DNA of 64,000 nucleotides from Acetonema longum DSM 6540 (GTDB lineage Bacteria; Bacillota; Negativicutes; Sporomusales; Acetonemataceae), in NCBI RefSeq assembly GCF_000219125.1, contig NZ_AFGF01000234.1:1-64000 (forward strand). Direction: 5' to 3'. Position numbers and translations under genes: made by a program. Numbering within the stretch: position 1 is the stretch's first letter; every line of letters starts with the position of its first letter. This document shows positions 1-64,000 of this stretch, piece by piece. Under the pieces are notes generated by a model. It was not told the DNA's origin. It did no database searches and worked only from the letters and a program-made list of their open reading frames with translations.

Positions 1-403
1 AGGAAACCGGAGACATTCGATTTCCTAGGATTTACGTATTACTGTTCCAAGAGCCAAAAAGGCTATTTCCGAGTCAAGCGAAAGACGTCTAAGAAGAAAA
101 TGAGACTGCGGCTGGCGGAGATGAATGTATGGGATTAAAGAGAATCGCCTGCCAATCAGTACGATGTTTGCGACGCTAAACTTGAAATTACAAGGTCATT
201 ACCAGTACTATGGCATCACCGACAATAGTCCGAGCATCCACATTTACTACTTTAAGACGATCCACGCACTCTTCAAATGGTTGAATCGCAGAAGTCAGAA
301 ACGCAGCTACACATGGGAAGGATTCAATGACTTACTTAAGATATTTCCGCTAGCGCGTCCAAGTAAGCATTTTCTACGGCTAACCGTCAGCAAATCTCAA
401 GAT
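1..403 (+). pseudogene. ltrA: Group II intron reverse transcriptase/maturase, C-terminal fragment, frameshifted
   Basis: Frame 1 from the window edge reads the maturase sequence ETFDFLGFTYYCSKS and continues to a stop at 136-138. The homology then resumes one frame over from about 130 with IKENR, NLKLQGHYQYYGITDN and LFKWLNRRSQKRSYTWEGF. These are the conserved thumb/maturase (domain X) and C-terminal blocks of bacterial group II intron proteins. The frame change near 130 and the missing N-terminal polymerase domain (off the left edge) mean no functional protein can be read here. In an intact element the protein would bind the intron RNA for splicing and retrohoming. Reading frame continues by chance to 514. 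Confidence 0.85.
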
Positions 404-480
404 GAAGAGCCGTGTGCGTTAATCGCGCCTGTACGGATCTGTGAGGGCTTGAGCGTCGCGAGACGCTCTTGCTACTCGAC
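1..480 (+). mobile_element. 3' portion of a group II intron (domains V and VI)
   Basis: The left edge of the window is the tail of a group II intron. A broken maturase gene is followed at about 407-439 by a domain V-like hairpin beginning GAGCCGT and ending ACGGATC, with a distal stem GTGCG/CGCGC around a TTAAT loop. Next comes a domain VI-like hairpin, GAGCGTC-GCGA-GACGCTC at 451-468, and an end resembling CTACTCGAC at about 472-480. The pairing partner of the catalytic AGC triad is GAT, leaving a G-A mismatch, which suggests decay. The 5' half lies outside the window. The identification rests on the maturase homology and the ordered domain V/VI pattern; the exact 3' splice boundary is inferred. 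Confidence 0.7.
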
Positions 481-517
481 AAAAAACCGCCACCTAGACA
501 AAGTCAATCGGTAGCGG
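481..517 (-). terminator. Probable terminator at the 3' end of the IS66 genes
   Basis: Read on the minus strand, CCGCTACC (517-510) pairs with GGTGGCGG (494-487), eight pairs including one G-T, around a 15-base loop, followed by a run of six T (complement of 481-486). It lies across the tnpC stop codon and directly abuts the inferred 3' end of the group II intron. Confidence 0.5.
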
Positions 518-2090
518 CTTTAGTTCTGCAACAATCAGGAATAGCAGACGGCAACAGTTTCTGCAGCGCTTCACTATCCTGATGAATGTTCCAGTTAGGT
601 GCATTCTTGAAAATATAGGTCAAATAGGAGTAGGGATGCAAGCCATTCTCTTTGGCGGTTTCGATGATGCTGAAGACGATAGCGCTGGCTTTAGCGCCGC
701 GTGGGGTATTGGCGAACAGAAAGTTCTTGCGGTCAATGACAAAGGGTTTAATGCTGCGTTCCGCCCGGTTGTTGCTGATCTCTAGGTTCCCATCCAGCAG
801 ATAGCGTTCCAGATATGGCCATTGCTCCAGGGTGTAGTGGACGGCCCGGCCAAAGCCGCTCTTGGTAGAGGCTTTGGCGCTATGAAGGTACGCCAAAAAG
901 CCGTCAAGCACCGGCCTGGCCAGTTCCTGCCGTTTTTCATAGCGCTCTGGCGCCGTACAGTCGGCTAGCTGCCGTTCGATGGCAAACAGCTGGTACGCAG
1001 TAGCGCTTGCATCTGTCCGCGCCGGAGCCTTGGCGGTCTTTTTCGGGAAGTGCTTTAAGCGCTTCATCGAATTTGCGCCTGGCATGAGCCCAGCAGCCTA
1101 CCCTGACTATGGTTTCCGGCAGGCTGTGGCAGCCGGCATAGCCGTCGGTATGCAGATACCCGCTAAATCCTTGCAGGAATTCGGTGGGGCGTTTGGCATT
1201 CGGTCGGGCTGGTAGTCAAATAGCACGATGGGCATGTCGCTGTTGCCGCTGGTCCGGTACAGCCACATATAGCTTTTGCTCTGGGCCGGCTTGCCCGGTT
1301 CGTGCAGGACCTGCAGCACAGTTTCATCCGCGTGCAAATAGTGTTGGGCGCAGAGGCTTTTATGCAGTTGTTCATAGCGGGGCTCCAGCCAGTCGGTGGC
1401 GCAGCGGATCAGCCAGTTGGACATGGTTTGCCGCGACAGTTCGATGCCCAGCCGGTTCCATTCCTGCTCCTGGCGGTATAGCGGCAGACCGCTGACGAAT
1501 TTCTGCGTCATGATGTGGGCCACTGCTTCCGGTGAGGCAAAGCAGGCTGGGATGACGGGCTTGTCCACCGGCACCTGAATGATGGGCACGCTCACGGCGT
1601 TGGTCTCGCAATTCCGGCAGGCATAGACATACTGCACATGTTCGACGATCACGGCTTGGGCGGGGATGAGCTTGAGTTCCCGGCGGATTTGTTTGCCCAT
1701 GACATGCAGGTCCGAGCCGCACTTCGGGCAAGCCTGTTCTTCATCCGGCAGCCCGTGTTCGACTACTTCTACTGGTAGGTCGGCGGGCAGCCTTTCGGTG
1801 CTTTCCTTGGCTTTTCTGCGGTAATGGGTCTGCGCTGCTGTCAGGTCCGGCTCGGGCAGCTTGTGATCCGCAGTGACTTCCGCTTCGTTAAACAGGTTCA
1901 GGGCATCATATTGACTTTTCTCACTGGATAGCCAAGGCGCTTATGGCGTGCCAGGCGCATTTGCCATCAGCCAATTGACCTTTTGGTTCAACTGGGCATT
2001 TTCCGCCTGTAAGGCCTCATAATGGGCACGGTTCACGGTCATGGTTTCTTCCTGGGGAGTGGGTTGTTCCGTCACAGTTCTCATAGCCAT
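504..2090 (-). pseudogene. tnpC: IS66 transposase TnpC (DDE), multiply frameshifted
   Basis: The N-terminal coiled stretch (HYEALQAENAQLNQKVNWLM) starts from one of three ATGs at 2090, 2084 or 2042. It loses frame near 1950, where RLARHKRLG is read in another frame with an in-frame TAA in the original one. Frame is regained at SSEKSQYDALNLF, then runs through a zinc-binding CPKCGSD segment and the first catalytic block HADETVLQV. A further shift near 1200-1100 breaks the block equivalent to GYLHTDGYAG. The final piece (504-1085) holds the last conserved block with NNRAERSIKPFVIDRKNFLF, containing the catalytic Glu. IS66 transposases are about 500 residues; all pieces are present but no continuous frame exists, so the element is immobile unless helped in trans. 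Confidence 0.9.
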
Positions 2091-2131
2091 AGTATAGCAT
2101 AGGTTGGCTGATTTCCCTATCATTTCCGGCC

Positions 2132-3869
<1,738 letters not shown>

Positions 3870-4163
3870 TTTTTATTTCGGTTTTTCTCTAAAGTGTTGC
3901 ATTTGTTATTGCAGTCTACATGTTTAACTTGATAATTTAAAAGAGTATTCTTTATTTCTTTCTTTTTGCGAAACTTTTTGTAGCTTATCGTATGAAAGTT
4001 GTGCCGTTAAAAACACGCTTAACCGAATTTATATGAAATCTGTCGGACCTTTTGGCAGGAAATCGTTCAGTTACAGCGAATGTTAATTTACAGCGAATTA
4101 TGTAAAAAGATGTAACTAGACTACGGTTTAGCAGATTTTCTGACTAGGAGCAGGTGACTTCTA
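3870..4163. other. IS30 right end and upstream region of the polysaccharide locus
   Basis: This 294-base stretch has no gene. The segment around 3891-3919 (GTGTTGCATTTGTTATTGC) resembles an IS30-family terminal repeat and probably marks the element's right end. An 11-base direct repeat TTACAGCGAAT occurs at 4071-4081 and 4088-4098, one and a half helical turns apart, upstream of the priming transferase gene. It could be a regulator site but no matching regulator is visible. An AGGTG Shine-Dalgarno sequence lies just before the ATG at 4164. Confidence 0.4.
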
Positions 4164-5644
4164 ATGAATTTCTCACGGACAATAACCTTAAACCCGCCAA
4201 ATTCTATTAGTGCTATTTCTATCTCTAACCGTATAGGGCAATGGCTGTCGCCTGTGTTTCTTTGCGGTGCCGATTACCTAAGCTTAGTTTCGGCCATGTG
4301 GTCGGCTTTTTATATGCGCGAATTCATTATTCTCTATCTCTTTCCTGGATTGTTGTCCTATCCAGTTCCCAATTACTTTTATTATATTACCCCAATGGTA
4401 TTTATGGGTTTTCTTCTCTATGAAAGAATGTACGCTAGGCGGTTGCCATTTTGGAAAAATATTGAGCTTGTTTTCAAAGTGTGCAGTTATTCAGTAGTTC
4501 TTATTATTGGGGTATTTTTTGTAACCGGCATCATGAAAGACATGTCGCGCATATTGGTGGCTTTGGTTTGGGTCACATCCTTTACGTATCTGGTAGTAAC
4601 ACAGTATGCCTTAAAACGGTTGCTTTTGTATTTCGGCTTATGGCAAAAGCCAGTTGTGATTGTGGGTGCCGGCAAAACGGCGGAATTATTGGTCCAAGCC
4701 TTTGCGGATGATCCTGGCATGGGATATAAAGTTGCGGGAGTTATAGAGGATCATTATCAGGAACGGCCTTTAGCGCATCAATATCCGCTTTGGGGAAGTT
4801 TTTCCGACGTAAAAGAGGCTGTCGCGCGTAGCGGCGTACAGGATGTCATGGTTGCGGCGCCGGGTTTAGCGAGAGAGCAACTCCTGGATCTTGTTTATAA
4901 AATACAGCCTCATGTAAGTAATCTCATTGTTGTTCCGAATCTTTTTGGCATACCGCTGGCTAATTTAGAAGCCGAAACTGTGGCGAATCAGCAGGCCTTA
5001 TTGTTGAGAATAAAGAATAACCTGGCCCGAGGGTATAACCGGTTATTCAAATATACTTTTGATATTATATCTACTATATTGGGCGGATTGATTGTATTAC
5101 CGGTTGCGGGAATAATAGCAATTTCTATTTATATTGATTCGCCAGGTCCGATTTTTTTGTCCATCGTCGGGTGGGTGTGAATGGGGAGAGCTTTCTCTGC
5201 TATAAGTTTCGTACTATGGTAGTAGATGCCGGGAAAAAACTGGAAGAATTCCTGGAGCAAAATCCGGATGCTGCGGCAGAATGGCGGAAGGACTTTAAAC
5301 TAAAAGACGATCCCCGGATTACTCGTATGGGCAGGTGGCTCAGAAAAACTAGCTTGGATGAACTGCCACAACTCATTAACGTCTTAAAAGGAGAAATGAG
5401 TTTAGTTGGACCCCGACCCATCGTGGAGAAAGAAATTGAGAAATATGGGGAAACCATTCATGATTATTATTTAGTTCGCCCTGGCATTACGGGGTACTGG
5501 CAAGTGAATGGTCGCAACGATGTGGATTATGATACCAGGGTGCAGATGGATTCGTGGTATGTTAGGAATTGGTCGTTATGGCTGGATTTGGTGATACTGA
5601 CGAAGACAGTGAAGGTTGTAACGGGAAGAAAAAGAGCTTATTGA
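4164..5644 (+). pseudogene. wbaP: Undecaprenyl-phosphate sugar phosphotransferase (WbaP-like), one-base frame break
   Basis: This enzyme starts glycan assembly by moving a sugar-1-phosphate from a UDP-sugar to undecaprenyl phosphate in the inner membrane. The first part (4164-5180) has several N-terminal membrane segments, a nucleotide-binding-like fold (VVIVGAGKTAELLVQAF) and a further membrane helix before SPGPIF. The second part (5171-5644) holds the catalytic domain with YKFRTMVVDA, KTSLDELPQLINVLKGEM, SLVGPRPI and GITGYWQVNGRN. The two halves are joined by HRRVGVNG in the frame of the second part. The break is at a run of seven T (5152-5158); an eighth T gives a continuous protein of about 493 residues, the normal WbaP length. 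It is a recent mutation, a slippage-type switch, or a sequence error. Confidence 0.85.
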
Positions 5645-5699
5645 AACTGGTTAGTTCTATATCGACAGACGCACTAAATTTATGTAAGGATATGAGATA

Positions 5700-6500
5700 A
5701 TGAATGAAATAAGCAATTTGTTTCAGGAATTATGGCAATCCAGACGCCTAATTCTTGAATTGGCAAAAAATGACTTTAAAGTTCGTTATGCCGGTTCGTT
5801 TTTTGGAATTTTTTGGGCTTTCGTACAGCCAATTATAACTATATTAGTATTTTGGTTTGTGTTCGAAGTTGGACTAAGGACGGCTAAGATACAGGAGATT
5901 CCATTTATTTTATGGTTTTCTAGTGGCCTTATTCCTTGGTTCTTTTTTGCCGATGCTTGGGCTAGTGCAACGAATAGTTTCATAGAGTATAGTTATTTAG
6001 TTAAAAAGATTGTTTTTAGAATTAGTAGTTTGCCAATAATTAAGATTCTTTCTTCGCTATTTATTCATGTATTTTTAGTACTATTTTTACTAATTTTATT
6101 TATATTCTACGGATATTTTCCCAATATGATAATCAGTCAATTGTTGTATTATGTTTTTTGTATAGTTGTTTTGGTTCTGTCTTTAAGTTTTTTTACAGCT
6201 TCGATTATTCCCTTTTTTAAAGATACTGCTCAACTAATCAGTATTATTCTCCAATTTGGAATGTGGATGACTCCTATTATGTGGAAGTACACTATGCTTC
6301 CAGAAAAGTTTCACTGGTTATTTTATTTAAATCCAATGTTTTATGTTGTAGAAGGTTTTCGTAACACATTAATAGGTAAGACATGGTTTTGGGAAAATGG
6401 AATTGGAGCGGCCTGCTTTTGGGGTCTGACAATTATTTTTTTTGTGGTAGGAACATGGACTTTCAAAAAAATGAAACCACATTTTTCTGATGTTTTATAA
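5700..6500 (+). CDS. wzm: ABC-2 polysaccharide export permease (Wzm-like)
   Basis: This 266-residue integral membrane protein has about six hydrophobic segments, and an N-terminal cytoplasmic stretch with LAKNDFKVRYAGSFFGIFWAFVQP, which is characteristic of ABC-2 transporter permeases for O-antigen, capsule or teichoic acid export. Near the C-terminus are FYLNPMFYVVEGFRNTLIG and WTFKKMKPHFSDVL, also typical of the family. It would form the membrane channel that moves lipid-linked polysaccharide across the inner membrane, powered by the ATPase encoded 52 bp downstream. The gene is strongly AT-rich compared with the housekeeping part of the window. Confidence 0.9.
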   Translation: MNEISNLFQELWQSRRLILELAKNDFKVRYAGSFFGIFWAFVQPIITILVFWFVFEVGLRTAKIQEIPFILWFSSGLIPWFFFADAWASATNSFIEYSYLVKKIVFRISSLPIIKILSSLFIHVFLVLFLLILFIFYGYFPNMIISQLLYYVFCIVVLVLSLSFFTASIIPFFKDTAQLISIILQFGMWMTPIMWKYTMLPEKFHWLFYLNPMFYVVEGFRNTLIGKTWFWENGIGAACFWGLTIIFFVVGTWTFKKMKPHFSDVL

Positions 6501-6551
6501 GGAAATTAAAAAAACAAGTCAATGCTACTAGGAACTGTATGTGAGGAAATT

Positions 6552-7925
6552 ATGACAAACATAGCGGTTAAGATCGAAAATATTTCGAAAGTGTATAAAT
6601 TATACAATAGGCCGATTGATAGATTGAAAGAATCTTTAAATCCATTCTCTTTAAAATATCATCAGGATTTTTTTGCTCTCAATAATGTATCTTTTGATAT
6701 ACAAAAGGGAGAAAGCGTTGGTATTATCGGGAAAAATGGATCAGGCAAATCTACACTGCTTAAAATTATAACCGGCGTTCTTACTCCAACCTCAGGAACA
6801 GTTACAGTGAAAGGTCGTATTGCTGCATTACTTGAATTGGGCGCTGGATTCAATCCTGAATACACAGGTATTGAAAATATATATCTCCAAGGTTCTATTA
6901 TGGGTGTAGATCGTCTAGAAATGGAAGAAAAAATTCCGGAGATTCTTGACTTTGCTGATATTGGCGAGTTTATCCATCAGCCAGTTAAAAATTACTCAAG
7001 CGGTATGTTCGTACGCTTAGCATTTGCAGTATCCACGATTGTGGAGCCTGATATTTTGATTGTTGATGAAGCATTGGCTGTCGGAGATGTATTTTTCCGA
7101 CAAAAATGTTTTGATAGAATGGAATATTTAAGACGAAATGATACATCAATTATTATGGTAACACATTCAATGAACGAAATTCGACAATACTGTAATCGAG
7201 CTTTATTACTAAATCAAGGGCGGACTCTTTTTTGGGGTAGTGCAGATGAAGCCGTTCAACATTACTTTTTCCTGGATAATACTATGGATAATTTTAAAAA
7301 TGGTCTTAAAGTGGATGAAAAGGGAAATAACGGAAGACTGGAAAATAATAGCTGGTCTAGAACAAAAATAGATTGGCCGAGTAATCCAAATGCATTTTAT
7401 GCTTTACCAAGAGAAAGTGAAGTCATAAATAATGGAGCTATTTGTACATCTGTTGCGCTTTGTAATTCTAATAGAGAACCATCTCGTATGTTCGTGCAGG
7501 GGGAAACCGGAATTTTCTATTATGAATTTGAATTGAGCCAAGATGCGGATGTTCCTATTGGTGGTATTTTGTTATTCAATGACAAGAATATTCTTATCCA
7601 CGGCAAAAACAGTTTGCAATATGATATCGAAGCACCTGAGCGAATAAGAAAAGGAGCAAAAGTTCGTTTTAAACAAGAAATTACTCTGGCTATTGCTCCA
7701 GGCGAATATACTTTTTCATTAGGATTTTCTACTATAGCAAAAGATGTGTTTTTGCGACGCAATGAGTTGCATTATATAATGTTAGATGAGAATCGTACTA
7801 ATTTATGTTATGTTGGAAAAGTTGGTTCATTTTTCATTTCAGCCTGCTTAGGGAACTCGATTACTGAGATTCCATTTCACGGATTAGCAGATCTGCCTGG
7901 CGATATTGTAATTGATGCAAAATAG
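6552..7925 (+). CDS. wzt: ABC transporter ATPase with C-terminal carbohydrate-binding domain (Wzt-like)
   Basis: Residues 1-240 form an ABC ATPase with Walker A GKNGSGKST, signature YSSGMFVRLAFA and Walker B ILIVDEALA. The remaining roughly 210 residues form a beta-rich domain of the Wzt C-terminal type, which in O8/O9a-type systems recognises the non-reducing end of the glycan before export. It partners the Wzm-like permease just upstream. The start at 6552 (MTNIAVKIENISKVY) is preferred over 6522 because GAGGAAATT sits just before it and family members begin close to this point. The presence of a glycan-binding tail suggests export of a chain-terminated, finished polysaccharide. Confidence 0.92.
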   Translation: MTNIAVKIENISKVYKLYNRPIDRLKESLNPFSLKYHQDFFALNNVSFDIQKGESVGIIGKNGSGKSTLLKIITGVLTPTSGTVTVKGRIAALLELGAGFNPEYTGIENIYLQGSIMGVDRLEMEEKIPEILDFADIGEFIHQPVKNYSSGMFVRLAFAVSTIVEPDILIVDEALAVGDVFFRQKCFDRMEYLRRNDTSIIMVTHSMNEIRQYCNRALLLNQGRTLFWGSADEAVQHYFFLDNTMDNFKNGLKVDEKGNNGRLENNSWSRTKIDWPSNPNAFYALPRESEVINNGAICTSVALCNSNREPSRMFVQGETGIFYYEFELSQDADVPIGGILLFNDKNILIHGKNSLQYDIEAPERIRKGAKVRFKQEITLAIAPGEYTFSLGFSTIAKDVFLRRNELHYIMLDENRTNLCYVGKVGSFFISACLGNSITEIPFHGLADLPGDIVIDAK

Positions 7926-7960
7926 TGGAAATGTATTATTTATAACATGAGGTATTTCAA

Positions 7961-10153
7961 ATGTTGAATGGTCAAAAAATAAAAAGAATGCTTTCCAATT
8001 GGATTAATCTTGGTTTAAAAGCTAAAAATGTACCCCAAGATATGATTGGTCTCACGCCTGACATTAAGGTAATTAATTACCAAGTAAATGATTTTTGCAA
8101 CTCGAAATGCGTGATGTGCAATGTATGGAACAAGCCCTTCAAGCAGCATATGAATGCCGAGGAATTCCGGCGTATATTACGTGATCCGGGATTACAGGGT
8201 GTTGAGCACATAGGAATTACTGGCGGTGAACCGTCCCTTATCCGCAATTTACCTGATTATTTCTATGGTGCCATTATAGAATTGCCAAAGCTGGAAGGAT
8301 TAAGCCTTATCACCAATTCGCTGCTTCCTGAATCAGTCATAAGTCATGTCAGAGAGATTAACCGGAAATGCAATGACCATGGAATTAAGTTCTCGGTCAT
8401 GCTCTCGCTGGACGGAATGGGGGACGTTCATAATCGAAACAGGGGTATTCCGGGTAGTTTCGAAAAGGTAATAAAGGTCATGAACGAATTAAGGCATATG
8501 GGCATTGCTTTTTCCACGGGAACCACCATTACCAGAACGAATGTGTGGGGTTTGGATGAATTGCTTGGTTATCTACGAGAAAGCGGACTATACGGACGTT
8601 TTCGTATCGCGGAATTTATCAATAGGCTGGATAATAATCAAAATTCCGATATGATAAGAAGCTTTAATAATGATGAGATATATCAATTGAAGTTGTTTTT
8701 TTCCAAACTGGAATATGCCTACGAAAGTGACGAGACAATTAAGAATACCTATCGTAGTATAAAAAATATGTTAAGTGGCGGCGCTCGGATGATTAGCTGC
8801 CCGTATCTAGAAGGCACTGCGGTAAATATTGATTGTTATGGGGGCATCGCTTATTGTGCACCGAAATCTCAGGTCATTGGCAATTTACAGGAAGCTTCCT
8901 TTTTGACCATATACCAGCGTAATATAGGACACCTGCATAGCATTTGTCAAAAATATTGTGACTCTTGCATCCATGACTATCATGCAATGGCGCGTCCGGT
9001 ATTAATGCAATCTATTGAAGATACTGCTCGTTGGAAAAGTTTCTTTTCTATTCAATCCTTCAATGCTAACAAGAATAAAGAAAAAAAGATTTACAGTTTA
9101 AATATTAAAAAGCCCCTCCAATATACGATTTTTATTGTTGGATGGTATGGAACTGAAACCATTGGGGATAAAGCTATTCTGGGTGGTATAATAGACCGCT
9201 GCAGAGAAAAATATCCTGATGCGGCTTATATGATAAGTTCTTTGTATCCGTTTATTACCGAGCGCACTGTTAATGAGTTGCGGATTAATGCAAAAGTGGT
9301 TCCTGTTTACAGTGAGAATTTTTTTCAAACTGCAGCAATAGTTGATCAAGTGGTCGTCGGCGGAGGACCTTTGATGGAATTGGAAGAGTTGTCGCTTATT
9401 TTATGGGCTTTTTCTATTGCGAAAAAGAGAAAGGCTCAAACGACTATTTTTGGCAGCGGAATCGGCCCATTATACTCCAAGGAAAAAACGAATGCGGTTA
9501 AGGATATATTAAATATGGCCGATGAAGTGTTTTTACGTGATGAAAACTCTGTTGGTGTGGCCGCGAATTTAACAGATAGAGTTGATATAACAAACATAGG
9601 AGATCCGGCAATCCATTATCTGCTCCAACATTATGCTCCGGTTGAATCCAAGAAAAAAAACGAACTGGCCTGCTTTTTGAGGGAACTTACAACTGAATAC
9701 CGATCTACCATGAGCACGGACGAATTTTTCGTCTTCAAACAAAAATTTGAAGAAACGCTGGCCGAAAACATTCAGCGTTTTTGCGCCCAATATGGCTTGG
9801 TTCCACGGTTTTACGCTATGCATAACTTTGTGATTGGCAATGATGATCGGGATTTTAACTTTCAGTTTGCTAAAAAGTATTTTGTGGATCGGGAATACTA
9901 CGTGGAAAATCGATTATCGACGATAGATGGCATTGTCAAGGCAATGCAAACTGCTAATGTAAACCTGTGCATGCGATTCCATTCCGTCGTTTTTGCCAAT
10001 ACGCTTAAAACAAATTACATTGCTTTGGATTATACCAACGGCGGGAAGATTCTTGCTTACCTTTCGGATGTTGGTCAATTAAAACATATGGTTACTATGC
10101 AGTCAATAATTGATGATCCGGAACAGCTTTGTCATTGCTGGGTTGATATGTAA
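7961..10153 (+). CDS. Radical SAM protein fused to a polysaccharide pyruvyl transferase domain
   Basis: This is a two-domain, 730-residue protein. The N-terminal half is a radical SAM enzyme: Cys46, Cys50 and Cys53 form the CX3CX2C cluster motif, followed by GITGGEPSLI near residue 87 for SAM binding. A cysteine group around residues 285-345 (DCYGGIAYC, ICQKYCDSCIHDY) looks like a SPASM-type auxiliary cluster. From about residue 385 the sequence matches polysaccharide pyruvyl transferases (FIVGWYGTETIGDKAILGG near the start, MRFHSVVFANTLKTNYIALDY near the end). It sits between the exporter and the glycosyltransferases, so it probably modifies the exported glycan or a precursor. The individual reaction cannot be read from sequence, and the transferase half might use a substrate other than PEP. 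Confidence 0.88.
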   Translation: MLNGQKIKRMLSNWINLGLKAKNVPQDMIGLTPDIKVINYQVNDFCNSKCVMCNVWNKPFKQHMNAEEFRRILRDPGLQGVEHIGITGGEPSLIRNLPDYFYGAIIELPKLEGLSLITNSLLPESVISHVREINRKCNDHGIKFSVMLSLDGMGDVHNRNRGIPGSFEKVIKVMNELRHMGIAFSTGTTITRTNVWGLDELLGYLRESGLYGRFRIAEFINRLDNNQNSDMIRSFNNDEIYQLKLFFSKLEYAYESDETIKNTYRSIKNMLSGGARMISCPYLEGTAVNIDCYGGIAYCAPKSQVIGNLQEASFLTIYQRNIGHLHSICQKYCDSCIHDYHAMARPVLMQSIEDTARWKSFFSIQSFNANKNKEKKIYSLNIKKPLQYTIFIVGWYGTETIGDKAILGGIIDRCREKYPDAAYMISSLYPFITERTVNELRINAKVVPVYSENFFQTAAIVDQVVVGGGPLMELEELSLILWAFSIAKKRKAQTTIFGSGIGPLYSKEKTNAVKDILNMADEVFLRDENSVGVAANLTDRVDITNIGDPAIHYLLQHYAPVESKKKNELACFLRELTTEYRSTMSTDEFFVFKQKFEETLAENIQRFCAQYGLVPRFYAMHNFVIGNDDRDFNFQFAKKYFVDREYYVENRLSTIDGIVKAMQTANVNLCMRFHSVVFANTLKTNYIALDYTNGGKILAYLSDVGQLKHMVTMQSIIDDPEQLCHCWVDM

Positions 10154-10197
10154 TTTAAACTAGAATGCCAGAAAACAAACGGCAAAGGATGGTATGG

Positions 10198-11709
10198 GTG
10201 AAAATCTCTCTTTTTTCTACAAATGATGCCGGGGGTGCAGGTAAGGCTGCACTCCGGTTAAACCGAAGCTTAAATATAGCAGGCGAAAACAGTACACTGT
10301 TTGTAAAATGGAAAAATGCTGAATCCGCTAATGTAATGCAGTTAAATTCTGCGGAAATTGTTAACCGAGTGTTTGATAAAACAGTTATAAAGCATTTCTT
10401 TAATAATGTCTATGAAGGAAATACAATTTGTTCCGCTATGTACCCTAGTGTTGGTTTTAATTATCTCACACTATTACGTGATACGAATATCGTTAATTTA
10501 CATTGGATATCGACGTTTGTGTCGGTTGAGGCGATAGCTAAAATTCATCAAATGGGAAAACCCATTGTTTGGACTTTGCACGATCAAAACCCTATGACGG
10601 GAGGCTGTCATTATACTCATGGTTGCGAAAAATATAAAATCGATTGTTCAGATTGTCCGCAATTAAAAGAAAATCAATATAATATCACAAAGTCAATGCT
10701 GGAAACGAAAATTAAATATTTGCCCAAAGATATCATTATAGTAACTCCTAGTCGATGGATGGCTGACTGTGCCAGAGAAAGCACTGTTTTCCGGAGTAAT
10801 AGGATTGAAGTTATCCCGAATTCGATTGAGACTGAATTATATAAACCGATGTCAAAAACTTACGCCAAAATGCAACTGGATATTCCAGTTACGGCGAAAG
10901 TGATATTATTTGGGGCATATGACCTAAAAGAAAAAAGAAAAGGTTTGGAACAGTTAATTCAGGCAATTCAATACTTGATGCAGGACACAGAAGGCAGAAA
11001 GCTAATAGAGGATAAACAATTATATATCCTTACATTCGGACAGCCGTCAACCTTATTAACCCAACTAGGCATTCCATATAAAACTTTGTCTTATATTCAT
11101 GAAGATGAAAGATTAGCATTAGCATATTCTGCGGCGGATGTACTCGCATTGCCTTCGCTAGAAGATAATCTGCCTAATTTAATCCTGGAAAGTATGGCCT
11201 GCGGCACTCCGGTGGTTGCATTTAAGACTGGAGGGATGCCGGACATTATCAAAGATGGCGATAATGGTTTTTTAGTTCCGTTAAATGATGCTAAAGGCTT
11301 TGCAACACAAATCATGGCCGTATTTTCGGGACCGCCGATGAACGATAATTGCCGTCGCTTGATTGTAGATCACTACCGTTTGGATATCCAGGCCTCTCGA
11401 TATCAGCAACTTTTTGCTGAAATAGCCGAATTAACTACTAAAGCGCCTAAGCAAAAACATATCCCGTATATATTCGCAGAATCGGCCTCTGTCATGATGC
11501 CGCTGCTATGTGAGACAGCGGTTGAACTTCAGGCGGAACACGATGCATTAAAACAGGAGTGTGATGCATTGAGACAAAAACAGGATATGCTGATTACCTG
11601 TAAAAATAACCTTGAAGCAGAACTTCAAGGAGTCTATAGGTCAAAATCGTGGAAAATAACGAAACCTTTACGGGAAGTTATTAGTGCAATGAGAAGATTC
11701 AAACAGTGA
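10198..11709 (+). CDS. Glycosyltransferase family 4 with C-terminal coiled coil
   Basis: The protein begins KISLFSTNDAGGAGKAALRLNRSL, the N-terminal glycine-rich loop of GT-B enzymes. Residues around 330-350 give PSLEDNLPNLILESMACGTPVVAF, the nucleotide-sugar-binding EX7E region of family 4. The last 90 residues are helical with heptad-like LQAEHDALKQECDALRQ, followed by SKSWKITKPLR, a tail common in large surface-glycan transferases. The start is set at the GTG at 10198, which follows AAGGATGG and aligns with family N-termini; an in-frame ATG at 10165 would add 11 residues with no ribosome site. The sugar transferred is unknown. Confidence 0.85.
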   Translation: MKISLFSTNDAGGAGKAALRLNRSLNIAGENSTLFVKWKNAESANVMQLNSAEIVNRVFDKTVIKHFFNNVYEGNTICSAMYPSVGFNYLTLLRDTNIVNLHWISTFVSVEAIAKIHQMGKPIVWTLHDQNPMTGGCHYTHGCEKYKIDCSDCPQLKENQYNITKSMLETKIKYLPKDIIIVTPSRWMADCARESTVFRSNRIEVIPNSIETELYKPMSKTYAKMQLDIPVTAKVILFGAYDLKEKRKGLEQLIQAIQYLMQDTEGRKLIEDKQLYILTFGQPSTLLTQLGIPYKTLSYIHEDERLALAYSAADVLALPSLEDNLPNLILESMACGTPVVAFKTGGMPDIIKDGDNGFLVPLNDAKGFATQIMAVFSGPPMNDNCRRLIVDHYRLDIQASRYQQLFAEIAELTTKAPKQKHIPYIFAESASVMMPLLCETAVELQAEHDALKQECDALRQKQDMLITCKNNLEAELQGVYRSKSWKITKPLREVISAMRRFKQ

Positions 11710-11731
11710 TATTGGAGCGAGGGATACACAT

Positions 11732-12850
11732 ATGCCGCGAAACTGCATGGATATGGTAGATACAAGTCAGAATGCATTACCAAAGATACCTAACCAGGTT
11801 TGTGGCTGGCGCTTTCGAATGGAATCCTCTCATGTGAAGCCATTTGTTGAAGGTGGGCTGCGCTTGCGCGGTACATATAAACGTAGTGAGTCGAACGCGC
11901 CATTGGTTACTATAATCACTGTCGTTTATAACCGCGTCTGCAAGCTGGAGAGAGCTATAAAGTCTGTGTTAATGCAAACATATAGAAATATTGAATATAT
12001 TGTAATTGATGGTGCCAGTACTGATGGCACTTTAGAAGTCATTAAAAACTACGAGCATATTATTGATTACTACGTTTCAGAACCAGATCAAGGTGTTTAT
12101 AATGCAATGAATAAAGGTCTTTCCCTTGCTGCCGGAGACTATATATGCATTTTAAATTCCGATGATTGGCTCATAGATGACGCTATCAAGTATTCGGTTC
12201 GAGAACTGCTTGCTTCGAATGCTGACTATTCAGGAGCAGATGAATATTGTGTGGATGAGCAGGGCAATTTGGTTTTCCTTTATGGATTGCGACATTTTGA
12301 CGAAGTAGCATTAGTGATGGGAAATCCCTGCAATCATGGAACAATGCTGATTAGCAGTAATGCATATGAAAAAATTGGCTATTATGATGAAACCTATAAG
12401 ATCGCAGCTGATTTAAAAATGCAATTAGCATTAATTACTGATAACCGAATGAAACATTGCATAATAAATAAGCCTATCCATTACTATGAATTAGCTGGCC
12501 TTTCCGATATTCATAAAGATATGATGCTCAAGGAAGTGGCACAAGTACTACGAGAGTATCATCCATCTATAAATAAGACTGAATTGTGTTCTCTGGTCTC
12601 TTTGGTATTCGATTGGCAATTTAATGAGCAAATCATTTCAGATATTGAAAACATCTTAAGGAAACCATATTATACTCAAAAACAAAAGTATTATTTATTA
12701 AATCGTTTGGTCGAATGCGGTTATACAATAAAAGACCAAGAATTTAAACACTTGGTAGGTAAGACATTTAGTTATCATCACTTAGGTACTAGATTTTATA
12801 CTTTTATAAAAAAAATTATATACTATGTATGCTATAAATTTGATCGATGA
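11732..12850 (+). CDS. Glycosyltransferase family 2
   Basis: This is a 372-residue protein with an N-terminal extension of about 50 residues and then a GT-A domain: VTIITVVYNRVCKLERAIKS, YIVIDGASTDGT, the acceptor/base region SEPDQGVYNAMNKGL and the metal-binding NSDDW. The segment SGADEYCVDEQGNLVFLYG and the later GNPCNHGTMLIS fit WcaA-like family 2 enzymes. The C-terminal third is AT-rich and less conserved. A GAGGGA ribosome site precedes the ATG. It should add one sugar to the lipid-linked repeat on the cytoplasmic side; donor and linkage are not predictable. Confidence 0.88.
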   Translation: MPRNCMDMVDTSQNALPKIPNQVCGWRFRMESSHVKPFVEGGLRLRGTYKRSESNAPLVTIITVVYNRVCKLERAIKSVLMQTYRNIEYIVIDGASTDGTLEVIKNYEHIIDYYVSEPDQGVYNAMNKGLSLAAGDYICILNSDDWLIDDAIKYSVRELLASNADYSGADEYCVDEQGNLVFLYGLRHFDEVALVMGNPCNHGTMLISSNAYEKIGYYDETYKIAADLKMQLALITDNRMKHCIINKPIHYYELAGLSDIHKDMMLKEVAQVLREYHPSINKTELCSLVSLVFDWQFNEQIISDIENILRKPYYTQKQKYYLLNRLVECGYTIKDQEFKHLVGKTFSYHHLGTRFYTFIKKIIYYVCYKFDR

Positions 12851-12908
12851 GAGACTCTTAAAACATCTTTTTCCAATAAATCACTAAAATGTTTTATGGG
12901 AGAACTAC

Positions 12909-14018
12909 ATGAAAGTAGAGTATTTTAAAATGTATATTCGTAATCTTTGTAAGTCGGGATTCCATGCGATGAAAGCATTAATTTATAACAATCGTATCTC
13001 ACAACGTCATTATCCGGATGATAAGTTATTGGAAACGGTTCAACTTTGGGGTAATGGGATAAACTTGAACGAGCAAATGAAATATGTGTATGGTATACAC
13101 CGAAGCGGTTGGAATTATGCAGTCAGTTCATTACGAAAATTGCATAATCCTTACGCTGCTTTTTTAGATTCTTTTATTGAAAAGACGTTTAGTTGGGATG
13201 AGAAAGGTAGTCCACCACATGAGTATGACTGGATTGGAGTTCTTCACATTCCGCCGATGGTTCCTGAGTGGCTTCCGGATCATCTACAGGCTCAGTACTT
13301 CGAAAATATTAGAAAAACTGAGAAATGGAAGGTAAGTGAACCTCACTGTAAAGGTTTTTTCACTTTATCACAATATCATGCAAATTATATGCGTAGAATG
13401 GTGGATGTACCGGTATCAGTTCTTTATCATCCAACAGAAATACCTGAAGCGCAATGGAATATCGAACGCTTTGAAATGAATCAAGAAAAAAAAATTGTTC
13501 AAGTTGGTTGGTGGCTAAGAAATATGTTTGGGATTTATGAATTACCTAAATCAAAATACTGTAAGGTTTTTCTTAAGAGTAGAACTGAATCTTGGTTTGA
13601 TGAATTACTTAAAGTAGAAGGGGAATATAGAAAAAAGATAGGAAAATTAAAAGATGGGATGTTGGACACTGTGACGACCCTCTCTTTTTTGCCCAATGAT
13701 CAATATGATGCATTGCTCACAGAAAATATAGTGTTCATTAATCTTTATGATACCAGTGCGAATAATGCAGTGATCGAGTGTATGGCAAGAGGGACTCCTT
13801 TACTTGTAAATAAATTACCTGCTGTTATTGAATATCTTGGACCAGAATATCCTCTATACTATGAAACATACAACGAAGCAATAGAAAAGGCACATGATTT
13901 TCAATTGTTGTATGCTGCTAGTCAGTATCTTAAACAACCTGAAAGACGAACTAAATTGACAAGGAAATTCTTTTTAGAAAGCTTTCTTTCATCTGAAGTT
14001 TATCATAGCATTAACTAA
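12909..14018 (+). CDS. Putative GT-B glycosyltransferase
   Basis: This 369-residue protein lacks a clear N-terminal GT-B glycine loop, but its C-terminal third has a recognisable nucleotide-sugar site: FINLYDTSANNAVIECMARGTPLLVNKLPAVIEYLGPEYPLYY, the EX7E-like pattern of GT-B enzymes. Upstream segments read DWIGVLHIPPMVPEWLP and FFTLSQYHANYMRR, similar to capsular glycosyltransferases that cannot be assigned to a specific sugar. No signal peptide or membrane helix is evident. It lies between a family 2 transferase and gmd in the AT-rich core of the locus, so a role in the same glycan is the obvious inference. Confidence 0.7.
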   Translation: MKVEYFKMYIRNLCKSGFHAMKALIYNNRISQRHYPDDKLLETVQLWGNGINLNEQMKYVYGIHRSGWNYAVSSLRKLHNPYAAFLDSFIEKTFSWDEKGSPPHEYDWIGVLHIPPMVPEWLPDHLQAQYFENIRKTEKWKVSEPHCKGFFTLSQYHANYMRRMVDVPVSVLYHPTEIPEAQWNIERFEMNQEKKIVQVGWWLRNMFGIYELPKSKYCKVFLKSRTESWFDELLKVEGEYRKKIGKLKDGMLDTVTTLSFLPNDQYDALLTENIVFINLYDTSANNAVIECMARGTPLLVNKLPAVIEYLGPEYPLYYETYNEAIEKAHDFQLLYAASQYLKQPERRTKLTRKFFLESFLSSEVYHSIN

Positions 14019-14124
14019 AAAAATTACCGCGCTACTTTTTGTGGCCTTTTTAAAGAGTCGAGTCGAATTCTTGAGATATCTTGGGTCTTCAAAAGAGTAT
14101 TTAATTCAGGGGGAATAAGTAAAA

Positions 14125-15210
14125 ATGAAACGTGCCTTAATTACGGGAACTACAGGTCAGGATGGAGCATACTTGTCAGAATTACTATTAAGGAATAATT
14201 ATGAAGTGCATGGCGTGAAACGCCGTGCTTCTCAATTTAATACAAATCGCATTGATCATTTATACAAGGATAGGCATGAAGATGATGTGCGTTTTTTTCT
14301 ACATTATGGTGATATGACCGATTCTACCAATCTTATACGCATTATTCAACAAGTTCAGCCCGATGAAATATACAATCTTGCGGCTCAAAGTCACGTACAG
14401 GTATCCTTTGAGACGCCGGAGTATACTGCTAATGCAGATGCAATAGGAACCTTACGTATCTTAGAGGCAATCCGGATTTTAGGGTTGGAGAAAAAAACTA
14501 AATTTTATCAGGCTTCCACCAGTGAACTATATGGCAAAGTACAGGAAACTCCGCAAAAAGAGACTACACCGTTTTATCCTCGCAGTCCTTATGCTGCAGC
14601 TAAGCTCTATGGCTACTGGATTACTGTCAATTACCGTGAAGCCTATGGAATATATGCATGTAATGGCATTCTTTTTAACCACGAGTCACCATTAAGGGGC
14701 GAAACTTTTGTTACCAGGAAGATTACTCGTGCTGTGGCTCGTATCAAATTAGGTTTGCAGCAAAAACTGTATCTTGGAAACCTCGATGCCAAACGTGACT
14801 GGGGATTTGCCAAGGATTACGTAGAGGCTATGTGGCTCATCCTTCAACAAGATGTGCCGGATGACTATGTGATTGGAACCGGAGAGACGCATTCTGTTAG
14901 AGAGTTTGTTGAATTGGCGTTTAAAGAAGTTGGCACCGAAATTGAGTGGCAAGGAATCGGTGCGGAAGAAAAAGGGATTGATAAAAATTCTCGTCGAGTT
15001 CTGGTTGAAGTGGATCCTCGCTATTTCCGGCCTACGGAAGTAGATCTTTTATGGTCAAACCCTACTAAGGCCAAAACTAAACTCGGGTGGAACCCTAAAA
15101 CAACTTTAGGAGAACTTTGTGCCATGATGGTGCAAGAAGATCTTGCAGCAGCAGAAAAGGACATGCTTTGCGTGGCCAACGGCTATACTGTTCCTGCTTT
15201 TAACGAGTAG
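14125..15210 (+). CDS. gmd: GDP-mannose 4,6-dehydratase
   Basis: This 361-residue short-chain dehydrogenase converts GDP-D-mannose to GDP-4-keto-6-deoxy-D-mannose. It shows the Rossmann start [39 protein letters not shown], the catalytic TSELYGK and YXXXK as YAAAKLYGY, and the Gmd-specific [16 protein letters not shown]. Length is typical. It is followed after 35 bp by fcl, the standard GDP-L-fucose pair, and its substrate can be supplied by the phosphomannomutase at 19.1 kb and ManC at 26.5 kb. A GGGGGAA ribosome site precedes the ATG. Confidence 0.97.
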
Positions 15211-15245
15211 TTACTTGTATTTTTATAGATTTTGAGGTGTGATAA

Positions 15246-16175
15246 GTGGAAAAACAAGCGAAAATTTACGTCGCCGGACACAAGGGTTTAGTCGGTTCGG
15301 CAATTGTTCGGAGGTTGGAACAAGAAGGCTATAAGAATTTTTTGTTTCGTTCAAGCAAAGAAGTGGATTTGACTAATCAGGTAGAGACGCAGAAATTGTT
15401 TGAAACTGAAAAACCGGATTATGTCTTTGTCGCGGCCGCCAAGGTAGGAGGCATCTTGGCTAACAATTCTTATCCGGCTCAGTTTATTTACGAAAATCTT
15501 ATAATGGAATCCAATATTATTCATGCTGCCTATCAAAATGAGGTAAAGAAACTCTTGTTTTTGGGCAGTTCTTGCATCTACCCGAAAATGGCGCTTCAGC
15601 CGTTGAACGAAGAATACCTCTTAACCGGGCCTTTAGAACCTACCAATGAGTGGTATGCCATCGCCAAAATCGCCGGCATTAAATTATGCCAAGCCTACCG
15701 GCGTCAGTATGGCTGCAACTTTATTAGTGTCATGCCTACCAATCTTTATGGTCCTAATGACAATTTTGACATGGAAACTTCTCATGTACTGCCTGCGCTG
15801 ATTCGCAAGTTCCATGAAGCGAAGCATAAGGGAGACACATCAGTTTCCGTTTGGGGCAGTGGTACGCCCAGACGTGAATTTCTCTTTGTGGATGACTTGG
15901 CAGATGCTTGCTGCTTTGTGATGGACCAATATGAAGGGGAACAAATTGTTAACATCGGTACGGGCACGGATATTACCATTGCTGATTTGGCGGCAATTAT
16001 AGCCGAAATCACAGGGTTTGTCGGAAAAATCGTTTATGATGCGTCAAAACCGGATGGAACCCCTGTCAAACGTCTTGATGTTACAAAACTGTCCAATTTA
16101 GGCTGGAAGGCTACTACTTCTTTACGGGATGGACTAGCAGAAACTTATCAATGGTATGTATCGCAAACGAAGTAG
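15246..16175 (+). CDS. fcl: GDP-L-fucose synthase
   Basis: This 309-residue epimerase/reductase turns the Gmd product into GDP-L-fucose using NADPH. Visible features are [17 protein letters not shown] (nucleotide binding), [15 protein letters not shown] as YAIAKIAG, and [24 protein letters not shown], all diagnostic of the WcaG/Fcl family. Translation starts at GTG 15246 after GAGGTGTGATAA. It follows gmd closely and is presumably co-transcribed. This means the surface glycan, or another glycoconjugate, probably contains fucose or a derivative. Confidence 0.97.
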
Positions 16176-16245
16176 ACTGGTTTCGCATAATTTTGCTTAT
16201 TTTTGCTGCAGTAGCGAATTAGTGGGATAGCAAAGGAGCGAATCA

Positions 16246-17082
16246 ATGCAAAAGGGTGCTTTAGGAGATCCAATTAAGGTTAGTATCATTACTATATGTC
16301 TTAATGCTAAAGAGACTATTGAGCATACGATAAAAAATGTTATTGCCCAGACGTATCCGCACATAGAATACATTGTCATTGATGGCGGATCTACTGATGG
16401 AACTGTGAAAATCATATCGAAGTATTCGCAAAAGATATTTTGGTGGTGCAGTGAAAAAGATCAAGGAATTGCTGATGCATTTAACAAGGGCATTGCTAAG
16501 GCCTCCGGCGACTTGGTAGGCATAGTAAACGCAGACGATTGGTATGCGGAAGGTACGGTGGCAACTGTAGTTGAAGCTTTCAAGGCTAATCCGGATGCCG
16601 GCTTCGTTTTTGGGGATCTCGTATTTTGTGACCGGAATAGAATTCCTAGTGTCATACATCATGGTAACCCAGACTATCATGATGCTATCCGATATACTAT
16701 GCCGCCGACTCCTCATCCGACCGTTTTTGTTCGTAAAGAAGTTTACATCCAGCATGGCGGGTTTGATACTAACTACAAAATTGCTATGGATTATGAGTTG
16801 TTGCGGCGTTTTTCTGTTCAGGGCGTAAGGGGAGTATATATTCCCAAGCCTTTGACTTATATGGGGTTGGGAGGCTATTCGGATAGAAATTACCATATAG
16901 GATATTGGGAAGTAATGACTATATCGATAAAATATGGATATCCTGGTGCCTGGGCATTTTTGCGATTTGTCTATAAAACAGGAAAATCATTTTTTCGGGT
17001 CATTCTTCAAACGTTAGGCATGAATCAAGTCGTGGCTGTTTACCGCAGACATAGGAAAGGGGTAACTGTTCTAACACAGTAA
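16246..17082 (+). CDS. Glycosyltransferase family 2 (WcaA-like)
   Basis: This is a 278-residue GT-A enzyme: VSIITICLNAKETIEHTIKNV, YIVIDGGSTDGT, SEKDQGIADAFNKGI and NADDWY form the canonical family 2 set with an aspartate-containing metal site. The segment PHPTVFVRKEVY followed by IAMDYELLRR is the acceptor-side motif of this subfamily. The start is supported by AAAGGAG seven bases upstream. It follows fcl, so it could be the fucosyltransferase or add another sugar of the repeat unit; this cannot be decided from sequence. Confidence 0.88.
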   Translation: MQKGALGDPIKVSIITICLNAKETIEHTIKNVIAQTYPHIEYIVIDGGSTDGTVKIISKYSQKIFWWCSEKDQGIADAFNKGIAKASGDLVGIVNADDWYAEGTVATVVEAFKANPDAGFVFGDLVFCDRNRIPSVIHHGNPDYHDAIRYTMPPTPHPTVFVRKEVYIQHGGFDTNYKIAMDYELLRRFSVQGVRGVYIPKPLTYMGLGGYSDRNYHIGYWEVMTISIKYGYPGAWAFLRFVYKTGKSFFRVILQTLGMNQVVAVYRRHRKGVTVLTQ

Positions 17083-17110
17083 AAATGGTTGAACAGGGCG
17101 TGTGTGTGTT

Positions 17111-17983
17111 ATGGATACTGAAATATCAGTAGTAATCCCCACATATAACAGGGCGCATTTATTAGAAAGAACGGTACCATCGTACATCCAGCCGGGTGTC
17201 GGTGAAGTGATCCTGGTGGATGATGCGTCAACAGATTATACATCGGAGATAGTCGGCAAATTGCAGGAGCGTTATCCACTCATTCGCTATATCAGGCTTC
17301 CCCAAAACCAAAGGCAGATGTACGCTAAGAATCGAGGAATTGATGCCGCTCGGTATCCGCTGATCTATTTTGGCGATGATGATTCATTTATCATACCAGG
17401 TTCTATACAACGCTTGGTTGATGTCATCAAAACTCAATACGCCGACATAGCCGGAGCCAAAGCACTATATATGAATTCACTCGATGACTTAACAAATATA
17501 GAGCAATTTATCCGGAATTATGACCATAAAGCGAACGATACACAAGAGATTGCAGATTTGGTCAATTTGCAATTTAATTTTACCCTTTCTACTGAATTTC
17601 CGGTTGAAGTGCCAGTGACTCCTGCCTGTTTCCTGATAAAGAAAGAATGGGCACAGAAGGTCCTGTTTGATGAAAACTACAAAATAAACGCCTATCGAGA
17701 AGAAACCGACTTTTTAGTCCGCGCTTATCTTAATGAAGCCAAAATATTTTATGAGCCGAAAGCCATCCAGATCAACCTGCCACGGACTCTTGCTACCGGT
17801 GGCGCTCATGCTAAAGGTAAGCTGATTTGGTATTTGGCGTGTATATATAACAACTGGTATTTTTTAAAAAAGAACTATTTCGCTCTTTCGCAAAAATGTG
17901 CTTTGCCCCACAATGTGTATGCTATGCAGTGGATGTTTATGATGAGGGGTTTAAGGAAAATTATATCTAAGTTTTTTCCGTAA
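17111..17983 (+). CDS. Glycosyltransferase family 2
   Basis: The N-terminal GT-A domain reads ISVVIPTYNRAHLLERTVPSY, VILVDDASTDYT, with the metal-site region YFGDDDSFIIPGSI and the later TPACFLIKKEWA followed by YREETDFLVRAYL. It is about 290 residues with a basic, hydrophobic C-terminus that may associate with the membrane. The ATG at 17111 is taken as start; a GTG at 17102 is also in frame, and neither has a strong ribosome site. It lies 24 bp before the next glycosyltransferase and is probably translated from the same message. Confidence 0.85.
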   Translation: MDTEISVVIPTYNRAHLLERTVPSYIQPGVGEVILVDDASTDYTSEIVGKLQERYPLIRYIRLPQNQRQMYAKNRGIDAARYPLIYFGDDDSFIIPGSIQRLVDVIKTQYADIAGAKALYMNSLDDLTNIEQFIRNYDHKANDTQEIADLVNLQFNFTLSTEFPVEVPVTPACFLIKKEWAQKVLFDENYKINAYREETDFLVRAYLNEAKIFYEPKAIQINLPRTLATGGAHAKGKLIWYLACIYNNWYFLKKNYFALSQKCALPHNVYAMQWMFMMRGLRKIISKFFP

Positions 17984-18006
17984 GCTGTGAGACTTGGAGG
18001 CACGAA

Positions 18007-19140
18007 ATGAAAGTGGCGATCATTCACGACTGGCTGGTAACTTATGCCGGGGCAGAACGTGTGTTAGAACAAATATTGCAATTATTTCCTCGGGCTGATT
18101 TATATAGTGTGGTAGATTTTCTGTCTGCAAAACAGCGTTCTTTTATATTGAATAAAACAGTGACAACGACATCGATTCAGCGGTATCCTTGGGCAAGGAC
18201 AAAATATAGGTCGTATCTTCCTTTCATGCCCTTGGCGGTTGAACAGTGGGATTTGTCAGCTTATGATTTAGTGATTTCTTCTTCCCATGCCGTGGCAAAA
18301 GGGGCTATTACCGGCCCTGATCAATTGCATATTTCTTATGTTCATTCTCCTATTCGTTATGCATGGGACTTGCAGCACCAGTATCTGCGTGAAGCGGGTC
18401 TGGACGGAGGATTAAAGGGACTTGTCGCTAAATTAATCCTTCACTATATGAGAATGTGGGATCTGCGTACGGCGCATGGAGTGGACCATTTTGTTGCAAA
18501 CTCAGAATTTATCGCTAGGCGAATTCGAAAAGTGTATCGCCGCGACGCCATGGTGATATATCCGCCGGTGGATATAGAAAACTTCAGTTTGGAGACGGCG
18601 AAAGACGACTATTATCTGACTGCTTCCCGTATGGTAGCGTATAAAAAAATGGATAGTATTGTGGAAGCCTTTGCCGGAATGCCTGATAAGAAATTGATCG
18701 TCATTGGCGATGGGCCTGATTCTTCAAAAATAAAAGCATGGGCTAGGCAGGTTAAGAATATCGAACTTTTAGGTTACCAACCATCTTCCGTATTGCGGGA
18801 GTACATGCAAAAAGCTCGGGCTTTCGTATTTGCAGCTGAGGAAGACTTTGGCATTACTCCGGTTGAGGCGCAGGCTTGCGGCACTCCTGTCATCGCTTAT
18901 GGCAAAGGAGGAGCACTGGAAACCATAACCGGATTGGATCAGGAGCATCCGACCGGCGTCTTTTTTTCAGAGCAGGCTGCTCAATCCATTCGTGACGCAG
19001 TCTTTCTTTTTGAGAGAGAGACTGAACAAATATTGCCTGCGTATTGTCGCAAGAATGCAGAACGGTTTTCTGCCGAAAGATTTAGGCAAGAATTTAGTGG
19101 ATATATTAGAACGATCATAGGGGAGAAAGATAATGAGTGA
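18007..19140 (+). CDS. Glycosyltransferase family 4 (WbaZ-like)
   Basis: This 377-residue GT-B enzyme begins MKVAIIHDWLVTYAGAERVLEQI, typical of the WbaZ/mannosyltransferase group. It contains SYVHSPIRYAWD and a nucleotide-sugar site FAAEEDFGITPVEAQACGTPVIAYGKGGALET (residues about 275-310). Relatives often use GDP-mannose, which would suit the GDP-mannose supply genes around it; this donor is inference. The ribosome site GGAGG is six bases before the ATG. Its stop overlaps the start of the phosphomannomutase gene by eight bases, indicating one transcript. Confidence 0.88.
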   Translation: MKVAIIHDWLVTYAGAERVLEQILQLFPRADLYSVVDFLSAKQRSFILNKTVTTTSIQRYPWARTKYRSYLPFMPLAVEQWDLSAYDLVISSSHAVAKGAITGPDQLHISYVHSPIRYAWDLQHQYLREAGLDGGLKGLVAKLILHYMRMWDLRTAHGVDHFVANSEFIARRIRKVYRRDAMVIYPPVDIENFSLETAKDDYYLTASRMVAYKKMDSIVEAFAGMPDKKLIVIGDGPDSSKIKAWARQVKNIELLGYQPSSVLREYMQKARAFVFAAEEDFGITPVEAQACGTPVIAYGKGGALETITGLDQEHPTGVFFSEQAAQSIRDAVFLFERETEQILPAYCRKNAERFSAERFRQEFSGYIRTIIGEKDNE

Positions 19141-20500
19141 GAAAATATCAATAACCCGAAATATATTCAAAGCCTATGACATCCGCGGCAAAATTCCCGG
19201 CGAACTAAACGAGACAGTAGCCTACCGCATTGGCCGGGCCTATGTGGATCAATTCCACACTAAACAAGTCGTTGTGGGCTGTGATGTACGATTGTCTAGT
19301 CTCAGCTTGGTCAAGGCCTTGTCACAAGGATTGCGGGACGGGGGCTGCAATGTGCTGAATATCGGCCTTTGCGGCACCGAGCAGGTTTATTTTGCTACCT
19401 TTCACCTGAAGACTGATGGCGGCATCATGGTTACTGCTAGCCACAATCCTATGGACTATAACGGAATGAAAATGGTTCTGGCCGAGTCCCGACCAGTCAG
19501 CGGCGATACTGGACTGCGGGCGCTGGAGGAACGAGTTATGGCGGGAAACTTTGTAGCGGCTGATGTTCCGGGAGTCGAAAGGGAGTTTCAGATCATGCCT
19601 GACTATGTGAAACATCTCTTGACATATGTTAATACGTCGGCACTGAAACCGCTAAAAGTAGTGGTTAACGCCGGTAATGGCAACGCCGGAGCTGTGATTG
19701 ATGCGTTAGAGCCTCATCTGCCTTTTCAGTTTGTCAAGGTAAATCATGTTCCGGATGGCACTTTTCCTAATGGGATACCCAATCCTCTCTTGCCGGAAAA
19801 TCGGGAAGTTACCGCCAGTGAAGTTCGAAGAACCGGAGCCGATGTAGGCATTGCCTGGGATGGTGACTTTGACAGGTGCTTTTTGTTTGATGAAAAGGGC
19901 GGCTTTATCGAAGGATATTACATCGTAGGCTTTTTAGGTCAGGCTTTTTTACGCAAAAATCCCTGCGCTAAGATCATCCATGACCCAAGACTGACTTGGA
20001 ATACAGTCGAGCAGGTGACGGAATTGGGCGGGGTGCCAGTGCTCAGTAAGACTGGTCATGCCTTTATTAAAGAAAGGATGAGGCAGGAAGATGCTGTATA
20101 CGGCGGTGAAATGTCAGCGCATCACTATTTCAAAAGCTTCGCCTATTGTGACAGCGGCATGATTCCTTGGATTCTTATCTTAGAATGCATATGTCAGCAG
20201 AACAGACCATTATCTCAGCTAGTGGGGGATCGCATGAAACGGTTCCCAGTCAGCGGAGAAATCAACCGGGAAGTGCGTGATTCGGCCGTGGTCCTGCAGG
20301 TTATCGAAAATCACTATGCAAATGGTGCAAAAAGAATAGACCGTACTGATGGTCTGAGCCTGGAATTTGACCAGTGGAGATTCAATGTGCGGATGTCGAA
20401 TACCGAGCCGTTGCTGCGACTGAACATTGAGGCAAAAGATAACAAAGCGCTTATGGAAAAGAAAACGGAAGAGATACTTAGTTTGATTGCATCAGTATAA
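19133..20500 (+). CDS. manB: Phosphomannomutase/phosphoglucomutase
   Basis: This 455-residue member of the alpha-D-phosphohexomutase family interconverts mannose-6-P and mannose-1-P (often glucose phosphates too). The phosphoserine loop TASHNP has its serine at residue 103; the magnesium loop is WDGDFDRCF near residue 245; the sugar-recognition loop is GGEMSAHHYF; and the phosphate-binding region is RMSNTEPLLRLN near the C-terminus. The pattern fits the bifunctional AlgC/ManB group. Coupled to the preceding glycosyltransferase gene and followed by a terminator, it closes the polysaccharide transcription unit. Confidence 0.93.
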   Translation: MSEKISITRNIFKAYDIRGKIPGELNETVAYRIGRAYVDQFHTKQVVVGCDVRLSSLSLVKALSQGLRDGGCNVLNIGLCGTEQVYFATFHLKTDGGIMVTASHNPMDYNGMKMVLAESRPVSGDTGLRALEERVMAGNFVAADVPGVEREFQIMPDYVKHLLTYVNTSALKPLKVVVNAGNGNAGAVIDALEPHLPFQFVKVNHVPDGTFPNGIPNPLLPENREVTASEVRRTGADVGIAWDGDFDRCFLFDEKGGFIEGYYIVGFLGQAFLRKNPCAKIIHDPRLTWNTVEQVTELGGVPVLSKTGHAFIKERMRQEDAVYGGEMSAHHYFKSFAYCDSGMIPWILILECICQQNRPLSQLVGDRMKRFPVSGEINREVRDSAVVLQVIENHYANGAKRIDRTDGLSLEFDQWRFNVRMSNTEPLLRLNIEAKDNKALMEKKTEEILSLIASV

Positions 20501-20506
20501 AAATTG

Positions 20507-20535
20507 AGTCTGTCCTGTTCAGGGCGGGCTTTTTT
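20507..20535 (+). terminator. Intrinsic terminator after the mutase gene
   Basis: AGTCTGTCCTG and CAGGGCGGGCT pair fully (with G-T pairs) around a two-base loop, followed directly by TTTTT. It lies seven bases past the mutase stop and marks the end of the polysaccharide operon. Confidence 0.75.
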
Positions 20536-20569
20536 CTCATAAAGCATTTTCATGGAAGGACTGGATGAT

Positions 20570-21472
20570 ATGTATCGAGTGGAATGCTTGCCAAACGGAA
20601 AGTATGGAATCTACCAGTTGGAGGATATCCGTTCCCAGGCCAAAGTCAGGGTTGCGCCGGAAAGAGGCGGCATGATTTATGGTTTTGAACATAATGGGAC
20701 AGATGTATTATATCTCAACGCCAAGACTTTTCTTGACCCTTCTTCTAATGTAAGAGGAGGAATCCCTATCCTGTTTCCAATTTGTGGTCAATTGGAAAAT
20801 GGGCGATATACCTGGCAATATCAAACCTATTCCATGAAAAATCACGGGTTTGCCCGAGACCAAGTATGGAAAGTGATTGAAAGCAACACAGAGGGACAAG
20901 CGGTGCTTGCCCTGGAGTTAACAAGTAATGATCAGACACGGCAAGTATTTCCGTTTGATTTTTCGGTTATTTTTACCTACATCCTGCAGGGAAGCAGTTT
21001 GACTATCAGGCAGACATACGAGAATCGGTCTGCGTCTGACATGCCATTGTACGCCGGTTTGCATCCCTATTTTAATACATCATCCAAGAATCTGCCTTTG
21101 GCTACAGACGCCACGCAATATCTGGATTGTGCCGATCAGCAAATCAAACCGTTTCTTGGCAGCATTGACCTGAGCGACTCATCAGATTCTATATTACTTT
21201 TGGACTCCAGGTCAAATTGCATTACTTTTGATATAGATCATCAATATAAAGTGATATTGGAACAAGGACAGGAATTTAAATATATTGTGTTTTGGTCTGA
21301 GCCTGGAAAGGATTTCATTTGTGTAGAACCATGGATGGGCAAGGCGAATGAATTGAATTTAAAGCAGGAGCTCCTCATGGTAAAACCCGGAGAGCGAGTA
21401 GAAACGTACTGCAAGATATCGGTTCTTCCCCTGAAGGGTCCTGACCAAGGCAGGGGAAAAACCCAAATATGA
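20570..21472 (+). CDS. Aldose 1-epimerase family protein
   Basis: This mutarotase-fold protein of 300 residues has KVRVAPERGGMIYGFEHNGTDVLYL at the N-terminus, GGIPILFPICGQLENGRY, NHGFARDQVWK, the histidine-containing GLHPYFN, and a C-terminal FICVEPWMG glutamate. These match aldose epimerase/YeaD-like proteins that act on sugars or hexose-6-phosphates. The start at 20570 is preferred to 20552 because GGAAGGA is nine bases upstream. It stands alone between the polysaccharide terminator and the MurNAc genes, so its substrate is uncertain; an epimerase feeding phosphorylated hexoses into the adjacent pathways is plausible. Confidence 0.82.
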   Translation: MYRVECLPNGKYGIYQLEDIRSQAKVRVAPERGGMIYGFEHNGTDVLYLNAKTFLDPSSNVRGGIPILFPICGQLENGRYTWQYQTYSMKNHGFARDQVWKVIESNTEGQAVLALELTSNDQTRQVFPFDFSVIFTYILQGSSLTIRQTYENRSASDMPLYAGLHPYFNTSSKNLPLATDATQYLDCADQQIKPFLGSIDLSDSSDSILLLDSRSNCITFDIDHQYKVILEQGQEFKYIVFWSEPGKDFICVEPWMGKANELNLKQELLMVKPGERVETYCKISVLPLKGPDQGRGKTQI

Positions 21473-21556
21473 CGAATTGCAAATTAAGTCATGTTTTAAA
21501 AAGGCGTTGGATTGAAGGATTATTGCCATATCAAAGTGAAGTGGAGGGACGATTCG

Positions 21557-22912
21557 GTGGCAAACGAAAAAGAGCGGGATTTAGCCGCAAGCATCCTGGC
21601 CCTGGCTGGCGGTAAAGAGAATATAAGCGGCGCATCCTATTGTATGACCCGCCTGCGCCTGACCCTGGCGGATATGGCCAAGGCTGACGCGACACAAGTG
21701 CGGGCCACTGCCGGAGTCTTGGGGGTCGTGGAGTCAGCCGGTCAACTCCAAGTCATCCTGGGACCGGGAGTCGTCAACAAGGTGGCCGCGGAATTCGCCG
21801 CTCTGGCCGGCATCACTCTGGGCGAAGTGCAGGACATCAAGGCAACTTATGCCGACCGGAACCATACTCCCTTTAAACTGTTTTTGCGCAAGCTGGCCGG
21901 TATTTTTATTCCCCTCATCCCGGCCATCGTGGCTTCCGGCATGCTGGCCGGCCTGACTAATATAGCCATTCGCGGCGGCGCCGATCCACAGGGTACCCTG
22001 GTATTGCTGCTTAACGCCATGGGCTGGGGCATTTTCGGCTATTTAGCCATTTTTGTCGGCATTAATACTGCCAAGGAATTCGGCGGCACCCCGGCCATGG
22101 GCGGCTTGGCGGCGGTGCTTCTGATTAATCCGGCCATTGCCAGTATCAAGATTTGGGATCAGGCTTTGGTGCCGGGGCGGGGCGGCTTGGTCGGCGTGCT
22201 GTTGGTAGCTTGGTTTATGACTGTGATCGAAAAGAGATTGCGGCGTTATGTGCCGGATGTCATTGATATCATTGTCACTCCGACCTTATCTCTGCTAATT
22301 ACCGGTTTTGCCACTTATTACGTGCTGCAGCCGGTGGGCGGCTGGTTGTCGGAAGCTATCGTCTGGTTTTTTAAGACACTGATTGGCTTGGGCGGGCCAA
22401 TTGGCGGTTTTGTGCTGGCCAGTACCTTCCTGCCCGTGGTTATGGCTGGCTTGCATCAGGGCCTGGTGCCGGTGCATATGGAATTTTTAAATACCCTGAA
22501 GGAGAATCCGCTGCTTCCCATCCTGGCTATGGCAGGTGGCGGGCAGGTGGGCGCTACCATGGCGGTGTACTTGAAGACTAAGAATGCCCGGCTGAAAAAT
22601 GTCATCAAAGGCTCATTGCCTGTAGGTATCCTGGGTATCGGTGAACCGTTAATTTTTGGCGTCACCCTGCCGTTGGGACGTCCCTTCATTACCGCTTGTA
22701 TCGGCGCCGGCTTTGGCGGCGCCTGGCAGGCTATGACTAAAGTATCCACCGTGGGCCTGGGGGTGTCGGGGTTGCCCTTGACCTTCTTGATTACGCCGGG
22801 CAATGTGGTAAATTATTTGATCGGTATTTTGATCGCCTATGCGGGTGGATTTGTTGTGACCTGGCTGGTTGGCTTCGATGACCCTAAAGATATGGACGAA
22901 AAACAGGTGTGA
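21557..22912 (+). CDS. murP: PTS EIIBC transporter, N-acetylmuramic acid type
   Basis: This phosphotransferase-system permease takes up and phosphorylates a sugar. The EIIB domain is at the N-terminus with the phosphorylated cysteine in SYCMTRLRLTL (Cys29 from this start). The EIIC membrane domain follows with about ten helices and motifs PLIPAIVASGMLAGL, GLHQGLVPVHME and GIGEPLIFGVTLPLG. There is no EIIA domain, as in MurP, which borrows EIIA-Glc. The GTG at 21557 is chosen because GGAGGG is eight bases upstream; a TTG at 21512 is possible. The three genes that follow (mupG, murQ, nagA) identify the substrate as MurNAc or MurNAc-GlcNAc. Confidence 0.9.
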   Translation: MANEKERDLAASILALAGGKENISGASYCMTRLRLTLADMAKADATQVRATAGVLGVVESAGQLQVILGPGVVNKVAAEFAALAGITLGEVQDIKATYADRNHTPFKLFLRKLAGIFIPLIPAIVASGMLAGLTNIAIRGGADPQGTLVLLLNAMGWGIFGYLAIFVGINTAKEFGGTPAMGGLAAVLLINPAIASIKIWDQALVPGRGGLVGVLLVAWFMTVIEKRLRRYVPDVIDIIVTPTLSLLITGFATYYVLQPVGGWLSEAIVWFFKTLIGLGGPIGGFVLASTFLPVVMAGLHQGLVPVHMEFLNTLKENPLLPILAMAGGGQVGATMAVYLKTKNARLKNVIKGSLPVGILGIGEPLIFGVTLPLGRPFITACIGAGFGGAWQAMTKVSTVGLGVSGLPLTFLITPGNVVNYLIGILIAYAGGFVVTWLVGFDDPKDMDEKQV

Positions 22913-22923
22913 GGGCATCAATC

Positions 22924-24009
22924 ATGATCGAAAAAGGTATATCCCTATATGCCGGCATGGGCTATTCGCCGGAACAATGCTTTGAGTATCTGAGCAAGGC
23001 ACGGCAGGCGGGGTTTTCCCGCCTGTTCACCTCTTTGCACATCCCGGAGGCGGATGAAACCTCTCTGCTGGCGGAGTTCCGGCTGATAGCCGGTGAGGCC
23101 GGACGACTGGGTTTTGGCATTACCGCCGATATTTCCCCCCGTGCATTTCGGCTGCTGGGGGCAAGTTTGGACCATTTAAAGCCGGTACGAGAACTGGGCA
23201 TTGATGTAATCCGGCTGGATTTTGGCTTCGATGCGGCGGCAGTGGCGGTTTGGACAAAAACCAGCGGCCTGGCGGTGGAACTGAACGCCAGCACCATGGA
23301 TGAAAAACTGTGGCAGGCTATTCTGGCCGCCGGGGCTGACACTGCTAAATTGCGGGCCTGTCACAATTTTTATCCCCGGCCTGATACCGGACTGGGATGG
23401 GAACTATTCGTCAAACGATCGGCTCTGTTCCGAGAGCAGGGCATTCCCCTGGCTGCTTTCATTCCATCGCTAGTGAATCCTCGCGGGCCTATTTATGCCG
23501 GACTGCCTACTTTGGAACGTCACCGCGTCTTGGGCCTGGTACCGGCTGCTAAGGAACTGATCTACAGCGGCCTGGTGGATTGCGTCCTGTTCGGTGATCC
23601 TCTGGCGGATGCCAAGGAACTGGCGGCAGTGGGGCAAATCGATCCTGATTGCGTCGAACTGGAAGTGGTGCCGGAGGATGCATTAACGGCTGTGGAGCAG
23701 GAGATCCTGTTTGCCGTACACGCGAATCGCCTGGACCCGGGCGAATCTGTCATTCGGTCCAGTGAAACCCGCAACCTGGCGAAAGAGGCGATTAAGCCGC
23801 GAAAAACGCAGATGAGAGAAGCGGGAAACGTGACCATTGATAACGAACTGTACCGCCGCTATATGGGCGAACTGCAGGTTATAATAAAGACGCTGCCGGC
23901 TGACGAGCGAGTGAATGTAGTGGCCCGGATAGCGCCGGAAGAAATGGGACTGTTGCAGTATATCCAGCCAGGCCGGACATTTTGTTTCCGTCCCGGTCCT
24001 GACCGATAG
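22924..24009 (+). CDS. mupG: DUF871 protein, probable 6-phospho-N-acetylmuramidase
   Basis: This is a 361-residue TIM-barrel protein of the DUF871 family. It begins IEKGISLYAGMGYSPEQCFEYLSKARQAGFSRLFTSLHIPE and contains KLRACHNFYPRPDTGLGWELF and GLVDCVLFGDPLA, all family hallmarks, with a cyclophilin-like C-terminal part ending LQYIQPGRTFCFRP. In Staphylococcus aureus the homologue MupG hydrolyses MurNAc-6P-GlcNAc after PTS import. The position between murP and murQ strongly supports the same role. The ATG at 22924 is favoured by GAGGG upstream; a GTG at 22909 overlaps the murP stop. Confidence 0.88.
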   Translation: MIEKGISLYAGMGYSPEQCFEYLSKARQAGFSRLFTSLHIPEADETSLLAEFRLIAGEAGRLGFGITADISPRAFRLLGASLDHLKPVRELGIDVIRLDFGFDAAAVAVWTKTSGLAVELNASTMDEKLWQAILAAGADTAKLRACHNFYPRPDTGLGWELFVKRSALFREQGIPLAAFIPSLVNPRGPIYAGLPTLERHRVLGLVPAAKELIYSGLVDCVLFGDPLADAKELAAVGQIDPDCVELEVVPEDALTAVEQEILFAVHANRLDPGESVIRSSETRNLAKEAIKPRKTQMREAGNVTIDNELYRRYMGELQVIIKTLPADERVNVVARIAPEEMGLLQYIQPGRTFCFRPGPDR

Positions 24010-24018
24010 GAGGAGCCG

Positions 24019-24921
24019 ATGAATCTGGAAAAACTTTTAACTGAAACCCGCAACTCCAATACTCTGGACATTGACCGTCTGTCCGCCTTTGAAATCGTAA
24101 CTAAAATCAACCGGGAAGACCGTCAAGTCCCCCAGGCAGTGAAAAAAGTTCTGCCTCAGATCGCCCAGGCAGCAGACTGGACAGTAGCGGCTATCCGGGA
24201 TGGGGGGCGGCTGTTTTACCTGGGAGCCGGCACCAGTGGCAGGCTGGGGATTTTGGATGCTTCCGAATGCCCTCCCACCTACGGTACGTCACCGGAATTA
24301 GTTCAGGGACTGATTGCCGGCGGTCAGACGGCAGTGTTCCGGGCAGTGGAAGGGGCGGAGGATTCTCTTACCCTGGCAGAGGAAGACTTGCGTCAGCGGC
24401 AGTTGAGCTCCAACGATATCGTTGTGGGGATTGCCGCCAGCGGGCGAACGCCCTATGTCATCGGCGGACTGAAATATGCCAGCGGCATCGGTTGCCGGAC
24501 AGTGGCTGTTACCTGTTCACCGGCATCCGAGATGGAGGCAGCGGCCGCTCTGACGATCTGTGTACAGGTTGGCCCGGAAGCCGTTACCGGCTCCACCCGG
24601 ATGAAGGCCGGCACAGCCCAGAAACTGGTGCTGAATATGATTTCCACCGCCGCCATGATTCGTCTGGGCAAGGTATATTCCAACCTGATGGTGGATGTGC
24701 AGGCCACCAACCAGAAACTGATTGAGCGGGCTAAACGGATCGTGATGATGGTTACCGGCGTGGAGCGGCAGCAGGCTGAAACCGTACTGGTTCAAGCCGG
24801 CGGTTCGGTTAAAATCGCGATTACCATGCTGCTGGGGCAGATGTCCCGTGAAGAAGCGGAACAGGCTTTGGCTGACAATGAAGGATTTGTTGCTAAAGCT
24901 ATAGAAAACTGTCGAAAGTGA
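24019..24921 (+). CDS. murQ: N-acetylmuramic acid 6-phosphate etherase
   Basis: MurQ cleaves the D-lactyl ether of MurNAc-6P to give GlcNAc-6P and lactate. The SIS-fold phosphate-binding loop is GAGTSGR (residues 69-75). The catalytic residues correspond to Glu83 in SECPPT and to Glu114/Asp115 in GAEDS, and the family segment GSTRMKAGTAQKLVLNM is present. At 300 residues the length is standard. AGGAGG precedes the ATG and the gene is ten bases after mupG. Its product GlcNAc-6P is the substrate of the NagA encoded next. Confidence 0.97.
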   Translation: MNLEKLLTETRNSNTLDIDRLSAFEIVTKINREDRQVPQAVKKVLPQIAQAADWTVAAIRDGGRLFYLGAGTSGRLGILDASECPPTYGTSPELVQGLIAGGQTAVFRAVEGAEDSLTLAEEDLRQRQLSSNDIVVGIAASGRTPYVIGGLKYASGIGCRTVAVTCSPASEMEAAAALTICVQVGPEAVTGSTRMKAGTAQKLVLNMISTAAMIRLGKVYSNLMVDVQATNQKLIERAKRIVMMVTGVERQQAETVLVQAGGSVKIAITMLLGQMSREEAEQALADNEGFVAKAIENCRK

Positions 24922-24963
24922 AAGAAAAACTGAAGCCATATTGAGTACCGGAGGCGGATTATT

Positions 24964-26259
24964 ATGACAGGTTTGATTCGAAATGCCGCTATAGTCTGTC
25001 CCGACCGGGTTACTGAACCAAGCTGGTGCTTGGTCCAGGACGGTCGGATCGCGGCTTTGGGCCGGGAGGGAGATTGCTCAGCCAGCAGCTTTGTAACAGA
25101 GACCGTTCAAAAAGGTTCAGCTGCTAGGCGCGACGAGGATTACGCCGCGCCGCGTACAGAGCGTACGCAAGCAAGTAACCGCAGGAGCAACGACGCAGAC
25201 GGGCCTTTTTCAACGGTCGCCTGTGACTGGCAGGTGGATTGTGAGGGCGACTGGCTGATCCCCGGCCTGATTGATCTGCATGTGCATGGAGCCGGCGGGG
25301 TTGACACGATGGACGCCCGGCCGGACAGCATGGAAAAACTGGCCGCGACCTTGGCCCGTTTGGGAACGACGGCTTTTTTGGCCACCACTATGTCTGCTCC
25401 GCCAGACGCTATAGCAGCGGCATTGTATTCTGCTGCTGATTATCAGCGGCATCCCTCATCCCATGGTGCGGAATTGTTGGGCATCCATATGGAAGGCCCG
25501 TTCCTGGCGACAGCCTATAAGGGCGCTCAGGCCGCAGCAGGAATTTATCCGCAGGGGGAAGGGGCTGCGCAGCAGCTGGCTTCTCTCTTGGAGGCTTACC
25601 CCGGTCTGGTCCGTGTCCTGACTTTGGCGGTGGAGCGGTCTGATGCGCGGGATTTGATCGAAATTTGCAAAGGGCAGAAAGTCATCCCCTCGGTGGGGCA
25701 CTCGGCTGCCGAGTATGAGGTCATGCGACAGGCCGTAGCCTGGGGTCTGCAGTCGGTGACTCATGCCTTTAACGCCATGCCCGCCATTCACCACCGCCGG
25801 CCGGGGCTATTGACCGAGGCCCTTGTGAATCCGGCGGTACATATGGAACTGATCGCTGACGGGGTCCACATTCATCCGGCTGTGCTGGGTGTCGTCCTGG
25901 GTCTGAAACCGCCTGACAAGGTATCGATTGTGTCTGACGGCACCAGGGCGGTGGGTATGCCCAACGGCGAGTACGAACTGGGCGGCCAGATGACCTTGGT
26001 CCGGGATGGCGTGGCGACCCTGCCTGACGGCACGATTGCCGGCAGCGCCTTTTCATTGCTGGCGGGGGTGAAAACCCTGGTTACCACTCTGGGCTATACC
26101 CTACCGGCGGCTGTCCGCTATGCCAGCCTGAATCCGGCCAAACTGCTGGGAGTAGCCGATCGTTTAGGAAGTATCGAAGCCGGCAAGGTAGCAAACCTGG
26201 TACGGCTGGACCGGCAATTGACTGCGATTTCGGTTTGGGTCAAAGGACAGGCGGTATAG
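24964..26259 (+). CDS. nagA: N-acetylglucosamine-6-phosphate deacetylase with an in-frame repeat insertion
   Basis: NagA removes acetate from GlcNAc-6P. Metal and catalytic motifs are present: HVH at residues 106-108, GIHMEGPFL, HSAAEYEV, HAFNAM followed by HHRRPG, and the catalytic Asp in VSDGTRA. At 431 residues it is about 40 longer than usual. The excess is residues 46-85, encoded by a palindromic repeat (25101-25218) inserted between the small N-terminal beta domain and the start of the barrel (WLIPGLIDLHVHG). The insert keeps the reading frame and is rich in Arg, Asp and Ala, unlike the family. The enzyme may still fold, as the insertion precedes the barrel. It completes the murP-mupG-murQ-nagA salvage unit. 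Confidence 0.93.
   Translation: MTGLIRNAAIVCPDRVTEPSWCLVQDGRIAALGREGDCSASSFVTETVQKGSAARRDEDYAAPRTERTQASNRRSNDADGPFSTVACDWQVDCEGDWLIPGLIDLHVHGAGGVDTMDARPDSMEKLAATLARLGTTAFLATTMSAPPDAIAAALYSAADYQRHPSSHGAELLGIHMEGPFLATAYKGAQAAAGIYPQGEGAAQQLASLLEAYPGLVRVLTLAVERSDARDLIEICKGQKVIPSVGHSAAEYEVMRQAVAWGLQSVTHAFNAMPAIHHRRPGLLTEALVNPAVHMELIADGVHIHPAVLGVVLGLKPPDKVSIVSDGTRAVGMPNGEYELGGQMTLVRDGVATLPDGTIAGSAFSLLAGVKTLVTTLGYTLPAAVRYASLNPAKLLGVADRLGSIEAGKVANLVRLDRQLTAISVWVKGQAV
25101..25218 (-). repeat. Palindromic repeat element, copy inside nagA
   Basis: This is a 118-base element with 15-base terminal inverted repeats, GACCGTTCAAAAAGG on the left and the complement GACCGTTGAAAAAGG on the right (one mismatch). 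Read on the minus strand it begins GACCGTTGAAAAAGG, then has CTGCGTCGTTGCTCCTGCGG and ends in AACCTTTTTGAACGGTC, the same order as the copies at 35.7, 36.4 and 44.3 kb. It has no stop codon in the nagA frame and adds residues 46-85 to that protein. Confidence 0.85.
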
Positions 26260-26293
26260 AGCCGTACTGACGCAGGGTGTATTAATGCATCGT

Positions 26294-26321
26294 AAAGACC
26301 ATAACATCGGTCTTTTCTTTG
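26294..26321 (+). terminator. Probable terminator after nagA
   Basis: AAAGACC and GGTCTTT form a seven-pair stem around an eight-base loop, followed by TCTTTG and a T-rich stretch. It would end the MurNAc salvage transcript. The rest of 26322-26488 shows no gene. Confidence 0.6.
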
Positions 26322-26488
26322 TTTTTCCGGGATGAGCCTCTCTTCACATACAGATACTTAAGCAGGAGTAGGACGAAGTGTGGCGAATTTCGATAAAATA
26401 TGCAAGTCGGTTTAAACGGCACAATGCCGGCACTTATATTGTCTTTGTGATACAGGAAAAATTCTAAGTTTATAAAGGAGAACTTTTC

Positions 26489-27874
26489 ATGAAAATCATC
26501 ATTCTGGCAGGCGGCGGCGGTACCCGTCTGTTTCCTCTGTCCCGGGCGTCATTTCCCAAGCAATTTTTAAAAATAGACGGTAAGGAATCTCTATTAGCCC
26601 AGACGGTGCGACGGTTTTTACCGGTAGTCGCGCCAGCGGACATCCTGATCGTCACTAATAAAGACTACCGCCATCATGTCCAAACCGAACTGGCGGCGGC
26701 TGGAGCCGATGCCGCCCACATCCTGCTGGAGCCGGTAGCTAAGAATACCGCCCCGGCTATTGCCCTGGCCGCCCGTTATTGCATCGACAAACTGGGGGCT
26801 CAGGGCGACGAGGTGATCTTTGTATCTCCGTCTGACCATGTGATTCAGCCAGCCGATGCCTTTGTCTCGGCTGTGCGTCAAGCTGCGGCTGCCGCAGGCC
26901 AGGATCGGATTGTGACCTTTGGCATTAAGCCGACCGCAGCGGAAACCGGCTATGGTTATATCCAGACCGGTCAGCCGTTTGCCGGCGGCGGCCTGGTTGC
27001 CGAGTCTTTCCGGGAAAAGCCTAACCAGGCCACAGCGGAGAAATATGTGGCTGCCGGCAACTATTATTGGAATTCCGGCATGTTTGCTTTTACGGTAAAC
27101 CGTTTCTTTCAGGAATTGGAATCCTTTCAGCCTGATATTCATGACTTGGCCTCCCTGCCCTATGATGCGGCCCTGGAACGGTTCGATGAAATGCCCAGCA
27201 TCTCCATTGACTATGCAGTGGCGGAAAAATCCGGCAGGGTGGTAACCATCCCGTTGTCGCTGTATTGGAACGATATCGGCTCCTGGGATGCCATTTATGA
27301 TGTCCTGCCCAAAGATTCTTCCGGCAATGCCATCAGGGGAGACTGCCTGCCTTTGGAATGCCGGAATACTCTGATGCTGGGACAGAGCCGCCTTATCGCC
27401 GGTATCGGTCTGGAAGACCTTTTGGTGGTAGAAACCGACGACGTGATTGTAGTGGCGCATAAAGGTGAGTCCCAGAAAGTCAAGGACTTGGTGACCATCC
27501 TCAAAGCCGCCGGTCGCCGGGAAGCGGACGAACATACCACGATTTACCGTCCTTGGGGCAGTTATACAGTATTAAATGAAGGGTCAGGGTACAAAATGAA
27601 AAAGATAGTGGTCAATCCTGGCGCCCAACTCAGCCTGCAACTGCACTATCACCGCAGCGAGCACTGGATTGTCACCGGCGGTTCAGCCAGAGTAACGATT
27701 GGCGACACGATTCAGATGGTCCATGAGAACGAAAGCGTCTTTGTGCCTCAATCCACTAAACACCGGATGGAGAATCCCGGCAAGATTCCCTTGGAGATTA
27801 TCGAAGTGCAAAACGGTAAATATCTGGGCGAAGACGACATAGTACGGTTTGAGGATATCTATGGCCGGGTCTAG
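26489..27874 (+). CDS. manC: Mannose-1-phosphate guanylyltransferase/mannose-6-phosphate isomerase
   Basis: This is a bifunctional 461-residue enzyme. The N-terminal nucleotidyltransferase has LAGGGGTRLFPLSRASFPKQFL and EKPNQATAEKY. The C-terminal cupin isomerase has RPWGSYTVLNEG, LQLHYHRSEHWIV and FVPQSTKHRMENPG. Together they turn fructose-6-P into mannose-6-P and mannose-1-P into GDP-mannose, with the phosphomannomutase encoded at 19.1 kb supplying the middle step. GDP-mannose then feeds Gmd and Fcl. The gene has a good AAAGGAG site and lies ahead of galU and pgi, grouping sugar-nucleotide supply together. Confidence 0.96.
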   Translation: MKIIILAGGGGTRLFPLSRASFPKQFLKIDGKESLLAQTVRRFLPVVAPADILIVTNKDYRHHVQTELAAAGADAAHILLEPVAKNTAPAIALAARYCIDKLGAQGDEVIFVSPSDHVIQPADAFVSAVRQAAAAAGQDRIVTFGIKPTAAETGYGYIQTGQPFAGGGLVAESFREKPNQATAEKYVAAGNYYWNSGMFAFTVNRFFQELESFQPDIHDLASLPYDAALERFDEMPSISIDYAVAEKSGRVVTIPLSLYWNDIGSWDAIYDVLPKDSSGNAIRGDCLPLECRNTLMLGQSRLIAGIGLEDLLVVETDDVIVVAHKGESQKVKDLVTILKAAGRREADEHTTIYRPWGSYTVLNEGSGYKMKKIVVNPGAQLSLQLHYHRSEHWIVTGGSARVTIGDTIQMVHENESVFVPQSTKHRMENPGKIPLEIIEVQNGKYLGEDDIVRFEDIYGRV

Positions 27875-27932
27875 AAATAGTTGAAAAGGGCTGTTACATG
27901 AACGGATGAAATTATGGCAAAGGCGGTTGATT

Positions 27933-28868
27933 ATGCAGAAAAGTATGAGTAAAATCAGAAAAGCCGTGATTCCGGCAGCCGGTCTGGGCACTCGTTTCCT
28001 GCCGGCCACTAAGGCTCAGCCCAAAGAAATGCTGCCTATCGTGGACAAACCGGCCATCCAGTATATCATAGAAGAGGCCATCCAATCCGGCATCGAAGAA
28101 ATCCTGATCATTACCGGCCGCAACAAGCGGGCCATTGAAGACCATTTCGACCGTAACGTGGAATTGGAGCTGACCCTTAAGGCTCAGGGGAAATATGATC
28201 TGTTGGGTTTGGTGGAGGAATTATCCAACGTGACAATTCACTATATCCGGCAGAAAGAGGCTAAAGGGCTGGGGCACGCCGTGCTTTGCGCCAGGCAGTT
28301 TGTCGGCAACGAGCCTTTTGCCGTGCTGCTGGGGGATGATATCATCGATTCGCCGGTGCCTTGCCTGCGGCAGTTGATGAATGTGTATGAGGACTGCCCC
28401 GGTACTGTTCTGGGGGTTCAGGAGGTGCCTCAGAATAAGGTCTCCAGCTACGGCGTGGTGAAACCTGAGTTTGTGAGACCAAATCTTTGGAAAGCAATGG
28501 ATCTCGTGGAAAAACCGGCCGTGGAAGATGCTCCGTCCCGTTTGGCGGTGCTGGGCCGTTACATCATCGAGCCTGAGATTTTTGCCCTGCTGGAAAACAC
28601 GCCTCCCGGACGGGGCGGCGAGATCCAGCTGACGGATGCTTTGCGTCGGCTGGCATTAGAACAGCTGGTATATGCATATAATTTTGAAGGACGCCGTTAT
28701 GACGTGGGCGACAAGCAAGGGTATCTGGAAGCCACTGTTGAATTTGCCTTGCGCCGGCCGGACCTGCGTGAGCCCTTCTTACGCTACCTGATTAGAACTA
28801 TCGGTCCGCTGCTGAAAGACAATGAAGTGGCTGCTGCTGTTATGGCCGGAGAACAGTCGGAAAAGTAG
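27933..28868 (+). CDS. galU: UTP-glucose-1-phosphate uridylyltransferase
   Basis: This GalU-type nucleotidyltransferase makes UDP-glucose. The N-terminal loop is VIPAAGLGTRFLPATKAQPKEMLPIVDKP. Further motifs are GLGHAVLCARQFVG, VLLGDDII, the lysine region DLVEKPA, and GGEIQLTDALR. The start is uncertain among in-frame ATGs at 27906, 27933 and 27945; 27933 follows AAAGGCGG and gives a 311-residue protein starting close to the family norm. UDP-glucose would serve wall and surface polysaccharide synthesis. It is probably co-transcribed with manC and pgi. Confidence 0.95.
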   Translation: MQKSMSKIRKAVIPAAGLGTRFLPATKAQPKEMLPIVDKPAIQYIIEEAIQSGIEEILIITGRNKRAIEDHFDRNVELELTLKAQGKYDLLGLVEELSNVTIHYIRQKEAKGLGHAVLCARQFVGNEPFAVLLGDDIIDSPVPCLRQLMNVYEDCPGTVLGVQEVPQNKVSSYGVVKPEFVRPNLWKAMDLVEKPAVEDAPSRLAVLGRYIIEPEIFALLENTPPGRGGEIQLTDALRRLALEQLVYAYNFEGRRYDVGDKQGYLEATVEFALRRPDLREPFLRYLIRTIGPLLKDNEVAAAVMAGEQSEK

Positions 28869-28940
28869 AGGACAAAAATATAAATTAACGGGGCCGTTTC
28901 AAGGTCTGTTTTGAAATAGCCTCAATATGGAGGCGACAGC

Positions 28941-30416
28941 ATGACTAAAAACAATCCCTGCGTAATTCTCCCATCAGGTTTTCAGTTCGACTATACTAAT
29001 TTATTCGGCGAGGGCAAGATCACGGCTCGTGATGTGGGGGAGCTTTCCTCCCGCCTGGAAGAGGCCCATCAGGCAGTAGCGCGGATGCGCCTCACCGGGG
29101 AGGTCAAAGGGCACCTGTCTAAAGACGGGCTGCCGGAAAAAGTCTTATTCACCCGGCTGCCGGATCTCGACTCAGGCCGTATCAATAGCCGGGAATCACT
29201 GCAGCGGCTGAAGGATTTCGGCCAATCCCTGGTCAACAGGGTGGATGCGGTCATCTCCTTCGGCATCGGCGGCTCGTATCTGGGTAACAAGGTGCTGTTC
29301 GACATTCATGCCGGCGAGTTTTGGAACGTTAAGACTGCGGCGGAACGAAACGGCTATCCCAAGCTGTATTTCAGCGGCAACAACATCGATCCCCGGCGTA
29401 CCGGCGAACTCATCAGTCTTATTCAGTCCGAAGCCCGTGCCGGAGCGGCTGACCGCGATCAGCCATACCGGGTGACTCTGATCGTTATTTCCAAATCCGG
29501 TTCGACTCTGGATACCATGTCCACATTTATGGTGGCTTATCAAGAGTTGAAAGCTATGGCTCCTCTGATTGAGGTGCAGGTCGTAGCTGTGACCGATCCG
29601 GCGGCGGGGGCGGACCGGACTCTGCTGCGTAAACTGGCGGATGACCAGGGCTGGCCCTGCTTCAGCGTGCCGGATGGGGTAGGCGGCCGGTTCAGCATTT
29701 TCTCCGAAGTGGGGCTGGTGACCGGGGCCTGTATCGGCTTTGACCTGGAAGCCTTTCTGGCCGGAGCAGGAGACATGGACATACTTTGCCGGACCCCGGA
29801 CGTTTACGCCAATCCGGCTATGCTCAACGCCGCTCTGAAATATATTGCCGCCGAAAAATACGGCCGGGACATTGAGGTATTTATGCCCTATGGCGATTAC
29901 CTCAAGTCGGTGGCCGAGTGGTATATTCAGCTTCTGGCTGAGTCCCTGGGCAAACGCTGCGACCGGGAAGGCAGGGAAGTATTCTATGGCCGTACGCCGG
30001 TGGTGGCGGTGGGCACTACCGATATGCACTCTCAAACCCAGCAGCATCAGGACGGCAAACATGATAAAGTCCTGCAGTTCGTGCGGGTCGCCTATTGGGG
30101 AAATGATCCGGTCATCCCTGATATCTTCCCCGGCGTTGCTAAACTCAGTGAGATTGCGGGGCTGCATCTGGGGCAGGCCCTCGATGCAGCTCTGGAATCC
30201 AATGCCGCAGCCTTAGCCGCGGATCATCGCTTTAACGCCACTTTTGTGCTGCCGAAACTGGATGCCTATCATTTGGGAGAATTGTTGTATCTTCTGGCTC
30301 TGTCAGTGGCCTATGAAGGAGAACTGGCCAATGTGGACGCCTTTGACCAGCCTGGCGTGGAATCTTATAAGAGGATCCTGGGGCCCAGGCTGAAAGAAAT
30401 GAAAATGAAGCGGTAA
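28941..30416 (+). CDS. pgi: Glucose-6-phosphate isomerase
   Basis: This 491-residue protein interconverts glucose-6-P and fructose-6-P. It has the phosphoglucose isomerase landmarks SFGIGGSYLGNKVLFD, LIVISKSGSTLDT, VGGRFSIFSEVGLV and the C-terminal FDQPGVESYK. GGAGG is seven bases before the ATG. The last 136 bases of the gene occur a second time at 34244-34379, beyond the inserted islet, with only synonymous differences. It links glycolysis to the GDP-mannose supply encoded nearby. Confidence 0.96.
   Translation: MTKNNPCVILPSGFQFDYTNLFGEGKITARDVGELSSRLEEAHQAVARMRLTGEVKGHLSKDGLPEKVLFTRLPDLDSGRINSRESLQRLKDFGQSLVNRVDAVISFGIGGSYLGNKVLFDIHAGEFWNVKTAAERNGYPKLYFSGNNIDPRRTGELISLIQSEARAGAADRDQPYRVTLIVISKSGSTLDTMSTFMVAYQELKAMAPLIEVQVVAVTDPAAGADRTLLRKLADDQGWPCFSVPDGVGGRFSIFSEVGLVTGACIGFDLEAFLAGAGDMDILCRTPDVYANPAMLNAALKYIAAEKYGRDIEVFMPYGDYLKSVAEWYIQLLAESLGKRCDREGREVFYGRTPVVAVGTTDMHSQTQQHQDGKHDKVLQFVRVAYWGNDPVIPDIFPGVAKLSEIAGLHLGQALDAALESNAAALAADHRFNATFVLPKLDAYHLGELLYLLALSVAYEGELANVDAFDQPGVESYKRILGPRLKEMKMKR
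30281..30416 (+). repeat. Direct repeat A: 3' end of pgi, upstream copy
   Basis: These last 136 bases of pgi match 34244-34379 at 129 positions. All seven differences are synonymous in the pgi frame, including TAA versus TGA at the stop. The two copies bracket a 3.8-kb segment with the XRE regulator, permease and C-S lyase. Confidence 0.95.
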
Positions 30417-30435
30417 ATTTATGAAGCATAAAGAG

Positions 30436-30470
30436 AGCAGGCCTACTTTCAATGAAAGCGGCCTGCTTTT
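30436..30470 (+). terminator. Intrinsic terminator after pgi (upstream copy)
   Basis: AGCAGGCC and GGCCTGCT pair around a 16-base loop that itself contains TTTC/GAAA, followed by TTTT. It is matched by a stronger relative downstream of the second pgi tail at 34401. Confidence 0.75.
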
Positions 30471-30472
30471 TG

Positions 30473-30889
30473 TATCATCTTCTTTGAGTGTCGTACTGTT
30501 GTCGGAGACCAGGGGAGTGTCAGCACGGAATGCGCTGTTGTCACGAATCTCGTCCCCGGTGACACTCCTTGTATTGATTTTAGAGCAACTGCTCCAGGCA
30601 GAACAATGCCTGATTCCCAAAAACTAACGTTGCCAGGTGATACACCGATTTTTTAGCGAATTTATCTTGAGAGAAGCCAGTTTCTGCACGAAGCCGAATT
30701 AATGGTCTTAGCTAAAAGGGAGTTGATTTCAAACTAATGTAATGTCCAAAAACTTAAAGGCGAGGTGAATCACAGACAAACAGCAATCGCCACCAGGCAA
30801 CATGCTGCTCTGGTTTAGTGCGCCCCAATGGCATTTTAGCAATTTATTATACCATATCTGCTGAAGAATGAAAGCCGGATAGGTAGTGA
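30473..30889. other. Non-coding left part of the islet
   Basis: No gene is supported here. A nine-base inverted repeat, GGAGTGTCA (30514-30522) and TGACACTCC (30560-30568), encloses a 37-base loop with additional self-complementarity and may be a regulatory or recombination structure. At 30649-30663 the 15-mer TTTTTTAGCGAATTT also occurs upstream of the maf gene at 52315. Confidence 0.4.
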
Positions 30890-31111
30890 TCAATGTAATT
30901 TAGAATCGTCAGTCCGGCCTAATAAATAGTCAATAGATACATCGAAATAGTCTGCGAGTGCAGTAAGAAGTGAAACATTTGGTGTAGATTTTCCTATTTC
31001 GTAGTTTTGATAACCGCGCTCAGTTAATTTAAATAGTTGAGCCATCTGTTTTTGCGTTAGATTCTTTCTTTGCCGTAAGGTTTTTAACCTAACCGCAAAA
31101 TATGAAGACAT
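30890..31111 (-). CDS. XRE-family transcriptional regulator
   Basis: This is a small helix-turn-helix protein, 73 residues from the ATG at 31111 (a TTG at 31126 would add five). The HTH reads LKTLRQRKNLTQKQMAQLFKLTERGYQNYEIGKSTPNVSLLTALADYFDVSIDYLLG, a classical Cro/C1 domain, with almost nothing outside it. It is divergent from the permease gene, with two near-identical 19-base palindromes between them, so it most likely represses its own gene and the permease-lyase pair. An inducing signal cannot be seen; there is no ligand domain. Confidence 0.92.
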   Translation of the reverse strand: MSSYFAVRLKTLRQRKNLTQKQMAQLFKLTERGYQNYEIGKSTPNVSLLTALADYFDVSIDYLLGRTDDSKLH

Positions 31112-31132
31112 ATAATCACCGTCCAAAAAGTA

Positions 31133-31190
31133 TTGACACGAAAATTAATTTCGTGTAAGCTATAAACATAGCACGAAAACAATTTTCGTG
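31133..31190 (+). promoter_or_regulatory. Tandem operators and rightward promoter facing the permease
   Basis: There are two palindromes of 19 bases, CACGAAAATTAATTTCGTG (31137-31155) and CACGAAAACAATTTTCGTG (31172-31190), with centres 35 bases apart. A TTGACA at 31133-31138 overlaps the first, and TAAGCT at 31156-31161 lies 17 bases on as a possible -10. Both sites sit just outside the XRE gene start and are the obvious operators for its product. Confidence 0.75.
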
Positions 31191-31682
31191 AAGACTGAAA
31201 AGGGAGCAAGATACATCCTAAGCGCGAGTGGATACGCCTTTAGCCTGTCCTTTATGTTTCTATCTGTTCCTGTATAAGCTCGGTTCTACAGAAGGAGGCG
31301 AAAAAAGAGCGGCTCAAACCACAGCAGGCTTACCCAATGTAAGTTACCAGACAAAGGTGAAATCTGCTCAAACGTGTACAAAGACACTTGTTCCTTAGTG
31401 TTACATTGCGGCAACTGGTGCTAATGAAGAGAATGAAACGGAAAACAGGCGTGTGTTCCATATCAGATTATCTTTATTATAGCGCAGCCAGCGATTGGCT
31501 TCAATGAAGGCAATTTGAAGAAAATGAAAATGTGATGGAAGAGAACTGACAAGAGGGACAACAACGCAAGAGGGGGCACGGAGTACAATCAGGTTATCAC
31601 AGATAATGAATTGACGCAGGCAACCGATTTTATATACAGTATGATCCTAGTCGTACTACCAGATATAGGGGAGGCGTAATCA
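31191..31682 (+). other. Long untranslated or decayed region ahead of the permease
   Basis: This 490-base stretch has no confident gene. A 56-codon frame from GTG 31229 (beginning VDTPLACPLCFYLF) lacks a ribosome site. A separate frame ending at 31676 (QVITDNELTQATDFIYSMILVVLP) has no good start. Both look like possible remnants of small mobile-element proteins. The segment would form the leader of the permease message if the promoter at 31133 is used. Confidence 0.35.
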
Positions 31683-33020
31683 ATGGGTGTATCAAGTCAG
31701 GCAGAAATAGTTTCTCCGTCGTTCGTTCCTAAGAAGAAAAGCGCAGCGGAACGGGCGGGTATGACGAAAGAAGAATGGCGCAATGCGATCCGTTTTGATG
31801 GAATGGATTGGGGCTGGATTATCATGAGTATCGGCATGGCTATTGGGGCCGGCATCGTGCTATTGCCGGTGCAGGTAGGCTTGGTCGGAATATGGGTGTT
31901 TGTGGTATCAGCAGTTATCGGCTATCCTGTAATGTATATGTTTCAACGATTATTTATTAATACACTGGCCGCATCGCCAAGATGTGAAGACTATCCCAGT
32001 ACTATCAGCGGGTACTTGGGCAAGAACTGGGGATTTTTCTTAGGGATACTGTATTTTTTGATGTTAATTGCAGCAGTATTCGTATACTCAACGGCAATTA
32101 CGAATGACAGTGCATCGTATCTACATTCTTTTGGTTTAACGGAAAAAGTCTGGTCGCAAAATCCGTTTTATGGGTTAGCCGTTGTATGCCTTTTGGTTGC
32201 GATAGCGTCCCGGGGAGAAAAATTGCTTTTTAAGATTTCTACCGGCATGGTTTTAACCAAACTTATTATCGTCGCCTGCCTGGGCTTAGTGATGGTGCAA
32301 CACTGGAATATAGCGAATATCGGAGCTTTTCCGAGTTTCGGGTATCTAATTAAAGAAGCAATTGTAATGCTGCCGTTCACCATATACTCCATATTATTTG
32401 TACAAAGTTTAAGTCCTATGGTCATATCGTACCGGGCTCATAACAAGTCCATTGAAGTGGCGAGATTTAAGGCAATGCGCGCTATGAATATTGCATTTGG
32501 CGTTCTTTTTGTCACCGTATTCTTTTATGCGATGTCGTTCAATTTAGCCATGGGGCATGACCAGGCCGTATCCGCCTATCAACAAAATATTTCCGCATTA
32601 ACAATTGCGGCGCAGGGCATGTCCGGGAATGCCGTAAAACTATTCAGCCTTATCCTGAACATCTTTGCCGTTATGACTGCCTTCTTCGGCGTTTTTCTCG
32701 GCTTTCGCGAAGCTTGTCAGGGTATAGCGATGAATATTCTCCATCGCATTATGCCGGATGAAAAGATCAACAAAAGTTTTGTAGAATACGGGATTTTAAT
32801 ATTTACCGTTTTAATGGCCTGGGGAGCAATCTTGTTAAACTTCCCATTACTCAAGATTAGCTTGGCGAGCGCTTCCTTGATCGGCTTTATCGGGTGTCTC
32901 ATACCTGCTTATTTGGTTTATAAAGTGCCGTTCTTAGCGCAATACCGAAGTATCAATGCACTATTGATTGTACTCGCCGGTGTTTTATTGATTGTTGCAC
33001 CTTTTGTGTCCATGTTATAA
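31683..33020 (+). CDS. Amino-acid permease of the HAAAP type (YhaO/YhjV-like)
   Basis: This 445-residue membrane protein has about eleven hydrophobic helices after a charged 50-residue N-terminus. The first helix region IIMSIGMAIGAGIVLLPVQVGLVG and the later LPFTIYSILFVQSLSPMVISYR, FFGVFLGFREACQG fit the hydroxy/aromatic amino-acid permease family, including YhaO-like proteins that import cysteine or D-serine in enterobacteria. It is followed after 18 bp by a C-S lyase gene, so a sulfur amino acid such as cysteine or cystathionine is a reasonable guess for the substrate. It is preceded by GGGGAGGCG. Confidence 0.85.
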   Translation: MGVSSQAEIVSPSFVPKKKSAAERAGMTKEEWRNAIRFDGMDWGWIIMSIGMAIGAGIVLLPVQVGLVGIWVFVVSAVIGYPVMYMFQRLFINTLAASPRCEDYPSTISGYLGKNWGFFLGILYFLMLIAAVFVYSTAITNDSASYLHSFGLTEKVWSQNPFYGLAVVCLLVAIASRGEKLLFKISTGMVLTKLIIVACLGLVMVQHWNIANIGAFPSFGYLIKEAIVMLPFTIYSILFVQSLSPMVISYRAHNKSIEVARFKAMRAMNIAFGVLFVTVFFYAMSFNLAMGHDQAVSAYQQNISALTIAAQGMSGNAVKLFSLILNIFAVMTAFFGVFLGFREACQGIAMNILHRIMPDEKINKSFVEYGILIFTVLMAWGAILLNFPLLKISLASASLIGFIGCLIPAYLVYKVPFLAQYRSINALLIVLAGVLLIVAPFVSML

Positions 33021-33038
33021 AAAGGAGGGGAACCCAAA

Positions 33039-34244
33039 GTGAAGTATAACTTTGACGAAATTATCGACAGAAAAAACACGAACTGCATGAGCACAGACGG
33101 ATTTCGTTCCTATATCTTCCATGACGAAGAGGGGACAATGAAATTTCCATACCGGGACGACGAATTTATCCGCATGTGGATCGCCGATATGGAATTTGCC
33201 ACCCCGCCATTTATTTTAGATGCCATGAAATCCAGATTGGACAGAAGGATTTTAGGGTACACGAAGATCTTTGATCCGGGATATTATCAGGCCTTTAAAA
33301 AATGGACGGAAGAACACTACGGCTGGGCGTGCCAAAAGGAACATATCGTTACATCAGCGGGGATTGTTCCTGCATTATACGTGCTCGTCTATTTTATTAC
33401 CAAGCCTGATGAGAAAGTGTTGATTCTTACACCGTCATACGCGTATTTCAAACATGCTGCCGATTATAATAAACGTGAATTGGTTTGCTCTGATTTAATG
33501 AACGATAATGGTTATTATACCATTAATTTTGAGGATTTTGCGCAAAAGGCGGCCGATGCCAAAACGACATTGTGTATTTTTTGTAATCCTCATAATCCGA
33601 CAGGTAGGGTTTGGTCGGAAGAAGAACTGAAAAAGATAAGTGAAATTTGCCGGAAAAATAATATATGGCTCATTTCTGATGAAATTCATTGCGATCTCAT
33701 CCGTAAAAATTTGAGGCATATTCCTGTAGCTAAAATCATGACAGATTATGATAAATTAGTTACTTGCATGGCGCCAAGCAAAACCTTTAATATGGCCGGC
33801 ACCGCTTTATCTAATATCATTATTCGCAATGACAAGCTGCGCGCCTGCTGGAAAGAAAGATACTATCTTACGGAAAATCCGCTAAGCATTGCCGGTGTCC
33901 AGGCGGCCTACGCCAAAGGCTCGGAATGGCTGGAGGAATTAAAGGACTATTTAGACAGCAATTTCGCCTGTATTCGTGATTTCTTGGCGGAACATCTGCC
34001 AAAGGCAACATTCCGTATTCCGGAAGCCACCTATTTGGGCTGGATGGATGTTGGCGCCTATTTGCCTGATGAAGACAAATTGCCGAAATTTTTTGCGGAT
34101 AAAGCCGGTGTATTGCTTGAGGGCGGTAATATGTTCGTACAGAATTCCGACGGTTACATCCGCCTGAACGTAGCCTGCCCGCGGTCGATACTTCAAGACG
34201 GCCTGAACCGTATTAAAGAAGCGTTGTTGAAGTACGAAAAATAA
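33039..34244 (+). CDS. patB: PatB/MalY-type PLP-dependent C-S lyase
   Basis: This 401-residue class I aminotransferase-fold enzyme begins NFDEIIDRKNTNCMSTDGF, followed by MWIADMEFATPPFI, CNPHNPTGRVWS, SDEIHCDLI and the PLP lysine in APSKTFNMAGTALSN. These mark the PatB/MalY group, which splits C-S bonds of cystathionine and S-substituted cysteines to give a thiol, pyruvate and ammonia. Translation starts at GTG 33039 after AAAGGAGGGG. It forms an operon with the permease. The TAA stop ends on the first base of the second pgi-tail repeat. Confidence 0.92.
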   Translation: MKYNFDEIIDRKNTNCMSTDGFRSYIFHDEEGTMKFPYRDDEFIRMWIADMEFATPPFILDAMKSRLDRRILGYTKIFDPGYYQAFKKWTEEHYGWACQKEHIVTSAGIVPALYVLVYFITKPDEKVLILTPSYAYFKHAADYNKRELVCSDLMNDNGYYTINFEDFAQKAADAKTTLCIFCNPHNPTGRVWSEEELKKISEICRKNNIWLISDEIHCDLIRKNLRHIPVAKIMTDYDKLVTCMAPSKTFNMAGTALSNIIIRNDKLRACWKERYYLTENPLSIAGVQAAYAKGSEWLEELKDYLDSNFACIRDFLAEHLPKATFRIPEATYLGWMDVGAYLPDEDKLPKFFADKAGVLLEGGNMFVQNSDGYIRLNVACPRSILQDGLNRIKEALLKYEK

Positions 34245-34379
34245 TTGTTGTACCTCTTGGCTCTGTCAGTGGCTTATGAAGGAGAACTGGCCAATGTGGA
34301 CGCCTTTGACCAGCCTGGCGTGGAATCCTATAAGAGGATACTGGGGCCCAGGCTGAAAGAAATGAAAATGAAGCGGTGA
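34244..34379 (+). repeat. Direct repeat B: orphan copy of the pgi 3' end
   Basis: This 136-base copy of the pgi tail has no upstream pgi coding sequence. It differs from the pgi copy at seven positions, all silent in the pgi frame, and keeps an in-frame TGA. It starts within the stop codon of patB. It is probably the boundary of an inserted segment or a recombination product. Confidence 0.95.
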
Positions 34380-34400
34380 ATCGGATACAACCAAAAAGAG

Positions 34401-34437
34401 GAAGGCCTGCTTTCAGAAAAGAAAGCAGGCCTTCTTA
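34401..34437 (+). terminator. Strong terminator after the orphan pgi tail
   Basis: GAAGGCCTGCTTTC and GAAAGCAGGCCTTC form a perfect 14-pair stem with a six-base loop. The T-tract is short (TTACG), so it may act partly as a bidirectional structure. It resembles the terminator after the true pgi end. Confidence 0.7.
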
Positions 34438-34604
34438 CGTTTAGGAAAAGTTTATGATTTCCGGCGCTTGTCGCTTGTCCCAGTTATCTGTCAGAAAAAA
34501 TGAATTGAATTTCCAATAATTAACATTTAGAATGTAATTAAATAGACAAGAGAGGCGTATTACGTCTCTGAAAAGCCATAATTTTTGATGTGGGAGGAAG
34601 GAAA

Positions 34605-34793
34605 ATGAGAATTTTAAAAAACGGCGCTCATATACTGCCGGTTCCCGGTGCTCCAAACCCTGGGGCCAGAGTCTGGGTTTGCGGCTATTGCGGTCTGAAA
34701 TTATTTTTCGGCCGGGAATCCTTCCGTCCGGAGTTGAAATGCCTGTGCGGGGGCATGCAATGGCATCCCTGGCGCCGGGAGGGGCAGCGTTGA
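34605..34793 (+). CDS. Small zinc-ribbon-like protein of unknown function
   Basis: This 62-residue protein starts MRILKNGAHILPVPGAP, with VWVCGYCGLKLFF and LKCLCGGMQWHPWRR; the CXXC plus CXC arrangement could bind one zinc. The start is supported by GGAGGAAGG just before the ATG. It stands alone between the pgi-tail terminator and the response regulator. I do not recognise the family. Confidence 0.65.
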   Translation: MRILKNGAHILPVPGAPNPGARVWVCGYCGLKLFFGRESFRPELKCLCGGMQWHPWRREGQR

Positions 34794-34994
34794 GCAAGGC
34801 TTAGATGCGTCGTTACTTTTGTAGGACATTTGTATTATATTTCGACTTTTTTCTCCTTCGCTCATCCTGACCTGTAGGAAATCTTGGCACTTTTGTAGAA
34901 GTGAACATTTAGAGGAAAAATGCGGTAGGGGTTCAGGGTTCAAGCCATCCCCGCTGCCAGTCATAGCTAGAGAAGATGCGAGAAGGAAGTGAGC

Positions 34995-35669
34995 ATGTTG
35001 CCAATACGAATCATGATAGCTGACGATCATGCCCTATTGCGGCAAGGGATCAAAAAAGTGCTGGAACTCGAGGATGATCTGACGGTCATTGCTGAAGCAT
35101 CTGACGGTGAGGAAGCCATAAAGAAAGTGGAGGAATTTGAGCCGGATATCCTTTTGCTTGACATTAACATGCCCAAGCTCAACGGGCTGGGCGTGGCAAA
35201 AGCCCTGAAGGCTGCGGACAATAAAACAAACATTATCATCCTCAGCATCCATGATGATGAGCACTATGTTCTGGAAGTGATTAAATCCGGTGCAGCCGGT
35301 TATCTCTTGAAAGATATTGAACCCGGCATGCTGGTAAACGCCATCCGGACAGTTTTTGGCGGCGAGCCTTTTATCTATCCCACCCTGGCCAAGCGTCTGT
35401 TCAGCGAACTCAATCGCCTGGATAAAAGCAAGCGCTATGAAATGGCCCGCAATGCCCGCGGCAGTGCGGAACGGCTTACAGCCCGCGAAATTGAAGTGCT
35501 GCAATTGATCGGTCAGGGCCTGAGCAATCATGATATGGCACAGCGCTTATACTTAAGCGAAAAAACCGTAAAAAACCACCTAACCAACATATTCCGCAAG
35601 ATCAATGTGGCTGACCGGACTCAGGCGGTACTTTACGCCATACGCCACAAAATCGTTCATTTAGAGTAG
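34995..35669 (+). CDS. NarL/FixJ-family response regulator
   Basis: The receiver domain (residues 1-120) begins IRIMIADDHALLRQGIKKVLE, with the phosphoacceptor Asp in ILLLDINMPKLNG and the conserved Lys in YLLKD. A LuxR-type HTH follows: ERLTAREIEVLQLIGQGLSNHDMAQRLYLSEKTVKNHLTNIFRKI. It is of the DegU/DegU-like kind. No histidine kinase gene is next to it, so it is an orphan within this window. AAGGAAG precedes the ATG at 34995; a GTG at 34989 is also in frame but too close to that site. Its stop codon abuts a repeat element that may serve as its transcription end. Confidence 0.93.
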   Translation: MLPIRIMIADDHALLRQGIKKVLELEDDLTVIAEASDGEEAIKKVEEFEPDILLLDINMPKLNGLGVAKALKAADNKTNIIILSIHDDEHYVLEVIKSGAAGYLLKDIEPGMLVNAIRTVFGGEPFIYPTLAKRLFSELNRLDKSKRYEMARNARGSAERLTAREIEVLQLIGQGLSNHDMAQRLYLSEKTVKNHLTNIFRKINVADRTQAVLYAIRHKIVHLE

Positions 35670-35895
35670 GGCTGTTGAAAAAGCCCATCTGCGTCGTTAC
35701 TCCTGCGGGCGCGCGTTCGACGTATCCTGCAAACGTACAGTCTCACGCGCGTCCTCGTCGTGCTATCAGAATTGTGACTTTTCGGGAGAGAGGTGGTAGC
35801 GGATGGTTTCTCCTAAGCCGAAAAGTCACCTGAATTCTTCAGCATGGCAACGCAGGCGTTGCTCTTACCTGGCATCTGGACCTTTTTGAACGCTT
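35669..35895 (+). repeat. Palindromic repeat element, expanded copy with a nested palindrome
   Basis: It starts GGGCTGTTGAAAAAGCCC followed by ATCTGCGTCGTTACTCCTGC and ends with GGACCTTTTTGAACGCTTCC, matching the other copies at both ends, but it is about 227 bases instead of 90-118. The middle holds another inverted repeat, GTGACTTTTCGG (35774-35785) and CCGAAAAGTCAC (35818-35829), each flanked by AGAATT or its complement. This looks like a second small element inserted into the first. The first base overlaps the stop codon of the response regulator gene. The remaining 80 bases before the next gene show nothing. Confidence 0.75.
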
Positions 35896-35976
35896 CCTGT
35901 TTGACATGAAGTCCCTTCACCAAACGATCCGCTCCGGAATATAGTATCCTATCCCAAGCAAAGGGGGTAGGGTATT

Positions 35977-36417
35977 TTGTTTTTCCCGTATGCGGTGAGT
36001 GTGATGCTCCTGTCACTGGCGATTTATGGATTTTGGCACCTAATTTTGGAGTGCTGGGTTTGGTACATAAAACCCAGGATGAGCAAATTACCCAGTGTCA
36101 GTTTATTATTGGTGGTAAAAAACCACGAACAGGATATTGAATTTATGCTGCGGCATATTATAAGAAAGATCGAATGTTGCGCTATCCATCCGGACCTGGT
36201 GGTAGTGGAAAATGGCTCTACCGACTTAACGCCGCATATTCTCGGCCGGTTTGTCGGTGAATATCACGCCTTGCGGGTGCTTTACCTGCCAACCGAAGAG
36301 CGAACGGTAGCCGCGGCTCTGCCTTTATGCCGGGGAGGAGCGGTCTACGTTTTCGACATGGTAAACCGTCTTACTCCGGAGGAGTGCCTCGCGGCGCTGG
36401 ACGACATATTTTGCTAG
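35977..36417 (+). CDS. Short membrane-anchored glycosyltransferase 2-like protein
   Basis: This 146-residue protein has an N-terminal membrane helix (YAVSVMLLSLAIYGFWHLILECWVW), then the beginning of a GT-A fold: PSVSLLLVVKNHEQDIEFMLRHIIRKIE and LVVVENGSTDLTPHILGRF. It lacks the DXD metal motif and acceptor half, so it is either a truncated glycosyltransferase or a distinct short family. The start is TTG 35977 with AAGGGGG ten bases upstream. The TAG stop lies directly at the beginning of the next palindromic repeat, raising the possibility that the repeat truncated it. Confidence 0.65.
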   Translation: MFFPYAVSVMLLSLAIYGFWHLILECWVWYIKPRMSKLPSVSLLLVVKNHEQDIEFMLRHIIRKIECCAIHPDLVVVENGSTDLTPHILGRFVGEYHALRVLYLPTEERTVAAALPLCRGGAVYVFDMVNRLTPEECLAALDDIFC

Positions 36418-36507
36418 GGGCCGTTGAAAAGGCTCATCTGCATTGTCAGGTCTGCGAGAGCGCGTTTCCTCGGCCTTCCTGGCATCTGAACCTTTTTGAA
36501 CGGTCCC
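36418..36507 (+). repeat. Palindromic repeat element, short copy
   Basis: This 90-base copy begins GGGCCGTTGAAAAGGCTC, then ATCTGCATTGTCAGGTCTGC, and ends CTGAACCTTTTTGAACGGTCCC. The ends are inverted repeats of each other and match the ends of the nagA copy. It starts directly after the TAG stop of the upstream gene. Confidence 0.85.
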
Positions 36508-36541
36508 AGGTTCGAGGTTGAAGATAGATTCTGCAATATTC

Positions 36542-37126
36542 TTAATAACGCCCGGTTTTCAGTGCTATGATATCCGTAATCAGATCAATCAGTTTGCCGG
36601 TGAGGACGTTTAATTCTCCCACCGCTCCATAGCCGGCAGGCGTTTCTGCTACACCGCTTCTTTGCCGCGGCAGCGCCGCCAGCAGGCGGGCGGCCCGCAG
36701 ATACTTCTCCACAGTGGCTGCAGTCCATAGGCAGGGGATCTCCCTGCCGCCCGTCAGGATAATGGCCGCGGGATAGGGAGAACAGGGCCTTTTCTCCACG
36801 GCCTTTACGGCCAGGGCGTTCACATAGCCGGTGCAGGTGTCGCCGGATACGCGGGGTGTTCTCACCTTCACCGGAAACAGGCTTAAAGCGGCGGTAAGCG
36901 GCAGGACCTGGAGATTGGCGCTGCCTGTAGCCCGGGCGGTCTGGCGCTTCAGGGCTGTTAAATCCACCGCCTGCTGCCGGGCGATTTGGCGCAGAACTGT
37001 GCGCACCCGGCGCCGTATGGTCTGGTTCGTTCCGTCGACGGCAATGATTTCGGTGCTGTCGCCGTCAGCTGTATAACAGGGCAAAATGGCTGAAATGGAT
37101 CCTTTGCCTGGATTGGGTAGAAACAT
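36542..37126 (-). CDS. Hypothetical protein, possibly ComK-like
   Basis: This 194-residue protein is encoded on the minus strand, with AGGAGGCTACC just before the ATG. It begins MFLPNPGKGSISAILPCYTADGDSTEIIAVDG, then has a basic central part (TIRRRVRTVLRQIARQQAVDLTALKRQ) and LPLTAALSLFPVKVRTPRVSGDTCTGYVNALAVKAVE. The order LPCY... followed by a hydrophobic stretch, FP, PR, Cys and Asn faintly recalls the competence regulator ComK. That is a pattern impression only. No membrane segments or signal peptide are seen. Confidence 0.6.
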   Translation of the reverse strand: MFLPNPGKGSISAILPCYTADGDSTEIIAVDGTNQTIRRRVRTVLRQIARQQAVDLTALKRQTARATGSANLQVLPLTAALSLFPVKVRTPRVSGDTCTGYVNALAVKAVEKRPCSPYPAAIILTGGREIPCLWTAATVEKYLRAARLLAALPRQRSGVAETPAGYGAVGELNVLTGKLIDLITDIIALKTGRY

Positions 37127-37319
37127 AAGGTAGCCTCCTTAAAGTTCGCGGTCACACGATGAGAACGTCCGTTCGAGACAGTTTAATATTAACAGAAAAT
37201 CCTTTCTTTGGCAAGGTAGCAATGCATTAAGACGCTGCAAAAGAAAATGAGGCTGACGGCAGCGGCGATTTGTTGTATGATAGGATAGAACATTAGCATC
37301 GGCAAGGTTGTGGCAATAC

Positions 37320-39239
37320 ATGAGTATACTGAAAGCAGAAAATTTAATGAAAGCATTTGGAGTGGACACCCTGTTTCACTCTGTGGGATTTGAATTGCGG
37401 CGGGGAGAAAAGGTGGGACTGATCGGCGCCAACGGGACCGGCAAGACCACCCTGATGCGTTGCCTGCTGGGATTCGTCAAACCGGATGACGGACAGGTCA
37501 GCCTGCCCCCCGGTGAGATCATCGGCTATGTAGAACAGGCGGCCGGACAAGGGGGCGGTACCCTTTATGAAGAATTGCGCTCGGCTTATCAGGACCTGCT
37601 GCTTTGTCAGGAAAAGATCCGCCGGCTGGAAACAGCCATTGCCAACCGGCCTGCCGGGGACGAGCTGGACCGGCTGATGAAGGAATATGCGGCAGCAGTG
37701 GAACGTTTTGAATGGGGCGGCGGCTATGAAATGGAGAATCGTATCCGGCGGGTCGCCATCGGACTGGGATTTACCCCTGAGGATATGGACCGGCCGACTG
37801 CCGCTTTTTCCGGCGGACAGAAGACCCGCATTGCTCTGGCCAGAGCCCTTCTCAGACAGCCGGATTATCTGTTTCTCGACGAACCTACCAATCATTTGGA
37901 TATCGGCATGGTAGAGTGGCTGGAAGCATTTTTGGCCGAGTATCCCGGCGGGGTTTTGATCATCTCCCATGACCGCTACTTTCTCGACAGAGTGACCGAG
38001 CGAACCTTTGAGCTGGAAAATGGCAGCCTGACGGTGTATAACGGCGGCTATACCGAGTATATGATCCAAAAAACCGAGCGCCTGGCAGCTCTGGAGGCCA
38101 GTTTCGAAAAACAGCAGGCCTATATTGCCAAGACCCAGGCCTACATCAATAAATACCGCGCCGGCATCAAATCGAAGCAGGCCCGCGGCCGCCAGTCACA
38201 GCTGGACCGCCTGGAACGCATCGTGCTGCCTGAGACGGCGCCGGTTCTGACCTTTCAGTTTCCGACCGTGGGAGAGTGCGCCGAAAGGGTGGCTGAGGCC
38301 GATACAGTGACAGCCGGTTATGGGGAACGGATCGTGCTCAACGGGGTATCGGTCTTCATTCGCCGGGGAGACCGGGCGGCGCTGGTCGGACCCAACGGCT
38401 CCGGCAAAACCACCTTCCTGAAACTGTTCACCGGCCAGTTGACGCCGGTAAAGGGCCGGATAAAACTGGGCAGCAGAGTCAAGATGGGCTATTTTGACCA
38501 GGAACATCATGGATTGCAGCCGGATTTCCGGGTGCTGGACGAGCTGATGGCGGACTTTGCCTTCAGTGAGGAGCGGGCCAGGGGCCTGCTGGGCGCTTTC
38601 CTGTTTCGCGGCGACGACGTGTATCGCCGGGTCGGGGATTTAAGCGGCGGGGAAAAAGCCAGATTATCCCTGTTGAAGCTCATGCTGACCGGAGCCAATT
38701 TTCTCGTGCTGGACGAGCCCACCAACCATCTGGATATTCCCTCCCGGGAGGCGGTGGAGGATGCCATTCTGGCCTATCCCGGCGCCTTTTTGATCGTTTC
38801 CCATGACCGTTATTTCCTGGACAAGATCGCCGATCGGGTTCTGGAACTGGACGATGGACGCATCACCGGGTATTTGGGAAGCTTCAGCGATTATCAGGAG
38901 CAAAAAGAAAAAGCCGTCAAAGAGGCGGCCAAGCAGGAACAGGAACTCAGAAAATCCCAGTCAAATCTCCCGGCAGCGCCGGAAAAAGGCAAGCCCCGTT
39001 CTTCCCGGCAGCGGCAGCAGAGCCAGGAGAAGCAGCTTAAAAAGCTGGAGCAGGAGATACAGGAGCTGGAGGCGCAGCAGAAGGTTTTAGCCGAACAGCT
39101 CAATGACCCGGCAACTCATGCCAATCCTGAAACCAGCCGGTCTCTGGCGGAAGATTATCAGCAGGTGGAAACCCGCCTGGCCGAATGCTATGACCAGTGG
39201 CTGGAATTGCAGGAGGAGTCGGCGCAAGAATCAATCTGA
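37320..39239 (+). CDS. ABC-F family ATPase
   Basis: This is a 639-residue soluble protein with two ABC domains: Walker A GANGTGKTTL and signature FSGGQKTRIALARAL in the first, GPNGSGKTTF and LSGGEKARLSLLKL in the second, each with LDEPTNHLD. A linker with KTERLAALEASFEKQQAYIAKTQAYI separates them, and a charged coiled-coil C-terminus (KEAAKQEQELRKSQ onward) closes it. There is no membrane part. ABC-F proteins act on the ribosome in translation or antibiotic protection; the coiled-coil tail resembles Uup/YdiF-like members. ATG 37320 is preferred to the TTG at 37308. Confidence 0.93.
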   Translation: MSILKAENLMKAFGVDTLFHSVGFELRRGEKVGLIGANGTGKTTLMRCLLGFVKPDDGQVSLPPGEIIGYVEQAAGQGGGTLYEELRSAYQDLLLCQEKIRRLETAIANRPAGDELDRLMKEYAAAVERFEWGGGYEMENRIRRVAIGLGFTPEDMDRPTAAFSGGQKTRIALARALLRQPDYLFLDEPTNHLDIGMVEWLEAFLAEYPGGVLIISHDRYFLDRVTERTFELENGSLTVYNGGYTEYMIQKTERLAALEASFEKQQAYIAKTQAYINKYRAGIKSKQARGRQSQLDRLERIVLPETAPVLTFQFPTVGECAERVAEADTVTAGYGERIVLNGVSVFIRRGDRAALVGPNGSGKTTFLKLFTGQLTPVKGRIKLGSRVKMGYFDQEHHGLQPDFRVLDELMADFAFSEERARGLLGAFLFRGDDVYRRVGDLSGGEKARLSLLKLMLTGANFLVLDEPTNHLDIPSREAVEDAILAYPGAFLIVSHDRYFLDKIADRVLELDDGRITGYLGSFSDYQEQKEKAVKEAAKQEQELRKSQSNLPAAPEKGKPRSSRQRQQSQEKQLKKLEQEIQELEAQQKVLAEQLNDPATHANPETSRSLAEDYQQVETRLAECYDQWLELQEESAQESI

Positions 39240-39309
39240 GTCCCGATCCACTTGTCCAAGCAGCTAATCCAAAAGCTTGGGCGGGCGAATCGCAGCCTGA
39301 GTGAACCCT

Positions 39310-39333
39310 AACGGTCTTCGGACCGTTTTTTTT
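39310..39333 (+). terminator. UUCG-loop terminator after the ABC-F gene
   Basis: ACGGTC and GACCGT pair around TTCG, followed by a run of seven T. It is a textbook intrinsic terminator. The stretch 39334-39507 shows no gene. Confidence 0.9.
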
Positions 39334-39507
39334 CTCTTTACTGAACGAGTTGGTCTGACTCGACTCAGTTATCCTTTCAGATAACCTAACTTCAACGTCC
39401 TTGCAGGTTACCGGCAGATTCTCGGCGGCTAACTTGCCCCGTCTCGGTTTTTGCCGGTGTTTAGCGGCTGTAGTAAAGTAAATACAGCGCTAATATCGAG
39501 GAACCGG

Positions 39508-39528
39508 TTCCTCACCATAGGTGAGGAA
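39508..39528 (+). promoter_or_regulatory. Hairpin covering the ribosome site of the sigma-like gene
   Basis: TTCCTCACC and GGTGAGGAA are perfect nine-base arms around ATA, and the right arm contains the Shine-Dalgarno GGTGAGG of the ATG at 39529. As RNA it would hide the ribosome site; as DNA it is a dyad. The palindrome GAACCGGTTC overlaps its left edge (39501-39510). Confidence 0.65.
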
Positions 39529-40098
39529 ATGTTAAACGAATTGGTCAAACGGGCTCAGGCCGGGGATATGGATGCGTATACGGCAGTTTGTCTGCGTTTT
39601 GGTAATCTCATCCGCAAGCAGGCCCGGCAGACTCATCTGACGCCCCTGCGGGAGGAGGCTGAAGCTGAGGGGTGGCTGGCAGTGGTCCGGGCGGTGCAGC
39701 AGTACCGGGAGGACTTAAAGATACCCTTTGCCGGCTATGCGGCTCAGTGCATCCAATATCGCATATGGAACCTGTTTAAACGGGAACGCCGGCGCTGGTC
39801 CAGGGAAATTCCCCTGACTGAGACGGATGAAACGAACGCGGGGACGTTCCCGGTTGCGGCAGCGGCTGCACCCGTGGACGTGGCGGCTCAAGCCGAAACG
39901 GCCATATTGGACGCAATAGTCCGGCAGGCCTTGGCTGAACTGCCGGAAAAGCAGCGCCTGGCGGTTATGGAAACCATTATGCATGGGCGTAAGCTGGCAG
40001 AGCTAGCCCGGCTTTGGGGGATCACCCCTCAGGCAGTCTACAGTTTTCGCAAACGGGGTTTGGCGAATTTAAAAATAAGGCTGAGCGAACAAGTCTAA
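39529..40098 (+). CDS. Sigma-70-like factor
   Basis: This 189-residue protein starts MLNELVKRAQAGDMDAYTAVCLRFGNLIRKQA, an RNA polymerase sigma region 2-like helix set. It continues EEAEAEGWLAVVRAVQQYREDLKIPFAGYAAQCIQYRIWNLFKRERRRWSREIPL (region 2.3-2.4 pattern) and ends in a region 4-like HTH, LAELPEKQRLAVMETIMHGRKLAELARLWGITPQAVYSFRKRGLANLK. The linker with AAAAAP is short. The layout resembles small SigH/sporulation-like or YvrI-type factors. The ATG is directly preceded by a hairpin that would mask its ribosome site. No anti-sigma gene is adjacent. Confidence 0.82.
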   Translation: MLNELVKRAQAGDMDAYTAVCLRFGNLIRKQARQTHLTPLREEAEAEGWLAVVRAVQQYREDLKIPFAGYAAQCIQYRIWNLFKRERRRWSREIPLTETDETNAGTFPVAAAAAPVDVAAQAETAILDAIVRQALAELPEKQRLAVMETIMHGRKLAELARLWGITPQAVYSFRKRGLANLKIRLSEQV

Positions 40099-40116
40099 CT
40101 TCATGTCCCCCCAAAA

Positions 40117-40159
40117 TGAGCCAAAGCCGACGCCCTGTAAGGGCGTCGGCTTTGGCTCA
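40117..40159. repeat. Perfect 20-base inverted repeat
   Basis: TGAGCCAAAGCC... (40117-40136) is perfectly complementary to 40140-40159 with a three-base loop GTA. No T-tract follows on either side within ten bases, so it is not a classical terminator, though its position between convergent genes (the sigma-like gene and the minus-strand small membrane gene) suits a bidirectional transcription barrier. Confidence 0.85.
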
Positions 40160-40217
40160 AAGACTGGAGCAAACTGCTCTTTTGTAGTATGATGGGTAAG
40201 AACGGCAAGCTAAACAG

Positions 40218-40361
40218 TTATTGGAGAAAAACTAACAATGTGGTACCCAGGTATGCCAGACCGCAGAACAAGATGATTTGGAAAATGTATTGTCCCGTTT
40301 TCTTTTCTTTGGAGATGCTTTTGTTTTTGTAATAGTGGTAAGTAAACATTTCATCCTTCAT
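40218..40361 (-). CDS. Small single-span membrane protein (47 residues)
   Basis: The frame begins MKDEMFTYHYYKNKSISKEKK and then has one hydrophobic helix (YIFQIILFCGLAYLGTTLLVFL) at residues about 25-46, ending in Q. GGAGG lies nine bases before the ATG on the minus strand, a strong ribosome site. The basic segment before the helix predicts the N-terminus inside. The family is not recognised. It is convergent with the sigma-like gene. Confidence 0.7.
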   Translation of the reverse strand: MKDEMFTYHYYKNKSISKEKKTGQYIFQIILFCGLAYLGTTLLVFLQ

Positions 40362-40480
40362 ACTACACGACCTCCGCGCATTTTGTATTATATTGTAACT
40401 CTTACTACATTATTTCATAAATTCCTGCTATTTGATGTATGAATTTGCAGGATTTTGTCCAAAATTTTGCGAAATGAGGA
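40362..40480. other. AT-rich spacer upstream of the candidate RNA
   Basis: No gene is seen. The stretch carries the upstream region of the minus-strand small membrane gene and may hold the promoter of the structured RNA and recD2. An imperfect inverted repeat CCTGC/GCAGG is visible around 40427-40451. Confidence 0.35.
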
Positions 40481-40629
40481 TAAAGCCCTAGTAGAGATGC
40501 AAAGCATCTCGGGGCAGAGCGGAAAACAAAGGACTTTCGGGTTGTGAGAGAAAACATTAGAAAAGTCTCGCAACTGACAAAAGGTAAAGAAAGTCTGACC
40601 CGGCGTAAAACCGAGAAGTGCCGTTTTCC
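40481..40629 (+). ncRNA. Candidate structured RNA or 5' leader of recD2
   Basis: Several nested helices can be drawn by eye. GAGATGC (40494-40500) pairs with GCATCTC (40504-40510), extended by GCCC/GGGC. GGAAAAC (40521-40527) pairs with GTTTTCC (40623-40629), enclosing GACTTTC (40532-40538) with GAAAGTC (40589-40595), which encloses GTTGTGAGA (40541-40549) with TCTCGCAAC (40566-40574). A small CGG/CCG hairpin follows at 40601. No open frame covers it. It fits none of the riboswitch consensus patterns I could recall. It lies 100 bases before recD2. Confidence 0.45.
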
Positions 40630-40726
40630 AATTTTGCAGGAGACAGCTTCGAATTATCTAACCAAAGAGGAAAACACAGGACAGCCTCGAACCTCTCACT
40701 AGAATCTAACTTCGCGAGGTACAACC

Positions 40727-42886
40727 GTGGAACTGCTAACAGGGACCGTGGAAACCATCACTTATCAGAACCAGGATAACGCATTTATTGTGTTTAAATT
40801 GCAGCCCCGGGGGCAGAAGAATCTGGTACCGGTGGTTGGCTATTTTGCCGCGCCTCTTTTAGGCGAAGAGGTGGAGTTAACCGGCGAATGGGTGGAGCAT
40901 CCCCGTTTTGGCCGGCAGTTTAAGGCCGCTTCTTTTAAACGGATTCAGCCCACCAGCCTGGCTGGCATTGAACGTTACCTGGGATCGGGGGCCATTAAAG
41001 GGATCGGTCCCGCGATGGCCGGACGGCTGGTTAAAAAGTTCGGCGCTGAAACCCTGACTGTCATCGAGCTGTTTCCCCATCGCCTGGTGGAAGTGGAAGG
41101 CATTGGACAAAAGAAAGCCGACCAGATCTGCCAGTCTTATGCCGAACAGGATGAAATGCGGGAAATCATGCTGTTTTTGGAAACCCACGGCGTATCCGGG
41201 GCTTACGCTGCCAAACTCTATGCCTGCTATGGCGGGCAGGTCGTTGCCATCCTGCAGCAAAACCCTTACCGTCTGGCCGAGGAAGTGGAAGGCATCGGCT
41301 TTCGCAAGGCCGATCAGATCGCTCGTTCCCTGGGCTTTGACGCCAATCACCCTGAGCGTTTGGCTGCCGGCATTCAGTTTGCCCTGCTGCAGACAGCTCA
41401 GGCCGGACACTGCTGCGTCCCGGAAAGCGCCCTGGTGGAGGAGGCCGCCAAACTGCTGGCTGCCGAGTTGGCCGAGGTGTCCCTCATTCTACAGCATCTT
41501 ATACGGGAAGAAAAATTGTGCCGGGAGGACTTTCACGGGACCACCCTGTTATATCCCAGACACTTGTTTTATGCCGAACGTCGGGTGGCTGACCGGCTGC
41601 TGCGGCTGCGGGACCGGGCCAAGCCGGTTTCCGCCGGCGATCATCAGGAAATTGTAGCCGAATGGGAAGCCGGCGCCCGCATCTCTCTGGCCCAGGCCCA
41701 GCGGGAAGCCCTGGCGGCGGCTCTGGCCCACGGCGTATTGGTGCTGACCGGCGGGCCCGGCACCGGCAAAACCACCACCGTTCAGGGAATTCTGGCGGTG
41801 CTGGAGCAGCAGGGGTTCAAGATCCTTCTGGGAGCGCCCACCGGCCGGGCGGCTAAGCGTCTTGCCGAAACCACCGGCCGGGAAGCCGTCACGGTTCATC
41901 GCATGCTGGAATCCACCGGCGGCCTGGAAGGGGCCCCTTTGTTTACCCGCGACGAGGAGAATCCTCTGGATGCCGACGTGGTCATACTCGATGAAGTGTC
42001 GATGATGGATATCCTGTTGACGCACTATTTTCTTAAGGCCGTGCCGGACGGCTGCCGGGTAGTGCTGGTAGGCGACGTGGACCAGCTGCCGGCGGTAGGG
42101 CCCGGCTCAGTGCTCAAGGACATCATCCGCTCTAAGGTGCTGCCGGTTGTCCGGCTGACCGAGGTCTTCCGGCAGGCCAACGAAAGCATTATTGTCCAGA
42201 ACGCCCACAGAATCAACCGGGGGCAGCCCCCCGACTGTGGAAAAAACGCCGATTTTCAGTTTCATCAAATCGAAAGCGCCGAGCAGGTAGCCGCAGCTAT
42301 CCTCCGGCTGGTGAAGCAAGACCTGGCGGCGGAAGGCTTCAACCCCCAAAGGGATGTGCAGGTCCTTTCCCCTATGCACCGGCAGGTCTGTGGCGTGGAA
42401 AATCTGAACAAACAGCTCCAGGCCGCCTTAAATCCGCCAAAGGAGCCGGACCTGACGGTTACTGGCGTGGCCCAGGTGTTTCGCAGCGGCGACAAAGTCA
42501 TGCAGATGCGAAACAATTATGAAAAAAACGTCTTCAACGGCGACATTGGATTTATTGCCGAAATCGACACCAACCGGATCGTCGTGCGTTATCCGGACAA
42601 TGACGTGCCCTATGAACGCAGTGACTTTGACCAGCTGCAGCTGGCTTACTGCCTGAGTGTGCACAAAAGCCAGGGCAGCGAGTACCCGGTGGTGGTGCTG
42701 CCTATTGTGCCCGGCCACTATATCATGCTGCAGCGCAATCTCCTGTACACCGCCGTGACCCGGGCCAAAGAAAAGGTCATCCTGCTGGGGACCCAAGCGG
42801 CTCTCTATACCGCCCTTTCCAATGACCGCACCCGCCGGCGCTATACCCTGCTGGCCGAGCGGCTTCAAGGGGAGGCGTTATGCTAG
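40727..42886 (+). CDS. recD2: RecD2-type ATP-dependent helicase
   Basis: This 719-residue SF1 helicase has an N-terminal OB-like region (ELLTGTVETITYQNQDNAFIVFKL) and helix-hairpin-helix segments (GIGPAMAGRLVKKFG, VEGIGQKKADQI, VEGIGFRKADQIARSLG). The motor has Walker A LTGGPGTGKTTTVQ, motif II VVILDEVSMMD, and the C-terminal LAYCLSVHKSQGSEYPVVVLP and LLYTAVTRAKEKVIL. Proteins of this type act in DNA repair without RecBC. Translation starts at GTG 40727 after GCGAGGT. Its stop overlaps the comF start by seven bases. Confidence 0.95.
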   Translation: MELLTGTVETITYQNQDNAFIVFKLQPRGQKNLVPVVGYFAAPLLGEEVELTGEWVEHPRFGRQFKAASFKRIQPTSLAGIERYLGSGAIKGIGPAMAGRLVKKFGAETLTVIELFPHRLVEVEGIGQKKADQICQSYAEQDEMREIMLFLETHGVSGAYAAKLYACYGGQVVAILQQNPYRLAEEVEGIGFRKADQIARSLGFDANHPERLAAGIQFALLQTAQAGHCCVPESALVEEAAKLLAAELAEVSLILQHLIREEKLCREDFHGTTLLYPRHLFYAERRVADRLLRLRDRAKPVSAGDHQEIVAEWEAGARISLAQAQREALAAALAHGVLVLTGGPGTGKTTTVQGILAVLEQQGFKILLGAPTGRAAKRLAETTGREAVTVHRMLESTGGLEGAPLFTRDEENPLDADVVILDEVSMMDILLTHYFLKAVPDGCRVVLVGDVDQLPAVGPGSVLKDIIRSKVLPVVRLTEVFRQANESIIVQNAHRINRGQPPDCGKNADFQFHQIESAEQVAAAILRLVKQDLAAEGFNPQRDVQVLSPMHRQVCGVENLNKQLQAALNPPKEPDLTVTGVAQVFRSGDKVMQMRNNYEKNVFNGDIGFIAEIDTNRIVVRYPDNDVPYERSDFDQLQLAYCLSVHKSQGSEYPVVVLPIVPGHYIMLQRNLLYTAVTRAKEKVILLGTQAALYTALSNDRTRRRYTLLAERLQGEALC

Positions 42887-43635
42887 TGTTTGCCCCAAAG
42901 AAACCGTCCTTCTGTTGGAGGTGGCTGCAGGCTTGCCTGGACTGGATTTATCCGCCGCGCTGTCCGGTCTGCCGGCGGTTTATGGATGTACACGGTCAAT
43001 GGTGCCCGGACTGCGGTCCGGAGGCCGGACCCCTGCGGACGCTTCCGCTGACGGGGCGACGGCTGGAGGTGCTGAATGCCGGGTATTATCTTTTCGCTTA
43101 TGAGGGAACTGTGCGCAGCCTGCTGCGCCGGCTCAAATTCCAGTCTCAGCGGGGAGCGGCGGCGCCGTTGCGATGGCTTTTGATCCAGCGGGTTCACTGG
43201 CAAGAGATGCCACGTTATGATTTGGTTGTGCCGGTGCCGCTGCATCCGGAACGGCTGGCTGAACGGGGGTTCAATCAGACCGAGCTTTTGTTTCGGCCCT
43301 GGGCCGATGCCTCCGGTTTTTGCTGGCAGGAATGCCTTAGTCGCAGTCGGGCCACTCAGCCCCAGTGGCAGCTGTCTCTGGAGCAGCGGCGGCAAAATAT
43401 AAAGGACGCGTTCTGCCTGACGCGTCCCGGGGGAACCAAAGCGGTGGAGAGCAAACATATTCTCCTGGTGGATGATATTTTTACCACCGGACTGACCATG
43501 GACCAATGCGCCGCAGTTCTGAAACAAGCCGGCGCAGCTTCGGTTACCGGCCTGGCCTTTGCCAGCGGCGCAGAAAATATTACCTTTCGGCTCTCTCTGC
43601 CTGACTCCCGGGATTCTCAGCATCTTTCGACATGA
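42880..43635 (+). CDS. comF: ComF family phosphoribosyltransferase-like protein
   Basis: This 251-residue protein has an N-terminal zinc finger (CPVC at about residue 27 and CPDC 16 residues on) and a type I PRTase domain with the PRPP loop ILLVDDIFTTGLTM and upstream VPVPLHPERLAERGFNQTELL. ComFC-type proteins are needed for DNA transformation and assist handling of incoming single strands. It is coupled to recD2 by overlap. Its last 56 bases overlap the 3' end of the convergent HD-GYP gene. Confidence 0.93.
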   Translation: MLVFAPKKPSFCWRWLQACLDWIYPPRCPVCRRFMDVHGQWCPDCGPEAGPLRTLPLTGRRLEVLNAGYYLFAYEGTVRSLLRRLKFQSQRGAAAPLRWLLIQRVHWQEMPRYDLVVPVPLHPERLAERGFNQTELLFRPWADASGFCWQECLSRSRATQPQWQLSLEQRRQNIKDAFCLTRPGGTKAVESKHILLVDDIFTTGLTMDQCAAVLKQAGAASVTGLAFASGAENITFRLSLPDSRDSQHLST

Positions 43636-44245
43636 TGAGTCCCTGGCCCATAGCCTCGACAAACGCCCGGACCACTTCCGGATCGAAGGCCGTCCCGGAA
43701 TGGTTCTGCAGCTCGCGCACCGCGTCTTCGGTGATTTTAGCCCAGTGCTGGGTGCAGGGGTTGATGGACCGGTCATAGTAGTTGGCCACGGCGATGATCC
43801 GCGCGCCTAGCGGTATATTGACTCCTTTCAGCCGCTTGGGATAGCCCTTACCGTCAAACTGTTCATGGTGGTAGCGGATATAGGGGATCAGCTCCTGGCA
43901 GCAGGAGATATTCTCCAGCATAAAACTGCCGGCGTTGCAGTGATTCTTGTACACGCTCATTTCCCGGGTCGACAGATACGGCACTTTGGCCAACACCGCG
44001 TTGGGCACGGTCAGATGGCCTATGTCGTGGAGAATGGCGGCATAACGGATCCGCTCGAGCTCCTCCCGGGGCAGGCGCATTTTGGCGGCAATACTGACAG
44101 CATAGTTGGCAACCTGGTGACTATGCAAAAACAGTTTCGCGCTTTTCATTTCCACCAGACGCATCAGATTGATGATGATGGTGTCCAAATTTTCGCTCTG
44201 GTAGAGCAGATTTTCGGTTGTTTGCATCAGCGTCACCATATACAC
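43580..44245 (-). CDS. HD-GYP domain phosphodiesterase-like protein
   Basis: This 221-residue protein is made almost entirely of an HD-GYP domain: LHSHQVANYAVSIAAKM, the HD pair in ILHDIGHLTVPNAVLA, and the GYP motif HHEQFDGKGYPKRLKG, followed by GARIIAVANYYD. Such domains hydrolyse cyclic di-GMP. There is no receiver or sensor domain. The GTG at 44245 has GAAAGG nine bases upstream; an ATG at 44239 is the alternative. Location next to the flagellar block suits a motility-related signalling role, which is inference. Confidence 0.9.
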   Translation of the reverse strand: MYMVTLMQTTENLLYQSENLDTIIINLMRLVEMKSAKLFLHSHQVANYAVSIAAKMRLPREELERIRYAAILHDIGHLTVPNAVLAKVPYLSTREMSVYKNHCNAGSFMLENISCCQELIPYIRYHHEQFDGKGYPKRLKGVNIPLGARIIAVANYYDRSINPCTQHWAKITEDAVRELQNHSGTAFDPEVVRAFVEAMGQGLIMSKDAENPGSQAERAER

Positions 44246-44263
44246 ACAAAACGACCTTTCGAG

Positions 44264-44355
44264 GAGACCGTTGAAAAAGGCTCATCTGCGTCGTCAGTCC
44301 TGCGAAAAGGCAAGAGGTTCTCTGACCTGGCATATGAACCTTTTTGAAAGGTCTC
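44264..44355 (+). repeat. Palindromic repeat element, copy upstream of the HD-GYP gene
   Basis: This 92-base copy starts GAGACCGTTGAAAAAGGCTC, then has ATCTGCGTCGTCAGTCCTGC, and ends ATGAACCTTTTTGAAAGGTCTC. Its ends are inverted repeats matching the nagA copy. It sits 19 bases upstream of the HD-GYP start, in the gap before the flagellar genes. Confidence 0.85.
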
Positions 44356-44647
44356 AGATTCGAGACTACCGATGGATTTGACTCCTTCAGGACATAGTAT
44401 AGCGCAGAATGGGCCGAATGAAAAGGGAGAACATTGACGAGGGGTGTCGGTTCGCCGATATTATCGAAGATTTTCAGAAATAGCGGTATAAAATAATCTA
44501 AAAATCCCGAAAAAAGATAGGTTTTCCTTAAAATTAGGACTAATGACCTAGGCAAAAAAGACAGTAAAATTGTATAATGAAACAAATAAGATGATACTCT
44601 GATTATGAACGTGCGGGACCGATAGGATGGAATGGGAGGAACGAGGT
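44356..44647 (+). promoter_or_regulatory. Upstream region of the flagellar block with a possible promoter
   Basis: There is no gene in this AT-rich 290-base stretch. TATAAT at 44573-44578, with TAGGCA 18 bases upstream (44549-44554), is a possible vegetative promoter for yvyF and the genes after it. No convincing sigma-28 (TAAA...GCCGATAA) promoter is visible. Confidence 0.4.
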
Positions 44648-45064
44648 ATGGGGGTTAAATATTGCGCCGAATGTGGCAAACTGTGCGCTGATCATCCGAG
44701 CGGACTGTGCAATGCCTGTCAGCGGGTGGATGAAGAAAATGCCATCAAAGTTTACGAGTATCTGCGAGAAGTCAAAAGCGCCAGCATTGAAGAAATCCAT
44801 GAAGTTACCGGAGTCAAGCATAAAACCATTCTCCGGCTGATCAAGACCGGCCGGGTTGCTACGGACGCGGAGGTCGCAATCTCCTATCCGTGCGAAACTT
44901 GCGGCGAACCGATTACTGATGGTCGTCTGTGTCTCAAATGCAGCAAAAAAATGGCGGAACAAATGCGCAGCAAGGCCCAGGAAATGACCGACGCCTATCG
45001 GAACAAAATTACCCGGATGTACTATAATAACGCCAACGAAAAAGCCGAAGAAGAAAAAAAATAA
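44648..45064 (+). CDS. yvyF: Flagellar operon protein YvyF (TIGR03826-like)
   Basis: This 138-residue protein starts MGVKYCAECGKLCADHPSGLCNACQ and has a central helix-turn-helix-like EYLREVKSASIEEIHEVTGVKHKTILRLIKTGRV. A second zinc ribbon follows, CETCGEPITDGRLCLKC, with a charged helical tail. It is the first gene of the late flagellar block, exactly where YvyF lies in Bacillus subtilis (before flgM). Function is not well defined in the family; regulation is likely from the HTH. The start is chosen by GGAGGAACGAGG just upstream of 44648. Confidence 0.9.
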   Translation: MGVKYCAECGKLCADHPSGLCNACQRVDEENAIKVYEYLREVKSASIEEIHEVTGVKHKTILRLIKTGRVATDAEVAISYPCETCGEPITDGRLCLKCSKKMAEQMRSKAQEMTDAYRNKITRMYYNNANEKAEEEKK

Positions 45065-45084
45065 AAAAATTCCCGAAAACATGT

Positions 45085-45115
45085 CGGCAGGGGTTAATAT
45101 CCCTGCCGTTTTTTT
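45085..45115 (+). terminator. Intrinsic terminator between yvyF and flgM
   Basis: CGGCAGGG and CCCTGCCG form an eight-pair stem with an eight-base loop followed by seven T. It would uncouple yvyF from flgM, so flgM must have its own promoter or receive partial read-through. Confidence 0.85.
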
Positions 45116-45164
45116 CGATAATAGAAATGAATCAGGATTACAGTGTGGTGTGAGGTGTTAAAAG

Positions 45165-45464
45165 ATGATCATATCCGGCAAGCAAGTGCAGGATGTCCTG
45201 AAAGTATATACAGAACAAACTTCAGGCAAAACCAAATCCCCCGGCCGGTCTAACCCGGTGAGCGGCAAGCGGGATGAGGTTGTGCTGTCTTCGAAAGCCC
45301 ACGAGTTTGGCTCTGTGCTGCAGGCCTTGCAGGCCCTACCGGAAGTTCGCCCGGAAAGAGTAAAAGAAATTTCCGCAAAAATTGCCGATGGCAAATACCA
45401 GGTCAGTGCCGAGCAAATCGCCGATAAAATGATCGGACGCTCTATTATTGACCGGATTGTATAA
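45165..45464 (+). CDS. flgM: Anti-sigma-28 factor FlgM
   Basis: This is a 99-residue protein with the FlgM pattern: a flexible N-terminus, DEVVLSSKAHEFGSVLQAL, then VRPERVKEISAKIADGKYQVSAEQIADKMI, the sigma-binding helices, ending in RSIIDRIV. FlgM holds sigma-28 inactive until the hook is complete. Position ahead of flgN and flgK is standard. The ATG follows TGAGGTG. Confidence 0.95.
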   Translation: MIISGKQVQDVLKVYTEQTSGKTKSPGRSNPVSGKRDEVVLSSKAHEFGSVLQALQALPEVRPERVKEISAKIADGKYQVSAEQIADKMIGRSIIDRIV

Positions 45465-45478
45465 AGGAGGACTATAAC

Positions 45479-45964
45479 GTGTGGGATAAATTGGTTGATT
45501 CTTTAACGGATATGCTGGAAACCTATCGCGCCGTCTTAGTTCTCAGCCGGCAGAAAAGTCAGCTTTTATCAACCGGCAAAGCGCCCGAACTGGATAACCT
45601 GACCAAACAGATGGAACCTCTGGTCCTGCACATCGGCAAGCTGGAGACGCTCAGAGAAAAGACAGTGGCCGAAATTGCCCAGGCGCAAAAAGTAGATATG
45701 GCCGCGTTGACGATGGATGCCATCCAGACGCTGGCCGGTCCTGAGATAGCCGCCAAACTGAAAACCATTGAAAATGAATTTAAAATTGTCATGAAGGAAT
45801 TGGAGCCTCTGAACCGGTTGAACATGGAACTTGCCCAGCAGGCTCTGACCTATACCAACTTCATGATTAACTTTATGGCCCAGAATGCGGCCGGCAGCAA
45901 TTATGCCGGCAAAGGACAGACGGAAACCATGGTCAACCGGAGAATGTTTGACCACAAAGTCTGA
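45479..45964 (+). CDS. flgN: FlgN-type flagellar export chaperone
   Basis: This 161-residue, almost wholly helical protein begins MWDKLVDSLTDMLETYRAVLVLSRQKSQLLSTGKAPELDNLTKQMEPLVLHIGKLETLREKTV, the FlgN signature arrangement. FlgN binds the hook-associated proteins FlgK and FlgL for export, and both are encoded directly downstream. GTG start at 45479 after AAGGAGG. It is 14 bases after flgM. Confidence 0.92.
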   Translation: MWDKLVDSLTDMLETYRAVLVLSRQKSQLLSTGKAPELDNLTKQMEPLVLHIGKLETLREKTVAEIAQAQKVDMAALTMDAIQTLAGPEIAAKLKTIENEFKIVMKELEPLNRLNMELAQQALTYTNFMINFMAQNAAGSNYAGKGQTETMVNRRMFDHKV

Positions 45965-46019
45965 ATGAACCAAAGAAGCGAATGTTGCAGACGATTATTT
46001 TCAATAAGGAGTTGGAACA

Positions 46020-47918
46020 ATGCGATCTACTTTCGGCGGATTAGGAACGATGGTCCGGGGTCTGAACACCCAACAGGTGGCCTTGGAAACTATGGGACAT
46101 AATATTGCCAATGCTAACACCCCTGGCTATTCCCGGCAAAGGGCCAACATGACTACAACCTACCCCCAGACAATATACGGGCAGGGCGGCACATTCCAGA
46201 TAGGGACCGGCGTGTCGGTGCAATCGGTGACCCGCATACGGGATGCCTTTACCGATAAACAAATGTGGGCTCAGTTGAAAAGCCTGGGATATGCCAATGC
46301 AAAAAGCGACGCTCTGGCGCGGGTTGAAGACGTTTACCGCGAGCCCACCGACCTGGGGCTGCAGGCTCTGATGGACAAGTTCTGGTCGGCCTGGAAGACC
46401 GTGGCCGACAACCCTGCCGACCTGGGAGGACGCACGGTGCTGCGCGAGCAGGGCGTAGCCCTGGCGAACGCTATTCAGACATCAGCCAAGGACCTTGATA
46501 ATCTTATCTCCGACATTAACTCGACGATCAAGCAGAAAGTTACCCGCGTCAATGAGATCTCGGAAGAAATCCTGGCATTGAACAAACAAATTTCCCGGAT
46601 TGAAATGGGCGACCTGGATCATGCCAACGATCTCCGGGACCGGCGCGACCTGCTGGTAGACGAGCTTTCTCAACTGACTGGCGCGCAGGTCACTGAAGAC
46701 GCAAAAGGCAATTATATTATTCAGGCGGGAGGCGCTACGCTGGTCGATGCGAGAAATACGACCAAGCTGAAATATAAGGAAATTACGCCGGGACTGGAGC
46801 CTACTGATGCCGATTATGGCTTTGTCCGCACCACGATTATCGTCGACTCGCCCGGCCCGGAAGTGCTTGCGAATTTTTCCGGCGGTGAACTCAAAGGACT
46901 CATTGAAAGCCGCGATGTGGACGCGAAAAATGAACTGGATAACATCTCCACAATGTCGAAGTTTTTGCTGAAAGAATTCAACCTCATTCACCGCGTCGGC
47001 TACGGCCGGGATGACTCTACCGCATATAATTTCTTTGGCGCGCAGCAAACCGCTGCTCCTGCTAACGACAATTACACGGATGCCGCAAACTGGGCCGCCT
47101 TATTCGGCACCGCCACTCCGACCGACGGCGATTGGATTAAAGCTCTGACCGTTAATAAGGATTTATTCGATGAGGTCAGCGGTCTGGACCGTATCGCGGC
47201 AAAGACCGCGAACAGTACAGATCTGAGCGTCGGCCAGTCAGATCCGAATAGCGGCGCGGCCACGGTCGGCGGCAGCTACAGCGGTTCACAAACAAAAGAT
47301 TTTGAGGTGTACATCATCGGCAGGGATGCTTCCGGTCGGGTAACTGCTGTGGAATACCGGACCCGGACCAACGGGGGAGCCTGGAGCGGTTTGGCGACTG
47401 CCACGGCCACCACGACCTCTGATCCGTATCTGTTTACACTAAGCGATAACATGACTATTCGGATTGCCACCGATCCGGACAATACCCTGGGCGCAGCGGG
47501 TTCGATGGCTGGAGACAGGTACAGCTTCACCGTATCCCAGGGCTACGCCAGCGGCGATAACGCCCTGCGTCTGGCCGAGGCCCTGCGCAGTGATGTGCGG
47601 GATACTATTGATTCGATTGATCCTGCGTTTACTGACTTCACCTTTGGCACCGGCATTTCCCTGAACAACTTCTACAAATCCGCCATCGGCACTCTGGGAG
47701 TACAGGCTGAAGAGGCGATCACCCTGGTAGAGCGCCAGGAACTGGTGGTCAGCCAGGTGGACGTGTGGCGCCAGTCGGTTTCCGGTGTGAATATGGACGA
47801 AGAAATGACGGACATGATCCGTTTCCAAAAGGCCTATAACGCGGCATCCCGGGTCGTGACCTCGATTGACGAGATGCTGGACAAACTGATCAACAGCACC
47901 GGCATCGTCGGCAGATAA
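46020..47918 (+). CDS. flgK: Flagellar hook-associated protein 1
   Basis: FlgK forms the first junction between hook and filament. The 632-residue protein has the N-terminal rod/hook D0 region (TFGGLGTMVRGLNTQQVALETMGHNIANANTPGYSRQR), long coiled D1 helices, a variable Ser/Thr/Gly-rich middle (about residues 330-510), and the C-terminal D0 helix SGVNMDEEMTDMIRFQKAYNAASRVVTSIDEMLDKLIN. AAGGAG precedes the ATG. It lies between the FlgN chaperone gene and flgL in the standard order. Confidence 0.97.
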   Translation: MRSTFGGLGTMVRGLNTQQVALETMGHNIANANTPGYSRQRANMTTTYPQTIYGQGGTFQIGTGVSVQSVTRIRDAFTDKQMWAQLKSLGYANAKSDALARVEDVYREPTDLGLQALMDKFWSAWKTVADNPADLGGRTVLREQGVALANAIQTSAKDLDNLISDINSTIKQKVTRVNEISEEILALNKQISRIEMGDLDHANDLRDRRDLLVDELSQLTGAQVTEDAKGNYIIQAGGATLVDARNTTKLKYKEITPGLEPTDADYGFVRTTIIVDSPGPEVLANFSGGELKGLIESRDVDAKNELDNISTMSKFLLKEFNLIHRVGYGRDDSTAYNFFGAQQTAAPANDNYTDAANWAALFGTATPTDGDWIKALTVNKDLFDEVSGLDRIAAKTANSTDLSVGQSDPNSGAATVGGSYSGSQTKDFEVYIIGRDASGRVTAVEYRTRTNGGAWSGLATATATTTSDPYLFTLSDNMTIRIATDPDNTLGAAGSMAGDRYSFTVSQGYASGDNALRLAEALRSDVRDTIDSIDPAFTDFTFGTGISLNNFYKSAIGTLGVQAEEAITLVERQELVVSQVDVWRQSVSGVNMDEEMTDMIRFQKAYNAASRVVTSIDEMLDKLINSTGIVGR

Positions 47919-47930
47919 GGAGGATAAATC

Positions 47931-49205
47931 ATGCGTATCAGCAATAATATGTCAGTCAGCAACCATCTGCGCAATTTAAATAAGACCACCGTACGTCAGT
48001 ATCAGCTTCAACAGCAGCTGGCCGACGGGAAGACGCTTCACCGTCCATCGGACAATCCTATCAAAACCGTGCGCAGTCTGACCTTCCATACTGGCTTGAA
48101 CACAAATACCAAACTTACTGAATCCAACCGGGACGCCTTATCCTGGATGAACAACTCCGATACCGCCATGAATGACATGAGCACCATCATGATCCGGGTC
48201 AAAGAACTGGTGGTCCAGGCCGGCAACCCCAACCCTGACATGGCTCTGAATGCCATCGGCAATCAGATCGACACCTTGATTAACGAACTTGTGACTCTGG
48301 GCAACAGCAAGGTCGGCGACCGGTATTTGTTCGCCGGTCAAAGTGATCATGTCCAGCCTTTCAGGCGCGAGATCGTCAACGGTCAGGACACGGTGGTGTA
48401 TTGCGGCGACCTGAATAAAATAGCCATGCGTCTCCAGACCGGCACGATCGATCCCTATCAGGACAGTGTCGGTCTGAACGGAGCCGAGCTGTTCGGGCCT
48501 CTGACCATGGTGGAGGACACTGCGAATCCTGGTACATATAAAGCCACCTGCGATGTCTTTACCAATTTGATCCGGATTAAAGACGTGCTGCAAGACATGC
48601 CGTCCAAATCGTCCATCGCTGTGAGCAGCAACGCGGCGGTTAACGCTGAAAGCACCGTGAGCGGTTATCCGTCCACCGGGGTTACCACGGAATATGAGAT
48701 CAGAATAGATGCTGTCACCGCCGGTAATGTTACCGGTGTGAGTTACCGCAAAAAGGGCGACGCTGACTGGATTTCAGGCATAACCCCTGACGCCGACGGC
48801 AAGTTTGCCCTGCCCGACGGAGTCAGTGTCCAGATCGGCGATGATGCGGCCAACGCGGTAAATGATATTATCAGCGTGACCGCCTATCCCGGCAGCGGCA
48901 CCAAGATGGTGGACGGCAACGGCGTTGGCTTTGTGAATTATGAAGGCCTGGCCAATGTGGACACCGCTCATGACGCCCTGCTGAAGTCCGTTACTCGCCT
49001 GGGAGCCCGCATGTCCTTCTATGAAATGATGGAAAATGTGTTTGCCGACAACGATCTTCAGCTTTCCGACGACATCGCGAAAAATGAAGACGTGGACTGG
49101 GCTAGAGCGTTAATTGATTTTCAGACCAATGAAAATCTCTATCGCACCTCTTTGGCAATAGGCGCCCGGATCATTCCGCCATCCCTGGTCGACTTCTTGT
49201 CTTAG
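47931..49205 (+). CDS. flgL: Flagellar hook-associated protein 3
   Basis: FlgL forms the second hook-filament junction layer. The flagellin-like N-terminus reads MRISNNMSVSNHLRNLNKTTVRQYQLQQQLADGKTLHRPSDNPIKTVRSL, with GNSKVGDRYLFAGQ in the middle. The C-terminal helix is WARALIDFQTNENLYRTSLAIGARIIPPSLVDFL. At 424 residues it is somewhat longer than many because of a central insert around residues 225-320. AAGGAGG precedes the ATG, 12 bases after flgK. Confidence 0.96.
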   Translation: MRISNNMSVSNHLRNLNKTTVRQYQLQQQLADGKTLHRPSDNPIKTVRSLTFHTGLNTNTKLTESNRDALSWMNNSDTAMNDMSTIMIRVKELVVQAGNPNPDMALNAIGNQIDTLINELVTLGNSKVGDRYLFAGQSDHVQPFRREIVNGQDTVVYCGDLNKIAMRLQTGTIDPYQDSVGLNGAELFGPLTMVEDTANPGTYKATCDVFTNLIRIKDVLQDMPSKSSIAVSSNAAVNAESTVSGYPSTGVTTEYEIRIDAVTAGNVTGVSYRKKGDADWISGITPDADGKFALPDGVSVQIGDDAANAVNDIISVTAYPGSGTKMVDGNGVGFVNYEGLANVDTAHDALLKSVTRLGARMSFYEMMENVFADNDLQLSDDIAKNEDVDWARALIDFQTNENLYRTSLAIGARIIPPSLVDFLS

Positions 49206-49270
49206 CGCCCGGATATTCCGCCGCCCTTGACGATTTTGTCCAATTACAGTATGGATTGCGAGGGAACAGC

Positions 49271-49837
49271 ATGTTGCGCATCCGGATTGAAACCCAACAA
49301 GGCCAGTTACAGATGCAGATCAAAGAACCGGCCATCGACCTATCCGTCAGAAGAGCGGAAATCCAGCTCGACCCCGAGAACTCCCAACTGCAGATGCGTT
49401 CCACTGAAGGTCAGCTGGATATTGACCAAAGCCAATGCTGGTACGCCCACGGCATCAAAACTGCCGGGCAGTTCACGGAAGATATAGCGCGGGCCTCACA
49501 GCAAAAAGCCCTGGCGGCGATTGCTGAGATTTCCTCCGACGGCGAGCGCATGTCTCATATTGAAAACAAGCAGAACATGATTGCCCAACTGGCGAAGGAA
49601 GCGTTGGATAGTCCGCAAAAACAGCTCACTCTGAGGGCCAAGCCCCGTCCCAAAATGGACTATCGTCCGGGAAAACTGGCCATCAGCTTTACGAAACCAT
49701 CGGTGAATGCCCGGTTCCTCCCCGGCGATGTGGCTCTCACCCTTAACCGGGGGGATGTGCGGGGAGAGGTCAACCCGCGTCCCGATGTTCGGATCTGGAC
49801 AGTGGAAAGCAAGGGATCTTTGGATATTCAGACATGA
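49271..49837 (+). CDS. yviE: YviE/DUF6470 family protein
   Basis: This 188-residue protein starts MLRIRIETQQGQLQMQIKEPAIDLSVRRAEIQLDPENSQLQM, with repeated short strands (QLQMQI, LQMRS, LDIDQ). A helical middle follows, then a strand-rich end ending SLDIQT. In Bacillus its counterpart YviE lies in the same place between flgL and fliW. Function is unknown. GAGGG sits six bases before the ATG at 49271; a TTG at 49256 is also open. Confidence 0.85.
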   Translation: MLRIRIETQQGQLQMQIKEPAIDLSVRRAEIQLDPENSQLQMRSTEGQLDIDQSQCWYAHGIKTAGQFTEDIARASQQKALAAIAEISSDGERMSHIENKQNMIAQLAKEALDSPQKQLTLRAKPRPKMDYRPGKLAISFTKPSVNARFLPGDVALTLNRGDVRGEVNPRPDVRIWTVESKGSLDIQT

Positions 49838-49969
49838 ACGTGAAGGCGGGTCGACAGGACCCGTCTTCCTTGTATTTTTTACTGGCTGTTCGATCTTAGG
49901 TAAGGTATAATAGCGGATAGGATATGCCATAAAAATGCAAAGAACGATCATTTATACGAGGTGAACAAT

Positions 49970-50431
49970 ATGAGTCTGACGCGGATTCGTTCCGCCCGCT
50001 TCGGCGACATCGAAGTCCCCCAGGAAACCATCCTGAAATTCCCCCACGGTATGCCAGGATTTCCCGAGGAAAAACAATTTGCCGTCCTACCTTACGGTCC
50101 CGACAGCCCCTTTGTCTTTTTGCAGTCTGTCACGGAACCTCAGCTGACCTTTTTGCTGGTAGAAGCCTTCCCGGTGTTCCGGGACTACAGCTTTGAAATT
50201 GATGACCGGCTAGGCGCGGAGATGGGGCTGTCCGCTGACAATACCCCCCAGATATTCAACATCGTAACGGTGCCGGCCAACCCCGCCGACATGACCGCAA
50301 ACCTGCTGGCGCCGGTCATCGTCAACTGGCGGGACCGGCTGGCGGTGCAGTATGTCTTGGAGAAATCCCCCTACACTACCCGCCACCGCATTTTTCCTGA
50401 AGGCACTCAGTGGCCCAAGGGGGGAGAGTAA
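49970..50431 (+). CDS. fliW: Flagellar assembly factor FliW
   Basis: This 153-residue protein contains FGDIEVPQETILKFPHGMPGFPEEKQFAVLP, SVTEPQLTFLLVEAFPVFRDYSFEI and ADMTANLLAPVIVN, the FliW signature. In Bacillus subtilis FliW binds either flagellin or CsrA. When flagellin is exported, FliW is freed to capture CsrA and relieve flagellin translation. It is adjacent to csrA and flagellin here, conserving that circuit. GAGG is eight bases before the chosen ATG at 49970; a GTG at 49961 is in frame. Confidence 0.95.
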   Translation: MSLTRIRSARFGDIEVPQETILKFPHGMPGFPEEKQFAVLPYGPDSPFVFLQSVTEPQLTFLLVEAFPVFRDYSFEIDDRLGAEMGLSADNTPQIFNIVTVPANPADMTANLLAPVIVNWRDRLAVQYVLEKSPYTTRHRIFPEGTQWPKGGE

Positions 50432-50435
50432 AAAA

Positions 50436-50663
50436 ATGTTGGCCTTGACGCGAAAAATTGGTGAGAGAATTGTCATCGGCGACGAAATCGTCATCACGGT
50501 GGTGGACGTCAAGGGCGATAACATCCGCCTGGCCATCGACGCGCCGAAAGACGTGAAAATATACCGGGGCGAACTTTACGACGCTATTGCGGCAGAAAAT
50601 AAACAAGCCGCCACAACCCTGCAGCGGGAAGACCTGGGTCTTTTGAAACAGTTTCGGAAATAG
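50436..50663 (+). CDS. csrA: Carbon storage regulator CsrA
   Basis: This 75-residue RNA-binding protein starts MLALTRKIGERIVIGDEIVITVVDVKGDNIRLAIDAPKDVKIYRGELYDAI, the complete CsrA fold, with a slightly longer C-terminus (QREDLGLLKQFRK). CsrA dimers bind GGA motifs in mRNA leaders and block translation. The start is four bases after the fliW stop with GGGGGAGAG upstream. The next gene is flagellin, whose leader contains GGA-loop hairpins, so flagellin is the expected target. Confidence 0.95.
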   Translation: MLALTRKIGERIVIGDEIVITVVDVKGDNIRLAIDAPKDVKIYRGELYDAIAAENKQAATTLQREDLGLLKQFRK

Positions 50664-50774
50664 AATGCAGCAATCTTGAAATATGTCTTAAATTGACGTA
50701 TGATCACGGAAAAAGAAAATATAGCGGACAATTTGACCGAAATTAGCAAAATTTTACCCATAACCTGACTTAAT

Positions 50775-50912
50775 AGACCGGAAGGGTCTCACGATATATT
50801 TATTGAGAATATACATGGACAGGTCATCTGGCGGCCGATGGCTGACCTGTCCGGATATTCATCAAACCGGGCACGGATGCCTGGCAATAAAATTCAAGGA
50901 GGAAGCAATCTC
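50775..50912 (+). promoter_or_regulatory. Flagellin leader with probable CsrA sites
   Basis: Two hairpins display GGA in the loop: AGACC-GGAAG-GGTCT (50775-50789) and GGCA-CGGA-TGCC (50870-50881). The Shine-Dalgarno AAGGAGGAAG just before ATG 50913 is a further GGA site. Between them GGACAGGTCA (50817-50826) and TGACCTGTCC (50843-50852) form a perfect ten-pair stem. The layout of an upstream loop site plus the ribosome site is that of the CsrA-controlled hag leader in Bacillus. The transcription start is unknown, so the first hairpin may not be transcribed. Confidence 0.6.
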
Positions 50913-52184
50913 ATGATTATCAACCACAATATTCCTGCCCAGAACACTTACAACCGCTTGACTTTCAACAACTCTCAGGTCAGCAAATCCCTGGAAAAAC
51001 TGTCTTCCGGTCTCCGCATCAACCGCGCTGGCGACGACGCTGCCGGTTTGGCGATTTCGGAAAAAATGCGCGGCCAGATCCGTGGCCTGGATCAGGCAGT
51101 CCGCAACTCGCAGGACGGCATTTCACTGATTCAAACCGGTGAAGGTGCCCTGAATGAAGTTCACTCTATGCTTCTCCGTATGCGCGAACTGGCTGTACAG
51201 GCCGGCAACGACACTAATACTGACAGCGACCGGGCTCACCTGCAGAACGAAGTTAACCAGTTACTGGACGAAATTGATCGTGTTTCCAATACCACTGAGT
51301 TCAATACTCGCAAGCTGCTGAGCGGCGAAGTGGTTTCCATTCATGACGAAGTCAAAGGCACCATGAATATTTCCAAAAACACCGCAGCTGATATTACCTT
51401 TAGTGTTGGAGCTTCCGTTGGTGGTCCTGAAAACACGGTAGTTGCAAAAGGTGCTGTCGGTCACGGTGCATTTACAATTACCCGTACTGGTTCTGCCAAT
51501 ACTCAAGCATCGATTGAAGTAGCCACCGGCAGTGCCTCTATGTGGGATATTCGCGACCAGTGGGGCAATAAAGTTAGTGGCAACGTTACCATTACTTATG
51601 GCGGTGCTAGTATTGGTGCCGGCTCTTCTGTTACCATTACAATTGCCGCAGGTGCTAGCCTGGTTTCCGGCAGCGCTGTAACAGTTCACCTGAGCAGCAT
51701 TAGCAAATTCAAAGCCGGCGACAGCTTCAGCATTGTCACCACGGCAAGAGAAGCGGCTGAGGGTGATGTTGCAAAAGCCATGACCCTGCAGATCGGCGCC
51801 AACTCCGGTCAGACCATGAATGTCGGTTTCGCTGATACCAGCGCTACCGCTCTGAAACTCAAAGCCGAAACCGGCGACAATAAGATTAACCTTACCACTA
51901 AGTACGCTGCCAGCGCTTCTTTGACCTTGGTTGACCAGGCGGCCGAAAAGATCTCCGGCATCCGGGCTTCTCTGGGCGCCGCTCAGAACCGTCTGGAGCA
52001 CACTGTCAATAACCTCAGCACCACCAGCGAGAACCTCGGCGCTTCCGAGTCCCGCGTCCGCGACGTAGACATGGCCAAGCAAATGACTCAGTTCACCAAG
52101 GACAACATCCTGGTGCAGTCGGCTACTGCCATGTTGGCCCAAGCCAACCAAACCCCGCAAAGCGTATTGCAACTGCTGCAATAA
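50913..52184 (+). CDS. hag: Flagellin
   Basis: This 423-residue filament protein begins MIINHNIPAQNTYNRLTFNNSQVSKSLEKLSSGLRINRAGDDAAGLAISEKMRGQIRGL and ends NILVQSATAMLAQANQTPQSVLQLLQ, the conserved D0/D1 parts that form the filament core and the export signal. The central region (about residues 150-300) is rich in Ser, Thr, Gly and Ala with repeated short strands, which suits surface exposure and O-glycosylation. The start is set by AAGGAGG before 50913. Glycosylation genes follow directly. Confidence 0.96.
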   Translation: MIINHNIPAQNTYNRLTFNNSQVSKSLEKLSSGLRINRAGDDAAGLAISEKMRGQIRGLDQAVRNSQDGISLIQTGEGALNEVHSMLLRMRELAVQAGNDTNTDSDRAHLQNEVNQLLDEIDRVSNTTEFNTRKLLSGEVVSIHDEVKGTMNISKNTAADITFSVGASVGGPENTVVAKGAVGHGAFTITRTGSANTQASIEVATGSASMWDIRDQWGNKVSGNVTITYGGASIGAGSSVTITIAAGASLVSGSAVTVHLSSISKFKAGDSFSIVTTAREAAEGDVAKAMTLQIGANSGQTMNVGFADTSATALKLKAETGDNKINLTTKYAASASLTLVDQAAEKISGIRASLGAAQNRLEHTVNNLSTTSENLGASESRVRDVDMAKQMTQFTKDNILVQSATAMLAQANQTPQSVLQLLQ

Positions 52185-52211
52185 GCGCGCTATCAATCCA
52201 TTTGTTTGTAA

Positions 52212-52240
52212 TGGACCGGCATTTGCCGGTCCATTTTGTT
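52212..52240 (+). terminator. Intrinsic terminator after flagellin
   Basis: TGGACCGGCA and TGCCGGTCCA pair perfectly around TT, followed by TTTTGTT. It closes the flagellin transcript before the glycosylation island. Confidence 0.9.
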
Positions 52241-52388
52241 GTATTGAGGAGAAAAGTAATCTATGATCGGAATTTTAACAGCAAAACCATAGCAAAGCGA
52301 AAGGAAAAATGCAGTTTTTTAGCGAATTTTAACACAATGTTGGAATTGAATTTGAATTAGACTGATTTCACTACAGGATGGTGTCAGC

Positions 52389-54155
52389 ATGACCCAGTTG
52401 TCTAATATTCACATCAAACCCGCCAAAAATGGCGATAATACAGCCTTTGTCACGTTAACCGACGGTGCGGCCTACCATCTGCACAGCACCTATGACCCGG
52501 TCGCCGAGGCCGGGGACTGGCTGAAGCAATTCGAGCTCCTGCCCAATACCGCCTATATCGTGCTGGGTTTTGGCTTGGGCTATCATGTCCGGGTCTTGCT
52601 GGACAAACTGCCGGACAACTCAATCATCGTCGTGCTGGAGCAGGACTCGACCCAGTGTCTGGCTGAGTCCCTGCCCCGAAATTTTCCCGGACAGTACGGC
52701 TGGTGCAGCGATGTCCGCATCCATAGTATTGCCGCGCCGGCCCGGCACGCAGCCAATGCGACCGTTGTTCTCATGAACCAGCATTATTTAAAACGGCTCA
52801 CCCTTTGCCGGCACTATCCTTCCATGGCGATGCAGCCGGAATTCTTCCGGGAAATAGAAGAATTATTCATGGAATCATCCAGGGAGTATTTCCGGGTGCG
52901 GGATGGTAATGAAACCGGCGGCATCATTGACCGTATAGAGAACATTTGGCGCAATCTGCCCTATTTCTATAAAAGCCCTGGCATTGCAGCTTTTTATAAC
53001 GTTTTCGCCAACCGGCCGGCCATCATCGTTTCCGCCGGCCCTTCCCTTAATAAAAATATCCATCTGCTGAAGGAACTGACCGGCAAGGCGCTGATTATTG
53101 CCTCAGGCACGGCGGTGGGGGCGCTGCATAAACACGGCATCACCCCTCATGTCATGGCTGCTCTGGACCCTTGGCCGATCATGTATACGGCGGTAAAAGA
53201 TTTCTTGCAGCCTGATATGACCTTGCTGGCCAGTCCATCAGTCAGACACGACGTGGTGCGCTGCCATCCCGGTCCGCTTCTGTCCTACATACCGACCAAC
53301 TCAGCCGATGATTTCCCGGCGGCAGTGCGGCGGTTGCTGTCACCGAGCGCCGTTATTCCGGCTAATTTCAGCGTGGCTACAGCCGCCTTCAATTTTGCGG
53401 CATTTACCGGCGCGAATCCGGTGATTTGCATCGGCCAGGATTTGGCCTATACTTCCGAATCCCACCATGCCGACGGCGTTCAGACCGTTATGCAGGCGTC
53501 GCCCAAAGAAAACGTCACCTTTGTTCCCGGCTATTACGGCGGCACAGTACAGACCGACCTGATGTTCAAGGATATTATCGCCTATCTTACCGATATTTTC
53601 AAAGCCTTTCCCGAGCGTACCTTCATAAATGCCACCGAAGGCGGCGCCTATATTCCCGGAGCGGCGCACATCTCCCTTCAGGAGGCGGCCGGGCAACATC
53701 TGACTGCAGAATATGACTTCGCCGCTACGGTAAAGAAATTAGCCACCCCGACCGAGTCAGCCAATCAGACGGAAATAGTCGCCCTGCTGGCCGGGATCAG
53801 TGCAGCGATAAACGACAGCCGGGAACGGAACCGGGAATGCATGTCCATGGTCGATCAGGCCAGAGACAGCATCAAAGACGGGGGCGAAGCGCTGGACCGG
53901 CTGAACCGGGATCTGAAGGCATATATTGACGGGATCAAGGAGTTAAAAGCCTACCCTTATTGCCTATATTACATTGAGCCGATGATCAAGATGCTGGCTT
54001 ATGAGTATCAAGACGATCCGAGTCCGGCGCGTCTGTTTTGCGCCTATCAGGTAATCCTGAAAAACCTGGAGATTCTGTTTGGTGAATTGACCCCGCTGGT
54101 CGAAGCGGCACGGCGGGGAATAGACGGCGAGCAACCGGAAGGCGAAAGGGAGTAG
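52389..54155 (+). CDS. maf: Motility-associated factor (Maf) glycosyltransferase, DUF115
   Basis: This is a 588-residue Maf-type protein. The central DUF115 domain has PAIIVSAGPSLNKNIHLLKELTGKALIIASGTAVGALHKHGITPHVMAALDPWP and ANPVICIGQDLAYT, with HADGV later; the N-terminal part (ILPNTAYIVLGFGLGYHVRVLL-like segment at about residue 55) and a helical C-terminus complete the family layout. Maf proteins attach nonulosonic acids such as pseudaminic acid to flagellin Ser/Thr in the cytoplasm. The position between flagellin and the Pse genes fits this exactly. Confidence 0.93.
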   Translation: MTQLSNIHIKPAKNGDNTAFVTLTDGAAYHLHSTYDPVAEAGDWLKQFELLPNTAYIVLGFGLGYHVRVLLDKLPDNSIIVVLEQDSTQCLAESLPRNFPGQYGWCSDVRIHSIAAPARHAANATVVLMNQHYLKRLTLCRHYPSMAMQPEFFREIEELFMESSREYFRVRDGNETGGIIDRIENIWRNLPYFYKSPGIAAFYNVFANRPAIIVSAGPSLNKNIHLLKELTGKALIIASGTAVGALHKHGITPHVMAALDPWPIMYTAVKDFLQPDMTLLASPSVRHDVVRCHPGPLLSYIPTNSADDFPAAVRRLLSPSAVIPANFSVATAAFNFAAFTGANPVICIGQDLAYTSESHHADGVQTVMQASPKENVTFVPGYYGGTVQTDLMFKDIIAYLTDIFKAFPERTFINATEGGAYIPGAAHISLQEAAGQHLTAEYDFAATVKKLATPTESANQTEIVALLAGISAAINDSRERNRECMSMVDQARDSIKDGGEALDRLNRDLKAYIDGIKELKAYPYCLYYIEPMIKMLAYEYQDDPSPARLFCAYQVILKNLEILFGELTPLVEAARRGIDGEQPEGERE

Positions 54156-54162
54156 ACGATCC

Positions 54163-54438
54163 ATGGGAAATACAAAAAAAGAGTTGGCGTCAGCGGCGCT
54201 GAGCGACATCGAAAATTACTACTGGGCCGGTTTTAAACTGCCGCCCGAGCGTTGCCTGCCTTTTTTGCTGTCTTTTTTTCAGCATATGGAACAATTGTCG
54301 CTTTATCTGGGCAAGCCTTACGCCCGGCGGCTGCAGCCGCATCTGGCCCAGGCCATGCAAGCCATGGAAAAAAAGGATAACGTCCTGTTGCGGGACGTAT
54401 TATGGTATGACTTGATGCCCCTGTTAAAAAAGTTATAA
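54163..54438 (+). CDS. Small helical protein of unknown function between maf and pseB
   Basis: This 91-residue protein starts MGNTKKELASAALSDIENYYWAGFKLPPERCLPFLLSFFQHMEQLSLYLGKPYARRLQPHLAQAMQAMEKKDNVLLRDVLWYDLMPLLKKL. It is predicted largely helical with aromatic-rich faces, no signal peptide and no membrane helix. It begins eight bases after the maf stop and precedes pseB, so it belongs to the glycosylation unit. It may be a partner of Maf or of flagellin. I do not recognise the family. Confidence 0.7.
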   Translation: MGNTKKELASAALSDIENYYWAGFKLPPERCLPFLLSFFQHMEQLSLYLGKPYARRLQPHLAQAMQAMEKKDNVLLRDVLWYDLMPLLKKL

Positions 54439-55475
<1,037 letters not shown>

Positions 55476-55476
<1 letters not shown>

Positions 55477-56642
55477 TGATGCAACGCATCCCTTATGCCA
55501 GGCAAAATATCAATCAGGACGACATTCAGACCGTCATCCAGGTTCTGCAGTCTGATTTTTTGACCCAGGGACCGGCAGTGGAAAGATTTGAACAAGCAGT
55601 GGCTGCCTATTGCGGCGCCAAATACGCCGTTGCTGTGAACAGCGCCACATCGGGATTGCATATTGCCTGCATGGCGGCGGGATTAGGCTCCGGCGACATC
55701 TTATGGACATCCCCCAACACTTTCGTCGCTTCTGCAAATTGCGGCTTATACTGCGGTGCGACGGCAGATTTTGTCGACATAGACCCGCGGACCTACAATC
55801 TGAGTGTAGCTGAGCTGGCAGAAAAACTCAACCGCTCCCGGCAGCAGGGAACCTTGCCGAAAGTGGTGATCCCGGTGGATTTTTCCGGTCAATCCTGTGA
55901 AATGAAGTCCATCCGGGAGCTTGCCAAGGAGTATGGCTTTACTCTGATCGAAGACGCGTCCCACGCTATTGGCGGCTGCTATCAGGATAACAAAGTGGGC
56001 TCTTGCCAGTTTTCCGACATGACCGTACTGAGTTTTCATCCGGTAAAGATCATTACCACAGCCGAAGGCGGCATGGTTTTGACCAATCGGGAGGACCTCT
56101 ACGAAAAGCTGCTGTTGCTGCGCAGCCACGGCATTACCCGGAATCCGGCCAAGATGGTAGGGGACTCTCACGGTCCCTGGTATTATCAGCAAGTTGATCT
56201 AGGCTTTAACTATCGTTTGACCGACTTGCAGGCAGCTCTCGGTTGCAGTCAGCTGCAGCGAATTGACGAGTTCGTAGCCCGCCGGCAGGTTCTGGCGGCA
56301 AGATACAATCAGGCTTTATCCCGGCTGCCTTTGACCATACCTTACCAGCATCCTGATGCCTATTCAGCCTATCATCTTTATGTCATCCGCTTGCATACAG
56401 GCAAGCTTCGGAAAACTCGCCGGCAGATCTTTGAAGAATTGGTTGGCGCCGGCATTAACGTGAACCTGCACTATATCCCGGTTCATACTCAGCCGTACTA
56501 TCAACGCTTAGGATTTAAACCCGGCGATTTTCCCCGGGCGGAACAGTACTATCAGGAAGCAATTAGTTTGCCCATGTATTTTGGCTTAACCGACGCGATG
56601 CAGGATCGGGTGATTCAGGCCCTGCAAGAGGCAATACAATGA
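55476..56642 (+). CDS. pseC: UDP-4-amino-4,6-dideoxy-N-acetyl-L-altrosamine transaminase
   Basis: This 388-residue PLP-dependent DegT-family aminotransferase reads IPYARQNINQDDIQTVIQVLQSDFLTQGPAVERFE, AVNSATSGLHIAC, EDASHAIGG, the lysine region SFHPVKIITTAEGGM, and NVHYIPVHTQPYYQ-like end. These match PseC, which transaminates the PseB product. Two adjacent ATGs overlap the pseB stop (TGATGATG), with AGGGAG upstream. It is coupled on both sides (four-base overlap with the next gene). Confidence 0.94.
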
Positions 56643-57565
56643 GGACTGTCATTATTGTTCAGGCTCGTATGACCTCCACTCGCCTGCCAGGGAAAGTCTT
56701 ATTGCCCGTTCTGGGGAAACCGCTGCTGGCCTATCAGATAGAACGACTGCGACGAGTGACTGCAGCCGCTGAAATCGTAATCGCTACTACAACCAATGAA
56801 ACCGATCAGCCCATTGTGGATCTATGTTCAAAAATGGATATTCCGTTTTATCGTGGGTCAGAAGCGGATGTGTTGTCACGCTATTATGAAGCGGCCAGTT
56901 TATTCCGGGCTGAAGCCGTGGTGCGGGTGACCTCCGACTGCCCGCTGATTGATCCGGAGATCATTTCCAATATGATTCATCGCTTTCACGAAGGTTATCC
57001 TGACTGTGGCTATGTATCGAATGTGTTCCCCAGAACCTACCCCCGGGGAATGGATACGGAAGTTTTCTCTTTTGCGTCGCTGGCAGAGGCGAATAAGCAG
57101 GCGGATATGCCACCGGATCGTGAGCATGTTACCCCATACATCCTGCGACTGCACCAGCCGGACAGGACCGCTAATATATCCTGTTCGCAGGATCACAGTA
57201 TTCATCGTTGGACCGTTGACACACCGGAAGACTTCGAACTGATCAGACGCATGCTGGAATCTTTGTATCCGGTGAAGCCGACTTTTTCTCTGAAAGATTG
57301 TCTGCAAACACTTGCGGCGCACCCGAATTGGGCGTTAATCAACCGTCATATTGAACAAAAAAAGTTTAGTATTCAACGGAGAGTTTGCGATGAAAGATGC
57401 AGCAAGGAAAACCATAGCTATCCGCGCCGATTCCTCTCATGTCATTGGTTCAGGCCATGTTATGCGCTGCCTCACTTTGGCCGAAATATTGGGATCAATG
57501 GGCTTCAGGCCTACGTTTATTTGTCGCGACTGGCCGGATCATATCGGCCGACAGATCAACGATAG
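56639..57565 (+). CDS. pseF: CMP-pseudaminic acid synthetase-type cytidylyltransferase, C-terminal read-through
   Basis: The first about 240 residues form an SpsF/PseF nucleotidyltransferase: VIIVQARMTSTRLPGKVLLPVLGKPLLAYQIERL, RVTSDCPLIDPEI and the later HRWTVDTPEDFELI. It would activate pseudaminic acid with CTP. Homology ends at INRHIEQK. The frame then runs 67 more codons to 57565, overlapping pseG by 176 bases in another frame with no plausible protein character. The break is at seven A (57357-57363): one more A would give Lys-Val-stop at 57367-57369. The real end is probably there. Confidence 0.88.
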   Translation: MRTVIIVQARMTSTRLPGKVLLPVLGKPLLAYQIERLRRVTAAAEIVIATTTNETDQPIVDLCSKMDIPFYRGSEADVLSRYYEAASLFRAEAVVRVTSDCPLIDPEIISNMIHRFHEGYPDCGYVSNVFPRTYPRGMDTEVFSFASLAEANKQADMPPDREHVTPYILRLHQPDRTANISCSQDHSIHRWTVDTPEDFELIRRMLESLYPVKPTFSLKDCLQTLAAHPNWALINRHIEQKKFSIQRRVCDERCSKENHSYPRRFLSCHWFRPCYALPHFGRNIGINGLQAYVYLSRLAGSYRPTDQR

Positions 57566-58508
57566 AGGTTTTACTGTACGTTGGCTCCCAGCGCTGCCAC
57601 AACCGGTTTCGGGACAGATTAATGCAGATAAAATTTGGCCTGATATCAATTGGGCGGACGACGTCCGCGAAACAGCTCATGTTCTCGAAAGGGTCGGGAC
57701 AATCGATTGGCTGGTTGTCGATCATTATTTGCTGGATGAACGATGGGAAAAGCACATGCGACATTATGCGGACAGGATAGCGGTAATTGACGACTTGGCT
57801 AATCGTCCCCATGACTGCGATATATTACTTGACCAAAATTTATACGACCAAACGCAAAAGCGGTATATAAATCTAGTGCCTCCAGCATGCCGCCTGTTTT
57901 TGGGCCCTCAATACGCATTGCTGCGCAATGAGTTTTATCCAGTGCGGGCAGCTTTACCTCCCCGTACCGGTCAGATCCGTTCTGTTTTAATTTTCTTTGG
58001 CGGCAGCGATTTGACCAATGAAACCGAAAAAACCTTGACAGCCTTGCAAATGTTGAATTTGGGAGGAATTAGAATAGATGTGGTTGTCGGTAGGAACAAT
58101 CGCTATATTGACCGTATCCGGGATATATGCTCAGCCATGCCGAAAACAACCCTGCATTGCCAAACTAACAATATGGCGGAATTGATGGCAGCGGCTGATG
58201 TAGCGATTGGGGCTGGCGGGACCACTACCTGGGAACGGTGCTTCCTGGGATTGCCGTCTTTGACCGTCATTGTAGCGGATAATCAGCGGGAAGTCACAGA
58301 AATGGCGGCTAAGGCTGGTGTTACGGTGAATTTGGGTCTAAGCAGCCATGTCACCGCGAAAAATATTGCGCAGGCGCTGCAAGGGGCACTGGACGATCCT
58401 GGCCGGATGTGCCGGATGTCGGCTAATGCCATGAAGATCATGGGTACTTACGCCCCCCCGGAACAGCATCCGTTGGTGCGACAAATATTGGAGGAAAAGC
58501 ATGCTTAG
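57390..58508 (+). CDS. pseG: UDP-2,4-diacetamido-2,4,6-trideoxy-altropyranose hydrolase
   Basis: This 372-residue GT-B-like hydrolase releases 2,4-diacetamido-2,4,6-trideoxy-L-altrose from UDP. Landmarks are IAIRADSSHVIGSGHVMRCLTLAEIL at the start, VVDHYLLDERWE, VLIFFGGSDLTNET and VAIGAGGTTTWERCFLGLPSLTVIVADNQ. The start at 57390 has GGAGAG six bases upstream. Its beginning lies inside the extended pseF frame, in a different frame. It overlaps pseH by eight bases. Confidence 0.93.
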   Translation: MKDAARKTIAIRADSSHVIGSGHVMRCLTLAEILGSMGFRPTFICRDWPDHIGRQINDRGFTVRWLPALPQPVSGQINADKIWPDINWADDVRETAHVLERVGTIDWLVVDHYLLDERWEKHMRHYADRIAVIDDLANRPHDCDILLDQNLYDQTQKRYINLVPPACRLFLGPQYALLRNEFYPVRAALPPRTGQIRSVLIFFGGSDLTNETEKTLTALQMLNLGGIRIDVVVGRNNRYIDRIRDICSAMPKTTLHCQTNNMAELMAAADVAIGAGGTTTWERCFLGLPSLTVIVADNQREVTEMAAKAGVTVNLGLSSHVTAKNIAQALQGALDDPGRMCRMSANAMKIMGTYAPPEQHPLVRQILEEKHA

Positions 58509-59055
58509 ACAGGAAAACTGTTCCTTGAGACCAATGTCCCCGACCGATCTGGATCAGGTCCTTGCCTGGAGAAATTCGCCGCGGATACGGGCTGCCATGT
58601 TTAGTGATCACATAATCACTATTGAAGAACACCGGGCTTGGTTTCAAAAGGTGCAAAATTCTGAGGGGAGCAAACTTCTGATTTTTCTATTGGAGGACAT
58701 TGCGGTCGGTGTCGTCAATATTACGGATATTGATTTCCGTCACAACCATTGCTTTTGGGGTTTTTATATCGGCATAGAGCCGGCACCGTCCGGCACAGGT
58801 TTAGCGATGGGGTATTTCGCGTTAAATTATGCTTTCGGAGAACTGGGTATCCGTAAATTGTGCAGTGAAGTGATTGTCTCTAACACGACAAGTTTACGGT
58901 ATCATCATCGCCTGGGATTTTATGAGGAAGGCCAGTTCCGGGAGCATGTAAAGAAAGACGGGATTTATGCGGATGTTATACGCCTGGCCTGTTTCCGGAG
59001 TGATTGGGAGAAAGTCAAAAGAGATATTGCACAACGCTGTTTTGGTGGTGAGTGA
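58501..59055 (+). CDS. pseH: PseH-type N-acetyltransferase
   Basis: This 184-residue GNAT enzyme reads CSLRPMSPTDLDQVLAWRNSPRIRAAMFSDHIITIEEHRAWF, the acetyl-CoA region FYIGIEPAPSGTGLAMGYFALNYAFGELGIRKLCSEVIVSNTTSLRYHHRLGFYEEG. It acetylates the amino group of the PseC product using acetyl-CoA. Its placement between pseG and pseI supports this role. GGAGG precedes the ATG within the end of pseG. It overlaps pseI by four bases. Confidence 0.92.
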   Translation: MLRQENCSLRPMSPTDLDQVLAWRNSPRIRAAMFSDHIITIEEHRAWFQKVQNSEGSKLLIFLLEDIAVGVVNITDIDFRHNHCFWGFYIGIEPAPSGTGLAMGYFALNYAFGELGIRKLCSEVIVSNTTSLRYHHRLGFYEEGQFREHVKKDGIYADVIRLACFRSDWEKVKRDIAQRCFGGE

Positions 59056-60107
59056 ATTTGAAAGAGATTGTAATAGCCAATAGAAGAATCGGATTAGAGC
59101 ATCAGCCGTTCATTATCGCGGAAATGTCCGGCAATCACAACCATTCCCTTGACCGGGCGCTGGCCATCGTGGAAGCGGCGGCTCAAGCCGGCGCCCATGC
59201 CTTGAAAATTCAAACCTATACGGCTGATACCATGACTTTAAACATTGATAGCGGAGAATTTCACATTGACGATCCTCAAAGTCTGTGGAAGGGGGCTTCT
59301 TTATACAAGCTGTATCAGGAAGCCTATACTCCGTGGGAATGGCACAAGCCAATATTTGACCGCTGCCGTGAACTGGGTATGGTTGGCTTTAGCACGCCCT
59401 TTGACGAGACAGCGGTTGATTTTTTAGAGTCTCTGGCTGTACCATGCTATAAAGTAGCATCCTTTGAAAATACCGATTTGCCCCTGATTCGTCGCATCAC
59501 GGCAACTGGCAAGCCGATGATCATTTCTACCGGTATGGCCACTGCCGCCGAATTGGATGAGTCGGTCAGAACTGCCCGGGAGGCAGGCTGCCAGGATATC
59601 GTATTATTAAAGTGTACCAGTACCTATCCGGCCTCACCGGAGAATTCCAACCTGCGTACTATCCCGCATATGAGCCAGCTGTTTGACTGCCAGGCAGGAT
59701 TGTCCGATCATACGATGGGTGTGGGTGTAGCAGTGGCCAGTGTTGCATTGGGCGCTACGGTCATTGAAAAACACTTTACACTGGCCCGGTCAGACGGCGG
59801 GGTAGACGCGGCATTCTCGCTGGAACCTGCGGAAATGAGACAGCTTGTCGTGGAAACCGAGCAAGCTTGGCAAGCGTTAGGACGCGTCCAGTATGGGCCA
59901 ACCGAGAAGGAGAAAGCATCGTTACAATATCGCCGGTCACTGTATGCCGTCGTTGATATTCAACCGGGGGAAATATTTACCGCGCAAAACATCCGGGCGA
60001 TTAGGCCTGGGTCGGGCTTGCCGCCTAAATTTTATGATGTAATTCTTGGGAAAAAAGCAAGCCATTTTATCAAAAAAGGTACGCCGTTACATTGGGATAT
60101 TTTATAA
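59052..60107 (+). CDS. pseI: Pseudaminic acid synthase
   Basis: This 351-residue NeuB-family enzyme condenses the released altrose derivative with phosphoenolpyruvate. It contains PFIIAEMSGNHNHSLDRALAIVEAAAQAGAHALKIQTYTADTMT, KVASFENTDLPLI, LLKCTSTYP, LSDHTMGVGVAVASVALGATVIEKHFTL and a C-terminal SAF domain (SLYAVVDIQPGEIFTAQNIRAIRPGSGLPP). The EMSGNHN motif separates PseI-like from sialic-acid synthases. GTG start overlaps the pseH stop. Confidence 0.95.
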   Translation: MNLKEIVIANRRIGLEHQPFIIAEMSGNHNHSLDRALAIVEAAAQAGAHALKIQTYTADTMTLNIDSGEFHIDDPQSLWKGASLYKLYQEAYTPWEWHKPIFDRCRELGMVGFSTPFDETAVDFLESLAVPCYKVASFENTDLPLIRRITATGKPMIISTGMATAAELDESVRTAREAGCQDIVLLKCTSTYPASPENSNLRTIPHMSQLFDCQAGLSDHTMGVGVAVASVALGATVIEKHFTLARSDGGVDAAFSLEPAEMRQLVVETEQAWQALGRVQYGPTEKEKASLQYRRSLYAVVDIQPGEIFTAQNIRAIRPGSGLPPKFYDVILGKKASHFIKKGTPLHWDIL

Positions 60108-60143
60108 AATAGCGTCGCGGCAATATGTTAAGGATGGTGCAAT

Positions 60144-62129
60144 ATGGATACAGATGAACGGCAGGGTATAGCAGCACAAATTGCTGCTTTGCACGAGACG
60201 TGCGAGAGTGCAATCCATTATATCTATAATAAAGCCGTTGACGGCGAGTTAGCCAGTGTGAAAGATATTGCGGCTGATACCGCTGCCGCCTATTCTGCGA
60301 TTTTACGGCATGTTGACGTCATAGCCACCAAACAGGAAATGCAATTTTTCTCTCTGCTCGGCGCTCTTATACAGTTGGAGCTTAACGGCCTGAGCCAAGC
60401 GCTGCAGGACCGGCGGCGTGAGTATCAAACCTCCGGCGCTTTTCGGGCATTGGTAAACCACTACTGCTTTTCCGAGCAGTTGTTTCCTTGTTTGCAAAAC
60501 TGCGGAGCAACAGTGGGTACGATTGACGTCGAACACATATTCTCAACGCCGCGGTATATTCTCAAACTGGCTCAATTGCCCATGATTTTGTCACAGACGC
60601 AGCAAAAGCCTTCGCTTTTATCCTATTGCGATTCCATATTGCAGCAGGCGGAAGCACGTTTTGCGGAGACGCGGGATATAAGTTCGGAGGCTGTCGGCAG
60701 TTTTGTCGAGACGATCATGCCGGAAGACCGGCATACGCAAATCCTTCTATATTCTTTTCTACTGCAAGTTACTTTTGACCCCAGGTACTTTGCATTGCTG
60801 ACCGACTATATCCAAAACGGCGAGATTACTGTTGCCGCAAAGAACGAGCTTTACTGGTTCCTTTTGCATAAATCCTTTGCGGTTCCGAAAATTCGCCAGG
60901 CCAGGAATTCATGTTCTATGAGGGCATGCTATCAGTCCTTGTTTCAAGAATGGAAAAGGCAGGTTGTCAAGCATCGCGATTGGCTGCCTTATATGAACCG
61001 TAAAAAAAAATCAGTTATAATTTTAACGTCTCAATTTCTTGGCCTTATGCACGCTCCTACCAGAATGGCTATGGATCACTGCATTAGTTTGAAAAAACTG
61101 GGATGGGATGTTTCCATTATTAACGTGGCCTCTATGCCTCATGATAGTCTTTCTCTTTACTTGTATAAGCCTTTTGTGGCAAACCATATTCCGAAGCTGG
61201 ATCATGTTTCCTACATAGAAGATGAGGCGGATAATATCAGGTATAAACTGCCGTTTCGTCAGTGCAAAGAAATCCTGACATCGCGGGTTGAACTGGAATC
61301 GGTATTAGACTTCATATATCAGGTGAATCCAGAATTGGTTTATTGTGTTGGCGACTCCAACTTATTGGGCGATCTTTGCAGCCAGTTTACTACCGTGGCT
61401 GTATTGCCGTGTTCCTTTGAGTTTCCTGTGATGGCAGGGAGTATCCCGGTAATTTTTAGAAGGTTATGTGAGTCTGATGGCGAGATACTGTTGCATGATA
61501 ATTTAGAGGCCGGGGATGTCGTGGAAGCTACGCCAACATATCGCGTTACGCGGCAAGAAAAAAAATTCGAGCGGTCTGCTTTCGACGTGCCTGAGTCGGC
61601 CTTTGCCGTGGCTATCGTCGGCAATCGCCTTGACCAGGAAATAGATGCACCTTGCGTTGAGGAGCTCGACAGACTGTTGCAGAATGATCCGGAAGTCTTT
61701 TTGGTATTCATTGGCTCACTGACGAAACATGGCGAGTTGTGCAGCCGGTTTAGGACGTTTGCCGCCCGGTCCGTTTGCATTGGATACCAGCAGGAGTTGA
61801 TGGCTGTTTATGGAATGTGCGACGCCTACCTGAATATTCCACGCAGCGGTGGCGGCACCTCTGCGGTAGAGGCGCTGGTCGCCGGACTGCCGGTGATGAC
61901 CCTGCCTGCAGGCGATGTGGCGTTTGCGGTGGGAGAGGCTTTTCAGTTCGCCGGTTTTAGCGAGATTGAGCAATATGTCCGGCGATGCATTATAGACCGG
62001 GAGTTTTATAAGGAACAGCAAAGCCGGGCAGAGCGAAGAGCAGAAGCACTGCTGGATTCAAAAGCGGCTATGGCGGATTTCATAGAAAAACTACGGGGAA
62101 AAGCTATGCTGCCGCCAAAGCGGCAATAG
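60144..62129 (+). CDS. Large putative GT-B glycosyltransferase with an extra N-terminal helical domain
   Basis: This is a 661-residue protein. The first about 280 residues are helical with no recognised motif. From about residue 285 (KKSVIILTSQFLGLMHAPTRMAMDHCISLKKLGWDVSIIN) a GT-B-like fold begins, with FAVAIVGNRLDQEI and a C-terminal nucleotide-sugar region YLNIPRSGGGTSAVEALVAGLPVMTLPAGDVAFAVG. It follows pseI after 36 bases in the flagellar glycosylation island, so it may extend or modify the flagellin glycan. The donor is not predictable, and I cannot place it in a named family. Confidence 0.75.
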   Translation: MDTDERQGIAAQIAALHETCESAIHYIYNKAVDGELASVKDIAADTAAAYSAILRHVDVIATKQEMQFFSLLGALIQLELNGLSQALQDRRREYQTSGAFRALVNHYCFSEQLFPCLQNCGATVGTIDVEHIFSTPRYILKLAQLPMILSQTQQKPSLLSYCDSILQQAEARFAETRDISSEAVGSFVETIMPEDRHTQILLYSFLLQVTFDPRYFALLTDYIQNGEITVAAKNELYWFLLHKSFAVPKIRQARNSCSMRACYQSLFQEWKRQVVKHRDWLPYMNRKKKSVIILTSQFLGLMHAPTRMAMDHCISLKKLGWDVSIINVASMPHDSLSLYLYKPFVANHIPKLDHVSYIEDEADNIRYKLPFRQCKEILTSRVELESVLDFIYQVNPELVYCVGDSNLLGDLCSQFTTVAVLPCSFEFPVMAGSIPVIFRRLCESDGEILLHDNLEAGDVVEATPTYRVTRQEKKFERSAFDVPESAFAVAIVGNRLDQEIDAPCVEELDRLLQNDPEVFLVFIGSLTKHGELCSRFRTFAARSVCIGYQQELMAVYGMCDAYLNIPRSGGGTSAVEALVAGLPVMTLPAGDVAFAVGEAFQFAGFSEIEQYVRRCIIDREFYKEQQSRAERRAEALLDSKAAMADFIEKLRGKAMLPPKRQ

Positions 62130-62195
62130 AATGCAACGGAGAGAAATTTTCGACTATACCGTTTAATATACCCGAGACATGAGGAGGATCAGAAA

Positions 62196-62759
62196 ATGGC
62201 CTTTTATTCGGAATCGGAGCTGAAAGCGATGGGCTTTCATTATCTTGGCGCGAACGTGAGAATTAGTGCCAAGGCCTCTATTTATCAACCGGAAAGTATG
62301 GATTTGTATGATAATTGCCGGGTAGATGATTTTTGTTTGCTTTCGGGGAGAATTGCGATCGGCAGGAATGTTCATATTGCCGCTTATTGCAATGTGGCCG
62401 GTGCGGATGAAGGGATTACTTTCGAGGATTTTTCAGGGTTAGCCTATCATTGTAATGTTTTCACCAGATCGGATGACTATTCCGGGGAAACCATGACCAA
62501 CCCAACAGTTCCGGCAAAGTATAAGAATGTAAAAAAAGCCGCTGTTCGGATTGGTCGTCATGTGATTGTGGGTACGGGAAGTGCCATCTTTCCGGGAGTT
62601 ACAGTGGCGGAAGGATGCTCTGTTGGCAGTCTAAGCGTGGTGACCAGGAGTACTGAGCCGTGGATGATTTACGCCGGCGTTCCGGCAAAGCCAATTAAAC
62701 AACGCAGTCAAAAATTATTGGAGCTCGAACGGAAATATTTAGCGGAACAGCAGGGATAA
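62196..62759 (+). CDS. Left-handed beta-helix sugar O-acetyltransferase
   Basis: This 187-residue protein shows hexapeptide repeats: VRISAKASIYQPESMDLYDNCRVDDFCLLSG, IAIGRNVHIAAYCNVAGADEGITFEDFSG and VRIGRHVIVGTGSAIFPGVTVAEGCSVGSLSVV, ending ...YAGVPAKPIKQRSQ. It matches the WbbJ/maltose-type acetyltransferase fold. It would add an acetyl group to a sugar nucleotide or glycan. GAGGAGG lies close before the ATG. Together with the aminotransferase after it, it suggests an acetamido sugar beyond pseudaminic acid. Confidence 0.85.
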   Translation: MAFYSESELKAMGFHYLGANVRISAKASIYQPESMDLYDNCRVDDFCLLSGRIAIGRNVHIAAYCNVAGADEGITFEDFSGLAYHCNVFTRSDDYSGETMTNPTVPAKYKNVKKAAVRIGRHVIVGTGSAIFPGVTVAEGCSVGSLSVVTRSTEPWMIYAGVPAKPIKQRSQKLLELERKYLAEQQG

Positions 62760-62806
62760 TTCCAACCAATAGCAATGGGAAAAGATTGCTTAAAGGAGTG
62801 CTGATA

Positions 62807-63940
62807 ATGCTCATCCGATTTAATAAGCCATATTCCACTGGAAATGAACACCAATACATGACTCTTGCCATGCAAAATCATAAATTGTCCGGTGACGGGG
62901 ATTTTACGAAAAAATGCTGCCGTTGGCTGGAGCAGCATCTCCAATGCCGGAAAGCTCTGTTAACTCATTCTTGTACGGCTGCCCTTGAAATGGCGGCTAT
63001 GCTGGCAGATATCCGGCCGGGTGATGAAGTCATCATGCCGTCTTACACATTCGTGTCGACCGCTAATGCTTTTGTGATGCGCGGCGGGATTCCCGTGTTC
63101 GTGGACATTCGGCCTGATACTCTCAATATTGACGAGGCAAAAATGGAAGCAGCGATTACGGACAGGACAAAAGCCATCGTTGTGGTGCATTATGCAGGCG
63201 TTGCCTGCGATATGGACCCTATCATGGCCCTGGCTGCAAAGTATAGTTTAATCGTCATTGAAGATGCGGCCCAGGGAATTATGTCCGGCTATAAGGGGAG
63301 ACCACTCGGGTCCGTAGGGCATCTTGCCGCCCTGAGCTTTCACGATACCAAAAATATTACATCCGGCGAAGGCGGGGCACTACTGATCAATGACAGCCAC
63401 TTTATTGACCGGGCGGAGATAATCTGGGAGAAGGGCACAAACCGCAGCCGCTTTTTCCGGGGGCAGGTGGATAAATACACCTGGGTGGATATCGGCTCGT
63501 CTTTTCTGCCCAGTGAGCTGAACGCCGCCTATTTGTGGGCGCAGTTGGAGTGTGCCTCCAAGATCACCCAGGCCCGGCTGAATGTCTGGCATGAATATCA
63601 TGAGAGATTGCAGTCTCTGGAGCGAGCGGGGCATATTAGGCGCCCGGTCATCCCGGACGGATGCGCTCACAATGCGCACATGTATTATTTGCTGGTGCAG
63701 AATTTAGATGTTCGCACCAGGTTAATCGATCACCTGCAAAGTAAAGAAATTTACGCAGTTTTTCATTATGTGCCTCTGCATAACTCACCGGCGGGATTAC
63801 AGTATGGAAAACAACAGGGCGAACTGAAACAAACGGAACATTTGGCGGATTGTCTGGTCCGCTTGCCTTTGTGGGTTGAACTGACCAACGCTGAAATCCA
63901 ATATATTACTGATGAGGTGCGGGCTTTTTTTGATCATTGA
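62807..63940 (+). CDS. wecE: WecE-type dTDP-4-amino-4,6-dideoxygalactose transaminase
   Basis: This 377-residue DegT/DnrJ/EryC1 aminotransferase reads IRFNKPYSTGNEHQYMTLAMQNHKLSGDGDFTKKCCRWLEQHLQCRKALLTHSCTAALEMAAM, the PLP lysine in LSFHDTKNITSGEGGALLI and KGTNRSRFFRGQVDKYTWVDIGSSFLPSELNAAYL. These are characteristic of WecE/RffA, which aminates dTDP-4-keto-6-deoxyglucose. The ATG at 62807 has AAAGGAG nine bases upstream; a TTG at 62786 is open. With the acetyltransferase just upstream it could make a TDP-Fuc4NAc-like sugar, but no rmlA/rmlB genes are in the window. Confidence 0.92.
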   Translation: MLIRFNKPYSTGNEHQYMTLAMQNHKLSGDGDFTKKCCRWLEQHLQCRKALLTHSCTAALEMAAMLADIRPGDEVIMPSYTFVSTANAFVMRGGIPVFVDIRPDTLNIDEAKMEAAITDRTKAIVVVHYAGVACDMDPIMALAAKYSLIVIEDAAQGIMSGYKGRPLGSVGHLAALSFHDTKNITSGEGGALLINDSHFIDRAEIIWEKGTNRSRFFRGQVDKYTWVDIGSSFLPSELNAAYLWAQLECASKITQARLNVWHEYHERLQSLERAGHIRRPVIPDGCAHNAHMYYLLVQNLDVRTRLIDHLQSKEIYAVFHYVPLHNSPAGLQYGKQQGELKQTEHLADCLVRLPLWVELTNAEIQYITDEVRAFFDH

Positions 63941-64000
63941 CATAAGCAATGGCGTATTATCAAATGCTCCTATACGATTTGTACTCAAAACTAAAGACTT

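Follow-up and report, generated by a model that had tools for sequence, protein, structure and literature searches.

An in-frame palindromic repeat in nagA of Acetonema longum, probably a MITE moved by IS1182-type transposases

The nagA gene of Acetonema longum DSM 6540 contains, within its reading frame, a copy of a palindromic repeat that is present in high copy number in the same genome. We consider it likely (probability about 0.8) that this segment is a copy of a non-autonomous palindromic MITE, most likely moved by IS1182-family transposases, which enters genes occasionally. In the window (the whole stretch of 64,000 nucleotides that was analysed) nagA is an ORF of the plus strand at 24964..26259, which encodes an N-acetylglucosamine-6-phosphate deacetylase of 431 aa (TIGR00221; nearest structure 2vhl). 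Genes for a PTS permease, a DUF871-like protein, a murQ-like protein and nagA lie together at 21512-26259 as an apparent MurNAc/GlcNAc catabolic cluster. The repeat spans 118 bp of the plus strand (25101..25218) and codes for residues 46-85, TVQKGSAARRDEDYAAPRTERTQASNRRSNDADGPFSTV. The 15-base inverted-repeat ends described in an earlier sequence-only reading were confirmed: the left arm GACCGTTCAAAAAGG (plus strand, 25101..25115) and the right arm GACCGTTGAAAAAGG (25204..25218, minus-strand reading) match at 14 of 15 bases, and the palindrome starts with GACCGTTCAAAAAGG at 25101 and ends with CCTTTTTCAACGGTC at 25218. The frame is open and free of stop codons throughout, as had also been claimed, and the encoded residues precede the HVH motif at 106-108. 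The RNA fold of the segment was calculated at -52.7 kcal/mol (z -5.4). A covariance model of the repeat, built from 26 copies, matched nagA at 25089-25230 with an E-value of 3.2e-28.

The TIGR00221 profile matched the nagA product with an E-value of 1.6e-81, the match being confined to residues 90-428. No counterpart of residues 46-85 was found in an alignment with six NagA-family proteins from related genomes or loci, and in a tblastn search of 80 NagA loci across many phyla most matches began at query residues 76-99. This supports the proposal that these residues are foreign to the family; a homologous 40-residue segment was looked for in unrelated NagA proteins, and NagA elsewhere lacks it. 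The loop is ~45-46 residues longer than in the orthologues, that is, 5-6 residues beyond those coded by the palindrome. The AlphaFold2 model of NagA shows an intact fold, with confident N-terminal strands and a confident barrel, whereas residues 38-83 have pLDDT values under 50 (about 30); the repeat-coded residues model as a disordered loop. The best structural match to the model was the NagA of B. subtilis (2vhl, TM 0.81). H106, H108, E177, H246, H267 and D325, which we take to be the metal and catalytic residues expected for the NagA family, are invariant across the alignment. No second nagA was found in the genome of the strain.

The three intergenic copies noticed earlier in the window, at 35.7, 36.4 and 44.3 kb, were all recovered by the covariance model (E-values of 8e-18 to 3e-15). 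One is a long form (35669..35901, minus strand; model match 35677-35784) directly after the stop codon of a gene for a LuxR-like regulator. The other two are short forms, also on the minus strand, at 36416..36516 (model match 36407-36517), flanked by the 3' ends of two ORFs that converge on it, and at 44258..44364 (model match 44254-44365). In the 4.32-Mb draft genome we counted 128 perfect matches to the end motif GACCGTTSAAAAAGG and none to its reversed control, far more than chance would give, which contradicts the notion that the repeat is confined to this place; BLAST-type matches to the repeat numbered 44. Draft contigs C68, C69, C83, C161, C135 and C196 of this genome (G000) end in or beside a repeat copy, so that assembly breaks may hide additional copies. 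Related repeats were detected by covariance-model search in 42 of the 60 genomes of the class, several of them with at least 52 copies. No Rfam covariance model matched the window, and the part of the literature covered by our search yielded no publication on the repeat family.

The repeats measure 58-350 bp overall, with clusters near 90, 125, 235 and 345 bp, and have terminal arms and no gene of their own. The arms covary between copies, 14 of 27 pairs being changed on both sides. Most copies of this genome extend ~38 bp on the left, starting with GGAGTCTGTTGCAAAACTCAT, which is the counterpart of the right end GGAGACCGTTGAAAAA in an outer inverted repeat; this left part was not detectable at the nagA copy (p 0.58) and is present at two other in-gene copies described below, those in a DUF2229 gene (p ~0.01) and in ispDF (p ~0.03). 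Many copies in G001 and G012 (L097, L241, L243, L273, L274, L277) have a small left-part hairpin like GCGTGTTTCAAAAAACACGC and represent a further subtype. An open frame in at least one of the six was found in 43 of the 46 copies of 100-140 nt. The open frame of the nagA copy is nothing special among repeat copies, and the sequence of the repeat would therefore allow translation without special selection.

The normal site of the repeat is the 3' end of a gene, in one preferred orientation. In the A. longum genome, a gene (an ORF of at least 80 codons) runs into the right end of 50 of the 84 full-length copies and has its stop codon at -9..+7 relative to that end; 16 of these 50 genes stop at the repeat's own TGA, and their products mostly end in ..DR or ..NR. 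In relatives, 29 of 81 copies are placed in this way. The nagA copy lies in the middle of the gene, in the orientation opposite to that of the usual gene-end copies; its flanks, ACAG and CTGT, could be the halves of a target palindrome. Two copies (G000:C50:17243-17382 and 21578-21711, L204) lie amid Wood-Ljungdahl-like genes (acsB, cooC and cooS-like). Another (G000:C26:2503-2658, L442) is located between genes for an acyl-ACP-synthetase-like protein and an LplT-like transporter, in the frame of the latter; it may provide a new N-terminus or start for the transporter, or may merely be open spacer.

In-gene copies, which the sequence-only reading had suggested counting, were counted among copies sampled from the genome. 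A first census of 108 copies, mostly chosen by intact end motifs, gave nagA as the sole in-gene copy, since copies with altered arms were missed; later sampling from the covariance-model list added ispDF and a DUF2229 gene. Copies predicted to be translated within genes are thus 3 of ~127 (about 2%; at least 127 inspected, fragments counted), a minimum, as more may exist. A single ORF on contig C170 runs from a complete IspD (2-223) through a linker coded by the repeat to a complete IspF (278-431). About 50 linker residues are absent from the fused IspDF of four relatives, two of which have a few residues instead; in G001 ispD and ispF are separate genes. On contig C293 a DUF2229 ORF has a clean 55-residue insert inside the domain, compared with five relatives; its 165 bp correspond to about one complete repeat. 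The arms of the ispDF and DUF2229 copies are near-perfect, and all three inserts have the same orientation and a common entry frame, xTVQxGSxAR. In nagA, ispDF and the DUF2229 gene, former spacer DNA is therefore predicted to code for protein. No second ispD or ispF was found in this genome. Since its only detected IspDF, an enzyme of isoprenoid synthesis, is the enlarged one, that protein must work if the strain relies on the MEP pathway, and it is probably essential; we infer that the enlarged proteins are functional. The purR-, spmA- and lplT-side ORFs of this genome were also considered as translated copies and were read as upstream extensions of neighbour genes. The long ORFs across copies in relatives look, on ORF reading alone, like antisense shadows or spacer ORFs.

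Mobility of the repeat was evident from sister species of sister genera, which are not close relatives of A. longum. G002 and G009 have a copy behind a gene, G016 and G020 have a short junction at the same place, and G013 has a different copy there in the opposite orientation. The proposal that a mobile repeat has become protein is supported by this presence and absence, by the high copy number, by the relatives lacking the segment and by the in-frame entries into at least three genes. Whole terminator hairpins of 16-38 bp are duplicated on both sides of copies of a subtype in the sister genus and some other genera (G002, G009, G018, G008 and G001). In the duplication test 12 of 89 list entries were above threshold vs 0 in controls, although one of the 12 is a contig-edge artefact and two are repeat listings of the same loci. 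Insertion into the hairpin loop was discarded for the terminator copies, because wider flanks show duplication of the whole hairpin instead.

An IS1182-family element in G013 (NF033551, E 2e-130), which terminates in CAGGCTGTCGACAAAG/CAGCTTGTAGACAAAG, resembles the repeats of that genus: it has 16-base ends in common with them and likewise shows a duplicated hairpin, AGCTCCCGGAGAAATCCGGGAGCT. An IS1182 relic in G015 carries the left end of the A. longum type (20 of 20 bases, adjoining CTAG), at that one end only. A complete IS1182-family element with the ends GGGCCTGTTGACAA was also observed in G020 (C76:21371-21742, L336), between the arms of a GC-rich inverted repeat and near the place where the sister genome G002 has two repeats. 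The A. longum genome itself gave just three IS1182-type matches: two are relics, and the third is an intact transposase whose ends differ. No end of the A. longum repeat type was found on any of them. Duplication of target bases, which had been envisaged for the repeat, did not exceed controls at the copies of this genome. IS1272, a member of the IS1182 family, inserts into hairpins, in most cases terminators and in one case a coding region, with partial deletion of the target and no duplication (PMC4923244), and the absence of duplications at the A. longum copies fits this element. We infer that the A. longum subtype, too, would be mobilised by an IS1182-type transposase.

The most probable course of events is as follows. 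A MITE of ~90-350 bp, most often ~120 bp plus the 38-bp left part, would depend for its movement on IS1182-family transposases that act in trans and target hairpins or palindromes. Because intrinsic terminators are hairpins behind stop codons, copies would accumulate at the 3' ends of genes in one orientation. From time to time a copy would enter a palindrome inside a coding sequence. Because the repeat is rich in G+C and usually has an open frame, such a copy would be tolerated, and would become protein, if its length restored the reading frame and it fell in a surface loop or a linker, as proposed for nagA, ispDF and the DUF2229 gene. We extend this only tentatively, and with more doubt than belief, to the idea that new protein segments arise recurrently in the Negativicutes from IS1182-type MITEs that seek hairpins, and that entry at palindromes in loops and domain linkers has lengthened housekeeping enzymes more than once, including an essential bifunctional one.

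The repeat might instead be a selected RNA element of gene 3' ends, such as a terminator or mRNA stabiliser, with accidental copies inside genes. The tight placement at stop codons, the single orientation, the covarying arms with their double changes and the strong fold would all be expected of such an element, but its presence across sister species is patchy, the sister-genus repeats have IS1182-type ends and hairpin duplications, and the retained U-G pairs favour a strand other than the one usually present in the mRNA. This explanation seems unlikely to us, although copies may have a function following insertion. Movement by a Y1 (RAYT) transposase, as for REP-like elements, would agree with palindromic units lying behind genes in very high copy number. 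No Y1_Tnp (PF01797) match was obtained in G008, G016, G018 or G020, however, despite 18 to at least 52 copies of the repeat; a co-occurring RAYT flanked by the repeat is largely absent, the repeat exceeds REPs in length and target duplications the size of a hairpin occur at some copies, all of which makes this origin very improbable. Finally, the length of the NagA loop varies among relatives at the position of the insert in the alignment, as it should if the 40 residues were an ancestral loop that resembles the repeat by chance; given a match to the repeat model over the whole length (E 3e-28) and the lack of the segment in all NagA relatives compared, we attach next to no weight to this idea.

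Mobile palindromes that code for protein have been known chiefly from Rickettsia. The present bacterium, which belongs to another phylum, presents the same outcome in three enzymes, one of them probably essential, and a plausible mover and a simple reason for the placement at gene ends are now at hand. How non-coding repeats become protein can thus be tested through the transposase, the target rule and the empty sites of sister species.

Judged by their descriptions, the Rickettsia palindromic elements (RPEs) are the closest precedent for translated palindromes. They too are palindromic repeats, of ~100-150 bp, and lie both in intergenic DNA and, in frame, within unrelated genes, metabolic enzymes included, and a review of RPEs suggested that the same could have occurred in other prokaryotes (PMC10969869, PMC3767692). 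The likeness to RPEs drawn by the sequence-only reading holds as a mechanism, a palindromic repeat lying between genes and also in frame inside them, but not in frequency, since nearly half of the first described RPEs are in genes (PMC10969869) and here 3 of ~127 copies are; the host belongs to a different class, and a likely IS1182-type mobiliser and the habit of gene 3' ends are added. In-frame gene fusions have also been described for some bacterial MITEs (PMC10969869). The repeats have features of IS1182-type MITEs, being short and gene-free, with inverted-repeat ends and insertion at hairpins or palindromes. IS1182-family elements such as IS1272 and TnSha1 likewise insert at hairpins and terminators, without sequence specificity and several per hairpin (PMC4923244). 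Unlike them, the repeats described here lack a transposase; the fate of the target differs too, with loss of part of it in IS1272 and duplication of the entire hairpin (16-38 bp) in the sister-genus subtype. Compared by description, Correia, ERIC, QMITE1, BOX and RUP are likewise short non-autonomous elements with inverted repeats, but differ in target habit. REP/BIME elements with their RAYT are also palindromic, located behind stop codons and high in copy number, whereas the present repeat is longer and occurs where a Y1 transposase was not found.
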